From assembly GCF_026210795.1 (NCBI RefSeq), contig NC_089439.1, forward strand, positions 4,278,001 through 4,342,000: 64,000 bases of DNA, read 5' to 3'. Of the stretch, positions 1-64,000 are shown in pieces; position 1 is the first letter of the stretch; every line of letters begins with the position of its first letter. The notes below the pieces were generated by a model that was not told where the DNA came from, did no database searches, and saw only the letters and a program-made list of their open reading frames with translations. Origin of the DNA: Rhizophagus irregularis (lineage: Eukaryota > Glomeromycota > Glomeromycetes > Glomerales > Glomeraceae). Made by a program: the position numbers and the translations under genes.

Positions 1-19
1 AATATATTTTATGATAAGT

Positions 20-676
20 TTACTCACACTCCAGATGAATCAGTTGAAACTGGATGTTGGGTTTCCTGAATTAGAATATTCCATTCACCATTCCTTATTG
101 GATAATTGTCATATAATAAGTCAGATTAAAAATTTAAGTATAAAATATAATAGGTCATTGTACTTACAAGTTAGTGTGACTATTAGTCTTTCTGGAAAGA
201 AAAATACTCCATAAATTACGAATGTCTCGTAAAATTAGAGACTTATTGTTGAGGTTAGAATTTAATAATGAAGAGTGATTTATTTTGTCGTACATAAAAT
301 AAGTTATTCCAATAAATGGGTAAAAACCTTCAAGATGTAAATTTCTGGATTGGTCTAACAAAAGGTAGGTTAACCCAAGAACGAATTTCATAAAAGCTAC
401 GAGTGATGTACGATCATTAGGAAAAAATTGTTCGTACGTGTGGACGTCAGAAATTAATGTAATTTGAGTAGGATCAAGATCCCGGCTTGTTATTGCGTCA
501 ACGAATCTTTGGAAGTTGTAATCTTTTGACCTCAAAACTTCGTTCGTATTATTGTCAACAATAATATTTTTGGTTAAACACCAATCTTTAATGCGAGAAT
601 GTGTATATTTGTTAAAAAATTTTGCTAATATTTCGGATACATTATCGATATTATCATGATAAATCGATGTTCGCAT
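20..676 (-). CDS. Unknown conserved protein, copy 1 of a local duplicate pair
   Basis: An open frame of about 170 codons starts at the ATG read from position 676 (MRTSIYHDN). A further in-frame ATG lies nine codons upstream at 703, but copy 2 has a stop upstream of its MRTS start, so 676 is preferred. The long frame stops at 164, where the stop overlaps a GTAAGT donor that copy 2 also keeps. If that donor is used, an acceptor (TTCAG, after TTCTAAT) about 100 bp downstream adds a short tail ending near position 20. I do not recognise the family: no signal peptide, a hydrophobic central stretch (KFVLGLTYLLL) and a motif DLDPTQITLISDV shared with copy 2. The long exon is certain as sequence; the second exon is tentative. 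Confidence 0.55.
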
Positions 677-703
677 TTTATCTGGAAACCACGTATTTAT
701 CAT

Positions 704-960
704 AAATATGCGTTATTCTTAACGTTATGTTAACGTTTCGTTTATCTCTCTTATTCTTGATTGTTTATTTAACGTTTGAGTAAAATGTGTGTGTAGATTT
801 ACTGAATTTACTGGGTCAATAAAGAAATATTATATATTAGATTAGACTAAATGACTTATATAATATGTTTAAAAGTAAAGCAGGTAAATTTTTAGATAAA
901 ATTTTATCAGCTTTATGCTCTTATAAGAAAATCAATAAATGAAAAAAATAACTAAATATA
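704..960 (-). promoter_or_regulatory. Upstream region shared by both duplicate-gene copies
   Basis: About 250 bp upstream of copy 1 aligns by eye with 7528-7830 upstream of copy 2, including the blocks TTAACGTTTCGTTT, AAAATGTGTGTG and ATAATATGTTTAAAA. The duplication therefore carried the promoter as well as the coding region. No confident TATA box was seen. Confidence 0.4.
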
Positions 961-3530
961 AGTTGATAAAAAAAAATGGTGCTAACGTTTTTTTTGATTT
1001 ATTTTCAAAATTTTGCATTTATCTTGAGAAATTTTTTTCGAAGCCAAAATTACCGCGTTTTTATAGCATCTATTTTATTAATGTGTTCAGATTGTCACTA
1101 ATAAATATAATCAGAAAGATGTTAAATATTGTCCAAAATAATAATTACCATACATCTATTAATTTGTACTATATTTGGACTTATGTACAACACTATGCAA
1201 ATTGTGAAATTTTGATGTTTAATATTTATTTTGCTTGTAAACAGAATTACTTTAACATTTTTATATCGATGTTTTAATTAACCACAAAAAAAAAAAATTC
1301 TTATCAAAAATTATTCAATAGTGATCAACCCATTTTTTTAATGATTTGATAGATTTTTTAGTCAAGTTGTAGCACAACGGAAATTATTGGTGCATATTGA
1401 ATGGCCATTTACTGATCGGACAAATTTTTAAAATATAGAGTTTTACATTTAATAAATCGGTTGTTTAATGGGTAACAAGAATTTAAAAACAAAAATAAAT
1501 CAGGTTAGACGAAATATGAATTCTTTAAACTTACTTGAAAATATACGCCAGTGTGTAATAAAATAACTTACTCCTATACTTATATTAAATATTTAATTAT
1601 GTACAGAAATAATATTCCCATTCAATAACAGGTAAATAGAACTATATAAAAGTTGAAAAGTTTCGGTAACATGAAGAATTTCAGACTTTTCTATACAACA
1701 TTTATCTTAGTAAGATTGTAAAATGTTTTTCCCATTAGACATTTTCGGACAATAAACACAATAAACTCCGGAAAATGTCCAGGTGAAATACGGAAAATAT
1801 AGGAAAATATACTGAAAATCTAATTTAGTAATTTCTTTTGATATAAATAAGAAGTTCGCCTTACTTTAAAGGAATAGAAATCATAGTATTAATATTGTTG
1901 AATTTGGTCCTAAACATGATCTGATGTTCATCAGCTTTTTAGATTACTAAGGTTATTAGTGGTTACGCCACACAATCCATTTCCCAAAATAGCTCCGATT
2001 CGAGGCAAACCACTTGACCTGCAAGAATTGTTTTCATTTCGCGCTAACCGAAAAAAAAATTACTATTTTAGTAATAAAGATGATATTTAAGCTTGTCGAT
2101 TATTTTAAAAAAAATCTTTTTAATAGATTATTGTAAAATAATAGTTTCAAATATGCTAATTAAAATGTTCAAAAATTATCTTAATAATAATATTCCACAA
2201 ATAATCTAATATTAATTTCATTAAAAATTGTTGGTGAATATAAAGATGTGAGTATTTTTTCGTTAAACTATCAGATTTCAAACATTTTAAATATGTAGTA
2301 TAAATACATAAAACGTATATTTGTATTAATAAGGTTATCGATTTTAAATAAATAAATAAATAAATTTATATTTTTAACGAGATCAAGATTATCTTTTCTT
2401 TACTTTTTTTTTTGATCGACTTTACCGATGAAGGGTGACCTCACTTTTCTCTTTTCGGCGTTGAATATAAATAAACACAGAATAACAAATAATAAACAAA
2501 TAATAAACAAATAAAAAACGTTATTGTTGATCAGGTAATGTAATCTTTATAATTCGTTAAATTTCACGTATTCCGATTCTTTTAATAACGGAGGCCCTTT
2601 AAAAAATTTACGCATATTATCTCATGTATTTAATTTAATCTTGCGGGGGCATTTTTGTTTATTAATAATTCGTTTCCCTATCCCTTAAACTGTAGGGGTT
2701 AAAATTAATTTTAAAAATTTTTGAATTTTTAAAATATCTTAAGATCTAGTGATCATAGAAAGATGAAATTATATTTGTTAGATTCCTCTTATTAAGGCGC
2801 ATTTAATGGTAATAAAATCATAACTCTAAAATTGATAGATAAAAAGTTATATTAATTTATAAATTTTTAGATTTTATAAATTATCCTGTCACATAATATT
2901 TTTAGTAGGATAATTTTATTTCTATCAGATTCTTCTCATTAAGACGCATGACGCATCAATGGTGGTAATTTTATATTTCTAGGGTTATTGGATAAAAAGA
3001 TATTTCAATTTGAAAAATTTAACTACTATTTGTTAGTAACAAGAGATAGGCTGATAGGCTCGGTAACGGACGGTATTAATATAGAATATACGTGGGATCT
3101 AACAACAAAAACTTTTTAATTATTTCATTAGCATAGCATTTATAATTAGTTTAAAATTAAATAGATTTAGATTAGGATTAGTTTATTTAGATCAAACTTA
3201 GTTATAGGGTTGGTTATATTTAAGACTAGCTCTAAGTATTTTAAATTAATTATGTAAAAATTATAATTTTTGAAATAATTAATAAAATGCGTTACTATTT
3301 TTTTTTAAAAAAAAAAAAAAAACCACTATTTGTTATAATTTGTCGATCATTTACTTTTAAAAAATCATTAATCAAATTGAACTTTTTTTCGATTTTTACT
3401 TAGAAAATACTATAGAATTTATTACAAAAATATTGGTTTATGTAATAAAATATTTTAAGATATTTAAAAGTGTCTTTAATTAAAAAACAAAATTGCAGGC
3501 AAATTTGGCTGCAAAACAGTTTAAGGGATA
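961..3530. other. Gene-poor repeat mosaic
   Basis: No convincing gene. Positions 1380-1700 match 9935-10190 in inverted orientation, and 1840-2035 match 10250-10660 in direct orientation. A further shared block (AT-rich, ending in runs of AAATAATAAACAAAT) is at 2440-2510 and 11325-11385. The 112-codon frame at 939-1277 is Lys/Asn/Phe/Ile-rich with no family signature and I treat it as chance. Confidence 0.5.
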
Positions 3531-3700
3531 TGAAATATGTATACGGAAAGGATACGTTTTGTATACATTTTATGTACGTTTCTATAGATTCCGTATACAA
3601 ATTCCGTATATTTAATTAGCAATTCATTTTTGAACATTTTTTAAAAAAACTAATGTATACGGAAAAAATTAATCATGCGGAATGTATACGGAATTTTTAA
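3530..3700. repeat. Cluster of TTCCGTATAC motifs, left side of cassette
   Basis: GTATACGGA or its complement TTCCGTATAC occurs repeatedly within about 170 bp, in both orientations. A similar cluster (TTCCGTAT, GATACGGAA, GATACG) lies at 4880-5075. Together they bracket the unit at 3774-4820 and look like degenerate terminal repeats of an element, though no clean terminal inverted repeat or target-site duplication could be fixed by eye. Confidence 0.4.
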
Positions 3701-3773
3701 ACTTCAAAAATCCCATCATAACACGAGATCACGTGATTGTTTATTGATTTGTTATGATACGTTTTTTGTTTTT

Positions 3774-3781
3774 TATATAAA
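3774..3781 (+). promoter_or_regulatory. TATA box of the 3.8-4.8 kb cassette
   Basis: TATATAAA is followed by a long C/T-rich stretch, a common fungal core-promoter layout. A GATCACGTGATT palindromic site lies about 45 bp upstream. Confidence 0.45.
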
Positions 3782-4820
3782 CCCTTGAGTTTGATCTTCC
3801 GATCTTCCTTTCTGTCTTTCTCTTTTCTCTTGTCTTATTTTTGTTATTTTTCTAAAATTTTCTTCTTTCCTTGTCACCCCTCTTTTAAATAAAAAATTTT
3901 TTTTTTCGTACCTCACTTTAAAAAAGTTTTTTTTTCGTCACTCTCCTTTAAAAGAAATTTTTTTTCGTCACTCCCTTAAAAAAAAAATTTTTTTGATTTT
4001 ATTCTTTTATTCCCATTCTTTTTTTTTAAAAAAAATTTCTTCTTTCTATTTCTATTTCCTCTTTATAAAAAATTTTTTATTTTTCTAACTTTGACGTCCT
4101 CCCTTTAAAAAAAAATTTTTTTAACTTTCCTAACTTCGTTACCCCTCTTTTTAAAAAAATATTTTTTTTGATTTATTCTTTATTTCCCTTTCTTTTTTAT
4201 TTATATTTATCCCTTTTTTTTATTTCATAGGCCAGCAGATTTTTTTTTGTGAGAAGATTCAGTTTTCTTTTTTCTTTTTTGTAGATCAGTTTGGGAGTCC
4301 TTTCCTTTTTGTAGGATGGTTCAGGATTTTTCTTTTTTTAGGCCAGTTCAAATTTTCTTTTTTTTTTTTGTAAGTTGGGTTCAGATTCTTTTCTTTTTGT
4401 AGGCTGTTTCAGTTTTGTTGCTTCAGAGTCTTCTTTTTTTGTAGGTCAGTTTTGGATTTATTTTGTTGTTTTAGTTTCTTTTTCATCAGACGCTTTATAA
4501 TTCTTTTCTTTTATGTAGGTCAGACATTCTGGAGTTCTCTTTCTTTTTTTGTAGGATTGTAGGAATACTAACCTTTGGTGACTTGGACGATTGCAGATAC
4601 TATATGAGGGGGGTTTTGTTTCCAATTAAGTTAGACGTTCTTATGTTTCTTTTTTTTTTTTTGTTTTTTTAGGTTGTTTGGCTCCAAATGAAAATGAACC
4701 TGAACTTATAGATGATTTTGGTTGCAATAGGTGGTTTTAATATGGAGGGATTTTTCATAATGTATTTGTATTTTGTATTTTGTTTATTTTTTTATTTTTT
4801 ATTTAATTTAATAAAGTAAA
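3782..4820 (+). other. Gene-like cassette with acceptor ladder and short last exon
   Basis: After the TATA box come pyrimidine-rich repeats (TTTTTTTCGTCACTC-like, 3900-4150). Then, between 4228 and 4672, come about nine copies of a polypyrimidine tract ending in TAGG or TAGA, each a good 3' splice-site match, often followed by CAGTT. The last acceptor (4671-4672) opens 21 codons, CLAPNENEPELI then DDFGCNRWF, stopping at 4740, which reads as a genuine C-terminal exon. AATAAAGT at about 4809 can serve as poly(A) signal. No upstream coding exon could be fixed. I do not recognise the peptide. Confidence 0.4.
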
Positions 4821-5099
4821 ATCAGATTTATGAAAATACAATTATAGTAAACTGTAGTACAAATAGTAAATTCAGTGATCAAATCGTATAAATTTCGTGA
4901 TAAAATCAGTGTTCAAATCATGTAAATTCCATATGAATCCCGTGCAAATTCCGTATCAAAACCATATTTTTAGTGATACGGAATTGTGCATTTTTCCGTA
5001 TCCTATTATGATACGTTATTTCTAAGGAAAAAAATCATATAAAAACTTTATAAAAAACGTATCCAATTTTTTTATAGGGTTTAATTTTATGTATTCCGA

Positions 5100-6900
5100 T
5101 TCTGATTAAAATTCTTAGTAGGTTCAGCTATAGAAAATTGAACGTGATTTTCATATATAACATCTCTGAATAGACTTAACCGATATTATTATTGAAAAAG
5201 ATTATTATAATTTGTATTTATAAATTTAACGAAGTAACAAAGAAAAAAAATACTAAATAGTTAATAAAAAAAAATTTAGCGCTTTGATGAAATTAAGAAG
5301 TAATTCAAAAAAAGCTTTTACTCACATTTTATATTGATGCAAAGAAAAAAAAATTCTCATGAAATGCCGACCGTGATATTTTTTGTTAAAGTCGAATGGT
5401 TAAGGTTCATGTGACAATTTATAGTGATTACATAACAAAACTTATATAGACAAAGGGCTGCAATTCTAAAACTTTATAAAACTATATATAAGAAATTCTC
5501 ATATGAGAAATATAAATAGATTTTATTAGTTACTATTATAATCTGCGCCTGTCTAAAATCACGTTGACAATCTGCCACACTTCTGCCACATTGGTAATTA
5601 AGCCACAATTTCCATTTTAGAAATAATCTGCATTAATTTTTTTTCGAGCCACCCAAACTGTAAGAATTGTCATGTGTTACAAGTTTCAATAATTTCTTTA
5701 TATTTGAAACAAGGAGAATTTAAGTTTATCCTTATTTGAGTTTGCTTTATTTATAACAAACGCATGCATAACCGCATTGTCAAAATTATTATTTTATGTT
5801 TACTATCTTTTACAAGCGCATATTTTACGCAATTTTATTTGCATTCGCAAGACTTGCCCTATAATGCCACACTATTAATCTCAACATCAACACGTCTAAA
5901 TAAAGCAAATTGTCTAATTAACTCTTTAACACCACAAAATGATACATGTAATACTATATGCGTATAATTGTTAAATATGCTACAATCTTGAAATTGGTTT
6001 ACTGTACATTGTACTTTAGAAACATAGTTAAATCCAAAGTCATTTACTATAACTAATTAAAATAATTTAAGCTGAACTATTTTTATTAATTTGTCATGTT
6101 GCAAATATAGAGAAAAAATACTCATATAATGATATATATATGTATATACATAGTATGATAAACCGACTCTATTCATACTAACAATGGAAGGTGCCGCCTC
6201 ACTTATCTTTTTTTCCACTTTTTTTTGATACGAAACAATAAATAATGAATAGATAAAGAATTACTTAAATAGATTAAGAATTAATTAAGTAAAATGTTGG
6301 CGTTAATTCTATAATATTATACGATGCTTTAATTGTTAAAGTAAATCGTTATACTGTATATACGTTATATATGATTCCTTATTTTTAAAAATAATCAATG
6401 ATTTGTCAATTTATTAGTAGGTTTCATTTATATAGAAATTGAACGTGATTCTCTCCCCTATAATAGATATTTTCATTTTATTATTTATTTTATTTTTTAT
6501 TTTTAAAAATTTGGAAATTTGCGCCAAATACAATACAATACAATTAAAGTGGTATATATGTGCTTTATTATACAAGCCTTGTAAAAAGTCGCCAGAAAAA
6601 AAATATACAATTTACCGAGTTCATACAAAGTTTCACGCGTAGGTTTGTTTAGGTTGCTTTACGCAAAATAGTAAGAAATACCTAATGATTTTTTGCTGAA
6701 GTTCAAAAAAAAATAAAATGTCCAAGTGATCAAAAATAAATAAAAATAATTAAAAATAATTAAATACTATTGTCTACATAACCAAGTACTTCAATTAATG
6801 GATTTTGAATGTAAAGTGATAAAGGGATTGAAGTTCGAGAAGTACCACCATCAATAATATTAAATGCAGGTGATAAATCCCTATTTTATCGAACAAAAAG
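5100..6900. other. Repeat mosaic without a supported gene
   Basis: Contains a third diverged copy of the block around CTGCAAGAATTGT (5565-5690) and two copies of a block with TTAGTAGGTT followed by TTGAACGTGATT (5115-5150 and 6415-6455), also present at 11575-11615. Short frames at 5764-5967 and 6439-6642 have N-terminal hydrophobic stretches but no other support. Confidence 0.4.
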
Positions 6901-7014
6901 TTATAATTAGTTAATAAATTAGATTATCCCATTCACCATTTCTATATGATTTGTTATAATGAATAAAGTACGTTAGTTTAAAATTAAATCACAAAATAAA
7001 GTGAGATACTGGAC

Positions 7015-7527
7015 TTACAAATTAGTATGACTATTGGTCTTTCTAAGAAGGAAAATACTCCATAAATTACGAATGTCCCGTAGAATAAGAGCCTTATTCT
7101 TAAGATTTGAATTTAATAATGAGGAATTGTTTATTTTGTCGTACACAAAATACGTAATTCCAATAAATGGATAAACATCTTCAAGTTTAAAATTTCTGGG
7201 TTGGTCTAATATAAGATAAGTTAATCCAAGAACGAATTTCATAAAAGTTACGAGTATCATACTGTCATTAGGAAAAATTTGTTCGTATGTTTGGACGTCA
7301 GAAATTAATGTAATTTGAGTAGGATCAAGATCCCGGCTTGTTATTGCGTCAACAAATCTTTGGAAGTTGTAATCTTTCGGCCTTAAAACTTCGTTTGTAT
7401 TATTATCGACAATAATATTTTTAGTTAAACACCAGTCTATAATGCGAGGATGTGTATATTTGTTAAAAAAATTTGCTAAGATTTCAGATACATTATCGAT
7501 ATTATCGTGATAAATTGATGTTCGCAT
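7015..7527 (-). CDS. Unknown conserved protein, copy 2 of the duplicate pair
   Basis: A 170-codon frame beginning MRTSIYHDN, with an in-frame stop upstream of this ATG. It is strongly similar over its whole length to copy 1, with scattered substitutions. Both copies are uninterrupted and changes are spread without frameshifts, which suggests both are or recently were under selection. As in copy 1 the terminal codons run into GTAAGT, so a short downstream exon is possible. Function unknown; no transmembrane segment, zinc-finger pattern or catalytic motif is visible. Confidence 0.6.
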   Translation of the reverse strand: MRTSIYHDNIDNVSEILANFFNKYTHPRIIDWCLTKNIIVDNNTNEVLRPKDYNFQRFVDAITSRDLDPTQITLISDVQTYEQIFPNDSMILVTFMKFVLGLTYLILDQPRNFKLEDVYPFIGITYFVYDKINNSSLLNSNLKNKALILRDIRNLWSIFLLRKTNSHTNL

Positions 7528-7864
7528 TTTATTGTCAGAGAAGTAAATTTAATATGCGATAGAATGTAGTACAGGTTATTGTTAACGTTTCGTTTTATTC
7601 CGCTTTTCTAATTTGATTGTTTATTTAATGTCCGATACTCCGATTATATTACGATTGTAAAATGTGTGTGGGTAAAGTTCCTGGAATTCACTGGGTTCAA
7701 TAGAAGGAAATATGAGATTAGACGAAATGGTTTATATAATATGTTTAAAAATAAACCAGGTAAATCCTAAGGTAAAAGTTTTATCAACTCTCTTTAAGAA
7801 AATCAATAAATGAAAAATGAAAAATAACTAAAAAACTTAAAAACTTCAGTTGCATAGTTGTATA
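7528..7864. other. Duplicate of the upstream region of copy 1
   Basis: This is the counterpart of 704-960, with small insertions and deletions, ending near the shared AAATCAATAAATGAAAAA. No additional gene is seen. Confidence 0.45.
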
Positions 7865-8132
7865 GCAGACATGTCGCGTGACTATCATTATTCTGTAGAC
7901 AGACATGTCGCGTGACAATCATTATTCTGTAGAAGACAGACAGACATGTCGCGTGACAACCCTTATTTTGTAGAAAACAGGCATGTTGCGATTGCGTGCT
8001 GTAGAATCGATATAATTTGATAATTTTTTTTTGGACGCATAACACAACAGACAATGTTGCATGCCAATCATCATTTTGTGGAATCGACATAAAATGGATC
8101 AAATTCGATAATTTTTTTTTTGGACGCATTAT
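7865..8132. repeat. Tandem repeat of 33-42 bp plus a duplicated 3' block
   Basis: Three units begin with CAGACATGTCGCGTGAC and end with TATTCTGTAGA-like sequence (7865, about 7898 and about 7940), with a fourth degraded unit at about 7978. A larger block (GAATCGATATAATTTGATAA then TTTGGACGCAT) is then duplicated at 8003-8046 and 8078-8132. The minus-strand frame across it (7803-8147) only reflects the repeat and is not annotated as a gene. Confidence 0.7.
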
Positions 8133-8780
8133 ACAATAACAAATCATTTTATATAAAATGAAATATAATCTATATTTATTTATGTGGAATTATTTTGTAG
8201 CACTTAAAACCCACATCATGGAAGTACCCCAAAATTTGTCCGTCATGTCAAATTAAATAAATATTTGACAGTATTTAGTCACCAAATTTCTATTTAAGTC
8301 CATTTATCAGTGAACAGTCAAAAATAAGCTCTAAAAAATTTTTTTGTGCCCCAAAAATCTTGCGTCTAACCAATTTTTCCAGTGTTAAAGGCGCGTCATC
8401 ATTTGACATTTTTTTAGGAAAAAAGCTTGATATTTCTGTAAGTCAATTTTAATTCACGAGGACGCAATTGGACGCAGCAGAGTTTTTGCCAAATTTCATA
8501 AATCCTCCGCAATGATCTAACTTGGAAGTTAGAGTAACCTGACAATCTCGCAGATATTGTAGTAGTTACTAAATAACGGTTTGACAGATATTTAGGTGTA
8601 TAATAAATATTGTTATAAAGCTGTGTTTATTTTGTTATTAAATTTGAATATTTTACAAGATAATTTTAAAGTTAATGACAAATTATTCATACCTATGTTT
8701 AATAAATTTACTAAATCATGTTTAATAAAAAAAACTCACTCTTTATAAATGTAAAATATATCGTAAAATTTTAAAACTAG
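8133..8780. other. Intergenic, nothing supported
   Basis: AT-rich sequence with a moderately GC-richer segment at 8340-8530 (GACGCAATTGGACGCA). No open frame with coding character and no RNA gene seen. Confidence 0.4.
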
Positions 8781-8890
8781 GAACGGGAACCATTGGCGAA
8801 AAACTGAAATTTGCAATTTCATTGGATGAGCGGAAAGATAAATTCACGTGATCGATTTTTTTTTCATAGTGCGTAGACATTTGTCCTAGG
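8781..8890. mobile_element. Degraded MITE, GGAGCGAA family, copy 1
   Basis: The core AAATTTGCAATTTCATTG, then CACGTGATC-like and CATAGTGCGTAGACAT followed by TTGTCCT, is shared with the better preserved copy at 46348-46475. The outer terminal repeats have decayed here. Confidence 0.55.
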
Positions 8891-11540
8891 TGTAGAAAAA
8901 ATCAACTATGATCACGTGATTCTGTTCCGCCCTTTTGGTACCCAATCACTTCAAATATTAAAAATATCGTGATCATCATGTGATTCCGAAAATCCGCAAA
9001 AATTACACTAAACCCGTAGTCCGCAGTATTAGTAACACCCGAAAAATTCCGCAATTGGCCCGCATTACGGCACTATGCACGAGCACGTGAACGTAAACTG
9101 ACAAATAATGTGAGACAAATAACTTTTCACAAATATAAAAGTGGAAACTCGATGGGTGTGATACTTGTGACACCTGTAATGATTTAAAAGTATGTCACGG
9201 GATTGCGGAAAATTTTCTGGACTAGCCATCAAAATTGTTGCGGCTCAAAATTTTATAAATTATGATTTAATTATAGAAATTAGAAATAATAATAATAATT
9301 CATTTATGGTTGGGTTAAGTCATTAATATTTTTATCAATTCCACTTTTTATTGATATTTATGTAGTCGGTATTGTTATTAAGTATTTATGTATGATGAAA
9401 CGTATCATAAGACGAATTGGCGATTATTATGTAATGAACTGTCTCTTAAAGAGAGATCTTGGTGAGCAAAGAATATCGTAATCAAAGTATATTGTTTAAA
9501 CATGAAAAATAATTTTTGAGATGCTTTTTTTTGCTCAGAATAAGATGGACTTAGGTTATATAGTTTTTATTAATTCGTCCTTTATTTGTATTCTACTATT
9601 ATTAGAGATAGTTAATTTATATGCGTTACAACCGAAAACTTTATTTACAAATATAAGCTTATATTTTTTTATATTTTGCTTACATAATTGTTTAATACAC
9701 GGAAATTATACGGAAAATATACTGGAAATGTTCAATGACTGTTCAATGGGGAAAAAAAATGAAAATTTTATCAATTTCAAAATTTTGAAAACACCAATAA
9801 TTTCATAAAATTCTATAAAAATAAAAAAGAAAAATAATTAGGTCAATGCGGTAAATGCTTCTTTTGTTTATACTAGAAACTACAAATATATTTTATAAAA
9901 TATATGGTATATAAAATAAGCCTGACCAGTAAATTTCAATTCACGTTACCGAAAAATTTCAACAACTTTTATATGGTTCTATTATCTGTATTGAGTATTA
10001 ACTTTTTGTGCATAAAGAATATTAATGTGCAACGAAATGTTTAATATTTATAAAGGAAAGTTTGCGAGTGAGTTATTTTATTACACATTGGCGTGTATTT
10101 TAAAGAAACCGACATATTTCGTCGTTTTTGTTTCTAAATTCGTTACCTATTAAACGACCAATTCATAAATGTAAAACTTTAATTGGTTGTGAAATATTAA
10201 CTAACAAATTTATAAAATATAATGTTATTATCAAAATAACCATTCGATATGAAGTAATTTCTTTTAATATAAGTTCGCCTTTTTCTAAAAAAAAATACTA
10301 ATTTATACAAAAGTATACCTTTCATAGTTTTAATATTGTCAATGATTTTTAATTTTTTATCATATAATCATCCAGTCATTTGATGATATTTTATCATATA
10401 CATTATTCAATAAATAAATTAATCCTCTCGTAAAGTATAATAAATTAGTAATAAATATAATGTACGACAGAATTATAGTATTTTTATTTATTTCCATTGT
10501 ATCATTCTATGATTCTCTGATTACCCTTATCCGAGTGGGACAGAGAAAAATTATTGTTACTGTAACTTGTTAACATTAGTGGTTACGTCGCACAATTCAT
10601 TTCTCGAAATAATCTGCGAATTTTGACAAGCCACTCAACCTGCAAGAATTGTGGTATGTTACAATAACAATTTTTTTACAAGATTTCTTTAATTTTCCGT
10701 ATGACAAAAAAAAAATATTCTAAATTCATAATCAGATTAATTTATTTTATCTATCATTGTTTTTCTCCTGAAAATGTTTCTAAAATAGTTTAGTATCAAT
10801 TAAGTTTTCCTATTTTATACCAAAAAAGTATAGCCGTGATTACCTCCTTGTTGGTATATTACATAATATTTTGGGAAAGAACAGGAAACCGCGAGATTTT
10901 TCCAATAATATCACATGATCAATCATCTGAATGCGATTGGCTTGCAAAATGTTGAATATGTTAGGAAAAGTGAAACATTTATACCATATGTACCATATGT
11001 ACCATATGTGTATAATTTTTTTAAATATTTAAATATTTAATACACGAAAATAAGTAGTGGTAGTTATTTATTAATAAATCGGCTAAAACAATATAGATAC
11101 TTTTTTTGTCAGGCTACAAATATTTTAAATATGCAGGATATAAATATATTTTGGTAATTTATATTTTTAACAAAGTCAAGTTACGATGGAAAACGTCAAG
11201 TTTAGGAATTTATGAACCGTTTATTCCTTAAATGATACTTCAGTCATCGTCATATCTGGTATTATCCTGATAACGGCTACACAGCCCGAATTTTTGTTCC
11301 AAATATTAGTCTAGATAGAGAATGTGTTCTCCCCTTTCTTGGCGTTAAATTCGATAAATAAAGAATAGCAAATAAATAAACAAATATTGATTCTGATAAA
11401 ATCGTGATACTCTGTCTGAGGTACATCGTGATCATGTTCATGCATAATGATTTTTGATTACATATTTTTTTTTATAAAAAAAAAGTCCTTTTTTATAAAC
11501 AATTAGTAATTTGTTTAATCACCTATATATATATATTCCG
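8891..11540. other. Repeat mosaic without a supported gene
   Basis: Positions 9935-10190 are an inverted copy of 1440-1700, and 10250-10660 and 11325-11385 are direct copies of 1840-2035 and 2440-2510. A 95-codon frame at 9521-9808 starts within this mosaic and has a hydrophobic N-terminal half. It could be a remnant membrane protein but has no other support. ACCATATGT is tandemly repeated at about 10983-11012. Confidence 0.4.
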
Positions 11541-11764
11541 ATTCTGATTTACTTTCATGTTGATTCTGATTCACATTCTTGGTAAGGATCCAGTTATATG
11601 AAAAAGTTGAACGGGATTATCATAAACGTCATAAGTAAGCGTCATAATGCATTTCATACATATTACGCAATATTAAACATTTTTTTTTTCCTTTTATAAT
11701 CTCTCAAATAAGAAAACAAATTTTTATACGGTAAATGAAATGAAATAATGATGATGAAAAAAAA

Positions 11765-11900
11765 TTAAATATATAAAAATTCATTATAAATACTATATAT
11801 ATATATAAAAATTCATTATAAATACTATATATATATAAGAATTCATTATAAATACTGTATATATATAAAAAATTCATTATAAATATATATATATCGAAAT
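11765..11900. repeat. AT-rich minisatellite
   Basis: Four units of AAATTCATTATAAATACT followed by (TA)n, period about 30-36 bp, followed by more low-complexity sequence up to about 12330. Confidence 0.7.
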
Positions 11901-12747
11901 AAATGAAAATATATATTAATTTATATAAATTATTTTATCATTATTATATTTATTCTGATTTCTAAATTTGGAATTTATTGAATGATGTTTAGGCGCCTTA
12001 ATACCAAAAAAAAAAAAAAAAAATTTTATTATATTATATAATTATATTATTATAAACAGGTTTTATATATAATAAAAAATTAATAATAAAATTAATAATA
12101 AAATTAATAATAAAATTAATATTTGGAATATTTTAAGAATATTATTCGTTAGATTATCGGAATATTATTATTTATTCATAGATTACTGACGAAAAAAAAA
12201 AAAAAAAAATTTTTTTATTTATTTATATTTATATTTATATTTATATTTATATATTTTTTTTTTTAAAAAAAAAAAAAGAGAAAGAAAAAGAGAAAAGAGA
12301 AAGAAAAAAGAATCCCAAATAATAAATAAAAAAAAATTTTTTTTTAGGGTTAAATAAATTATTTTAAATTGATATACCAAAATAATATAACTTTAAATAA
12401 ACTAAGTTAAAACTATTAAACCCAAAATTATTATAAGCTATTCCGAAAAAAAAAAAATGTTAACAGTACCCCTAATAAAAGATTTCAGCCAAATAAAAAT
12501 GATTAAATTTATAAACATGTATTACTCATTTTATACATTCGTATACATATTCGTATAACGTATAACGGTATTTATATAAACAAATAAATAACACAAAGAG
12601 TAGTTATATCGGACAAACGGAATTTCCCGATACTCCGAAAAAAAAGATGATATAAGTCTCGGTAGATTTTTCTCTTCATTTTTTTGTTTTATTTTAATTC
12701 ATATTTTTTTTTTATAAACTTTACCTTTTCTTAAATATATTTTAAAG

Positions 12748-13462
12748 ATGATTTCTCAAATGATTAACGAACTATACATAACAAATATTATTAGTAGTAG
12801 AGAATTTAATAATGAAGAAAAAATCAAATCAATTTTACAATTATTTAGGGTATCATTCGAAGATAAACAACAAATGATTAATGATCAAGCAAATTTGATT
12901 TCCTCTCAACAAAAATTGATCGAAATCATTGTACAAAAGAAAAATGGTAATGAAAATAATACTACTAATAATGTAGTAAATGGTAATGATTTGATAAAAT
13001 CAAATGATATTACGAATATTATGAACGAAAATAATAATGGTAACTTTCGGAAAATGGCGTCAAAGTTGTAATGTATATTTGCAATAATGTATTTTAATAT
13101 ATATATATATATATATATTTCTTTTATAGGTATTAGACCCCTTTATAAAGTTTTCATCGGACAATTACCTCCAAATATTCCAATAGTTCAAATAAAAAAT
13201 CATCTAAATGAAATATTCGGACACGTTGATTCTGTGTATCAATTAATCCCGAATGTAAGTATTTATTATATGATCGGTGTAATTTTTTTTTTTTGATGTA
13301 ATATTTATATATTTATATTAATATGTAAATTTATAAATATAGAGTAATTACGCATTTGCATTATTCTCAAATTATGAATCATGCCAAAAAGCAATTTCTA
13401 GGGGTAATATTAAAATTCAAGATAAATCCTTTTATATACATAACGCTCATGATCGTGAATAA
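12748..13462 (+). CDS. RRM-domain RNA-binding protein, three exons
   Basis: The proposed exons are 12748-13039, 13130-13254 and 13343-13462 (178 residues). The first intron uses donor GTAACT, chosen because it keeps frame into GIRPLYKVFIGQL; reading straight through stops 11 codons later. Its acceptor is TTTTATAG after a (TA)n tract. The second intron has GTAAGT and ATATAG. The first exon (residues 1-97) is Gln/Asn/Lys-rich and probably coiled coil (KQQMINDQANLISSQQKL). Residues about 103-178 form an RNA recognition motif: KVFIGQL is RNP2 and SNYAFALF fits RNP1, followed by the expected second helix (CQKAISRG) and last strand (KIQDKSFYIHN). The protein ends just after the RRM, so it is a short RNA-binding factor; targets cannot be told. 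AATAAA at about 13691 may end the transcript. Confidence 0.75.
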
Positions 13463-13559
13463 ATATAATAATATGACATTTCTTTTTTTTTTATCATGGC
13501 ATAATTTTATTATTATTATCTTTTTAATTTTTAATTTTTATTTGTAAAAAAAAAAATTA

Positions 13560-13690
13560 ATTTTATTCATTCAAAATTGTAATTGTATTTATTTATTCGA
13601 AATTGCATTCATTCGAAATTGTATTTAATATTCGAAATTGTATTCATTCGAAATCGAATTCGTATTTGTATTTGTTATTCGTTCAAAGAT
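13560..13690. repeat. Short imperfect repeat ATTCGAAATTG
   Basis: ATTCGAAATTGTATT-like units recur about five times in 120 bp immediately 3' of the RRM gene, probably in its 3' untranslated region. Confidence 0.5.
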
Positions 13691-13929
13691 AATAAAACAC
13701 TCGAAAACAAAATTTTTTTTTTTTTTTTTTTGATAATTCCGATTGATGCATGATTTATCAGTTTTATTATTAAAGAAAGTCGATTGATAAATATTTGTGA
13801 AAATGGTAAGAATGATTCAAATATCAAGAATTGAAAATAATAACAAGAATTGATAATAAAGTAATTTAAACTACATAAAAAATGAGTGATTTTAATATAT
13901 TATTATTATAAAAAAAACATGAAAAGAAA

Positions 13930-14775
13930 AGGACACTTTTTTTTTATGCCTACTTCTTGATTGATCTACAAAGACATGGCCATAATATGGTGACCATTCC
14001 AACCGTTTCTCGATGCTTGTAAAAAAAAAAAAAAGATTATTTTAAAAAATCAAGTTAAAAAATATACATATATTACATATATAATCCATTTATAATATAT
14101 ACCATCACTCGAAAAAATTATTTTATTATAAAGGTCAAAACCCATTAAAGAGGAAGACTGAGGTAGACCAGCCACCTAAAAACAGTAAAAGTTCTCAAGC
14201 TTCGTCTTGGTGGCCCTCACATTCCTCGCGACCATTGTGTGGGCCCTTCCTGCCCCACAAGATTCTAGAGGAATGTGATTATTGAGCCAATCAAGATAAT
14301 ATTTTAAATTTAAATTATTTTTATCAACTATTTGAAATGATTTTTTAAAATTAGATGAAAAAAAAAAAAAAAAAAAAGATTTATTTTTCTTTCGCAAAGA
14401 GAAAAGAAATTTTTTAAAAGTATTAAACGTTATTTATAAATTTTTTCTCTTTTTTTTTCAACAAAAAAAAAAAAAAAAGGTGGGAAAAAAAAATCTTGAG
14501 GCTTTGAAAATTACGTGGCTCAGAATTACGTACCAAGAATATGGCTTAGATCACAGAATTTTTAATTCATCATAATGAACTTAAAATGTATAAATAAATG
14601 GGCTTAGTTTTTGGGCTGTTGAAAGAAAGAGGCTGAAGTAATAAAAAATCATTTAATAATAATAATAATAATAAATTTTTTTTTTAACAGGCTTAGATAG
14701 AAAGATAAGCCTAACATTGGGGAGTTTATATTATGCAGATGATCTTTTTAATCATCGCCAAAAAAAAAAAAAAAA
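13930..14775. other. Unresolved coding-like segments
   Basis: A GC-richer stretch holds several coding-like segments that I could not join. On plus, 14133-14282 reads LKRKTEVDQPPKNSK then SWWPSHSSRP; on minus the same stretch reads NNHIPLESCGAGRAH. At 13935-14015 minus reads RLEWSPYYGHVFVDQSRSRH. At 14690-14765 plus reads LDRKISLTLGSLYYADDLF after a CAG acceptor. Poly(A)/poly(T) runs separate them. A spliced gene or the debris of one lies here, with strand and exon order undecided. Confidence 0.3.
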
Positions 14776-15001
14776 AAAAAAAACTAAGCCATTGTCATTT
14801 AATTTTCAAGTTAAATTCTTGTTTAGGATCAAATTTTATAATATACCAATTTTGTTTAATTCATACCGTTTGTGGAAAAACTTTTTTAATAAACGAGTTT
14901 TTGAAAAAAATGTACATTTGAACTATACTGATTTTGTATTGATCCGCGAATATGTTGTTGATCTCGTATTTTTTATAAATTGTATGACTATTATTATGTA
15001 A

Positions 15002-16840
15002 ACGTTTGTTTTATAAAAAAAAAATATATATTATTTACAAAACAAAAAAAAAAATTTTTATTATTATTATTTTTTTTTTGTATTTTTAATTATTATTATT
15101 ATTTTTATTATTATTATTATTATTTTTCAAAAGTAAACAGAATCGTTAATCTTAATTTAGAATTTTATTATATAATAAAAAACTTTATATTTGATATGAA
15201 ACTTTAAAAGAAACAAAGAAAAAAAAAAACAAATCAAAAAAAGATAATTCGGAATAAAAATTAACCCATTTTCCCCTTATGTTACTCAGTTACTCAATTA
15301 CTCAGCTACTCAGCCAAAAAAAAAAAAAAAATTAAATTTTTTTTTTAAAAAAAAAAACTTAAAAATAAAAAAAATTCTCGAAAAATTCGAGAATTTCATT
15401 ATTATCATTTTTATTATCAAGTCTTCGTTATTATTTAGTTATTATTTTAATAATTGAAAATCTATTTCTTTATTCATAATAAAAAAAAAGTATAAGCCAC
15501 TTTTATTATTACTAAGCCGCATAAATCGTTAAATCATGAAATCAACGTAAACAGTAATACTCATGGTCTAAGCCAAATGATGAATATCCGAATAATTTAT
15601 GTTAAATGACGTAGATGACGTGCTTATCAAATTTTTTATTTTTATAATTATATTTATTTATTTTTTTTTAAAAGAAAAAATCTTGAAATTTTTCAAACAT
15701 GTGAAGTTCTTTATTTATTAATTAAAATGATTGAAAAGGATAAAGAAGTTCGTCATACATTATCACGTGACGAACAATAGTTTGCCATTTCCAGTTCATA
15801 CTTAATAACCAAATATGGAGATCAAACTAAATGATTTATGTACATCAATTAACAAATGCGTATATGAATATAAATACAACATAGAAATTCCTTACAGTTT
15901 CTCCCTGATATCCTGATACTGTTTATTTTCCCGAAAAACAATATTTAAATTTTTGAAAAGAAAAAAAAAAAAATTTTTTTTTCTTTGTGTAACAACTTCA
16001 TTAATATAAAACTTTAGGAATAATATTAAAAAAAAAATTTCATGTTTCTTATGCAATAATTTAAAATAAAATTTTTAAAGTTATCATTATTTTATCATTA
16101 TTTATCATTATTTGTTAAAAAAGAGAAAGAAAAAAAAAATCTTGGCGTTTTACTATAAATTATGGAAAAAGGTAAGATAAAGAAAGTTAATATTATAATA
16201 TTAATAATAATAAACAATGGAATTACCGAGAAAAATTCTTAAAACGATTCTCTGTAATCGTGTAACTAAAAATGGGGGTTTAATCTTTTTTCGTCTCACA
16301 ACATAAAAAAAAAACAATTTTGGTAATATTTAAATAACGTTATTTTTATTCTCGAATTTTTTTTTTATTTTTTTAAAATATGCAATGCAACAATCAAAAA
16401 AAATACTATCATCGAATCTTTTGCTTTGAAACTTATTCTATTTATATTATTTAATCAAATATTATCATCTAATATGTATTTCTGAATAAGGAGTAGTTAA
16501 ATGAACATTGTGTTACGTTAGCACAATATAAGGTTTAGATCAACCCCTGCCGTATAATTTTGCAGAATTGTAAGTTTTTCATTATATTTAATTGGTCTTT
16601 TCCCTAATACGTTTAGCAGAAAATGCATTATATAATTATAGCACAAATATATATATAATGAACACGGAAAAAAAAAAAAAAATATTCCTATATATAAATT
16701 AACGATTCATTTTTTTTTATCCTTTTTCTTTTAACACTTTTTTTTTTTTAGGAAAGTTAATATAAAAAAAAAAATTATTATTATTATTTTTTTTTTAAAA
16801 AAAAAAAAATATTTACGAAAAAAAAAAATTAGTTTAAAAA
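15002..16840. other. Low-complexity intergenic region
   Basis: Long poly(A)/poly(T) and ATT repeats, and GTTACTCA-like repeats at 15281-15315. There is a perfect 11-bp inverted repeat with a 3-base loop at 15372-15396 (AAATTCTCGAA and its complement). No gene supported. Confidence 0.5.
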
Positions 16841-16900
16841 AAAATTATATATGTATAAAGTAAAATTAATATAACGTTTATATAAGAAAAAAAAAATTTA

Positions 16901-17680
16901 ATGTTTAAAAAAATGCGCTTTAATATTATTTCTTTATTAATTTTTTCCTTCTTGATATGTTTTGTACATAGTAAAATTGTTAATGATCAAACCCTTTCAA
17001 TAACCATTAGAGACTTCTTATTATCAAAAGGAGATAAGTTTGTTAAGGAGACGACAAATGTTTCGTCAAATATAAGAAAAAGAGATGCTTTACCGATGCC
17101 ACAGGCTGTACCAGGTGTACCAGGTGCACCAGGTGCACCAGGTGCAGGTAAAGATGCGGGAAAAGTTAAAGAACCAGCGAAAGAACCAGCGAAAGGACCA
17201 GGGAAAGAACCAGCGAAAGAGCCAGCGAAAGCACCGGGTGCAAATCCACCAAACCCACCAGCTGCAAATCCAAACCCAAATGCTGCAAATCCAAAGAATC
17301 CGGCAGCCGGTCCGGGGAAAGAGCCAAAAGGACCAGCTAAAGTGCCTGAACCTAAAGTACCACAACCTCAACCTCAACCTCAACCTCAGCCTCAACCACA
17401 ACCGCAACCGCAACCTCAACCTCAACCTCAACCTCAACCTCAACCTCAACCTCAACCTCAACCGCAGCCTCAACCTCAACCTCAAGAACCTCAACCACAA
17501 CCACAACCTCAAACTCCAGTACCAACCACTACTTATGTTGACCCTGGTGTTGTACCTACCGTTCGTCCATTTAATGTTAATAATAAATATGGTGGTGCTG
17601 ATAAATTGAAATTTTATCAAGGGAATTCTTGGATAATTATTTTAATGGTTACTAATTTTTTATTTTTCACTTTATTATAA
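16901..17680 (+). CDS. Secreted Pro/Gln-rich cell-surface protein, probably GPI-anchored
   Basis: One exon, 259 codons, beginning at the first ATG (a second ATG at codon 5 would serve equally). Residues 5-24 form a signal peptide (SLLIFSFLICFVHS). Residues 25-61 end in IRKR, a Kex2-type dibasic site, so they look like a propeptide. Then come a collagen-like GVPGAPGAPGAG stretch, a Lys-Glu-Pro-Ala repeat, an Asn/Pro/Ala segment and a long Pro-Gln dipeptide tract (about residues 155-205). The tail GNSWIIILMVTNFLFFTLL is a short polar site followed by a terminal hydrophobic stretch, the usual GPI-anchor signal. It likely coats the cell wall or the plant interface. Coding sequence is much GC-richer than its surroundings. 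Dipeptide repeat number may vary between strains. AATAAATAG at about 17762 is a candidate poly(A) signal. Confidence 0.8.
   Translation: MFKKMRFNIISLLIFSFLICFVHSKIVNDQTLSITIRDFLLSKGDKFVKETTNVSSNIRKRDALPMPQAVPGVPGAPGAPGAGKDAGKVKEPAKEPAKGPGKEPAKEPAKAPGANPPNPPAANPNPNAANPKNPAAGPGKEPKGPAKVPEPKVPQPQPQPQPQPQPQPQPQPQPQPQPQPQPQPQPQPQPQPQPQEPQPQPQPQTPVPTTTYVDPGVVPTVRPFNVNNKYGGADKLKFYQGNSWIIILMVTNFLFFTLL
17350..17515 (+). repeat. Coding hexanucleotide repeat CCTCAA (Pro-Gln)
   Basis: Roughly 25 consecutive CCNCAR hexamers encode the Pro-Gln tract; synonymous CCT/CCA/CCG and CAA/CAG variants show local re-duplication of sub-blocks. Confidence 0.85.
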
Positions 17681-19885
17681 TATGTTGAAGATATGTGTAA
17701 TTTATAATTATTGTGTAATAATATTTGAACACTTTTTATGATAGATATACTTTTAGTACTAAATAAATAGAGGTTCTATTTAAAAAAGTTCAACGCGACG
17801 ATTAACTAATAATTAATAAGATTTTTAATAAAATATAATGATTTTATCAAGATAAAAAAAAACGCGTGATTTTTTTATAAACGCCCTAGCGAATAGATCG
17901 TATCCGGATATGCCCGAGTGCCTACATAATAATGTAATACAGAGATTTTGTTTATCGTTCGATAAAGAGATAATTGATAAAATCGTATCATAAATCTGAA
18001 GTATAGTTTTATTAAAAATATAGTTAAATATTTATGTTTATTGTTGATATCATTGATTACATAATACAAGCATAATATTTGGCTAGCTTTTTTAAGTGAT
18101 TGTAAACTAATTTGGTAATAATTCTCTGTTTTTTCAATAAGATTAAAAATTTTTTTATTGCGCCATTCCAGAAAATACTAGATAATTATATAGTTTACCC
18201 ATATAATTTCATTCATCTATCAAAATACTTTATATGGGAATTAAAAATGATAATCAGGAATATGGGAAGTCTTCGATAGAATTCGATAGAATTCTTGTAG
18301 TTTATTCTTGGCATTTTGATTCATCATCATCATCATCATTATTATATATATATTTTTATATCTTCTTCATTATAAAATGAATTATTTATTTTAATTTATG
18401 CAGATATATATAAATAATATATATATATATATAATTTTACTCATTTTATTTGAGACTGGTTACAATTTAAATTATGGTAATTTCATCATTTATTCCGAAT
18501 TATTTTGAATTATTACTTGTTAACTAAATTAAGTAAATCATTTATTCTAAAAAAAAAGAAGAGGATAAAATAATAAAATGATCCATACCAAAATTTTATT
18601 TTTATTCATAAAGTTTATCATTCTTCAAAATTTGGTTCACAAAATAAAAAATATGATAATAATATTTAAATAAAATATGAAATAATATCTAAAATGTATT
18701 CATTAAAAAAAAAAACAATATTTTGATTCAAATAATATTTGAAATCGGAATTTTAATTCCATGTTACCATGTGAAAGGATTAAAAAGACAATTTGCAACA
18801 CATTCAATTGCCAAAAATCGCCAAAGCGGATTTTTTCCAAATATGGTTAAATAATTTTTTTTTTTTTTTTCATTCTAGGGTCAATGTAATGTTTTTACTA
18901 TAAATGATTACTTGACACTTGGCAAATTTACTTGGCAAATCAGCCGGAAATCCTGAAATAGGATCGTCGATCCTTGGTTGAATTCCGTGAGGTAATATCC
19001 GATAATTTTTCGGGGAAATTTGTGTACAATGTTTTTATATTGTTCTTAACAAAAAGTGTTTTTAAGTATTTAAACGAATTGTACTTTTGTAACAATACCA
19101 TGATAACACCATATTATGATCAACATAATAGTACCAGTACTTTTTAGCATACTATAAGCATGATATTAGAAGTATCGATAATTACTGATTCAAAATAAAA
19201 TAATTGAAAATAAATAAATAAATAAATAATAAAGCTAAATTAAAGAACGTACAAATTATCAGTATAAAAATAAAATATTTGATCGCTACGTGAATATATT
19301 ACTCTAGTATTCTATGGTGTGATGAACGAGGTTATCTCAAATTGTTCCATATTAAGTTGCGCAACATCGTGTTACTGTACGTCGTTGACGTGACTAGACA
19401 AAAATTCATACGGCTTGGCGTATCAAAATATAAAATATTTCTTTATCAGGTTCGAAAATTATTATGTATTAAAAAACAAATTCCATTTTTCCTTTATTGT
19501 GCGACTTGTGCGTATCCTTTGGTGGCCAGAAATTACGTAATTTAAATTTTAGGTCCTTCCTCCCTATGTCATTGGGAAATGCAAAAATAAAATATGTATA
19601 TCCTGAAAATATGTAACATCATCATGGTCTGAACCCTTCCCTTAGAAAATGACGTCACCCACACAAACCCGCAGGTCGATCAGTCGACGATCTTTTTCTC
19701 CACACATTCGAGCACGTAAAGGTTCCTGACTACTTTTGATTAATAAAAAGAATTTGTGTTATTGTTATTATTCGATATAGAGTATAATGACCAATTTTTC
19801 TTATATTTTTGACAATGTCTCTCATTTTTTATTGTAATCAAAATTTACATTTTTTTTTTGAAAATTTGAGCAAAATTATATAAAT
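17681..19885. other. Intergenic, no supported gene
   Basis: AT-rich, with an ATC/(TA)n microsatellite at 18320-18360. Short frames at 17875-18069 and 19342-19545 show no domain, no splice pattern and no neighbour support. Confidence 0.45.
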
Positions 19886-19891
19886 TTACTA

Positions 19892-20073
19892 GTAGGTTAA
19901 ATCACCCTGGGTTAAAATTGGTCTTATACGTGCTCTATAATATCCAAATAAATAAAATCTATATAAAGTGAAATGAATAATAACACAAATATTTTTTTTT
20001 TTTAAAAAAAAAGATTGATGTAAAATATAAATTTTAGGGGGGTGATTTAAACCCAGGTTATTTAACCCAGGAG
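19892..20073. mobile_element. MITE with imperfect GGTTAAATCACC termini
   Basis: The left end reads AGGTTAAATCACC then CTGGGTTAAA. The right end carries the complement arranged as GGTGATTT, AAACCCAGG and TTATTTAACCCAGG. The interior is AT-rich with poly(T)/poly(A) and no coding capacity. Target-site duplication was not resolved. Confidence 0.6.
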
Positions 20074-20176
20074 GCAAGTTAGCAAAACTCAAAGAATTTA
20101 AATATTATCAAATCATTACATAAAGATATACTGTATCAATCTAGGAACATAATGGTAAAAAGCCAACAAACCACCC

Positions 20177-21126
20177 TTACTCTTCTAATCTATTTAAAAC
20201 ATTATTAACTAAATTAATTGGATCGAGATTCATTTTATTGTCATCCTCCTCTAGCACTAGTTTAATATTTATAAAGATTAGTGGCTATGATAGCTGACAT
20301 TTCTCCACTGACGTTGACGCTAAAAATAAGTAGCGTAACCATAAAGTTTCAAATGTCTGTACCCCTAATACTTTCAATGATTGAGCAGCAATGATTGAGT
20401 AAGCTTCGTCAGATAAATTATCCGGCCATCATTAAATTTGCTTGATGATTCCCCTATGTTATACTTTGCCAACGTTTAACAATTATTTTTTTTTTTTGGT
20501 TCTTTAGAATAATTGATAGTGTAGTTTTGAAGTTTTAGTAAAATCTAATAATACTACTTCTTGGTTTTTAAATGAAAATACTTATTTGATTCCATGCGGA
20601 TCCAAAACTCGGCCACAAATTATTACTGTAGGGAATAGCAAATTTTTTATAAGGAATTAAATCATTTAATTCTTGATTTAACCGTACTTTATCAGATTCC
20701 TTCTCATTTAATGCTTCTATATCATTCATTTGATCTTGAATTTTTGAACTAGCCAATTCATTGGAAATACCTTCAATTTGAGCTTCAATTAAAGTAAATA
20801 AAAAACAAATATAAATTTTTTATACTGAAAAAAAAAAATAATAATTAATTAATTACATATTGTACATACTAATATAAAAAAAAACTTACTTGATAGAATA
20901 TTTCTTTGTACTTTACATTTCTTTATATCATTAACAAATTCAATAAGAGTCATTGCAGGTCGTCTTTGGTCACTTTTTAAAAAGTTGCGACCCTACGAAT
21001 AATTTCAAAGTCATCCTCGTACAAGTTCCAATGAGTCCATTTCTTTTCTCAAAAAAAAAATCTAAAGAGTTAATTTTTATTGTATTTTCGAACCATTTCT
21101 TTTGTTATCATATTTAAGGTAGACAT
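20177..21126 (-). pseudogene. Decayed SAM-domain/coiled-coil protein, copy 1
   Basis: The start is read from 21126 (MSTLNMIT), followed by a SAM-like segment broken by a stop and frameshifts. One intron at about 20816-20889 keeps GTAAGT and TTTTTCAG. Past it the frame continues through a coiled coil (SKIQDQMNDIEALNEKES), a block NNLWPSFGSAWNQ, and a tail ending NLVNNVLNRLEE before the stop at 20177. At least one further in-frame stop lies in the tail. The copy at 45190-45903 is clearly homologous in coding and upstream sequence. It is probably a dispersed duplicate that has lost function. Confidence 0.65.
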
Positions 21127-21300
21127 AACAAATATTTTATACGAAAAATATTTGGTAAGAAAAAAAAGGGAGAAAGATTATTCTGTCGTACAGGCCTGTA
21201 TGATATATGTATTTCGGTAAAAAAATTATCCGATTGATTCCAAAGTAGTACACAATAAACACGGGACCAAATTAGTGATTCAGAATGCAAAGATCGGACT
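21127..21300 (-). promoter_or_regulatory. Duplicated upstream region of the SAM-protein copies
   Basis: This matches 45904-46080 in order and sequence, including CAAATATTTTATACGAAAAA, AGATTATTCTGTCGTACAG and ACACAATAAACACGGGACC. The duplicated unit therefore included the promoter. Confidence 0.5.
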
Positions 21301-22080
21301 TAAGATATTAAATCAAGTTAGCTTTATTATATTAAAGGTTTTAAACACTTCAAATAAATTTGAAAATGAAAATTTTTATTTTACCTTCTTGTTCTTCTAT
21401 TATTAAAAAGAAGACTTTATCCAGTATTACAATAGTTGGATTAGGCAGGTCATGAAATGTTATTCACATAGATAATTGGACATAAATCTATGCAGGTATA
21501 ATTGAAGCAATCAAAAAAAATTCGTATTTCCATTGTTACTCTATTTAGTTTATAAATAGACTAATTATAAATACCTGAAAAAATTGAAACCAATATGGCT
21601 ACCTGAAAGCAAAAAATCCAAGTATTCTCCAAGTGCACCTGTAATGCTGTAAACTACCCAGGATAAAGACAGTTATCCATATTACCATTTTAGCAAGCAG
21701 AACCTAACAAAAATAATTAAACACCTCTAAACAACACTTTACTAACAACAATACAAACAGTAAAAGAAGATATACTGTATGTACAACTAATCTAATATAC
21801 TGTACTTTAACTGACATATAAAATGACATGAACTTAAGAATTTGAATAGAAGATGCAGGAAACTTACTAATCCAGATAAACTAGAGATATACACCCTCAC
21901 ATATTCTAATAAAAAACAGCAATAAACAGTAGGCCAAAATTTCATCAATTGAAAATATTATTAATGCCACATAGCAGAGTCAGCCAAGAGCAAATAAGGA
22001 GAATATATTACAGGCAGGAGGATCATATATTTACTTGGAATTTCTAGGTAAAAGTATATATAACAATAGAAGCATAAATG
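21301..22080. other. Intergenic, no supported gene
   Basis: AT-rich with a base composition resembling the fossil-rich region that follows. No frame of coding quality was found. Confidence 0.35.
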
Positions 22081-24150
22081 AAGAAAATATTTTATATATC
22101 ATGAAATTATGTAATACATGGAAAAAAATTACATCAAGGATAGTTTAGAATATTGATTATATGTTGATTGTATGTTGCTTTTCTATTTATGGCAATCACT
22201 TTTGAGAGATTGTAGCTTGATGATGGATATTATACATCATTTTTCTAACACCATTATTTCATTTGTGCTCACTCTGTTTCACAATGAGTATGTATTATGG
22301 AACTACTATATAATACACATGGGAAAAAATTACTGATTGTATGTTGCTTTTCTCAATGCCCAAAACAAAAGCAAAATTTAATTGACAGGGAAAATAAAAT
22401 TATGACAATTTTTAATGATCGGCAAAGCCATCCATTAATGGATTTTCTGCATGGAATGGTGCACAATCTTTCTTTATAAAGCGCTTTTTTCAGAAGGTAA
22501 ATTACTAGATACAATAGAACATGTGGTATTTAAACAATACAAAGATAAAGATTTGCCCACAGCACACTGTGCCTATATTATTGCCATCTGTGATATACTT
22601 ATTAACCCCAAAAGTCCTGGAATCAAATGTAATGATAAATCTGTAGTAAAATGAGTTGATGTTATATTACTTTATAATATTAATATTTCAAAAGTGAGCC
22701 TATTTTTAGTCTACTTATGACAATCAAGACTCTGAAATTCAAAGTTCTAACAGAGAAAAAATATTTTAAAAGAAACTATTTTGGATAATGGATGGTACAT
22801 TCATTCCTAAAAATGAATTTTGTCTGTCCAAGGAGCCCAATGATAAAGAACCTAAAAAAGAAAAAAAATGAAGTGTTAATAAATGTTTCATTGAATATAA
22901 AGAGCCATGCACACTCATAGCTAACAAAAATAAGACCCAAAGGCCACAGAATAGCCAAAAATAGTATGCAAAACTAGCGGGCTATGGAAAATTAATTTAC
23001 TCACTGAATTTTTTCTGCCCCACTTTGGAAAATATAAATTGAACAAAACTTTATCCTATATAAAAAGGATGACAACTTGAATGAAATTAATAGTCCTAAG
23101 TATGATAAGCCACATACTCCACCTCATCAAATTTGCTCAACATCTGAAAATCAAAACTTATTTATTAAATGATTAAGTCAAGAAAACAGTGAACAAAAAT
23201 CCACATAATAAGTAAAAACATGTCTATTAAAGCTAATTTACATTCCTATATGATATTATTAATTGGTCATATACCTTTGAAATGAATTTCAGAAGACAAA
23301 TATTTTTAATAATTTGGTACACATGATGACTATTCAATTAGAATCTAATGGTTATTGCAAAGTTTTAACCCATCTCTAAATTTATAGTTTACTTTTGAGA
23401 GTTTGTAGCTTAATGATGAATATTATACATCATTTTTCTAATATAATTACTTCATTTGTACTCACCCTGTTTAAACACAATAATGATAATTTGATAATTT
23501 GTATATATTATGGAATTACTATGTAATACATGGGAAAAAATTACATCAAGGATACTAATAACTGTATGTTGCTTTTCTACTACTTATGGCAACTGAAATC
23601 TAAAGTTGACAGAGAAATTATATTCTAAAAGAAACTATTTTGGATAATGGATGATACATTCATTCCTGAAAATGACATATATTATTTTCATTCCATTTAA
23701 ATAATTTAGTACCATTACATGATGACTATTCAATCAGAATCTAATGCAAAGTTTGAACTCACCTCTAAATTTATAGCTCACTTTTGAGAAATTGTAGCTT
23801 GATGATAGATATTATACATCATTTTTCTAACATCATTATTTCATTTGTGCTTATGATAATTTGATAATTTGTATATATTATGGAATTACTATGTAATACA
23901 TGGAAAAAAATTACATCAAGGATAGTGATTGTATATGGCTTTTCTACTTATGGCAACTAAAATCTAAAGTTAACAGAGAAAATATATTCTAAAAGAAACT
24001 ATTTTGGATAATGGATGGTACATTCATTCCTAAAAATAATATATATTATTTTCATTCCATTTAAATAATTTAGTACCATTATATGATAACTATTTAGTTA
24101 GAATCTAAACTTACCTTTAAATTTACAGCTCACCTTTAAGAGTTTGTACA
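22080..24150. repeat. Roughly 370-bp repeat family, partly tandem
   Basis: Two near-complete tandem units occupy about 23330-24110: the motif ATTACATCAAGGATA recurs at 23540 and 23910. Partial units are at 22080-22330 and 22740-22820. Diagnostic blocks are TTGTAGCTTGATGAT, TATTATACATCATTTTTCTA and ACTATTTTGGATAATGGATG. The repeat is partly built from coding fossil sequence, since the last block lies in the frame of the pseudogene at 22330-23040. Confidence 0.75.
22330..23040 (+). pseudogene. Fossil of an unidentified protein gene
   Basis: The frame from 22330 reads KQNLIDRENKIMTIFNDRQS to a point near 22470. There the reading shifts by one base to KALFSEGKLLDTIEHVVFKQ and DILINPKSPGIK, stopping at 22654. 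At 22778-23040 a third stretch reads MDGTFIPKNEFCLSKEPNDK and later LAGYGKLIYSLNFF with two stops. These pieces have coding character and share orientation. I do not recognise the family. Confidence 0.5.
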
Positions 24151-24212
24151 TAAGTTTTAGTAGATAGAAAAAAACATTTCTTAACTTTTCTTATTCTAAA
24201 AATTATAAAACT

Positions 24213-24537
24213 TGTCTATTATTGAAAGATAATGACATTACAATATGGTCCTATGAATTTCTGACACTTTATCAAGATACTCTCCTTAAGTTACCATCTT
24301 ATTTGAATGAATGGTTTCATCTAATAATTGCTAAATATGGGAACTAGAATGATTTTATACAAGCAAATATTTAATTTTATTTCACAAAAAAGATATTAGC
24401 ATCATGAAGCTAAGTATTCAAAATTTTTGATAAATGACCTTGAGGGTTATCTAAAGAGCTTTAGTAAATCAATGAACTACAGAAGACATCATGCACATAA
24501 ATTGTGTTATCTCAGTCTTTGTTGTATCTATAATTAA
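24213..24537 (+). pseudogene. Coding fossils, plus strand
   Basis: Two open pieces: 24213-24347 (ends LKLPSYLNEWFHLIIAKYGN) and 24403-24537 (HEAKYSKFLINDLEGYLKSF then MNYRRHHAHKLCYLSL). Stops separate them, and degraded sequence continues to about 24770. They may belong to the same parent gene as the membrane-protein fossil on the opposite strand, but I cannot establish this. Confidence 0.45.
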
Positions 24538-25432
24538 TTCATTTACTTACTTGGTTCAAGTGGAAAGAAACAATCTTAGATTTTGAAAGCAGCCTGCTTT
24601 TAGATAAAGATGAAGTATGATAATTTCAAAGTTTTACTATTTATACCAAATTAAGGTAGCCTGATTAATATGGCTATATGATCTCTTTTAGAATATGACT
24701 CTTTTATTTATTCCATATTTTCTGAATCTGGGTGATGATGCATTTTCAACAATAGAACTCATACATGATAGATGATGATATAAAGTTTAGGATATAAAAC
24801 AAAGTTTTTTAATTCAAATTCAGATATGAAATGAAAATGCTATTAGAAAAGAAACAGAAAGAAAAACAAAGAAAAGTATGGGTGAAAGCTTTTTTTGAAT
24901 GTAGGTTGATTATGTTATAGAATCTTGTATTGATATGTAAAAGATTTGTCATATGAAAATCAATTACATAGCTTATATAATTAACACCAATAATAGTCTA
25001 CCTCCCATTTGCTTATTCAGCTTTTAGCATCTGAACAACAACTATATTTCTGAATATTTTTATTATTTTAGTGGCCCAAATGTCAAATGACTCAAATGAC
25101 CAATTATATGTCATTTGTGATATAAATGACAAATGACCTAGTCATTTTAAAAATTAAATTGTAGTTCTGGCTAAAAACACTATATTTTGAGAATAAAATT
25201 ATATCATATGATAATATAAATTTATAATTCTGACTTGCATCATAAATTTGAAGGTATTAATTAGTGAACTCTTTAATTCATCATGAATATCTTCCTTTGT
25301 CATACTGTCATACTGAACCATGTATAAATAAATAAGTGTAGAAAATTGTGTTTTAAGCCCATAAAGTTGCTTGAAAATCTAAGGTTTGCAAGTTTAAAAG
25401 TGGATATTATATGAAGTTTTTTAAAATGTTTT

Positions 25433-26765
25433 TTAAATGGGAATAGTTTGTTTGTAGATGGAGTTTATCATAGGATAGTACTTATTTTGAAATAACTTAT
25501 CACCAACCCTTTTGGCATTAAAAGAATTGTATACAGCTTCAAGTAATTCCACATGATGAGATGGTAAACCTATTTCTACTACACCTAATTTATTACTACC
25601 AGCTCTCTTTTCATTTATCCTCCTTTCTATTTCTCTAACTAATAATAATCATAATCATTATCAAGTTCATGTTTTCAAGTAATATTGCTATTTTAAATAC
25701 TTGATCTTCTGTTGTCATATTAATTTCCTTAAAAGAAGTTTTGGTGCATAATCTGCTGAAATTTTGATGTGTCATCTATATGGCTATGTGACAACAAACA
25801 GATCATCTGAAAAAAAAGAATTGTTCACCTGTCCAAATATTAAAATTTGCAATTATAAGATATTCACGTAATAAAGCACTAACACCAAAAGCACCTAATA
25901 CATCCATAATGTTTGCAAAATATTTGAACAAATAAATAAAATAACCTAATTCTATATTTAAACTTGTTAATAATTGCCAATGAGTAGACCAAAAATCATG
26001 AGATTCAATAAAATAAATGGTACACTAAATAAATATTTAGTGTTAAATAGGATTCTTTAATAGAAACATAAACAGAAGGAGTAATGGAATGAAAGATGAA
26101 ATGAAAGATAATCGCAGCAATAATAGTAATAATATCATAATTTAATGAAAACCATAAATATATTATCCCAAGTAAATTCAAATATAATCTCATTAAGAAA
26201 ATTGTAAAGAGGCATTCCATTAGTAAAAAATTCTATTAAACAAATTTGATAAGCTTTTTCTTGAATTAGTATTTTGAAATTGTAATTGGTTGAAATTAAA
26301 AGTGTAAAAATACCAAGTTACAAAATCAAGTATTCTGCAATGATTGTAGTGAACGATTGATTAATTTTTTTTTAATTTGTAAAGTTGTGGATGATTTAAT
26401 AATTAAGGAATTTTCTTTTTCATTTGAATTTTTCGATACTGGAGGAACTATATAAGAATTAGGTCACCAATTAAATAATGTCAAGATGTATGATTCTAAA
26501 TAAGCTCTAAATTTTAAGAATAAATCCCAAAAACATAGTAATAGATACAAATTATTTTGAAGAACCTTATTCATGATAACTTAGATACTAATGTATAAAA
26601 ATGTTTCCTTATTATGTAAATATTATAAACTATTGTGAAGCAAGTGATTAGTATTAATTTCCGATGTCTTTCTTGAAAAATTACAATATTCATAATAATA
26701 TGGTATAACAAAAATATTACAATGAATTTTATCAAAATTGTGCGATTAGAAAGAAAATAACGCAT
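25433..26765 (-). pseudogene. Decayed polytopic membrane protein, possibly ion-channel-like
   Basis: Reading on the minus strand from about 26765 gives hydrophobic segments (TLVSKLS preceded by Ile/Phe/Leu-rich stretches). Then come LLLCFWDLFLKFRAYLESY with a stop soon after, EKENSLIIKSSTTLQIKKKL, ICLIEFFTNGMPLYNFLNEI, further membrane segments with frame changes, FKYFANIMDVLGAFGVSALL, and finally KRAGSNKLGVVEIGLPSHHV to a stop at 25433. There are at least four frame breaks. Several membrane segments plus a cytosolic tail recall fungal ion-transport-domain proteins from general memory; that label is tentative. Confidence 0.5.
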
Positions 26766-27919
26766 ATAATTTAATTCCTATACAAACATTTCTTTAGTTT
26801 TTATAATTAGCAATTTAGCGTTAAATAACTAATACTTATTACCACTGATGTATTAGGATTTTTGTAGTTAGGTTCGTGTAAATACGATACTTTATTGTAT
26901 AGATGTATTTGTTTTTCTATCTTGACCAATAAAGAGAAATAAAAATTGTTGAAATAATAATTATATACTAAAACTATACGAATCAGACATTTACCATAAT
27001 TTATTTAGAATGTACAATTTGATAAAAACTTTTTTTTAAAATCCTTATTTAGAAAAAAACTACATATATTTCAAAATAGTTAAATAAACCTTGTGAAACT
27101 TCAGAATTTAATGTTACTTTCGAGTTTTTTAGTTTTTTGACTCCAATTAAATTTATCATCACACTATACAATTTTGATGATTTCCATTGAAAATATGTTT
27201 AATATATTTGAAATTCACTATAAATTATCCACCAAATTATTTCTTCTGATAAATAAATTTTATAATAATTAGAAATTTACGAACAATCGATCATTTGAGA
27301 ATTCAATCATAATTTAATTAGTACTCTAATCTACATCCACTAACCCAATCAAAAAAATTTGATTTAAATTGTTTAGATTGGCATCTTTGACGTAGTTTTG
27401 TCTTCATCTGACTTTGTATCATTTGTATTTTCTTTTTCCATTTTTTTTTGGACATACTTTTATTTAAAGAATTTCATAAAAAATTAAAAAGAATAAAAAT
27501 AAAGTTAATTTTAAATAAACATGTATACAAACTAATTTTGTAATTTTTTCCAAATATTCAAAATTGAAAATTTTAATTAATAATATCAATAAAAAAAAAT
27601 TATAAGTTTTTTAAATTTAAAATGTAATAAATAAAAGTTTCATGTAATTAAGGAATATAAAATTTTTTTTTAAATAATAATCTGTTAAAAAATATCAACA
27701 ATATATCATCTGGTATGTATGATTATTATTAGATACATTATGATACATATTTTTCTTTTTATATCATTAGTTTGTTCTAAATTAATATGGAAAAAAAGTG
27801 ATAATTCTATTTATTCAATATGAGTCATACTTATATCTAATAAAATTTATTTCATTTTATTATTACATGGATTACATATATTGCATATAATATATATATA
27901 TATAATATTAGTTTATAAT
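26766..27919. other. Intergenic, one tiny frame only
   Basis: AT-rich. A 22-codon minus frame at about 27375-27442 (MEKENTNDTKSDEDKTTSKM) has coding-like composition and could be a start exon of a lost gene. Nothing else is supported. Confidence 0.3.
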
Positions 27920-28213
27920 AGTGTTTGGAATCGAATATATTCGAATATACTTGAGTATTCATTTAAATTTATAAAGTGTATTCGAATAATATTCGAATAA
28001 GTTAAATTTCCTTTTATAGTAATGATTTACATAACTGATAATTTTTAGCCTGAATTATGATTTTAACTCAGTTAAATTTAAGGATTTAATGCCCAATTAG
28101 AATTTTAACTATACTATATCTGGCTAAATGAATACTCGAATAACCACTATGCTTATTTGAATACTCGAATATACTCGAGTTATTCGAATAACTGTTACAT
28201 GATTCCAAACACT
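27920..28213. mobile_element. 294-bp MITE with 13-bp TIRs and 10-bp target duplication
   Basis: Left terminus AGTGTTTGGAATC, right terminus its exact complement GATTCCAAACACT. The flanks AGTTTATAAT at 27910-27919 and 28214-28223 are identical. Subterminal ATTCGAATA and ACTCGAGT repeats add further symmetry. A 9-11 bp duplication is typical of Mutator-like elements (established knowledge). No coding capacity. Confidence 0.9.
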
Positions 28214-28435
28214 AGTTTATAATCTTCTGTTTCTGTAATAATGAATCAGGATGACAAAAGCTGAGTATTTTGTAATGGTTTTTTTTTTCGTGTTATGTCA
28301 GTCTGAATCATGTTATTTTTTAATATTTAAGATCACTAATTTCTCTCTATTTAAACAACACCTTTAAAAAATACTTTTGCTAAATACTTTTGCTTTTAAA
28401 CAAATACCTTTAAAAAAAATAATTTTGCTTTACTA

Positions 28436-28617
28436 TTACAAATTTTTTATAAACAATAACATTTTTTTTTTTGTGAATTAATTAATCATGATTGAAAATA
28501 CATAACTAAATGGCAAAGCTTTGATGTTACAAATTTTTTATAAACAATAACATTTTTTTTTGTGAATTAATTAATCATGATTGAAAATACATAACTAAAT
28601 GGCAAAGCTTTGATGTG
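28436..28617. repeat. 91-bp perfect-looking tandem duplication
   Basis: TTACAAATTTTTTATAAACA to GGCAAAGCTTTGATG is present twice, head to tail (28436 and 28527), differing only in the length of a T run. It looks recent. Confidence 0.9.
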
Positions 28618-28810
28618 GAACAATCATTTTTTGAATGAAGCAAATGAATTATTAGATCAAATACTTTGCTGAATTACAAGAAAAAAGTGCATTTTGTTTT
28701 TTATTTTACAAAGTATGGGTAATTCCTAATACTCCCCATGGTCACTTAGTGAGAATTACTGTCTTGACACCCTTGGTAAAACTGATATGAACCTATTTCA
28801 TGAATGCTGC

Positions 28811-29275
28811 ATGAAGGATGGTTTAATTGTTAAAGAATCGATGATGTTTCAAGTCCAAAAGAATGATAACCCTAATGAGCAATTACTTGTGACATTTCCT
28901 GATGAAAAGCCTGTTGGTGTAAAGTACCTTAAAATTTTATGCTAACGGATGGTGGACTCAAAAGTATCATTGTATTCCTCGGTACTCTAACTGCAGCAGC
29001 TAATAAGGCGATACAAGTTATAAACACAAGAGAAAATAGACACTATGAAGTTGATACTTTCTCGGAAGCAGATTTGATGATTAATATCACATCGCATCAA
29101 CTTGTGCCCAAACATTATGTTCTTTCCGATAAAGAAAAAAAGACTTGCTAAATATTGATTGAAGGAAACCCAACTTCCTCACAAGCAACAGATCCGATCG
29201 CAAATAAAATATTACGGTTTAAAAAGAGGACAGGTTTTTAAGATAATGAGAACTAGTGGACGATATGTTACTTTA
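28811..29275 (+). pseudogene. RPB5: RNA polymerase common subunit RPB5 (ABC27-type) pseudogene
   Basis: Three collinear pieces match the RPB5 family as I know it. The first, 28811-28945, includes NDNPNEQLLVTFPDEKPVGV, which fits the conserved segment before the jaw domain, and ends in a stop. The second, 28939-29151 in another frame, includes [20 protein letters not shown], the family signature at the start of the assembly domain. The third, from 29147, contains a TGA, then LKETQLP and YYGLKRGQVFKIMRTSGRYV, the strongly conserved C-terminus. No intron interrupts these pieces, so a processed (retro) copy is possible. The N-terminal third is missing or unrecognisable. It cannot encode a working subunit; the functional gene must be elsewhere. 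Confidence 0.85.
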
Positions 29276-29289
29276 TCAAATTTGCTTTT

Positions 29290-30030
29290 AAAGGTTTGTT
29301 TCGCTTTGATAGCATGAAAATTTTATTATTATTCCTCCCAAGAACAATGTATAATATAATTTAGAAGTTCAGTAATTGATTTAATGTGTGCAACATAAAA
29401 TTGTGGCATCTTTTAAAATCATTCATACAAAGAAGATGTTGCCTAAAGAAAAAAGTTTCAGTCAAAAGGAGATCAAAAGAAAAGATGGAAAAAAAATTAT
29501 CATTTTAAGATGATTAATTGATTCCTTTTTTTTGTGTAAAGGATCAATATTATCATCTCATCTTTTTTAGAAAAAAAATTATAGATGATCATTATTTTTA
29601 ATAAATAAAAATTATTATTAATCCAGCTTTACTTCAAATCTAAAATCTGGACATATTGAAATTTTAATCCTGAGATTGTCAATCTTTTTACAAGTGAAAA
29701 TCTTTTAATTACTTATTTTTATTATTGCCATACAAACTAATTACAATACTAATACATCGAGTAGTAATGTTCATACATGGAAGTGAAAAGGAAAGAACAA
29801 AGCATTCAGAAATGTAATTTATCTCTGTTGATCGGTTAAAAAAAAAAATATCCAACAAATAATTTCACAAACATTAAAACCATTTAAGACAAAGATATTG
29901 TTATGGCTAATTAAAGAGAAAGTGAAATCTTTCGTAATAAAATATCAAAATTACTTTAAACTAATACCTCTCTATTTTCTATCGCAACAAGTTTAATTAG
30001 AGTCATATTCTGAATAATCTTAACCATCAA
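29290..30030. other. Intergenic, nothing supported
   Basis: AT-rich sequence 3' of the RPB5 pseudogene, without coding or RNA features. Confidence 0.4.
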
Positions 30031-30035
30031 AGCCA

Positions 30036-30237
30036 TCATAATAATTGAATCATTATCAGAATCAAAATCGTCATAAAAATCATCATAAAATTGTCGTAAG
30101 GATCATAAGCATCAAAATCATCATGGTAATTGTTGTTGAAATAATTGGCGTCATCAAAATTATTGTAGAGATTGTTAATCTCATTAATAAACCATACAAA
30201 CGCTATTGTAACCAATACGATCTTCCAAAATACCATT
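30036..30237 (-). CDS. Small Asn/Asp/Tyr-rich protein with N-terminal hydrophobic segment, uncertain
   Basis: From the ATG read at 30237: a hydrophobic start (MVFWKIVLVTIAFVWFI) resembling a signal peptide or anchor, then an acidic Asn/Asp/Tyr repeat (NNNYHDDFDAYDPYDN). Near the end the reading could slip into another frame that continues YDDFYDDFDSDNDS, suggesting a frameshift in the repeat or an unseen splice. An earlier in-frame ATG gives 89 codons from 30305. It might be a small secreted protein; low certainty. Confidence 0.35.
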
Positions 30238-30725
30238 TTTTTTAAAAAAAAAGCGGTTACTATATTATGAAATTTTTTAAAATTTATAAGTGAAAAAATT
30301 TTCATTCAATTTTGAGTATAGTAAAACAATTATACTATTATTTAAAGCTCACAAAGTAGGTTTGTTGTCAAATTATTTGTTATAAATTGTTAGGATAATT
30401 ACACCTCACTTTCTATGATGAGCCAAGCGAAGAATTACCTATGAGAATATACATATTAATATCTTTTTTTGCCTTTTTTCCACTTCAACAGACCACAGCA
30501 CTTACTTTTTCTATAAAATATTGAAATATGATGGAACTAAAAAAAAGACATTGGGATTGTCAAAATAACACTGGAGACTAATAATAACATATAAGTCGCA
30601 TGGTCATGATCAATATAATATTAGTCATGACTCATCGAGTCAATTTCGTCGGCGCATCATGTACAATTAGTTAATCATAATTACCTATGTGAAAAAACAT
30701 TAATATAATCTCAAAAAAAACTATA

Positions 30726-31550
30726 TAAATACCCTTACCAGTTACCTAAAAGCTTCCCTAATTCGATTATTGCTTCGCCTAATGAAAAATATTTACCTAT
30801 AGAATCTTCTAGTAAAGTACCTTGCGACCAAATCACAACACTAAGTTTAGTCCATTTGTTTTTATGGGTTAGACATGAAGAGATTTTGTCCTGGGTTCAA
30901 TATTCGAAAATAAAGTTGTCGTAAGACGGGAGTTATTGATAAAACTGCAAGAAAATGTATAAGGATATACACCTAACTGGTGTCACCAGTTTCCTTACGA
31001 ATTAAAATTAAAATTCTTAGAGCAAAAAAAGATTCGCAAATTATTTGAAGAGAACGGTATATGAGTTAATAAAATTAAGTATGTCACGTGCAGTGCAAAT
31101 GAGATTTCAAAATTAACCATATATTTTTGCAACAAGACCCTGGAACAATATCCTACTTTATATAGAATTGAGTAGTGAAAATTTCGATTATTATGGCAAT
31201 ACCGATAAGACGTTATGCCCATTATACAAGTTAGGAGGAAAGTATATATAAAGCCGGATCTTGGTACTATTTCTTTGCAGACATTTCCCAAAATGAATAT
31301 TGACTCGATTAGTTTTCGTGACTTAAATGACAGGATCATCAAAACCGAAGGTGATAATCAAAAAACAGTTCTAGAACTGATCCATAGCTATTATTATTTT
31401 GGGAAAGGATAAAGACTATGGTTTGATCATTATAAAATACATAGAGATGATATAAAATTCGTGAGTGTTTTCCAGGTCAGGATAAAACTACGGAGGCTAA
31501 TTTTAGAAAAAGGAAGATCTTTAACTACTATATAATCAATTCCTCCACGC
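30726..31550 (+). pseudogene. Fossil of an unidentified protein gene
   Basis: Open pieces on plus: 30726-30929 (YKYPYQLPKSFPNS, then DQITTLSLVHLFLWVRHEEI), 31112-31254 (RPWNNILLYIELSSENFDYY) and 31215-31412 in another frame (SISFRDLNDRIIKTEGDNQK, then LELIHSYYYFGKG). A stop is followed by in-frame LRLW/FDHYKIHRDD to about 31530. The pieces share strand and order, so this is one broken gene. Family not recognised. The minus frame at 30995-31342 is its shadow. Confidence 0.5.
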
Positions 31551-31885
31551 TCAACCTAATAGTTGATGCAGAAAAGACCCTCCGACCCCATTAAAAAGTT
31601 TAAAGTTATAAAGCGAATCAGTGAGCCAAATTTATAATCAATCTGTTTAATTTATATAGTGCACAGCCCTATAAGATCATGTTGACCGATATTTTCATTA
31701 TCATACAATATTGATATCAATGGTTAATAGTTTATTTGATACATATTGTGACGAGTGGTATTACATGTGAAATCACGTGTTACTACATACTTGTTGTAAC
31801 ACCAACAATTTTATAATTAAATTCCGCTCACGTGACCGATGACATTTAAGGGGATGTGAAAAAAATAAGTTTGGGAGACAAAAAC

Positions 31886-31976
31886 TGTCTCTCAAATAAA
31901 TATACACGCGGGGATGAATATTTTTTACTGGGAATTGTCACCGGTGTCACACAACCTCTATATTTATTTGAGAGAC
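31886..31976. repeat. 18-bp perfect inverted repeat around a CACCGGTG palindrome
   Basis: GTCTCTCAAATAAATATA at 31886-31903 is exactly complementary to 31959-31976. The 55-bp interior contains GTCACCGGTGTCAC. It lies 165 bp upstream of the next gene and may be a small MITE or a regulatory foldback. Confidence 0.6.
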
Positions 31977-32072
31977 TTCCTTAAATAATTCATATCACTT
32001 AAAATGTCTTAAATCAATCAAAAAAGCTTATGAAATTGTAATTATACACTTACGAATTATTATTATTAGTCA

Positions 32073-32080
32073 TATAAATA
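32073..32080 (+). promoter_or_regulatory. TATA box of the membrane-protein gene
   Basis: TATAAATA lies 61 bp before the ATG at 32141, with an A-rich untranslated leader between. Confidence 0.55.
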
Positions 32081-32140
32081 CATATTGACAAATCAACAAA
32101 ACAAAAAAAAGGTAAAACCGGCAAAAAGTAAAAAAAAAAG

Positions 32141-32925
32141 ATGAGAAACGAAACAAGCAAAATCTTTGTCATTTTTTTCTACTTTTTTTTATATATTTTT
32201 TCAATTATCTGTTCGCCTCTTATCGCCGTTATTATTAGTATAATTTTTCCGCTCTTTATTCTGTACAAATTAGTCATGTGGTTAACTTTAAAATATGACG
32301 TTTCTCTGTGGTCTTTATTTACTGGCAAAATCAATTGATTTTTTAATAAAATTTTTTTATCATAGACAAAAGAAGAAAATGCCGTCCAACCCCGCCTTTA
32401 AGGAAAAATGGAAGGAAGAACTAGAACATTGGTTTAACTCAATCGAACCCAAAATTGAGAAAGATGAGAATGATGATGAAATTTACCATGTAGATCCAGT
32501 CATTCTTGTTGAATGGAACGAAGCTGGTTTAACCCAGCGAGGAATAATTAAGGCTAACGTGATTGCTGGTATGTTCAAAAATAATCATTATTAATTATTC
32601 TTTAAAAATCTATTCTAATCATATTTTCATTTGGACAGTCATTACTGGCACTAATCCAGCCATTCGCCAGTATATTGATCCTGATTTTGTCGCACCTGGA
32701 AATCCTGGAAATCAACAAGGACCTGTTGTATCAGATTCAATATTCTGCATAGACGCCGGTAACCGCTCTCACCAAATCTACTTGCATGTTATTAGAAGAT
32801 TGCAAGCAGCTTACTTGCAAAATAACGCTCCAGAAGCGCCTTCGTTAGGTCGTGTGTTTTGGGTAACCTCTCCTAGAGCAAATACTTTGCAAATCGATGA
32901 AACTTACAATGTTTTTACTTTTTAA
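32141..32925 (+). CDS. Single-pass membrane or secreted protein of unknown function, three exons
   Basis: The proposed exons are 32141-32262, 32366-32568 and 32639-32925 (203 residues). Intron 1 (GTACAA, acceptor TCATAG) is inferred because it joins the hydrophobic start to the downstream frame in phase, with a basic QKKKM directly after the hydrophobic segment. Intron 2 (GTATGT, TTGGACAG) is firm and joins KANVIA to VITGTNPAIRQ. Residues 8-41 are strongly hydrophobic (signal anchor). The rest is soluble with no catalytic motif recognised (KEKWKEELEHWFNS, IFCIDAGNRSHQIYLHVI, GRVFWVTSPRAN). Alternative model: translation starts at MPSNPAF in exon 2, giving a cytosolic protein. The gene is intact and coding composition is clear. 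Confidence 0.65.
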
Positions 32926-32929
32926 AAAG

Positions 32930-33289
32930 AATAAATTTACAAACAAAACGAATAGTATCCATGTAATAGCAATCAAGATACTAGTCTAATCTTATTGTAC
33001 ATTATTTCTGTAACGCTAGTCGAATAAAATATAAAAAGTACAATATTCATTGTTAATTGAATCAAGGTTTTTTTAATACCATTTGCCATAAAAATTATTT
33101 ATTCACATGTAACGCAATTTTCATGTATTAATTGTTTTTTCCGGCAACGATTTATTTTATAAATAATCGGTCGCTATCTAGATAATAACGCAATCTCTAT
33201 ATGTTTAACCACTGATATATGATAAAATTTAAAAATTTTATTATTCATGAGATTATTCTTACTGCTCATAAGTTTAGTAAAGTGCAAAA
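32930..33289. other. 3' region of the membrane-protein gene, nothing further
   Basis: CGAATAAAATATAAA at about 33020 is a candidate poly(A) signal. The rest is AT-rich without features. Confidence 0.4.
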
Positions 33290-34230
33290 AATTTGATAGA
33301 CTTTTTTTAAGACCTAAACGCCAGAACTCCAGTTATTATGCTTAGGTACGAATCAAATGTTATATACAAGCACTATTACCTGAATTAGAAAATGATTCAG
33401 AATCAAAAAAGGATGGTAGGCAACTAAGACTAATTATGCTTAGTTCTGACGAGTGGGATCTTTTGCATGATTTAATTGTAGTTCTTGCTTCATTTGAACA
33501 AGCTACACGTCATCTTAGTGGTAAAAAATATGTTACGTATACTATAATTCCACTCAAAGAAATTAAAAGACAACTTTATTACCATCCCCATTTACTTCAT
33601 CTACAACTTTATCTAGTAATCTACAAATAAAAAATTTTGAAAGTTTTTGCTATAGCAGAAGAAATCGAGAATTAGAAATCAAGATGTTAACGAAGAAAAT
33701 AATAATAATCAAATAAATCAACCATTAAATACTAAAGGTATGTTGGATAAAGTAAAAAAAAATTTATATGATGCTATGTGTTATGATTGGGAGTCTTCAC
33801 CTAAAGAATTAATGATATCTACTTTTCTTGATCCTAGAATTAAACGTGTTAATGAATCCTACATCAAAAGTATGTTAATTATTATCAAAATTATTTACAA
33901 AGCCCCATTGAATCACAAACGCCTATGCAATCACGTCCTTTTTTTACCGCCAATTTTTGCAATTTTTGAGCAAGAACAACCTCAAGTGCATGATGAAATT
34001 TCAGAATATCTAAAAGAAGGAAAATTCCTTTTAACCAGAATCCTTTTAAATGGTGGACTGGCAAAAAAAGTAAACACCCCATATTAGCTAAATTGCTAGA
34101 ATATATGTAGCAGTTCCCGCTACATCAACTTCATCAGAAAGGTTGTTTTCCAATGCCGTGAATTTAATTACTCCAGGATGAATGCGAAACTTTTTAAGCA
34201 TATGTTTTTTTTAAAAAAAATGCATCCAAA
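33290..34230 (+). pseudogene. hAT-family transposase remnant (C-terminal half)
   Basis: The pieces read SSDEWDLLHDLIVVLASFEQ and ATRHLSGKKYVTYT (33436-33630), then KGMLDKVKKNLYDAM, SSPKELMISTFLDPRIKR, a frame change, FAIFEQEQPQVHDEISEYLK, then in other frames FKWWTGKKSKHPILAKL and VAVPATSTSSERLFS. This order and the final hydrophobic P-x-T-S-x-x-S-E-R block are the RNase-H-like end and dimerisation (hATC) region of hAT transposases. At least four frame changes and several stops make it dead. No N-terminal BED zinc finger was found and terminal repeats were not identified. Confidence 0.8.
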
Positions 34231-34559
34231 GTTAATAATATTCATTTACCTGATTAATTACTTTATTTTATTATTCAAATATAAAATAAATAAATACATG
34301 TACTAAGCTATTTTTCATTATTCCAAAATGTAAAAAGATAAACAAATATTTTTAAAATATTCACCTTAAAAGTATTAAAAGTAGTGAACTTTAAAAATAT
34401 TAACTTTCGCCCTAAACCAAGTGTTCCGAAACTTTTAAAACACTAAATTAATAAAGTAAACACATTTCCCCAAAAAACACACTTCTTGAGTCAGGAATTC
34501 TGTTCAGTTTGGTAAATTTACCAAAATTTTTTCAATTAGTAATAACCAATTTACTAACC

Positions 34560-35090
34560 CCAAAACAAAAAAAAAATAAAATCTTTCCCGACTTGTAAAT
34601 TCAAGTCTAATTTCCAAAGCCAAAGTGCAAATCCAGGAAGATTTCCCTAAATAAAAAGCAAAATGAATGTTGATAATGTTTTCGAACGAAAAAAAAAGCA
34701 AAATCTCCCACTCTAACTTACAAATTCAAAATTCAAGGCAGAAGTCCAAGTCTCAGGAAAACGTCTCTAAAGAAAAAAAAAATAAAGAACGTTAATAACG
34801 TTCTCGAATAAAAATAAAGAAAAATCTCTTCCTTCGACTTACAAATTCAAAGTCTGCGATAAATTACAAAGTTCGGAACGGCATCTCTAAAGAAAAAAAA
34901 TGAAAAGGAACGTTAATAACGTTTCCAAACAAAGAAAAAACAAAATTTCTCGCTTTAACTTACAAATTCAAATCCTTTCTCCAAAAACCAAAGTTCGAGT
35001 CCTGGGAAGACGTCCCTAAAGAAAAAAAAAATGAAAAAAACGTTAGTAACATTCTCAGATAAAAAAAGAAAATCGCTGAATTACATACAG
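34560..35090 (-). repeat. About 121-bp tandem repeat with exon-like units
   Basis: Four to five units with period 120-122 bp: ACTTACAAATTCAAA recurs at about 34717, 34838 and 34959, with a variant at 34597. On the minus strand each unit shows a polypyrimidine tract ending CTTTAG, about 50-60 bases, then GTAAGT, plus a palindrome GAACGTTAATAACGTTC in the spacer. The units look like a duplicated exon with its introns, though their frames are not all open. Confidence 0.75.
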
Positions 35091-35845
35091 GTCTGGAACT
35101 TGTAAGAGATCCGTTCTATTTTAGCACCTTCTAAAAAAAAAAAAATTTCATCCGATCAATCCGATTATCATCTGATGGCTCATTCGTGGCTAGCCGCAGA
35201 TTGATTGGTTTTTTTGATCCGGATTGAGTTTTTTTTTTCATCCGACTCACGGATTGATCAGGTTCATCCGGATCGCACCTCAGTATCCAATCCATTTCTC
35301 TCTGTTACTATCATCATGTCATTTCTCTTCAGATGCGGATTCATAAAGTTACCTTGAGAAAGAATTTTCAATACCCTATGTATTGTCTGGAACGGGAAGG
35401 TGATTGAAGTTTTGAAGTGTTCCTCTTTCTTGTTGAGTCTTTATTTGAAATTTGTGACAATGTACGAAAATATAATATCATTCGACTCATTTTTTGTTTT
35501 TTTTAAAAATAGTAACGAATATCATTCAACTTACGATAATGGCTTATTAGATATCTAAAAGAAACCACACCGACTCTAACAGCTTTCAGGCATGCATGGC
35601 CAAATAAAATAACGCCAATTGGATATTTTAGTACAATATAAAGGTCATATGATAAAAATAGATATCAAATTAATTAGTACTGCGGATGTGACCCTGTCCA
35701 GGGGGGTACTGACATTAGTGATCGGCAATTAGTATGTGGGACAATATGATTACGCGACGCGACAAAAGGAATTTCCCAGATTTTTTTTTCTTACACTTCT
35801 TACACTGGAACTGGGAATTTCGTTTTTATCCAAATCAAACAGCAA
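35091..35845. other. Intergenic with a small ATCCG-rich block
   Basis: At 35150-35275 ATCCGATCAATCCG-like sequence and its complement alternate, perhaps a decayed foldback element. Sequence just before 35849 is the upstream region of the CRN-like locus; no TATA box is evident. Confidence 0.4.
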
Positions 35846-35848
35846 GCT

Positions 35849-36190
35849 ATGCCAACTATTACTCTTAACTGTTTGGTCGTAGGTGAAAACCCTTATGAAA
35901 TTGCTTTCAACATCAAGATGAACTTGACAAAGACGGTTAGTGAACTTAAGGAAGAAATTAAGACAAAGAAGGTACCCAGTTCGATAATTTCGCTACAGAC
36001 AAGCTCAAATTATGGAAGGTGGATATTCTCTTGAAGAAAACGGAAATTGATTGTCGCCAACACTAACATTAACGTTAATATAAAGGACGAGCTTGGAGGT
36101 GTAGAGCTGACTTCGCCTTCGAAGATTAGCAAGCATTTCGCATCCCAGCCAGCCGACGTCCCGTTAAAGCAAAGAGAACCATCGTAATAG
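35849..36190 (+). pseudogene. Crinkler (CRN) N-terminal domain, frameshifted
   Basis: It starts MPTITLNCLVVGENPYEIAF then SELKEEIKTKK, which fits the ubiquitin-like N-terminal region of CRN proteins as I know it from Glomeromycotina. After codon 42 the reading moves to another frame (QFDNFATDKLKLWKVDILLK) and then a third (NIKDELGGVELTSPSKISKH, then ASQPADVP), which is the expected order up to the usual P-rich boundary. The gene therefore has at least two frameshifts. CRN proteins are intracellular, effector-like proteins; this copy cannot be translated intact. Confidence 0.7.
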
Positions 36191-36334
36191 AGGCAATGGT
36201 AGGTGTATTACAATTGATAGGAAAACCATCATACAATTTTAAATTTAAACTAGCCACGACAACTACTAACATCACCACCTTGGGCAAGGTCGGCTATCTG
36301 AGACTCAATATGTTAACATCTCTCTCGTAATGCA

Positions 36335-36898
36335 TTGAAAGCGAAGAATTTTTATGTGTATTTCAATTACTCCTCCTTGACGGAAGGCGTAGAAGTGCTT
36401 CATAAAATATTAAAGGCATTAAGTGACGATTCTGAACTTGGCGGTATTGCAAGAAGATTTTTGAGACAGAACGAATTCTTCGAGAATGATAAGGCGAAGC
36501 TTTATTTTCTGCGTAAAAAGAGAAAGGATGAAGTGAAGATATGTACAGAGACGACATTAAGTATGGCGAACGAAAGACTTGGTGTCACAAACGAAATTGC
36601 CCACCAAAATTCTCTTGATCGTTTGAAGGAAATAGCAGAGAAAGAAAGTCTCTCAGATGAAGGAGACTATGAAGAACCTGGGGACGAGGATAAACCCAGT
36701 AAGGAAAATCCTCGTCAAGTATTCCTGTCGAAATCGAGAGTAGCAACACCCAAACCGTGCTATTTTGATGGACTTCCTATTCATGCTGGATACTCACTTA
36801 TGGCGGAGGACTGGATAACAGATGGTGTAAACTTAAGCAATAATTTGAAGGGAACTGGGCTAGTCTCGAAACGTTTTCATCAGCAAGTGGTACTTTGA
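36335..36898 (+). CDS. Unidentified 187-residue frame downstream of the CRN head, likely part of the same broken gene
   Basis: Long clean frame with coding composition: RFLRQNEFFENDKAKLYFLR near the start, an acidic linker (SDEGDYEEPGDEDKPSKE) and a tail PKPCYFDGLPIHAGYSLMAE. It lies 145 bp after the CRN head in the same orientation and may be the CRN C-terminal region. Start at 36335 is simply the first ATG; reading open upstream of it is limited by a stop. No domain recognised. Confidence 0.45.
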   Translation: MKAKNFYVYFNYSSLTEGVEVLHKILKALSDDSELGGIARRFLRQNEFFENDKAKLYFLRKKRKDEVKICTETTLSMANERLGVTNEIAHQNSLDRLKEIAEKESLSDEGDYEEPGDEDKPSKENPRQVFLSKSRVATPKPCYFDGLPIHAGYSLMAEDWITDGVNLSNNLKGTGLVSKRFHQQVVL

Positions 36899-36923
36899 TG
36901 GAATTCGATTAACACATTATTCA

Positions 36924-37459
36924 TTGTTTTTTAGCATAGTTAGGTCACTTCAACTTTCGGATACGGGATGTACATTGCAGATAAGCGATGAGCACTGGGA
37001 AATGTCTTGGTCCCGTTTTTTGATGCAGCACAAGTTGAAAAATGCGCTTTCCACAGAGAATAAGCTGGTGAAAATTGTTCGGGAGGAAAATAAAAAGAAG
37101 CTCTTAGAGCAAGGAAACTTAAAATTGATGATCAGCTTGTGCGATAGCGAAGAGGACACCACGAAAGTCCTTGAAATTGGGAAGCGAATACGATTGGTTT
37201 TATTTCTTAAAGAATTTGCTGATTTTCAGATCCTAAAATCACTGGATGAAATGAGCAACATCTATCCCTTCCGACATTTAGATAAACAGTTGCGAGACAT
37301 TTTGTGGGCAGCTGAGCTTATAAAATGGGTGTAAGTGTTCATCATAGTCTAATAATGGTTTATTGTAGGATCGTACAATGGCAAGACGGTAAGGAAATGA
37401 AGCAACCGCGGGTGAAAACACAGCTTACATCACGACTTCTTGTACCCATAATTCAGTAA
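36924..37459 (+). CDS. Unidentified frame with a possible very short intron, same broken locus
   Basis: 136 codons from 36924 (LQLSDTGCTLQISDEHWEMS, KLVKIVREENKKKLLEQGNL, YPFRHLDKQLRDILWAAELI). A GTAAGT at 37331 and TTGTAG at 37368 would remove 38 bases and continue VQWQDGKEMKQPRVKTQ to a stop at 37459. That is very short for an intron but keeps frame. After 37460 coding-like pieces continue in other frames (SVKSESDAEKIVSNNKK, FENVWVELKGGVGTRHESEN). The locus is decayed. Confidence 0.4.
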
Positions 37460-38545
37460 AATCTGAATCTGACGCAGAAAAGATTGTTTCCAATAATAAG
37501 AAACCACTATCGTCTTCAAAAATAAAAGCAAAGACTCGTGTAGATGGTCTTGACAATGCTGAAGTCTGAAGGATTTGAAAATGTTTGGGTTGAGTTAAAG
37601 GGTGGTGTTGGTACTCGTCATGAATCCGAAAACAGCAACAATCGTGAGGACATAGACGTGGTTTCTCGGTAATGTCTGCAATGCAGGCTCTAATAATGCC
37701 GGAGGAAGCAAAAAATAAGGATTTGTGAATTAGAATTTTTTGGCATAAGAGGGATTGGAAATCATTTCCAATTTTGGGGCTGTCTCCAGACCTCCAGATC
37801 TTATGTGCTCATACTTGTTAGGAGAATTTCACTTACCATCGTTTGAGGGAAGAGAGGGTAGTGGCTTGCAAGAGCTGTTGCATTCTAGGTAAGCATTTGT
37901 TTTATTATTTTCAAAGAGTTGCACGTTCTTTATCAACGATATTTGCATTAATTACCGATTTACAAATTTATGCCAATTTACAAGCCAGTAAATTGGCATT
38001 TCATCAAATTAGATCTTCGACAAGAAGTTTTGATGCGATTCTACGCCAATCAAGGCAAAAAGATTTCGGGCATGACAGAATTCTCTTACATCATGGTATG
38101 TCATGTTTTTCCTGCTTACAATCTCAATGAAGTGGCTACTGACGATTAAGGTTTCTTTTTTTTTTTGTTCTTATGACTCCTACGAGATCCACTATTAAAG
38201 CACAACTTTGTTCACGTTCGCTGTTACAGACCAAGTCCCTTTAGATTTTCTCAACGAATGTTGCATGAGGCATACCGTTGTGAAATGGGCTATTACATTT
38301 GATAGTTTGCCATATCCCGTTGTAAACTAAGTCCCTTTATATTTCCTCTTCGAATGTTACAACATACTGTTATGGAATGGTTGTTGCAATCCCGGAGATC
38401 ATCCATTGGCATGGTATTTATCAATGATAACATATGTTGCGAAAGCTTCTCGGATAGAATGTTAAATGGTGAAGACTAACGAACTCTCGAAGCAATGCGT
38501 GATGGAGAAATTTCCGATTATGCAATCAAAGATATAAAAAAATTC
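37460..38545 (+). pseudogene. 3' remains of the CRN-type locus with an internal duplication
   Basis: Coding-like pieces follow in changing frames: RPPDLMCSYLLGEFHLPSFE (about 37785-37850), LRQEVLMRFYANQGKKISGM (about 38015-38080), and two related blocks beginning AAGTCCCTTTA at 38230 and 38328, which read SPFRFSQRMLHEAYRCEMGY and SPFIFPLRMLQHTVMEW. A final piece is SIGMVFINDNICCESFSDRM. I treat all as debris of one gene. Confidence 0.45.
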
Positions 38546-39028
38546 TATTTTTTTTTTCATTCATGTTTTATATTATGTTTTTTTTAAGAAATGTTTAAAG
38601 GATAGGGAGTGTGTTAACAAGGTTCAAAACAAATAATTTATTCGATAGAAATAATATGTATCATGGGCTAGTCCCAAATCATGTGTGATTGATTATATTT
38701 TATGTGAATCTCATTTTCAATCATCTAGATATTTTTACAAAAGCGTGATTACTGTGCCATATGGTCATGTGATATATAGTGAACATCTCAACATAAAAAT
38801 CCACTATCACGTGCATTAAAAATAAGTGTCTTTTTTTTTTCCGAACCGTGTTTAACTTTCGTTTTTGCCTTGACTAGTGTTTGAAGATTTCTGCTATAGA
38901 ATATATGATGCCAGTACCCGATAGGCTGGAGTTAATAACCTTCACATTTATAAATAATGAAAAAGAAATTGATAAACTTGTATAATATTTTTAATCATTT
39001 GTTCTATATACATGAAGCAAAGCAGTTG
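38546..39028. other. Intergenic, nothing supported
   Basis: AT-rich between two oppositely oriented broken genes. It contains several CACGTG-type and CATGTG-type sites without a clear arrangement. Confidence 0.35.
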
Positions 39029-41690
39029 TTAATTAAATGATATTGTAGTTAAATCAGAATCATTCATTTCTTCTATTCCCTCCTCTTGTTCTTCATTGTC
39101 TTGTTCTTCATTGTCTTGTTCTTCTTCGGTAAGTTCATTACTACCATTTTGTGATATGTCTAAAAAAGATTTACCATTATCGAGTATGCTTCGCTTATAA
39201 TATTGTTCACAATGATTATGATAATCATGTTAACAGATCAATATTTACTATCGTTATTTAATTAGCATCACATGCGCGATGCGCCACAAACATTTGGTTT
39301 TCTGTATGATACCGGTTGATAGATTTTTAATATCTACTTGCTGATCTAACGTAGCAAGGTAATAGGTTGTAGGATTTTCTTTCCTTTTCCTTTCTTATCA
39401 AGTGCATGACTGCAATTGAGATTTTGATAAAGCATATGAAAATATTATAACAAGAATAAACTTGTTTTATTTGTCAGGAAACCAATATTTGATGGATATG
39501 ATGTTTTTGATATCTTTGAATTCATCTAAAACGTGAGAATTTTTACGAAATTTTAGTTTTTATTTAATGTTTTTGAATTAAAAAAAAATTAAAAATTTAA
39601 AACATCTACCAATTATACATGCCTGTTTAATAATCATCGCTACGCATTTATAGATATACTTGTTCAAATTTTGCTATGCATATTCTCTACCGGATAATCA
39701 TTAAAATAGGTAAAATTATTTTTATTGTATCAAGAAAGGGTGATTAATATCAAAAAAAATTTGACAAGAATACTAATGGCGCTTTTATTATAATTTTTAT
39801 GCTTCCGACGTGATGCAAATGTTCATATACGAAAAATAGTTTCAACATATTGATTTAATGAACCAGAACGAAAAAAGTATTACATATACATCAAGAGTTG
39901 CCGGAACTAAATTGTCTAAAAGATCAAGCGCCATTTGGTATTCAATATCCTATACATATAGATCTGAATTTATTTTTTGTATTTGTTCTAATTTTTTATC
40001 CATTCACTGTATGCTAATTCTAATGAAAGATTTATTCTCCAGGATTTGAGCTTCTTTGCTAATTTTACACGTTCTCCAAAGAGAAAATGAAGCAAAAGTT
40101 TAAGAAATGAGATGAGTTTTCATAATACTGAAGTATTGATTGATAAGTAATGCACCAGCGTTACCTGTTCTCTACTGTTAAGTGATACACGCAAGGGTTG
40201 GAATAAAAGATCATATATTAAATGGAATTGGATTTCTTGTAATTGAACCAAGGCTTTTCGAATAAATAATTGGCGGCCAAACTGTAACAATTTGAGGCTA
40301 TATAACCATTTTAAAGGTGTGTATTGTTGCCACTTTCTTTTACGTAATCTCCAACTAGATGTACATTTTTCATTGATCGTTAATCTTTTGTTTTCTAAAT
40401 AGCACTATCATAACTATGTACTGTAAATAATTCAATACGATCAAAACTAGTAAGTTCCATTTTTTTGCTGCATCCATTTAAATTTGCGTGCTATGTGATT
40501 TATCAAAAGTTCCATAATATTTATGAATTAAACGATTATTAATATTATATACATCTATATTCGTAGGATTATAAATTGAAGCACCATTATAAGTAATGGG
40601 AATTTGTGGGCAGCTAGTTATTTGTTTACATATACATGTTGTCATATGATGACCTGTTGAAAGCCAAGTAGCATTGGATCTTCTTTTTTCTTTAATTGAA
40701 TGAAAATCATCTTTATTAAATACAGTATGTATAACTCTAATAAAGAATGCTAAGCTGCCTAAGCAAAGCATTAGTATTACAATTACTATTAAAATTATAT
40801 GTGTATATTTACATTTTTTTGAAAATATTCTTTTATATTTATAGTTTTATGATCTCGTGCAATTTTCATGTAAATCAACTGTTTCCGCACATACTGCTAC
40901 TCCAATTTTTATGCATTGCGTCTGTAGATTCATTATTTGATCCAGTTGAATCTAAAAATAAACCAATATTTAACGCAAATTTCGTTGTGCCACCATAATA
41001 TAGCAAATTGCTACAATTTTTTTTTTGCTACTTCTCTATTGTATGCTGAACGTGTATTAGGTATTATTGCAATGTCAAAAAATCCTATTAAACGTGGATC
41101 CGCTTCCTCAATCATAACCTTAAATGCTACTGGATTTAATAATAAACCTGACATGTTCTTTTCGCTGGTTTTTACGTAAAACTTCTGTAAGTAATGGTAT
41201 ACATATCTTGAAGTCTAAAAAAAAATATCATATTAGTTAATATAATCATAATATCAAATATTTGCTATCTTTAATTATTTTAATTAACCAAGTAAATTAT
41301 GGTTTAAAAATTTCTATTGAAAATTCTGTAATTTTCTTTATTATCAATGTTTGTATTGAATCTCTAAATAATGACTATGACAAAGTTAAAGTCCAACTTC
41401 TATATTGCAATTAATAAAAGTTTTTTTGTATTGTCTTATTTTTACTACTTACTGCAAAGTACAAAGCGAATTGTGGGTTTATTGCATTCTGCTATAGCAC
41501 AAGAACCAAGTTCTGTCATATTTTGGAGGAGACGCGTTATCGTCAGGTGGTCAAATGATCGACAACCAATTAAAAACGCTCACATTACAGAAGTATTGCA
41601 TATTTTTTTGCATTTTTCTTTGCAACGAAGGCAGATTAGTAATCATGTGATCTGTCAAACTTCATCGAATCCTGCAAATAAGCAGAATCG
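39029..41690 (-). pseudogene. Degenerate member of a large repeated fungal gene family
   Basis: Reading minus from about 41690: MTELGSCAIAECNKPTIRFV (41510-41450), NMSGLLLNPVAFKVMIEEAD and DIAIIPNTRSAYNREVAKKK (41170-41000), then 40771-40478 with KDDFHSIKEKRRSNATWL and PQIPITYNGASIYNPTNID. Next is LTSFDRIELFTVHSYDSAI in a new frame, then WQQYTPLKWLYSLKLLQFGR and PLRVSLNSREQVTLVHYLSI. A C-terminal piece follows, HNHCEQYYKRSILDNGKSFL with an acidic Glu/Asp tail to a stop at 39029. From memory, full-length relatives in Rhizophagus are much longer; the middle is deleted here. Many frame breaks. Function of the family is unknown to me, possibly transposon-derived. Confidence 0.6.
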
Positions 41691-41719
41691 ATGGTACATG
41701 CTAAATTTTTTTCTGTGAT

Positions 41720-42617
41720 AATAAATCTCGAAGAACGATTCTAACCCGAAGTCCCCATTGTACTGGACTCTATCCCGTATCATAACTGGGACAGGCTTAG
41801 GTAAACGTTATTCTTTTTTTGTCGATGATCAATTCTAACCTGTATACTACCACTAGGACAAATTAGAAATTGATGATCTTGATGTATTTTAATCAAATTT
41901 ACTGTGCTTGTTTATAACAAGTTTATAATTTAAAAAGATTTTAATCAAGATCTATACATACTAGAAAAACATGATTCAAATTTAAACGGATTTGAGCGAA
42001 GAGAAATAAATGTAATAAATACATACAGGAGAGTATACATAATCATTGTAGGTATATACTTTTAGTTGGCGAAGTAAAAAAATAATTTAAATATACTTGT
42101 AATAATGCGTGTCCAATAAATTATATACATGGACAATTTTATTTCTACGAAGTTTTTGCAATAATATTTAATCGAAAAAATATTAAGTCTGTCTTCATTG
42201 AATAATGGTTAAGTAATAAAATATGATATATTTACGAAACCGAGTTTTAAAGCAAAAGTTTTCAAATCTTGTAAAGATGAAAAGTAAAAATAAAGTGAGA
42301 TGTAAATATAACACAAAACACTTGGAAATTTTCTATTTATCATCAATTTAATAATGATCTTCTATTCGTGTTCTTTAGAAAAAAAAACGTTTTAATATAT
42401 TAGCCACATCGTGGCTGTTTATTTAATGTCACCAAATTTCCAAAACAAGTAAATATTCTCACTGTTTATGCTTCTGAAGAATAAATTGAACACGATTCAA
42501 TTGAAGATGCAGAAGCCATTATAATAAGCCTCTAGAAGATATTGACCAGCGAATTGAAATTTAAAAACGAATGGATTTCCAAATGGAAATTACACGTCAA
42601 AAATAAGTGGTTAGAAA
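41720..42617. other. Intergenic, upstream of the carbonic anhydrase gene
   Basis: AT-rich; no frame or RNA feature supported. Confidence 0.4.
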
Positions 42618-42625
42618 TATAAATA
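42618..42625 (+). promoter_or_regulatory. TATA box of the carbonic anhydrase gene
   Basis: TATAAATA lies about 84 bp before the ATG at 42709, with CTAAACAAATC and A-rich leader between. Confidence 0.55.
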
Positions 42626-42708
42626 CAGGACATTTTCGTCTAAACAAATCATTGAGGAATTAATTAATTTCCTAACACAAAAAAAAAAGCTTAATCTTAC
42701 CAGTTACC

Positions 42709-43637
42709 ATGTTAATGAGATCATTTTTAATTCCCACTATTGTCCTTTCGCTTATTCTAGTATCGTCAAATTTTGCTGCTGAACAAGATGGTGCAGATTT
42801 TGATTACAATGAACGTGGTCCAGAGCATTGGAGTCAACTCGATGCGAAATACAAACTGTGTAAAGATGGGGAAAGGCAATCCCCGATTAATTTTATTACT
42901 AGTATTGACCTTGCAATAAAACTACCTAATGTAAATTTTATTAAACAAAATACACCAAATGTTAAATTTCCAACTATTTCAATGAAAAAGGAAGGTCACG
43001 CTACCAAGTTCTTACCACAACAATTGATAGGTAGTTCTTTTGATTCTGTACGTTATATCTTTAACCAAGTTCATTTTCATACTCCCTCTGAACATCGCTT
43101 TGACGGAATACATACGGATCTTGAGGCTCATTTTGTTTTTGAAGATTCAGTTACTAAAAAATATTCAGTTATTGGTGTCCTTTATGAAGTCGATTGCGCC
43201 GTAGGGAGTAGTAGCTTTTTTGATTCAATTATTAAACTTTATAACCAGGTAAGTGGTTATTATTTTTGTGTACGGATTTAGTATTTTATTAATGTTTAAT
43301 TATTCAAATCTAGGATCCTAATGCTAAAGACAATGTTCCTGTAGACATCAATTCAGAAGTATTTTCACATATTAAGGAGGTGAGTAATTATTCAAATTTT
43401 ATTACAAAGTCAAATAATTATCGTTAATTGTTATTTTTCAATCACACATAGGTTTATAAATATTTTGGAAGTCTTACTACACCTAATTGCACCGAAGATG
43501 TTACCTGGTGGGTCGTTAATAAACCTCTTTTAATCAGCACATCTCAGTTAGTTAAACTTCGTAAGCATATTGGTTTCAATTCACGCCCCACTCAACCTAG
43601 AAATGGACGTAAAGTACCTCCTGTTGAAAATAAATAA
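42709..43637 (+). CDS. Secreted alpha-type carbonic anhydrase
   Basis: Exons 42709-43248, 43314-43379 and 43452-43637 give 263 residues; introns have GTAAGT/TCTAG and GTGAGT/CATAG. It hydrates CO2 to bicarbonate with a Zn ion. Residues 1-23 are a signal peptide (IVLSLILVSSNFAA), so the enzyme is extracellular or in the secretory pathway. HWSQL and QSPINF are family hallmarks. The zinc ligands are visible in QVHFHTPSEH (two His) and LEAHFVFED (third His), with the Glu of PSEH in the gate position. FGSLTTPNCTEDVTWWV supplies the active-site Thr pair, and its Cys together with the Cys of KLCKDG can form the conserved disulfide. His in KKEGHATKF is a possible proton shuttle. The gene is complete and all catalytic residues are present. 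A membrane anchor is absent. Confidence 0.93.
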
Positions 43638-43639
43638 AA

Positions 43640-45185
43640 TTGCTACGAATCGCCGGAGGCGATGGTAAATGGTTATTAATATTTAGTCTAATTAATTTTT
43701 GTCATATGACTTTATTGTCTATTTTTTTTACATTAAATCAAACATTCAAATAAAACTGAATGAATTACAATTCTTGACTTTTTCGCTGACGAAAAAAAAA
43801 ATGCCAATAAATGAGATACATTATAAATTTGCTTTTCCATTTCAAATTGAGATTTAATATTTTAATTCATGATACGTGAGTCAACTGCAAAAAATTCCAA
43901 AATTCCTTGATCTAGAATATTGCCGAAATATCAAGATTTAATATGTATCCTATATTCCATTGTAGGAATCCAATCGTTTGATACTTTTTCACGTGAAACG
44001 GTTCTTATTAAACTATCAGGTCACAGTATTTGCAGTATTTGGACTCGTTGGTGGAATTACAATAGAATAATTTTTTTTTACAAAAAATGTAAAAATACTT
44101 TTTTTTTTTATAAATTTAATAAAACATTTATCTAGTAATAAAAACATTATTTTTAAAAAAAGAATATTTAAATGATACTGCACCCATTAATTTTTTTTAC
44201 ATTACGATAATGTTAATAAATTAATTGTGTTTTTTGATTATTTAAAATAAATAAAATAAATAAATAATGCAAAAAAAAAAATTTTTTTTCTAATTTTTTT
44301 TTAAAAAAAAGAGAAAAATATTTTTATGAAAAAATTATTTCTTAAATAAAAAGTGAAAAAAAAATTTTATTTTCTACTAAAAAAAAAAATTTTGAAATAT
44401 TTAAATATTTTATATTTTCTTTTTAAAAAACACTTTATTCTTTATTTGATAAATACTGTAAATGACCAATTTTTGAATTGTTAAATACAGAATAATACAG
44501 ATGAGCCGAATTACTTTACTCTAATAAGTAACTTTATTTGAAAAATTGATGCCAATAAAAAAATAATCTCCAAAAAGAGCAAATTGTTTCGAACCACTTT
44601 ATAACCGAAACAGTTTCTAAAAACCCGATTATAAATTAAATTTGGTTAAAAGATTATTATAAACGAGCTTATAAGAGTAAATGTCAATCAACACAAGCAA
44701 TTTTCAATAAACCACTTCCGAACTACTTAAACTACTTAACATTCCTATGACCCTTGCCTTTAAATTCGATAATCATGAATACAAAATATTGTTGAAGTCC
44801 CCTGCAAGATGCATATTCTGGTAACTGAAAAATTTGGATCAGCCGGAAAAATCACCGATTATCAAGAAAAATTCGTGGGAATTTTTCTTCCTTTTGAATA
44901 ATAATTTAATGGCGTTCGTAATAAATAGAGTCCTGTTGCGTTCTTTGTGTTTATTGTTATTTTAATCTGAAGAAATTCGTCCTATAATAATAAATTTAAA
45001 TGCTCCAATGCGCGTAATCTGACCTATTAAATACTTTATAGGGAATTAAGAATGATAAATTCTTTTATTTGGTATTTAAAAAATATTACAAATTTTTGTT
45101 GTTATTTTTAAGAATTTCTGATACAAAATTTAATAACCGAAAAAAAAAAATAAATAATAAAGCCTAAATTTTAAAAAATGTATAT
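43640..45185. other. Intergenic, low complexity
   Basis: ATCGCCGGAGGCGATGG at about 43650 is a small hairpin just after the carbonic anhydrase stop. The plus frame at 43920-44135 has a coding-like tail (in another frame VTVFAVFGLVGG) but no start. Poly(A)/poly(T) fill 44220-44400. Nothing else supported. Confidence 0.4.
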
Positions 45186-45189
45186 TTCT

Positions 45190-45903
45190 TGATAATTTCA
45201 ATATTTGAGTAAGCCTCATCAGAAAAATTAAAACAGCCATCATTAAATTTACTATATGATTCCACTTTGTTATGCTTTTTCAAACTGTTGAAGCAATTAC
45301 TATTAACAATTATTTTTTTCGGTCCTTTAGAATAATTGTTAATCGTATGGATGATTGGAATTCGAATACTACTTCCTGATGTTTAAATGCATTAAAATGA
45401 AATATTACACCTAAATACTCTGTAGAAACTTCATCGATTATTTTTTGTGCTTCTTCTTGATTCCATTCGGATCCAAAATTCAGCCACAAATTATTATAAG
45501 AAGGAATAACAAATTTTTTATAAAGAATTAAATCATTTAATTGTTGATTTAACTGTACTTTTTCTGATTCTAATTTCCTAATTCTCTCATTTAATGCTTG
45601 AGCTTCAAATTATATATTTGATGGAATTTTATTTGATAGAATTTTTCTTTGCACTTTACATTCTTTTATATCATTAGCAAATTCAATAAGAGTCATTGCA
45701 GGTCCCAATTTCATTCCATGATATATAAGCCTGTCTACGTTCACTTTTAAAAAATTGCGACCATTAATTTTTTCCCTGCGAATAATTTCCAAATCGTCCT
45801 CATCAAGTTCCAATGAGTTCTTTTCTTTTCTCAAAAAATCTAAGAGTTCACTTTTATTGTATTTTCGAACCATTTCTTCTGTTATCATATTTGAGGTAGA
45901 CAT
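45190..45903 (-). pseudogene. SAM-domain protein, copy 2, intact N-terminus but broken
   Basis: From 45903 a 97-codon frame carries a SAM/pointed-like domain (EEMVRKYNKSELLDFLRKEK, DEDDLEIIRREKINGRNFLK, MTLIEFANDIKECK), stopping at 45610. Directly after, another frame continues with a coiled coil (QALNERIRKLESEKVQLNQQ), NNLWLNFGSEWNQEEAQKII and STEYLGVIFHFNAFKHQEVV. It fades near 45190, so the C-terminus found in copy 1 is missing. The expected intron between the SAM part and the coiled coil has lost its sites. The N-terminal 97 residues could still be made as a free SAM protein. Confidence 0.6.
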
Positions 45904-46347
45904 ATTAACAAATATTTTATACGAAAAATATTTGGTATTAAAGAAAAAAAGGGAGAAAGATTATTCTGTCGTACAGGTCTGTAACACTCCGTATAAATCA
46001 GTGTATTTCGGTAAAAAAATTATCCGATTCCAAAGTGATAATCAGTTACACAATAAACACGGGACCAAAGATAATTGTTAACATGCAAATCCACATAGAT
46101 AATAATGAGTTTTGCCAAAATTATAGTTAAAGCAAAAAGCCAACGTTATTGAAACGCTGAAATGGTTTTAATTGTTAAATCACTAGTAGCTACCACTTTT
46201 TTTTTTTAATTTAACTCCATTATATGAAGAAATTTTTATTCAAAATTCTGTATTATTCTATAATGAAATCTATTATCGTCAAATAAGTATTACAATATAT
46301 GCAAAAGTTAATTTTTAAACTTTAAACATAGATTATACTAGTTGTAA

Positions 46348-46475
46348 GTCCGGAGCGAAAAACTAAAATTTGCAATTTCATTGGGCGACGATCACGTGGC
46401 GGACAGAGAAACTTAAGTGATCAAATTTTTTTTCATAGTGCGTAGACATATATTGTCCTTCGCTTCGCTCCGAAC
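46348..46475. mobile_element. MITE, GGAGCGAA family, best-preserved copy
   Basis: Left end GTCCGGAGCGAA (46348-46359), right end TTCGCTCCGAAC (46464-46475), imperfect terminal inverted repeats. The interior has CACGTG and the shared block CATAGTGCGTAGACAT. 128 bp, non-coding. Copies are at 8781-8890 and 60547-60669. Confidence 0.8.
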
Positions 46476-46479
46476 AATT

Positions 46480-47170
46480 ATTTAAATTTTATTATAGAAT
46501 ATATTAATGAGGGACTTTTGTAACAGCTAGTATTAAATTATTATTGCTTAACAAATGGGAACGATAAAGTAATTATTGACCAAGAATTTTTTGTACAGAA
46601 AAATCTTCGTTACTTACAGAAAGTAAAATTTAACTTTTTTCTATTTAATAATTTATTAACTTTTAAAGTGTATTTATAGCTTGTTCCCATGATTGACAAA
46701 CTAAAAATGGTTGACAATACTTTGTTAATTTGAACGTTCTTTATACTTTTGATTCAAAATTTTAATTTTTATACCCATGTATGTGCGCAGACAGTGCAGC
46801 ATAGCTCAAATTTTTTTTTTGGTCCTTTTCCCGTTAAAGTTGCATAAAACTGTGACGTAACAAAACATACTTCGGAAAATTTTTTATGCAATTTATTATT
46901 AAAAAATAAGGTAGTGTAATTTATTAATTATTACATATAATACATGTAAAAAAAAATTACATAATAAATAAATAGAATAAAATAAATAGAATAAAATAAA
47001 ATACTCCTCGAGTAACAAATTTTAGTAATTACAAAGTCATAAATTATATAAAAAAAATGCTGTATTTCACTTCGAAAAATTAAATATATATTTAATCGAG
47101 TATATCGAAATTTTAATGCAATCATTTAACGATAAATTAATGAATGTAAGGTATAACAATTATGATATCG
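46480..47170. other. Intergenic, nothing supported
   Basis: AT-rich with AAATAGAATAAAAT repeats at about 46970-47000. The minus frame at 46931-47125 is low complexity. Confidence 0.4.
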
Positions 47171-47174
47171 TCCA

Positions 47175-47450
47175 CTAAAACAATTCTAAGTCAAATCGTT
47201 TGCGGTATAACGACTTTATCGCTACTCCGTAAATTTTGATTTGATTGTTCAAACTTGTTATATAATCATTTGCTTTATTTGGATCGTTCAAACTGCTACT
47301 ATTATTTGCTTTATTTGGAATTTGATCGTTTGAACTGCTACGATTATTTGCTTTATTTGGGTTCAAATCGCTAAGATTATTTGTTTTATTTGGAATTTTC
47401 CACGCTGAAATATAAAGTGGCAACAGGTTAATGAGGACGATTAAAAACAT
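47175..47450 (-). CDS. Small secreted protein with four Asn-rich repeats
   Basis: 91 codons, one exon. Residues 1-16 (MFLIVLINLLPLYISA) are a convincing signal peptide. The mature part has four diverged repeats around PNKANN with SSLND-like spacers (about residues 20-65), then KIYGVAIKSLYRKR and a short acidic end. Such proteins are common among candidate secreted effectors of plant-associated fungi; the function here is unknown. No cysteines, so no disulfide scaffold. The basic YRKR could be a Kex2 site releasing a tail. Confidence 0.55.
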   Translation of the reverse strand: MFLIVLINLLPLYISAWKIPNKTNNLSDLNPNKANNRSSSNDQIPNKANNSSSLNDPNKANDYITSLNNQIKIYGVAIKSLYRKRFDLELF

Positions 47451-47454
47451 TACT

Positions 47455-47699
47455 TGTATTATTCATGAGGTCAAATTTCAACAATAAAATTGACAAGAGA
47501 TGCTTTTTTTTGAAAAAAAAATTACAAAAGTTTTGTAAATAAAAGGTTTTTCTTTTAATTATTTATATTTTATTCATTTCATGCCAAGAATTTCTGTATG
47601 GAAAAATTCTGGACTGAATTCTTTATAGAATAATAATGTTGCATACAGTCACTAGTGTAGCAGTAAATAAACCGAATTTTCAGACCTTTTTAGTAAAAG

Positions 47700-47732
<33 letters not shown>

Positions 47733-48315
47733 TTTTTCTTTCGTAGAATGGCGTTAAAATTTTGTTTATCCCCTGTTGTTAAGCATCACTTTCAACCATT
47801 TCCTTTTTGAATTATCCTGAACTATAATTTGTGTTCCTAGTATGTAACACAAGTATCTTACAAAAAAATATTTTCAAAGTTTCTAATAGATGCATAAATA
47901 ATTAACTATTTGTTCCTTCATAGCTGAACCAGACCGTCTTTATTAAAATTAAATCATTTTTAGTCAATAATTTAATGTTAAAATTTTATAAAGTTCAATC
48001 AATTATACTAAAAATCATGTAAATTAGAAGTTCTCTGCTATTTGTGCTAGTACATGGCTCTGCTTGCATACTAAATATAACATCAGATATTTTATAGTTT
48101 ATGAATATTGGAAGTGGATATTGTATATTATTTTGTCCCATTTAATGTTAATAAAATATATATAATATTTAAATAGCCGGATTATACGGGTGACTGCTAA
48201 TACTATACTAATTTAATCCTATAGCCTTTATTTAATCGAATAAACCTTTAAATTCAATCATATTTAGGGCTTTTTATATTGTAAATAAATGATAACATTT
48301 ATTTAATATTTTGAT
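47455..48315. other. Intergenic, nothing supported
   Basis: AT-rich, with an ATA trinucleotide microsatellite at 47700-47730. Confidence 0.4.
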
Positions 48316-48317
48316 AA

Positions 48318-48630
48318 ATGAATTATTTAAATTACAAACTAAGAAACTTGTAAAATATTTTACTACTCTAGTCTTAGTGTTTAAATAATCCTAAGTAAAT
48401 AAGTTATAAAAAAAGGAATTACTTAAATTACAAACTAGGAAACTTGTAAAGTATTTTACTACTCTAGTCTTAGTGTTTAAATAATTCTAAGTAAAATAAG
48501 AAAGGGAATATATAGGCTATATAAAAAAAAGAAAAGAATTATTTAAATTACAAACTAAGAAGCTTGTACGATATGCTACTACTCTAGCCTTAGTGTTTAA
48601 ATAATCCTAAGTAAAATAAAAAAGAAAAAA
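48318..48630. repeat. Three tandem units of about 98-120 bp, 3' of kinase 1
   Basis: Each unit has TTTAAATTACAAACTA, then CTTGTA, TACTACTCTAG and TTAGTGTTTAAATAAT (starts near 48318, 48416 and 48536). On the minus strand each contains CTTAG or CCTAG, TTT, then GTAATT, reminiscent of the three-base units upstream of the kinase. Confidence 0.75.
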
Positions 48631-48798
48631 AAAGAATAATTTCTGCCGAATATAATATCAAATATTACTTAAGTTACTGCAATTTTTAAAAAATTCATAA
48701 ATAATTGATTAATATTCAATCTGTTTTAATATTTAATAAATAAATTAATTTCACATAAATAATTTGAAAAATTACCTTTTTTTCTATATATTACATAC

Positions 48799-51700
48799 CT
48801 AATGATTCATATCTTCAACTACACAATCATTCAAATCTTCACTTCTTGACATTTCATACACTTTTCCACTAGTAAAATCACTTGCATAATATGCTTGTGA
48901 ATCTTGACTTTCAATTTCACTACTAATTTCATTAACTCTATAATACGAACAATTACTTTTTAAACTTTCATTCAATTTTTCACTAGTAAAATCAAGTAAA
49001 CGACTCGTATAATGTGCTTGTGGATGAGTTCTAGTAATAAAAGGATTTCTATTCCTAAATAGAGCTCTTCTAAATTCCATAATATTGCTTTTTAATTCTT
49101 CATTAATATCTTCAATACTCGCTCTATTAGGAAGAAAAATCCAATTCTCAATAATATTTTTAACTTCTAATGCTGATGGTCTTTTTAATGGATCTTCATT
49201 CCAACATTTTTTAATCAAATTTATATAACATTGTGGAGTATTTTCAATAATTTCAGGACGTTCGCCTTTACAAATACTTAAACTAAGTTGAAAATCATGT
49301 GCTTTATCATGAAATGGTGGAACCCCAGATGTAAATTCCCACATAATCATAGAAAAACTATATATATCACTAGCTTGAGTATAAGGTTTGCCTCTTAAAA
49401 CTTCAGGTGCCATAAATGGTATGACACCATAAATACTATCTTTTTTTAAAGTAAATTTTACAGGCTTACATAATCCTAAATCACTAATATAAATTTTATC
49501 ATCCTCATGATTTAAGATATTACCATCATGAAAATCACAATGAATAAGTTTTTTTCCATGTATTTTACTAAGCCCGGAAATAATTTTATACAACATGTGT
49601 AATTTCTTTTTCCAATCATATCTAACTATATTTGTTAAATTTTCTCTTAAATTTCCTCTATTTGCATAATCCATTACAACCATATAATTCAAAGTATCTG
49701 GATTTTTTGTGAATCCATATAAATAAATAATTTCGCCTGAATCTAAACAACTTTCATGATAATCCCACTATAGAATATAAAATTATATGTTAGTATAAAT
49801 AAATCAGCAAAAATTAAAAGAAATATTATATTATTATACCTCATTTAAAAATTCATTTAAATTTTCATTCAAATTATTAGAACATTTAAGAACCATTTGA
49901 TTAGCATTATCTACAAATTTAGCTTTATATACAGTACCAAATCCTCCTTTATCAAAATATTTAACATTTACAAATTTACAATAAGGAATCCATTTTAAAC
50001 CTTTTTCAAAAATAAATTTATCCATAATTGCATTTCCACTTTCTCCAAATCTATAATAGTAATTATGGTAATTTATGTTATATTGATAATACGTTAAAAT
50101 ATTAAATTAAAAAAAAAATAAGATTAATACTTACTCTAAAACAAAATAAATATTAATAAATATTAATTTTTTATATAAATAATATTTAATAATAATCTAA
50201 AATTTATAACTTACCAACTAAAACAAAAAATTGAATTCAATTAAAATAGATTATAAATAAATATGTAAATATATAATTAATAGAGTTAATAAATATTTTT
50301 AACTTACAACCTAAAAAATGATTTTTTAAATAAAAATTTTAATTAGTCTAAATTATATATAAATATGTAATAAATAAATAATTTATAACTTACAATCTAA
50401 AATAAATTGTAAAGAAATTTTTAAATAAAGAATTTAGTCAGTAAATTATGTGCAAACATCATATATAATAATAGTAAATAATATATATAACTTACAATCT
50501 AAAATTAATTATAAAATAATTTTTTAATAAAAAATTATTTATTTAATTTTTTAAATGAGTATATAAGTATTATATAAATAAATGATATTATTACGCATTA
50601 AATGTAATCATGTTATTTTTACCACATTATATTATTAAAATATAAAATATTAAAATTTATAAGTATGCTAAAAAAGTTGAAGCATAATCTTGGACATCTG
50701 TATGATGATACAGCAGTTATTAGATAGGAATATTAAAATGGTATTCTAATATACATCCAATATTCCTATTTAATAATGCACAGAATTATTGTATACTTCC
50801 AGGTAGGATGGAACCCGGAAAGGTCTCATGTAGGCAAAGGTGTTAAATGGGTCAAAATAATCGTGTGGATCTTTCTTTTATAGATAACTTTTAATAATTC
50901 TAGTTTGGAAATTATTTTCTTTTAGATGCTGGCTGGTATTATTATAATTCCAGCCCTGAAAGAGATGCCTAATGGTATTTTTTTTTTTTGGCATCACCTT
51001 ACTTATATGAGACTTTTCTGGGTTTTTCCAAAATTAAGCACTATAGAAATAAGTACCCCCACCTTAAGTTATATGTTATAAATGTTTTTACTGAAATTAT
51101 GTACAAAAGGAGATGCTTAGTTTGGAGGATATAGTAAATAAATAACTTACTCCCTATATCATTAATTTTTTTAAATAAAGAATTTAATTAATTTAAATTA
51201 CATGTAAATATTATATACAGAAACCAGATCCTTACTTCCTATATTATCAAATGATTTATTAAATAAAGAATTTAATTATTTAAATTACTATATAATAATA
51301 TGATAATAGAATTAAATAAATAACTTACTTTCTATATTATCAAATGATTTATTAAATAAAGAATTTAATTAGTTTAAATTATATAATCATATGATAATAG
51401 AATTAAATAAATAACTTACTGTCTATATTATCAAATGATTTATCGAATAAAGAATTTAATTTGTTTAAAATTATATAAACATATGAAATAAATAAATAAC
51501 TTACTTCCTATATTATCAAATGATTTATTAATAAAGAATTTAATTAATTTAAATTATTTAATAATATGATAATAGAATTAAATAAATACTTACTTTCTAT
51601 ATTATTAAATCATTTATTAAATAAATAATTTAATTAGTTTAAATTGCATTTAAAATATTACTAAAATAAAAATTAAATAACTTACTCACTACACCATTAA

Positions 51701-52948
51701 TTAATTTTTTAAATGAATTCACTAGTTAGCTAATTCTATATCAATATATGTAAATATATAATAATAGAATTAAAAAAAATAACTTACTCCCTATTTAAAT
51801 TATATATAAATATAATAGAATTTTAATAGAATTTAAAATTATGAGTTATATATTAAATAATTTATTAAGTTAGTTTAATTGTATGATAATAATAAAGAAT
51901 TTGGTTAGTATAAATTGTATATAAATATGATAAATATATTATAAAAATATAATAAAATTAAATAGCTTACAATATAAAAAATCTAAAATTAAAGAATTTA
52001 TTAATTAGTTAAAATATATTGTGTAAATATATATAATAATAAGATCAAATAAATAGCTTATAACTTACAATCTGAAATAATTATTGATAAAGAATATAGT
52101 TAATTTAATTATACATATATTAAATATTACATAAATATATAATCACAAAATTATATAAATAGCTTACTATCTATATTATTAATAAATTAGTAAGTTTAAA
52201 TGTAAATATCAAATGAATAAATAGATAACTTACTCGCTATATTGTTAAATAATTTTTAAATGAAAATTTAATTAGTTTAAATTATATAATTATATAATTA
52301 TTATGTAAATATTTATAAATAAGTTATACTTACTATAAACTGCCAAAATAATTTATTAAATAAAGAATTATATTATATATAAATGCTATGAATGTATAAT
52401 AATAAATCAAGAAATAATTTATAACTTACAATCTAAACAAAATACCAGAATAAATAATTTAGTTAATTTAAATTAAATATAAATATTGTATTAATACATA
52501 ATATTAAATTAAATAAATAACTTACTTCCTATATTATTAATTAATTTTTTAAGTAAAGAATTTAAAACCATATTTAAATATTATATAATTATGCGAATAT
52601 ATAATAAATAAATAACTTACTCCCTATAGTATTAATTTTTTAATTAGTTTTAAATTATATACAATAATATTATATAAAATAAATGAATAATAACATACTT
52701 TCTATATTATTATTTTTTAAAGGAAAATAAATATATATATATAAATATTATATAATGGAAGAGTTGAATAGATTAGTAACTTACGAGCTATATTATTAAA
52801 TAAAGAATTTATTAAATACAAAAAACCATATAAATATATAATAAAAGAATTAAGTAAATAACTTACCTTCTGAATTATTGAATTATTTTTAAATAATGAA
52901 ATTAATTAGTACAAATTATATAAGAATTATAACGAACATACTTGTCAT
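48799..52948 (-). CDS. TKL-like protein kinase 1, with a 5' micro-exon array (proposed)
   Basis: The kinase exons are firm: 50050-49840 and 49767-48799, joined by an intron with GTATAA and CTATAG. They encode the Gly-rich loop (YFDKGGFGTVYKA), the Lys of MVLKC, the catalytic loop LIHCDFHDGNIL (HCD in place of HRD, catalytic Asp kept), SDLGLCKP (DLG for DFG), FMAPEVLRGKPYTQ, DIYSFSMIMWEFTSG and CWNEDPLKRPS. A Ser/Tyr-rich tail follows. The exon opens with FGESGN before any Met, and kinase 2 has the same entry, so the start must lie upstream. Proposed upstream exons: ATGACAA at 52948-52942, then 23 units of 3 bases (two are 6 and 12 bases), then one single base at 50135. Read in phase 1 these are open and enter the kinase exon in frame, giving about 422 residues. 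The alternative start is the Met in IMDKF at 50025. Confidence 0.75.
50135..52869 (-). repeat. Micro-exon-like array of kinase 1
   Basis: In gene order (lowest coordinate of each): AAG 52867, CTC 52785, AAA 52699, GGA 52621, GAA 52527, ATT 52430, a 6-base unit 52334, CGA 52234, ATA 52168, ATT 52069, a 12-base unit 51971, GGA 51788, TGA 51686, AAA 51594, GAA 51505, ACA 51420, AAA 51329, GAA 51236, GGA 51151, ATT 50496, ATT 50394, GTT 50308, TTG 50215, A 50135. Almost all have TAG (or CAG) before and GTAAGT or GTAAGC after. GTATGT follows 52699 and GTAAGG follows 51236. Near 51850 a unit appears lost. TGA at 51686 is harmless in phase 1 but would be a stop in phase 0. Confidence 0.7.
50811..51026. 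mobile_element. Foldback MITE inside the kinase 1 array
   Basis: AACCCGGAAAGGTCTCATG at the left end pairs imperfectly with CATATGAGACTTTTCTGGGTT-like sequence at the right end (near 51005-51025), with CAAAGGTG and CACCTTA also matching inside. An inner hairpin around CTGGCTGGTATT is present. It lies in the intron between the units at 50496 and 51151. Confidence 0.55.
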
Positions 52949-52949
52949 A

Positions 52950-54400
52950 AATCTCACATGAAGACTTTGAATTAAGTGATAATAAAAGATTTAAGGGCAA
53001 AATAAATGGGACCGGGTATGATCATGTGGCATACTATATAGTTTGTCACCATGACACACCCGTTTTCTTTTCGATAGAAATCCTATTTGTCATTTTGTCA
53101 CCTATTATTTATTTCTAATACTGTAATGCCAGCCGAATTCAGTTTAGACATCTCAATATATGGGAAATGACGTTAAGCGAATTGCTAATCAAATCAACAA
53201 CAATTTCAGACCTTATTGTACAATACAGTAAAAAGGTAAATTATTTTTGGTCCAGTATGTACTGTATATTATATTATTTAATTAAAATTAAAAAATGTGT
53301 CTTTTTGCCGCTATTGTTCAATAATACTAATTAGCTTAGCCTGTAGTATTTATCTTTCTTTGGCAGCGGGACATCTTGAATTAGAAATTGAAACTAATGG
53401 TTGATCGGAGTCGACATAGTCTATAGCTGAAACTTTGTGCACAAGACCTTAGCCAAGAAGCTGCCCATGTATGAGCAGACCTGACCATGGGTTAATATTT
53501 GATTGATATTAAGCTGGTCAAATAAGGCAATTCTATAATTTCTGACCGCAGATTTGCCTGATGCAAATTGAATTCCAAATTTAGATTTGTTACATTATAA
53601 TGATGTCATATAAAATCACAGTTTTCAACAAATCACCGATAAAACTGAATCACAAATTTGATTGCAAAACAAATAGTACAAATTATACACTAGTTGCGAC
53701 CCGTTGTTGGCAACGGACGTGATAATAAATATGATGTGCCAGTGATAACCATAAATTTTTATAATTCCGGCCAGAATTTGTGTATATTACAAAATTTTCT
53801 TATATGTAAATTTGTGTAACTCAAGAAGTTATATACCAAATCCAGAATTTGTAAATTTTTCTTATAAAAAATTTTAAAGAAATATTTAAAATTTAAAATG
53901 CTTGAAATTTCTTTCAAATATTAATATTGATGAATTATGAACTTATTTTATATGAATTAAGTTTAATCGCTACATACCTTTAATAGAAATGGAAACATAC
54001 TGAAAGAAAACTAACAGTCAAAAACTAATCATGGCACCCAAAGCAAAACTAATCTATACTTCGAAATAATAAAATTTATTAGGGAAAGGAATTGTTAATT
54101 TTTAAGTTTGTAGTGTTATAATTTACTTGATCAGCAGTATTATATCATGATCGAATCATTTGAAAAACACAAAAACTGCGTGTAATTATAAAATTTTTTC
54201 TAGGGTTCAAGTGACTCATCTTAAGCTTTTTCTTTACCATTTTTTTTTTTAATTTTTAATTTTTATCAGTTTTATACTATGAATGATAAAATACATAAAT
54301 ACCTATCTAGGTCTATGGATAAATTTAATTTTAACCTCTATGAAATCACATTATATAGTTTTAATAAGTTGTAGTAATTATGTAGAGGTTTACCTGCACT
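52950..54400. other. Intergenic between kinase 1 and the lysine-rich frame
   Basis: Less AT-rich at 53330-53530 but no open frame with coding support. Nothing else identified. Confidence 0.4.
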
Positions 54401-54403
54401 TTA

Positions 54404-54478
54404 ATGTATAAAAGAAAAAGGGTTCCAGATCAGAAAAGGAAGAACGAGGTGATGAAGAAACGGAGAAGTCAGGTATAA
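54404..54478 (+). other. Short Lys/Arg-rich open frame, possible first exon
   Basis: ATG at 54404 opens MYKRKRVPDQKRKNEVMKK and ends in CAG followed by GTATAA, which could be a splice donor or the last codon plus stop. The basic cluster would act as a nuclear-localisation signal. No partner exon was found. Confidence 0.25.
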
Positions 54479-54479
54479 A

Positions 54480-55105
54480 TAATAATAATAAACATAAAAA
54501 AATATAGAAAATAGTAAACATATTAATTAGAAAACATTAGAAATGGTGTAATGAGTACTCAGGTTAATGAACTAGATGTTAGTATACAAAAATGAAACGC
54601 ACAATATATAGCTAATTTACGGTAGTAGGTAAAGGTATGTTACCAAGCTCAAGATATATTTTATAAAATTTGTATGTTCTTTATCATATAAATAATAAAG
54701 TATCTCGTTATACCAAAAGAAAAAGAAAAATATTTATTTTTGGGTGCACGTTAAAAAACACTAGCCCGATATGGGCAACTATATTAAATGCTTCAACAAG
54801 TCGTTCATGCAATTTTTATAATAAACTCCCGTTGTTATCCAATAATTTTATTATTACGCTAATATACGGTATTCTTTTTTTTTTGCTAATAAACCTAATT
54901 AATGAAAAAAGTTTAATTTGTTTTAGTAATCATATTTCAATTTTCGGCCATTCAAGATAATGCGATTGGCCGCAGCAGACCGTATTACTGAAGCTATCCC
55001 TTTTTTTTATTCTCGTAGATCAAAATTTTTTCTTTTTTTAAAGATTTTCAAAAAAAATGATTAAAAATTTAAAAAGCTTCGGAACTATTACTATTACACT
55101 GAAAA
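54480..55105. other. Intergenic, one unsupported frame
   Basis: The 96-codon plus frame at 54670-54960 has no family signature and is probably chance. Confidence 0.35.
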
Positions 55106-55107
55106 AT

Positions 55108-55250
55108 GGTATCGGGACATTTCGCCGAAAGCCATTTCGCCGAAAAATAATCTCTGGCCTGAGTTATTTATAATTCTGCATAATGTTGGTCCTATTGTTC
55201 GGCGAAACGTCCTTTCGGCGAAATGGCTTTTGGCAAAATGTACCGTAACC
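55108..55250. mobile_element. Near-palindromic MITE with CATTTCGCCGAAA termini
   Basis: The left arm GGTATCGGGACATTTCGCC, GAAAGCCATTTCGCCGAA pairs with the right arm TTCGGCGAAA, CGTCC, TTTCGGCGAAATGGCTTTTG, GCAAAATGTACCGTAACC. The flanks CTGAAAAAT and CTGAAAGGT resemble a diverged 8-9 bp target duplication. 143 bp. Confidence 0.75.
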
Positions 55251-55564
55251 CTGAAAGGTAAAAATAATATTGAGATTACAAATACTGTAAATTAAAGAAA
55301 GTTTTTCTCATTTGGAAAATGCAAATCTTTCTGAATTACTCATATTTTCAGAGCCGTCTATTATAGTATGTATGATGTTAATTTTTTCTTATGAAATTTG
55401 CTACCCAGTAGGTATAACTACATTTGCATAATCGTGTAAATGGTGCTGATCAGGGATAATACTACTTTTTTTGTTCATTTACATTTCTTTACATTCTACA
55501 AAATTTCGTTACCTTAATTCTCTCCCTTTGTTACTCCCTAATCACTTTTCCCTTTCCTTAACCA

Positions 55565-55780
55565 CTAATCTTCATTTGATTTTGGTGGTGTGGAAATTGT
55601 TTGGAGTGTTATAGTACTATGTAAGGGACATGAGTGTCTACTTTTTGTAAGCTTGTGGTAATTTTCATGATCGGAAGTCGGAACATATATAGTGCACTTC
55701 TTATTTGTGGTAGGGACGTAGTACATAATCATGAGAAAGCATGTGATAAAGCTTAAAAAGTGAACTGTACTAAACAGCAT
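55565..55780 (-). CDS. Small putative secreted protein
   Basis: From the inner ATG (at 55780): MLFSTVHFLSFITCFLMIMY forms a signal peptide, followed by about 50 polar residues with Cys in NKKCTIY and HSCPLHS and a Pro/Ser/Thr tail. The longer frame begins at 55837 (90 codons) but its first 19 residues would displace the signal. Function unknown, no homologous repeat in the window. Confidence 0.4.
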   Translation of the reverse strand: MLFSTVHFLSFITCFLMIMYYVPTTNKKCTIYVPTSDHENYHKLTKSRHSCPLHSTITLQTISTPPKSNED

Positions 55781-55849
55781 TTTTATAGTAACAAAATTTA
55801 TTTTTAATAACAAGTTACGTATTACATTCAAGTACATGTATGTAATACT

Positions 55850-56100
55850 GTCGCAGAACTATGGCGTGATTATATTTGATTATTTTTTTATGATTCATAA
55901 TTTTTATTACTCACAATGTAATATACAAAATTCAATGCTAAAAAATTGACTGTTATTAAAAAAAAAAAGAACTGCTAAAAAAATTACTAGTGAATAAAAC
56001 CACTTAATCCATTAACTTTGACAATATTATCATAGTCTCAATTTATTAAATATTAAGCTAATACATTATATACTCTACATACTAATTTAAAGCGTGCCAA
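55850..56100. other. 3' flank of the F-box gene
   Basis: AT-rich; candidate poly(A) signals on the minus strand (AATAAA-like complements) but nothing decisive. Confidence 0.3.
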
Positions 56101-56104
56101 TAAT

Positions 56105-57604
56105 TCATATTTTGAAGTTCATATCTTCTACATACGTGTAAGATTTACATTTAAAATTTTTAATTACTCCATTATTTTTATATTTATTAATCAAATTTTT
56201 ATAATCTTCTCCTTCATAAATAGAATTGGATGTAAGTATAGAAAGTGCAGGTCGACCTCTCCATTTTTCTAAAAATTCTTCCAAGACTTCTAAAGAAACA
56301 TTAAATTCATCAAGAAATCTAATTTCTCTTAGATTAGTTGGTGCTGATTTAATTAATAATTTTAATATTTCTTCTCTATTTTCTAAAATTTCTTTTTCAG
56401 TTTCATATATATAACGATTTGATGTAATTAATAATAATGACTTCAGATTTTGACAAACTTGTAATAATCTTTCAAATTCAATGAAATGATTTTTTGATGG
56501 CATAAATGGAAGTGATAGATATTCAATCAAAGGACAATATTCATAAATTTTACGGATAAAAATGAGAGATTCATTCCTAAAATTATTTTCATCATATAAA
56601 AAATCATGAGGTTTTAATGAAACTTCTTTAAGATTTCCTCCACTATTTTCAATTATGATTGAAGTTTTACTTATTGTAAAATAATCTATATTAAGGATTT
56701 CAAGGTTATTATATACTAACATCTTCAATATACTTTTATTAATAAAATTAAATTCATTAAATTTTAAAGTTTTTATATTATGAAGTTTTAAAAGTAACCT
56801 TTGCATTATTGTATAATCAAAACTATCAATATATAGGAAAGATAGTTTAAGATGATTAAGAAAGCCTGCCTTTTTTTCTAATTCAAGAAAGATTTCTTTA
56901 TAAGGATCATCTGTAAAATAACCAACATTAAAATTATCAATCCATTCAAAATATTTTAAATTCCTCTGAACTTCAATTAATTTAACAATTCCAGAGTTGG
57001 ACTTTAGTACTACATTATCTATAATGAGTCTCTGTATATATTGACAAATACTCGCAAATCCATAAAAGTATGAAGGATCAATAGATGTATTAAATTTTAG
57101 TTCACATAGCGATTCAAGACAAGTTTTAGCTTCTGGAAAATAAAATATTTGATGTTTAATTAAATTCATATTTAAATACTTCAACTCTCGAAATTTCTTC
57201 ATAAAGATACAATAAAATTCTTGTTGTAAAAGAAATTGATTATAAGTTAAAGAGGATCCAATAGAAATTATAGTATTCAAAGTATTTATATTAATACTTC
57301 TACAGAATGATAAATAATCAAACAAAAGTGGTTGAAATGAAACTGATGGTAATTGTATTCCTTGCCTTGTTAGGAATTCTTTAATATCATCAGATAAATA
57401 TGAAGCTATGATTATAAATAAATAATTTTTATTACTATAATTCATCTTATAGCGCCAGGGATTTCTCCATAAAATTGGAATAACCGTTTCACACCAAATT
57501 CTATTGACCATTAGACAAGAAAAGAGAGATTTTGAATCAACTTGTAATTCTTCAAATATTAAGAAAAGAATATCTTTATTGAGTTTTTCCATCCTTTTAT
57601 CCAA
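56105..57604 (-). CDS. F-box protein with LRR-like repeats
   Basis: 499 codons, one exon. An F-box lies at residues 5-50: LNKDILFLIFEELQVDSKSL, then FSCLMVNRIWCETVIPILWR. The F-box would bind SKP1 in an SCF ubiquitin ligase. The rest is made of degenerate leucine-rich repeats (LKYLNMNLIKHQI, LKTLKFNEFNFI, LEILNIDYFTIS, LKSLLLITSN, LREIRFLDEF) ending with RGRPALSIL, the layout of the expanded fungal F-box/LRR family. The repeats would select the substrate, which cannot be told. Complete, without frame breaks. Met 5 is an alternative start. Confidence 0.88.
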   Translation of the reverse strand: MDKRMEKLNKDILFLIFEELQVDSKSLFSCLMVNRIWCETVIPILWRNPWRYKMNYSNKNYLFIIIASYLSDDIKEFLTRQGIQLPSVSFQPLLFDYLSFCRSININTLNTIISIGSSLTYNQFLLQQEFYCIFMKKFRELKYLNMNLIKHQIFYFPEAKTCLESLCELKFNTSIDPSYFYGFASICQYIQRLIIDNVVLKSNSGIVKLIEVQRNLKYFEWIDNFNVGYFTDDPYKEIFLELEKKAGFLNHLKLSFLYIDSFDYTIMQRLLLKLHNIKTLKFNEFNFINKSILKMLVYNNLEILNIDYFTISKTSIIIENSGGNLKEVSLKPHDFLYDENNFRNESLIFIRKIYEYCPLIEYLSLPFMPSKNHFIEFERLLQVCQNLKSLLLITSNRYIYETEKEILENREEILKLLIKSAPTNLREIRFLDEFNVSLEVLEEFLEKWRGRPALSILTSNSIYEGEDYKNLINKYKNNGVIKNFKCKSYTYVEDMNFKI

Positions 57605-57989
57605 AAATAATGAAAATGGTTTAGAATAAATCTTTTATAATTGAAATTTTTCAAAAGACAATTTTAAATATGATTTTACAAATGTTAGAAAATATTAAAA
57701 TTATTATTTTTTTTAAAAAAAAAATAAATAAATACAAAATATGAAACGAAATAAATACCGGAACCAAATTCCGGACAAATTAAATTGTGCTGTACGACCG
57801 TAGTACCATGCGACCATAATGATGATCAAACAGGGTTCTTACAATACCATGTGATGCTTATTATTAAACGCTTGATTGTAGTAATGAATATTAATTTAAA
57901 ATTGACATTATCAAAGACGTGCATAGTATTTATATTTTAAAATCTACATAATATTTATTTAAGTTCAAATCTTTTATTGTTTTGTTTTT

Positions 57990-58052
57990 ATTTATTAATC
58001 AATTTTTTTTATGGAAAGTGCAGGTCGATCTCCCCATTTTCTCTAAAAATTA
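57990..58052 (-). pseudogene. Fragment of an F-box gene C-terminus
   Basis: TTTATTAATCAA, GAAAGTGCAGGTCGATCT and CCATTTTCTCTAAAAATT match 56170-56275 within the F-box gene, in the same orientation. It is a short remnant of a duplicated F-box gene. Confidence 0.65.
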
Positions 58053-58059
58053 TTACTAC

Positions 58060-58670
58060 TAACAATTTATATCACTTAAATTTTAATGTTACTATTACAG
58101 TATTAATGTTCAAGTTTTATTGGTACGATAAACCACTCAACAGTGGAATCAAAAATCAATATGTAATCTAATTTAATATTAAAGAATAAATTATTTTTTT
58201 GTTTATAAGGATAATTATAATCAAATTTCCAATCTCAAAGTTCGAGATATTTCATAATGTTATAAGAAATTCTATTTTTTAAAATCGAAAATAATTTTCT
58301 GAAATTTTATCAATTTTAAATGAAGTCATTAAATAAACCCGTACGTAATTAAATTTTGACAAATAATTTTATAATGGATATAACCGTTTCTTCATCTTGT
58401 GATGAAGGACAGGTTAATCTCTTTAAGTTGATACAAAATAAATTTCGTGAAAGAATTTTGTGTAACATAATGTGATTTGTCACGCATTTATTTTAAACAC
58501 TAATATGGTGATTATATGGAGGTCTGACTTGTATAATATACTTTATTGTCTTTGTCGATCATTTCCAAGTTGATTTTAATGAATATCCTAATTTCTAACT
58601 TGCAAAGTAGCCAAGTTACATCTGCTGAATGACTTTTAGAAGTTTATAAATTATATATTCTGTTTCCCAT
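58060..58670. other. Intergenic, nothing supported
   Basis: AT-rich, no further remnant of the F-box gene and no RNA gene seen. Confidence 0.35.
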
Positions 58671-58673
58671 CTG

Positions 58674-58823
58674 GGTTATACTAATTTTCGCCTCTGATTC
58701 TGGCTGGTCAATTAATCAACATCTGATTTGTAATCATTTGTAATCATCCCGGATCCATGTCTCCTGCCATCATTACATGGATCCAATGGGAACCTGGGGG
58801 CTGGGGCGAAAGTTAGTATAGCC
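58674..58823. mobile_element. 150-bp MITE with TATACTAA-TTTCGCC termini
   Basis: Left GGTTATACTAATTTTCGCC, right complement of GGCTATACTAACTTTCGCC. The GC-rich interior holds a perfect 10-bp hairpin (GGATCCATGT at 58751 and ACATGGATCC ending 58784). The flanks CCATCTG and CCGATCTG may be a diverged target duplication. Confidence 0.75.
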
Positions 58824-59009
58824 GCCGATCTGCACATAATTCATTATGACAAGCAAATATGGCATATCGTAATATATGTCGATCATCAAGTCTCATTGTT
58901 GCACAGAAAAATTACACGCCATATATATCCATTAATGAAAAAAAAGAAAAAAAAAAGATATTTATATTGTCTTTCCAGTTAGAGAGAATTTTGATATAAT
59001 TGTATAATA

Positions 59010-62000
59010 ATGGCTGATAAAGGTAAAAATCATAAAAATCATATACAGCATGAACATTTAATATAACTAAAAATCTAAAATTTTTAAACAACTTACGATA
59101 AGTTTCAAGTGGCACTAAGGAATCTGAAGGTAAATATAATATATATAATATATTAAACGAGCTGAGACGTCTTTAATTATGAAATAAAAATTATTTGCAA
59201 ATAATTTAAATACTATCTATTATTATATCTTATGTAATATACATGTACGATTTAAACTAACTATATTATATAAAAATTATATAGCTCGTAAGTTAATAGG
59301 TTATCTTATATATAATTGAATAATAATGGAGTTACTTATTTTTGTTATATCCATATAACTAAATAATTCATTAATAATATTATAGTTTGTAAGTTAAATC
59401 TTTAGTTCTTTTACTTAATTATTTTACTTAATATTAAAATAACTAAATTCTTTGTTTAAATGACTATTTAATAATTGATTATATTATAGACAGTAAGTTT
59501 CAATATTTAAAACTTATGTTTATTTGTTTAATATTTTATATAACTCAGCTAATTATATTCTTAATTTAAATAATTAGATTGTAAGTGTTTTATTTAATTT
59601 ACAGCAAATACTTTTGTATTATATTTATATCAACTAATTAATAATTAATACAGGGTGTAAGTTGTATACGTGATATTTCTATTTCTATTATTTATATAAT
59701 TTAAGTAACTAAACTCTATTACAAAATTATTTGGTAATCTCTTTTTAGTTAGTAAGTTATATTGATTCTTCTATTACATATTTATATAATATTTACACGT
59801 AATTTAAACTAACTAAATTCTATGTTTAAAAATTATTTAATAATATAGAGCGTAAGTTAATTTATTTAATTCTAACATTATTAAATATTTAAATAATATT
59901 TACATATAATTTAAACTAACTAAATTACTAATTTATAATATAGGGAGTAAGTTATTTATCTATTTCTATATACATATTTATATAGTATTTACGTTTATTT
60001 TAAACTAACTAAATTCTTTATTTAAAAATTATTATATGATTTCTTTTAGCTGGCAAGTTATGAGTTATTTATTCGATTCACATTTATATAATATTTACTT
60101 ATAATTTTAAACTAACTAAATTCTTTATTTAATAATGATATAGAGAGTAATTATTTATTTGATTCTATTATTACATATCTGTATTATATTTACATATAAT
60201 TAAGCTAACTAAATTCTCTTAAAAAATTATTTAATAATATAGAGAGTAGGTTTTTATTTGATTCTATTACATATCTGTTTAACATTTACTTATAATTTAA
60301 ACTAACTAAATTCTTTATTTTAATAATATAGAGTGTAAGTTTTTTATTTAATTCTATTATTATGTATTTATATAATATTTACATATAATATAAACTAACT
60401 AAATTCTTTATTCAAAAAATTGTTCATTAATATAGTTCGTAAGTTATTCATTAATTCTGATATTATTTACATATAATTTAAAACTAACTAATTCTTTATT
60501 TAATATTATTTAATAATATAGAGTGTAAGTTACTCTATTACTAGTAAACGGAAACTGGAGCGAAAAAAAGATAAACCTCGGATGACGTCACGTGAAAATT
60601 CACGTGACCACGTGATTGATTATTTTTCATAATGCGTAGACGTATATAGTCCTTCGCTTTGCTCCGGACAATTACTCATTGTTATAATATTTACAAAAAT
60701 TTAAACTAACATAATTTCTTTATTTAAAAAATTATTTTGTAATTTCTTTTAGATGGTAAGTTATTTATTTAATTCTATTATTACTTATTGCTATAATATT
60801 TATAATATTTACTTATAATTTAAACTAACTAAATTCTTTATTTAAAAAATTATTTTGTGATTTCTTTTAGTTTGTAAGTTATTTATTTAATTCTATTATT
60901 CCTTATTATTATATTATTTACATATAATTTAAACTAACTAAATTCTGTATTTAAAAAATTATTTAATAATATAGATCGTAAGTTATTTATTTAATTCTAT
61001 TAAATTTTACTTATAATGGTGTTGTTAGCCGAATTCCTGATTGCCGATCATCCGAACCCGGTTTTAATCGCAGAAAATCCACGACGATCTACACCTGAGC
61101 CGGGTCTGGATCACGTTGCGGCTAATTATTTTTCGGCTAACTGCATCATTATTTTTTATAATCCTTTACTTAACTAAATTCTTCATTTAAAAATTATTTG
61201 ATAATATAGGGCGTAAGTTATTTAATTCTATTATTACTTATTTATATAATATTTATAATTAAACTAATTTAATTCTTTATTTAAAAAATTATTTAATAAT
61301 ATAGTTCGTAAGTTATTTATTTAATTTATTATTACATATTTATATAATATTTAAACTAACTAATTTTTTATTCTAAAACTATTTATTAATATAGATAGTA
61401 AGTTATTCATTTAATTCTATTATTATATGTTTATATACTAATATTTATACATAATTTAAACTAACTAAATTTTTTATTTTTTAATAATAATAGCTTGTAA
61501 ATTATTTATTTAATTCTATTATTGCTTATTTATTTAATATTTACTTATAATTTAAACTAACCTTTATTAAACATTATTCAATAATATATAGGGAGTAAGC
61601 TATATAATTCTATTATAAATATAACATATTTATTTAATGTTTTTACAATTAATTTATACTAACTAATTTCTTTATTTAAAAAAATTGTTTAATAATATAG
61701 AAAGTAAGTTATTAATTCAATTCTATTATTATATATTTATATAATATTTACATATAATTATACTAACAAAATTCTTTGTTTAAATAATATAGAGAGTAAG
61801 TTATTTAATTAATTCTATCACATATTTATATAAGAAAATTTCTAATTTTAACCGGAGGGGAAATTCCTCCCGTGACGAATAAGTGTGTCAAATAGGAATT
61901 TTAATAACAAAATATTTCATCCCCAAATTAATTAAATAAAATGAAAACCCGTGGGGCGTGATACGTTGTGATAATTAAACCTAACCTAACACTAACCTAA

Positions 62001-64000
62001 CCTTAATCCTAAACCCTAACTCTAATAAATATTAGGGGATATTTCCCCGGTTAAACGTAGTTATTTTCTTTATATTATAATTTAAACTAACTAATTTTAT
62101 TTATTTAAAAAATTATTTTGCAGCTGGTAAGTTATAAGTTATTCACTTCTATTACATATCATATTTATAAATTATTTGCATATAATTTAAACTAACTAAA
62201 TTCTTTAATTAATTAATAATATAGCTCGTAAGTTATTTATTTAATTCTATTATTAAATATTTGTATAACATTTATAAATGATTTAAATTAACTAAATTTC
62301 TTTATTTAAAAAATTATTTAATATAAATATAGTTCGTAAGTTATTTATTTAGTCTTATTATTGCTTACATATAACTTAGACTAATTGAATTCTTTATATT
62401 CAAAAATTATTTAATAATATAGAGTGTAAGTTATTTATTTTAATTCTATTAGTATTTACATATAATTTAACTAACTAAATTCTTTATTTTCTAAATAATA
62501 TAGTTCGTAAGTTATTTATTTAATTCTATTATTATTTACATATAATTTAAACTAACTAATTATTTATTTAAAAATTATTTCTTAATAATATAGAGTGTAA
62601 GTTATTTAATTAATTCTATTATTACATATTTATATAATATTTGCATATAATTTAATTAACTAAATACTTTTTTAAAAAATTATTTTGTAATTTTTTTAGG
62701 GCGTAAGCTATAAGTTATTTATTTAATTCTATTATATTTTATATAATTTAAACTAACTAATTTCTTTATTTAAAAAATTATTTAATAATATAGAGAGTAA
62801 GTTATTTATTTAATTCCATTATTTACTTATTTACATAATAATTACATATAATTTAAACTAACTAAATTCTTTATTTAAAACTTATTTAATAATATAGAGA
62901 GTAAGTTATTATTTATTAATTCTATTACTTACATATTTATATAATATTTGCATATAATTTAAACTAACTAAATTCTTTATTTAAAATTATTTAATAATAT
63001 AGATAGTAAGTTATTTACTTAATTCTATTATTACATATTTATATAATATTTGCATATAATTTAATCTAACTAAATTCTTTATTTAAAAAATTATTTATTA
63101 TATAGATTGTAAGTTTTATTGTTTCTATTATTATGATTATTATATTATTTATAATATTTATTTGTTAACCAAATTCTTTCATTTAAAAAAAATATCTGTT
63201 ACTTTAGTTGGTAAGTTGTGAATTATAGGTTTTTTTTATATACATTTGTACATTTATACAAAAACTAAGGCTTATATTGAATTTCTATTTAAATTTTAGA
63301 GTAAGTGATTTTAATTTTAATTTTAAATTTTAGTGTAAATTTTAATACATAACTTTTAAATATAATTTTAATTTTTTAAATTTATAGATTTGGAAAAAGT
63401 GGAAATACAGTTATAGATGAATTTATTTATGAAAAAAATTTAAGATGGATTCCTTATAATAAATTTAAAAATGTTAAATATTTTAATGAAGGAGGATTTG
63501 GTATTATATATAAATCTATTTGGTTAAATGATAGTGGAAATAAAGAAGTAATACTTAAATGTCACAGTGATTTAAATGAAAATTTAGATGAATTTTTAAA
63601 TGAGGTAGATAGTTATTATTTATTTTTTCAATTTAAATTATAATTTTATCTATACTAATATATTAATATATTATTATTTATAGTGGAAGTATCATGTAAG
63701 TTTTTTAAACTCATATGATATTATTAATTTTTATGGATTTACAAAAGATCCAGCTACTTCAAAATATATGGTAGTAATGGATTTTGCAAACAAAGGTAAT
63801 TTAAGAGAAAATTTAGCAAGAATAATCAAATTTACTTGGAAACAAAAATTATATATGTTGTATGAAATTATTACTGGACTTAAGGATATACATGAACAAA
63901 ATCTTATTCATTGTGATTTTCATGATGGAAATATTTTAAATCATGAAGATAAAAGTGAGGACAAACTTTATGTTTGTGATTTAGGATTGTGTCGACCTGT
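59010..64000 (+). CDS. TKL-like protein kinase 2, with a 5' micro-exon array (proposed), 3' end outside window
   Basis: The kinase exons are 63388-63604 and 63684 to beyond 64000. They encode RWIPYNKFKNVKYFNEGGFG, the Lys of VILKC, YMVVMDFANKGNLRENL, LIHCDFHDGNILNHE and CDLGLCRP. The first kinase exon has no Met, so upstream exons are needed. Proposed: ATG exon 59010-59022 (MADK plus one base), exon 59103-59129, 36 three-base units from 59285 to 63210, and a one-base unit at 63300. In phase 1 there is no stop. The peptide begins MADKVSSGTKESE, contains LYNWFKRTEKKF and HTWKKTALQFQWQKNN, and enters FGKSGN in frame at residue 51. Introns are 70-112 bases except three carrying insertions. Whether every unit is spliced in is unproven. 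The C-terminus, including APE and the tail, lies outside. Confidence 0.75.
60547..60669. mobile_element. MITE, GGAGCGAA family, copy 3, in a kinase 2 intron
   Basis: The left end ACTGGAGCGAAAA and right end TTCGCTTTGCTCCGGAC match the family. The interior has CACGTGA repeated and CATAATGCGTAGACGTA. It lies between the units at 60522 and 60753. Confidence 0.8.
61024..61141. mobile_element. 118-bp MITE with GTTAGCCGAA termini, in a kinase 2 intron
   Basis: GTTAGCCGAA (61024-61033) and TTCGGCTAAC (61132-61141) are exact complements. The interior is GC-rich against its surroundings. It lies between the units at 60975 and 61210. Confidence 0.8.
61847..62054. mobile_element. MITE with TTTAACCGG termini and telomere-like interior, in a kinase 2 intron
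   Basis: TTTAACCGGAGGGGAAAT pairs with ATATTTCCCCGGTTAAA at the right end. The interior carries degenerate CCTAACCTAAC, CTAACCTAACC and AACCCTAACTCTAA at about 61980-62020. It lies between the units at 61793 and 62124. Confidence 0.75.

Follow-up and report, generated by a model that had tools for sequence, protein, structure and literature searches.

A predicted protein-kinase gene of Rhizophagus irregularis with an N-terminal segment probably encoded one codon per exon

Does a series of three-base units, each bounded by splice sites and lying upstream of a kinase domain, encode part of the kinase as exons of a single codon? The question is raised by a 64,000-nt stretch of Rhizophagus irregularis DNA (the window), whose + strand carries an acceptor-NNN-donor array of 36 putative three-nt exons at 59285..63210, separated by introns of mostly 73-115 nt. 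A search of 59285-63210 for YAG-NNN-donor found 35 units; the 36th, CTT at 61494..61496 (+), has the weak donor GTAAAT, so that the count of 36 in the preliminary description is exact. The strict form [CT]AG-NNN-GTAAG[TC] had 32 matches in 59001-63400 vs 0 elsewhere on the window's + strand. In simulated sequences (first-order Markov model of the array region, n = 300), the mean was 0.02 and the maximum 1, which rules out a chance origin of the units. Read in phase 1, the array is predicted to encode (A)LYNWFKRTEKKFQYVYRLHTWKKTALQFQWQKNNF, in which RLHTWKK becomes RLHRKK without the GTAAAT unit.

The gene model starts with a first coding exon, ATGGCTGATAAAG (MADK; 59010..59022, +), that ends in phase 1, as do the paralogous first exons MGQCIGK, MDQCIGK, MDKCIK, and MAHSNDK. 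A 27-nt exon (VSSGTKESE; 59103..59129, +) runs from phase 1 to phase 1 and resembles a longer paralogue exon (...TKESK). Beyond the array, a one-nt exon, A at 63300..63300 (+), brings the units into the kinase frame (G/A/A = Glu). The first kinase exon (63388..63604, +) begins A/TTT GGA AAA and encodes FGKSGNTVIDEFIYEK...GGFGIIYKSIW, with paralogue matches; the second (63684..64000, +) runs on beyond the end of the window. Without the one-base exon, the kinase exon meets a stop after nine codons. The ATG exon, 27-base exon, one-base unit and kinase exon are thus as previously described, all in frame, and the ATG exon, last codon units, one-base exon and kinase start all recur in paralogues. 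The kinase frame is also reached when every array unit is left out and the one-nt exon is retained. Openness alone therefore does not require the units, and the weight rests on the junction stop test described below. The whole kinase model exceeded both curated Pfam cut-offs for the protein kinases PF07714 (E 1.2e-39, 136.6 bits; cut-off 23.1) and PF00069 (119.9; 31.7). The 73-residue kinase start alone had no match in Pfam. By eye, the model as typed contains the putative catalytic motifs HCDFHDGN and DLG.

We read 32 arrays in the R. irregularis genome, some only in part; five clusters were left out of this set (C3:1.092 Mb, C7:1.717 Mb, C7:2.577 Mb, C13:0.781 Mb, and C15:0.884 Mb). The window array has 36 units and the others modelled, some partly read, have 12 to 91, the latter being the longest chain detected. 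Unit length was counted allowing 1-9 nt and taking the shortest reading, in the 28 arrays with at least eight three-nt units. It was exactly three nt in 1,080 of 1,123 candidate units; 25 units were 1 nt long, and 23 of these were a terminal A. A terminal A unit occurred in 27 of 28 arrays with the kinase start read, and a T in the remaining one (C24_3397000). Intron length averaged 96.5 nt (sd 10.1, range 53-121) in the 1,014 of 1,095 introns of at most 130 nt, longer ones being left out. The base entropy at exon positions 1, 2, and 3 was 1.85, 1.38, and 1.98 bits, respectively (1,079 units, 28 arrays). The splice-site bases are partly fixed by the search pattern; in the same units, flanking bases outside the pattern were also conserved, with T at -8 in 92% and A at +8 in 93%. 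These values bear out the earlier picture of conserved flanks around a variable codon. A kinase lay downstream of 24 of 28 arrays within the DNA examined and, by position, of three of the other four; all four kinase loci picked from a kinase search regardless of arrays have an array (4/4). The array is thus the predicted architecture of a kinase subfamily and not of the window gene alone.

Full models from ATG to kinase were mostly open. Among the 21 with a recognised first exon, 18 were open, 17 of them through the array and the one-nt exon into the kinase exon. The three others were C6_378500, with one junction stop; C3_4847500, with two 4-nt units; and C9_1556443, which was not open where unit detection has gaps. 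First exons were found by pattern, the picks at C28_1527500 and C28_1607500 being doubtful. Because openness and length partly guided the choice of upstream exons, an independent test comes only from the array and kinase parts of these models.

The junction test used codons that exist only if unit i joins unit i+1, read in the kinase frame. Neighbour junctions contained one stop in 1,029 codons vs 2-6% for the same units at other distances. In a permutation test, 1 of 971 kinase-frame junctions was a stop vs a mean of 38.2 (minimum 21 in 2,000); with the gap filter off, the count was 3 of 1,041 vs a mean of 41.1. The 1/971 is specific to distance +1, all other distances (-6 to -1 and +2 to +12) having 2.3-5.6% stops. 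When repeated pairs were collapsed per array (32 arrays), stops numbered 1/781 at +1, 35/781 at -1, and 21/734 at +2, and arrays with any stop among these distinct pairs numbered 1/32, 21/32, and 12/32, respectively. Phase 2 had 139/971 stops, above its permutation mean of 117.3. A per-array Fisher combination was weaker than the pooled test (p = 4e-4). Codons of the NNK type, which admit only one possible stop, make up 91% of the array codons. Because stops are avoided at neighbour junctions and not at other distances, selection appears to see the units as joined serially and in order. The serial phase-1 joining proposed earlier gains support from this sequence-level result, the avoidance being confined to neighbours and to that phase.

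Exact 3-nt spacing, conserved flanks, avoidance of kinase-frame stops at neighbour junctions and mostly open full models are all present in these sequences, and we consider it very probable that the locus is a protein-kinase gene, from a subfamily with many paralogues in R. irregularis, in which every codon of an N-terminal segment has an exon to itself. Approximately 36 three-nt exons, all in phase 1, would be spliced in succession, followed by the one-nt exon and the kinase exons; the sequence argues strongly for a single mRNA in which the spliceosome has linked the units. In the resulting kinase, a variable segment that may serve recognition or partner choice would lie behind a conserved N terminus and ahead of the catalytic domain.

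Two public gene models contain serial units. In P0085, 17 residues are an in-order subset of the phase-1 units of its own array: 0 of 300 shuffles reached 17 (best 16), reversed order gave 8, the next best other array gave 10, and 0 of 14 four-residue pieces occur in the six frames of that stretch. This fit needs 22 skipped units. In P0006, the nine residues ELGILGIEL are in-order units of its own locus and are absent from all six frames there. One of two end units is missing from this fit, and the units are in phase 0 there, with entry into the kinase by way of a 5-nt exon, AGTAA, at odds with the one-nt exon. P0089 is not explained by its own array, and P0011, P0022, P0061, P0089, P0113, and P0075 could not be confidently assigned to any array. 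No public model carrying the window's array was found, nor one for the 91-unit array.

Intron sequence has been homogenised from one chromosome to another, and the enclosed codons are different: one 101-nt intron occurs identically 25 times in 7 arrays. Of 1,024 introns, 280 have a counterpart of at least 98% identity in another array, and 5,032 cross-array intron pairs at least 98% identical carry different codons. On balance, we lean towards codon-cassette diversification. Each unit would be a cassette of one codon, and recombination or gene conversion within near-identical introns, homogenised across chromosomes, would copy, delete and shuffle these cassettes. Single codons would thereby be shuffled, added or removed among dozens of kinase genes and the deck spliced in order; the frame would be kept, whole codons alone being gained, lost or exchanged.

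Introners are many near-identical introns in one genome, and the near-identical introns at many sites observed here are similar. An introner-like origin, in which mobile introns insert repeatedly, duplicate a 3-nt target and so lengthen the array by one codon, is possible and would account for the different codons beside near-identical introns. Where another array contains a copy of an intron at 99% identity or more, the codons on its two sides were also more often equal (0.229 of 179) than where the best copy was below 90% (0.060 of 218), a weak excess. However, every near-identical intron observed lay in an array of a single gene family, at exact 3-nt spacing, and six common introns had 0 copies outside the two arrays in 68 kb. 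Moreover, the tail of an intron correlates with the codon after it, and a similarity of at least 95% between neighbouring introns was found in 39.5% of 114 cases with equal codons vs 7.0% of 717 with unequal codons, a pattern expected if an intron and its codon are duplicated together in tandem. Equal neighbouring codons were only mildly in excess (138/1,029 vs a permutation mean of 112.6, maximum 146), so that insertion with a 3-nt target duplication is unsupported as the sole origin.

Real exons might also be combined differently in each transcript, every isoform holding another in-frame subset of the units. The frame survives nearly any skip, and both the 22 units skipped in P0085 and the end unit lacking in P0006 agree with such splicing, which we nevertheless regard as unlikely. 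Skip-one junctions contained 26 stops in 926 (2.8%). This is among the lower values for non-neighbour distances but far above the 1/1,029 of neighbours, so that there is no clear sign of selection protecting the skipped forms. Short-read alignment may have produced the skips present in gene models.

It is improbable that the units are read in phase 0, with kinase entry through the 5-nt AGTAA, or in both phases as a dual-coding array. Several public models with SKFGKSGN imply the AGTAA entry, and P0006 and, by eye, P0022 of R. diaphanus are phase-0 chains ending in SK before the kinase. Phase 0 is also largely open, with 5 stops in 1,080. However, few units begin with TG (14) or TA (4), from which approximately 6 stops are expected by our estimate, and the scarcity of TG is not limited to stops (TGC 4, TGT 4, TGG 3, TGA 3); phase 0 is thus not favoured as the main frame, and it is phase-1 stops that are nearly absent. 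The donor of the one-nt exon is GTAAGT in the loci read, whereas that of the 5-nt exon varies (GTGATT, GTGTTA, GTATTG, GTAATA), and first exons end in phase 1. Gene finders may refuse a one-nt exon and choose the 5-nt one.

Least probable is a non-coding, intron-like satellite in a 5' intron, its units being fossil or decoy splice sites and the transcript starting at the kinase exon or skipping the array: it agrees with the tandem repeats of periods near 90-107 bases, with a kinase reachable in frame without the units, and with public models (among 120 listed of 840, 102 have W[IF]PY in their first 300 residues, and 60 of these begin inside the kinase exon, at most 24 residues before the motif, leaving no room for units), but it gives no reason for stop avoidance in one phase at neighbour junctions, for constant 3-nt units amid introns of changing length or for serial units in two public models, and in its simple form it is ruled out by the distance-specific stop test.

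The reading of one codon per exon has partial precedents. The exons of micro-exon genes (MEGs) are mostly longer than the units described here. The MEGs of schistosomes and tapeworms contain strings of tiny exons, each a multiple of three in length, and are defined by a minimum of seven exons, half or more of which are micro-exons below 70 nt and divisible by three (PMC7653826). The window gene, with 36 units of 3 nt and one 27-nt exon, falls within this definition on its predicted exons; it differs in that nearly every unit is a single codon, detected runs reach 91, introns are near-identical and the predicted product is a fungal kinase. Human RPS24 and Drosophila homothorax are reported to have a 3-bp exon, in RPS24 among a few consecutive micro-exons (PMC12686416, PMC11162997, PMC7392893); there, one to three such exons are alternatively spliced, whereas here they form series of tens. 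One-nt exons needed for frame are described for Arabidopsis APC11 (PMC4674806) and Fusarium CYP621A (PMC12940212); here, the one-nt exon recurs in a paralogous family, after an array of 3-nt exons. The SP7-like effectors of R. irregularis are repeat-bearing genes recognised as a family by a shared exon-intron feature, with a signal peptide and amino-acid repeats (PMC11333574), whereas the array genes are predicted kinases. Membership among these effectors was rejected, as the N termini of the open models have no hydrophobic signal by eye and a kinase domain is present. Among the matches listed in a literature search of partial coverage, none concerned 3-nt exon series or Rhizophagus micro-exons. 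The annotation of R. irregularis DAOM197198 by Manley et al. 2023 drew on Nanopore as well as Illumina RNA reads (PMC10234402).

If RNA confirms the single-codon exons and the one-nt exon, these would be, to our knowledge, the most finely divided protein-coding genes known. They would then serve to test how a spliceosome copes with exons below the size needed for exon definition, and whether 37 tiny exons in a row are all joined in the right order with none left out. Most public gene models would lack an entire segment of this expanded kinase family of a major plant symbiont, and homogenised introns with diverse codons would constitute a new means of protein variation at the level of single codons.

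The window holds a second array on the - strand (50135..52869), outside the coordinates of the preliminary description. It is shorter and more eroded, with the same kind of end (ATT/GTT/TTG/A). Paralogous kinase exons lie downstream of it at 48799..50050 (-), comprising an exon at 49840-50050 and a long ORF at 48799-49767.

The array on the forward strand of the window consists of 36 three-base units (59285-63210), each preceded by a TAG or CAG acceptor and followed by a donor, which is GTAAGT in most cases. The introns of the array are AT-rich and mostly 73-115 nt long. The strict unit pattern occurred 32 times at this array and nowhere else on the forward strand of the window, the simulated expectation being 0.02. 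On the same strand, the exon ATGGCTGATAAAG (59010-59022) and a 27-nt exon (59103-59129) lie 5' of the array, and a one-base unit (63300) and the kinase exon (63388-63604) lie 3' of it. The joined model, which contains a kinase domain, reads MADKVSSGTKESEALYNWFKRTEKKFQYVYRLHTWKKTALQFQWQKNNFEFGKSGN... with no stop. Without the one-nt exon, a stop is reached nine codons into the kinase exon. A model that skips the whole array and keeps the one-nt exon is also in frame, so openness alone is no proof that the units are included. Three array introns are long and hold other sequence: 60525-60752 (228 nt), 60978-61209 (232 nt) and 61796-62123 (328 nt), all on the forward strand. The splice sites around all three are intact, and one contains telomere-like CCTAA-rich runs near 61980-62035.

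A 404-base piece of the array gave 348 matches in the R. irregularis genome, with clusters on many contigs among the matches listed. The fetched pieces were merged into 27 stretches, which yielded 28 arrays; five further clusters lay outside this count. Arrays were also found at four of four further loci chosen upstream of kinases regardless of arrays, for a total of 32, several of which were read in part. Within the fetched DNA, a kinase lay downstream in 24 of the 28 arrays. Three of the remaining arrays (C7:2566533, C2:709151 and C2:1355746; four had no such kinase) had a kinase match on the right strand just past the end of the fetched DNA. A protein search of the genome returned at least 91 candidate kinase places and at least 130 exon-level matches; all kinases in R. 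irregularis are counted as 2,533 in PMC10234402. The nearest kinases in protein searches carried the name Rhizophagus irregularis.

If the units are joined and translated, the junction codons, formed in phase 1 from the last base of one unit and the first two of the next, would be under pressure to avoid stops; otherwise there would be no such need. The 28 arrays contained one stop in 971 junction codons when introns were limited to 130 nt, against a permutation mean of 38.2 and a minimum of 21 in 2,000 permutations. The count was 3 of 1,041 without the intron-length filter, and 1 of 1,029 over the 32 arrays. Pairing units at all other distances tried, forward or backward, gave 2.3-5.6% stops. 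With repeated pairs collapsed within arrays, stops amounted to 1 of 781 at distance +1 versus 35 of 781 at -1; the arrays with any stop numbered 1 of 32 versus 21 of 32, respectively. Stops in phase 2 (139 of 971) exceeded the permutation mean of 117.3, and those in phase 0 (5 of 1,080) were about as expected given the few units starting with TG or TA. Evidence taken array by array was weaker than the pooled evidence (Fisher p = 4e-4) because many arrays have no units able to form a stop. The sole junction stop, ATT|AGA, sits in array C6_378500. This array, read from loci L027 and L054, is an otherwise complete family member and possibly a pseudogene.

The first exon was recognised by pattern in 21 of the 32 arrays; in the remainder, the fetched DNA was too short upstream or the exon was not recognised. 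Eighteen of the 21 models were open, 17 of them reaching the kinase exon, and three had stops. As the upstream exons were chosen partly for openness and length, with a few doubtful picks, they carry less weight as evidence than the array does. Typical models begin with MGQCIGK, VLCNTKEPE and a Glu/Ser/Gly-rich exon ending in TKESK, followed by (A)LNDW[FW] and the variable units. The array closes with a fixed end, usually CTT TTG, which together with the one-nt A gives FE, and FGKSGN...WIPYNKFKNVEYLNEGGFGT follows. The gene in the window has this form in a shorter version. N termini such as MGQC presumably resemble acylation signals. Of the 28 arrays in which the kinase start was read, 27 had A as the terminal one-nt unit. 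The exception, array C24_3397000, has T there and lacks the TTG unit, a combination that, in our reading, preserves the frame. At the end of this array (locus L038), an acceptor abuts a donor in place of the TTG unit (TTTTGTAG|GTAAGT).

Public protein models were also considered (120 matches listed of 840). The motif W[IF]PY occurred early in 102 of these 120, and 60 of the 102 began at most 24 residues before it, i.e., within the kinase exon. The kinase of model P0085 matches array C15_961109, and the protein carries MAHSNDK..., as predicted from that locus. The 17 residues that follow are an in-order subset of the units of that array in phase 1; in-order fits to this segment reached at most 16 with shuffled units (300 shuffles), 8 with the reversed array and 10 with the next best other array. 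None of 14 four-residue pieces of the segment (0/14) occurred in the six frames of the C15_961109 stretch. Similarly, ELGILGIEL in model P0006 corresponds to the last units of its locus, L064, in order with one omitted, and is not found in the six frames of the L064 DNA. P0006 uses phase 0 for these units, with AGTAA, a 5-nt alternative to the one-nt exon, leading into the kinase; we infer that such phase-0 forms are gene-finder output when the one-nt exon cannot be placed. Because R. irregularis annotations drew on RNA-seq evidence, according to PMC6123716 and PMC10234402, the unit chains in public models may rest on reads. The chains in P0085 and P0006 lend support to the serial joining of units, short of proof. 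Kinases of the same subfamily were present in R. diaphanus (P0022, P0069 and P0074) and R. clarus (P0067 and others). By eye, P0022 resembles a phase-0 unit chain, so, judging from sequence, the arrays may be older than the split of Rhizophagus species.

Introns of the 28 arrays carried a branch-like CTAAC motif in 491 of 1,014 cases, a close variant in 365 more and neither in 158. In unit pairs with at most two mismatches in neighbouring columns, the exon bases differed at 50% of positions and the other triplet columns at no more than 11%; the splice-site columns were constrained in part by the search itself. Full-length identity reached 98% or more in 5,032 intron pairs from different arrays. 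Of these pairs, 12% had the same 5' codon, 20% the same 3' codon and 3% the same codon on each side. Between the genes with such near-identical introns, the kinase exons showed a median difference of 15.5% (26 exons). One 101-nt intron had 25 exact copies in seven arrays, with 17 different codon pairs. Tandem copying of an intron with its codon is consistent with some of these data. The last intron bases correlated with the following codon, and four main classes were distinguished by eye: ATT/ATC; ATG/ATA; TTG; and a mixed class (GGA, AGA, CGA, GGT, TTC and others). In the mechanism we propose, a codon and the intron ends next to it would form the unit of change, and recombination or conversion inside homogeneous intron bodies would move this unit.

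The middle exon base in the arrays, which is the codon third position, was T in 53%, G in 38%, A in 8% and C in 1%, and 91% of array codons were NNK (ending in T or G). Kinase-exon third positions of the same genes were 50.7% T, 38.5% A, 7.1% G and 3.7% C. The NNK bias is explained neither by how these genes use codons nor by the choice of amino acids, and may stem from a splicing constraint or a founder effect. The gene layout places a variable segment between a conserved N terminus and the kinase domain; the commonest residues of this segment are Arg, Asp, Phe, Trp, Ile, Asn, Lys and Tyr. The predicted product is a kinase whose pre-catalytic segment differs among paralogues, and such a segment would suit partner choice or recognition.

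Flatworm micro-exon genes are defined by runs of micro-exons (PMC7653826); by the numbers, the window gene, with its predicted exons, would fit this definition. Exons of 3 nt are known singly or among few micro-exons (PMC7392893 and PMC12686416), and one-nt exons are described in Arabidopsis (PMC4674806) and Fusarium (PMC12940212). Among the titles listed by searches that covered part of the literature, none concerned single-codon units in tens, a one-nt exon joined to them or introns homogenised in this way.

A second array, on the reverse strand (50135-52869), is more eroded than that on the forward strand and is possibly decaying. One of its units is 6 nt long (TTTATA), another is TGA, which reads as a stop in phase 0 only, and long stretches have no units. 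Elsewhere in the window, a forward-strand ORF of 264 residues (16886-17680) starts with a signal-like sequence and carries long repeats of Pro-Gln and of Lys-Glu-Pro-Ala, and two ORFs of 182 and 177 residues, near-duplicates of each other, lie on the reverse strand (164-712 and 7015-7548, respectively).
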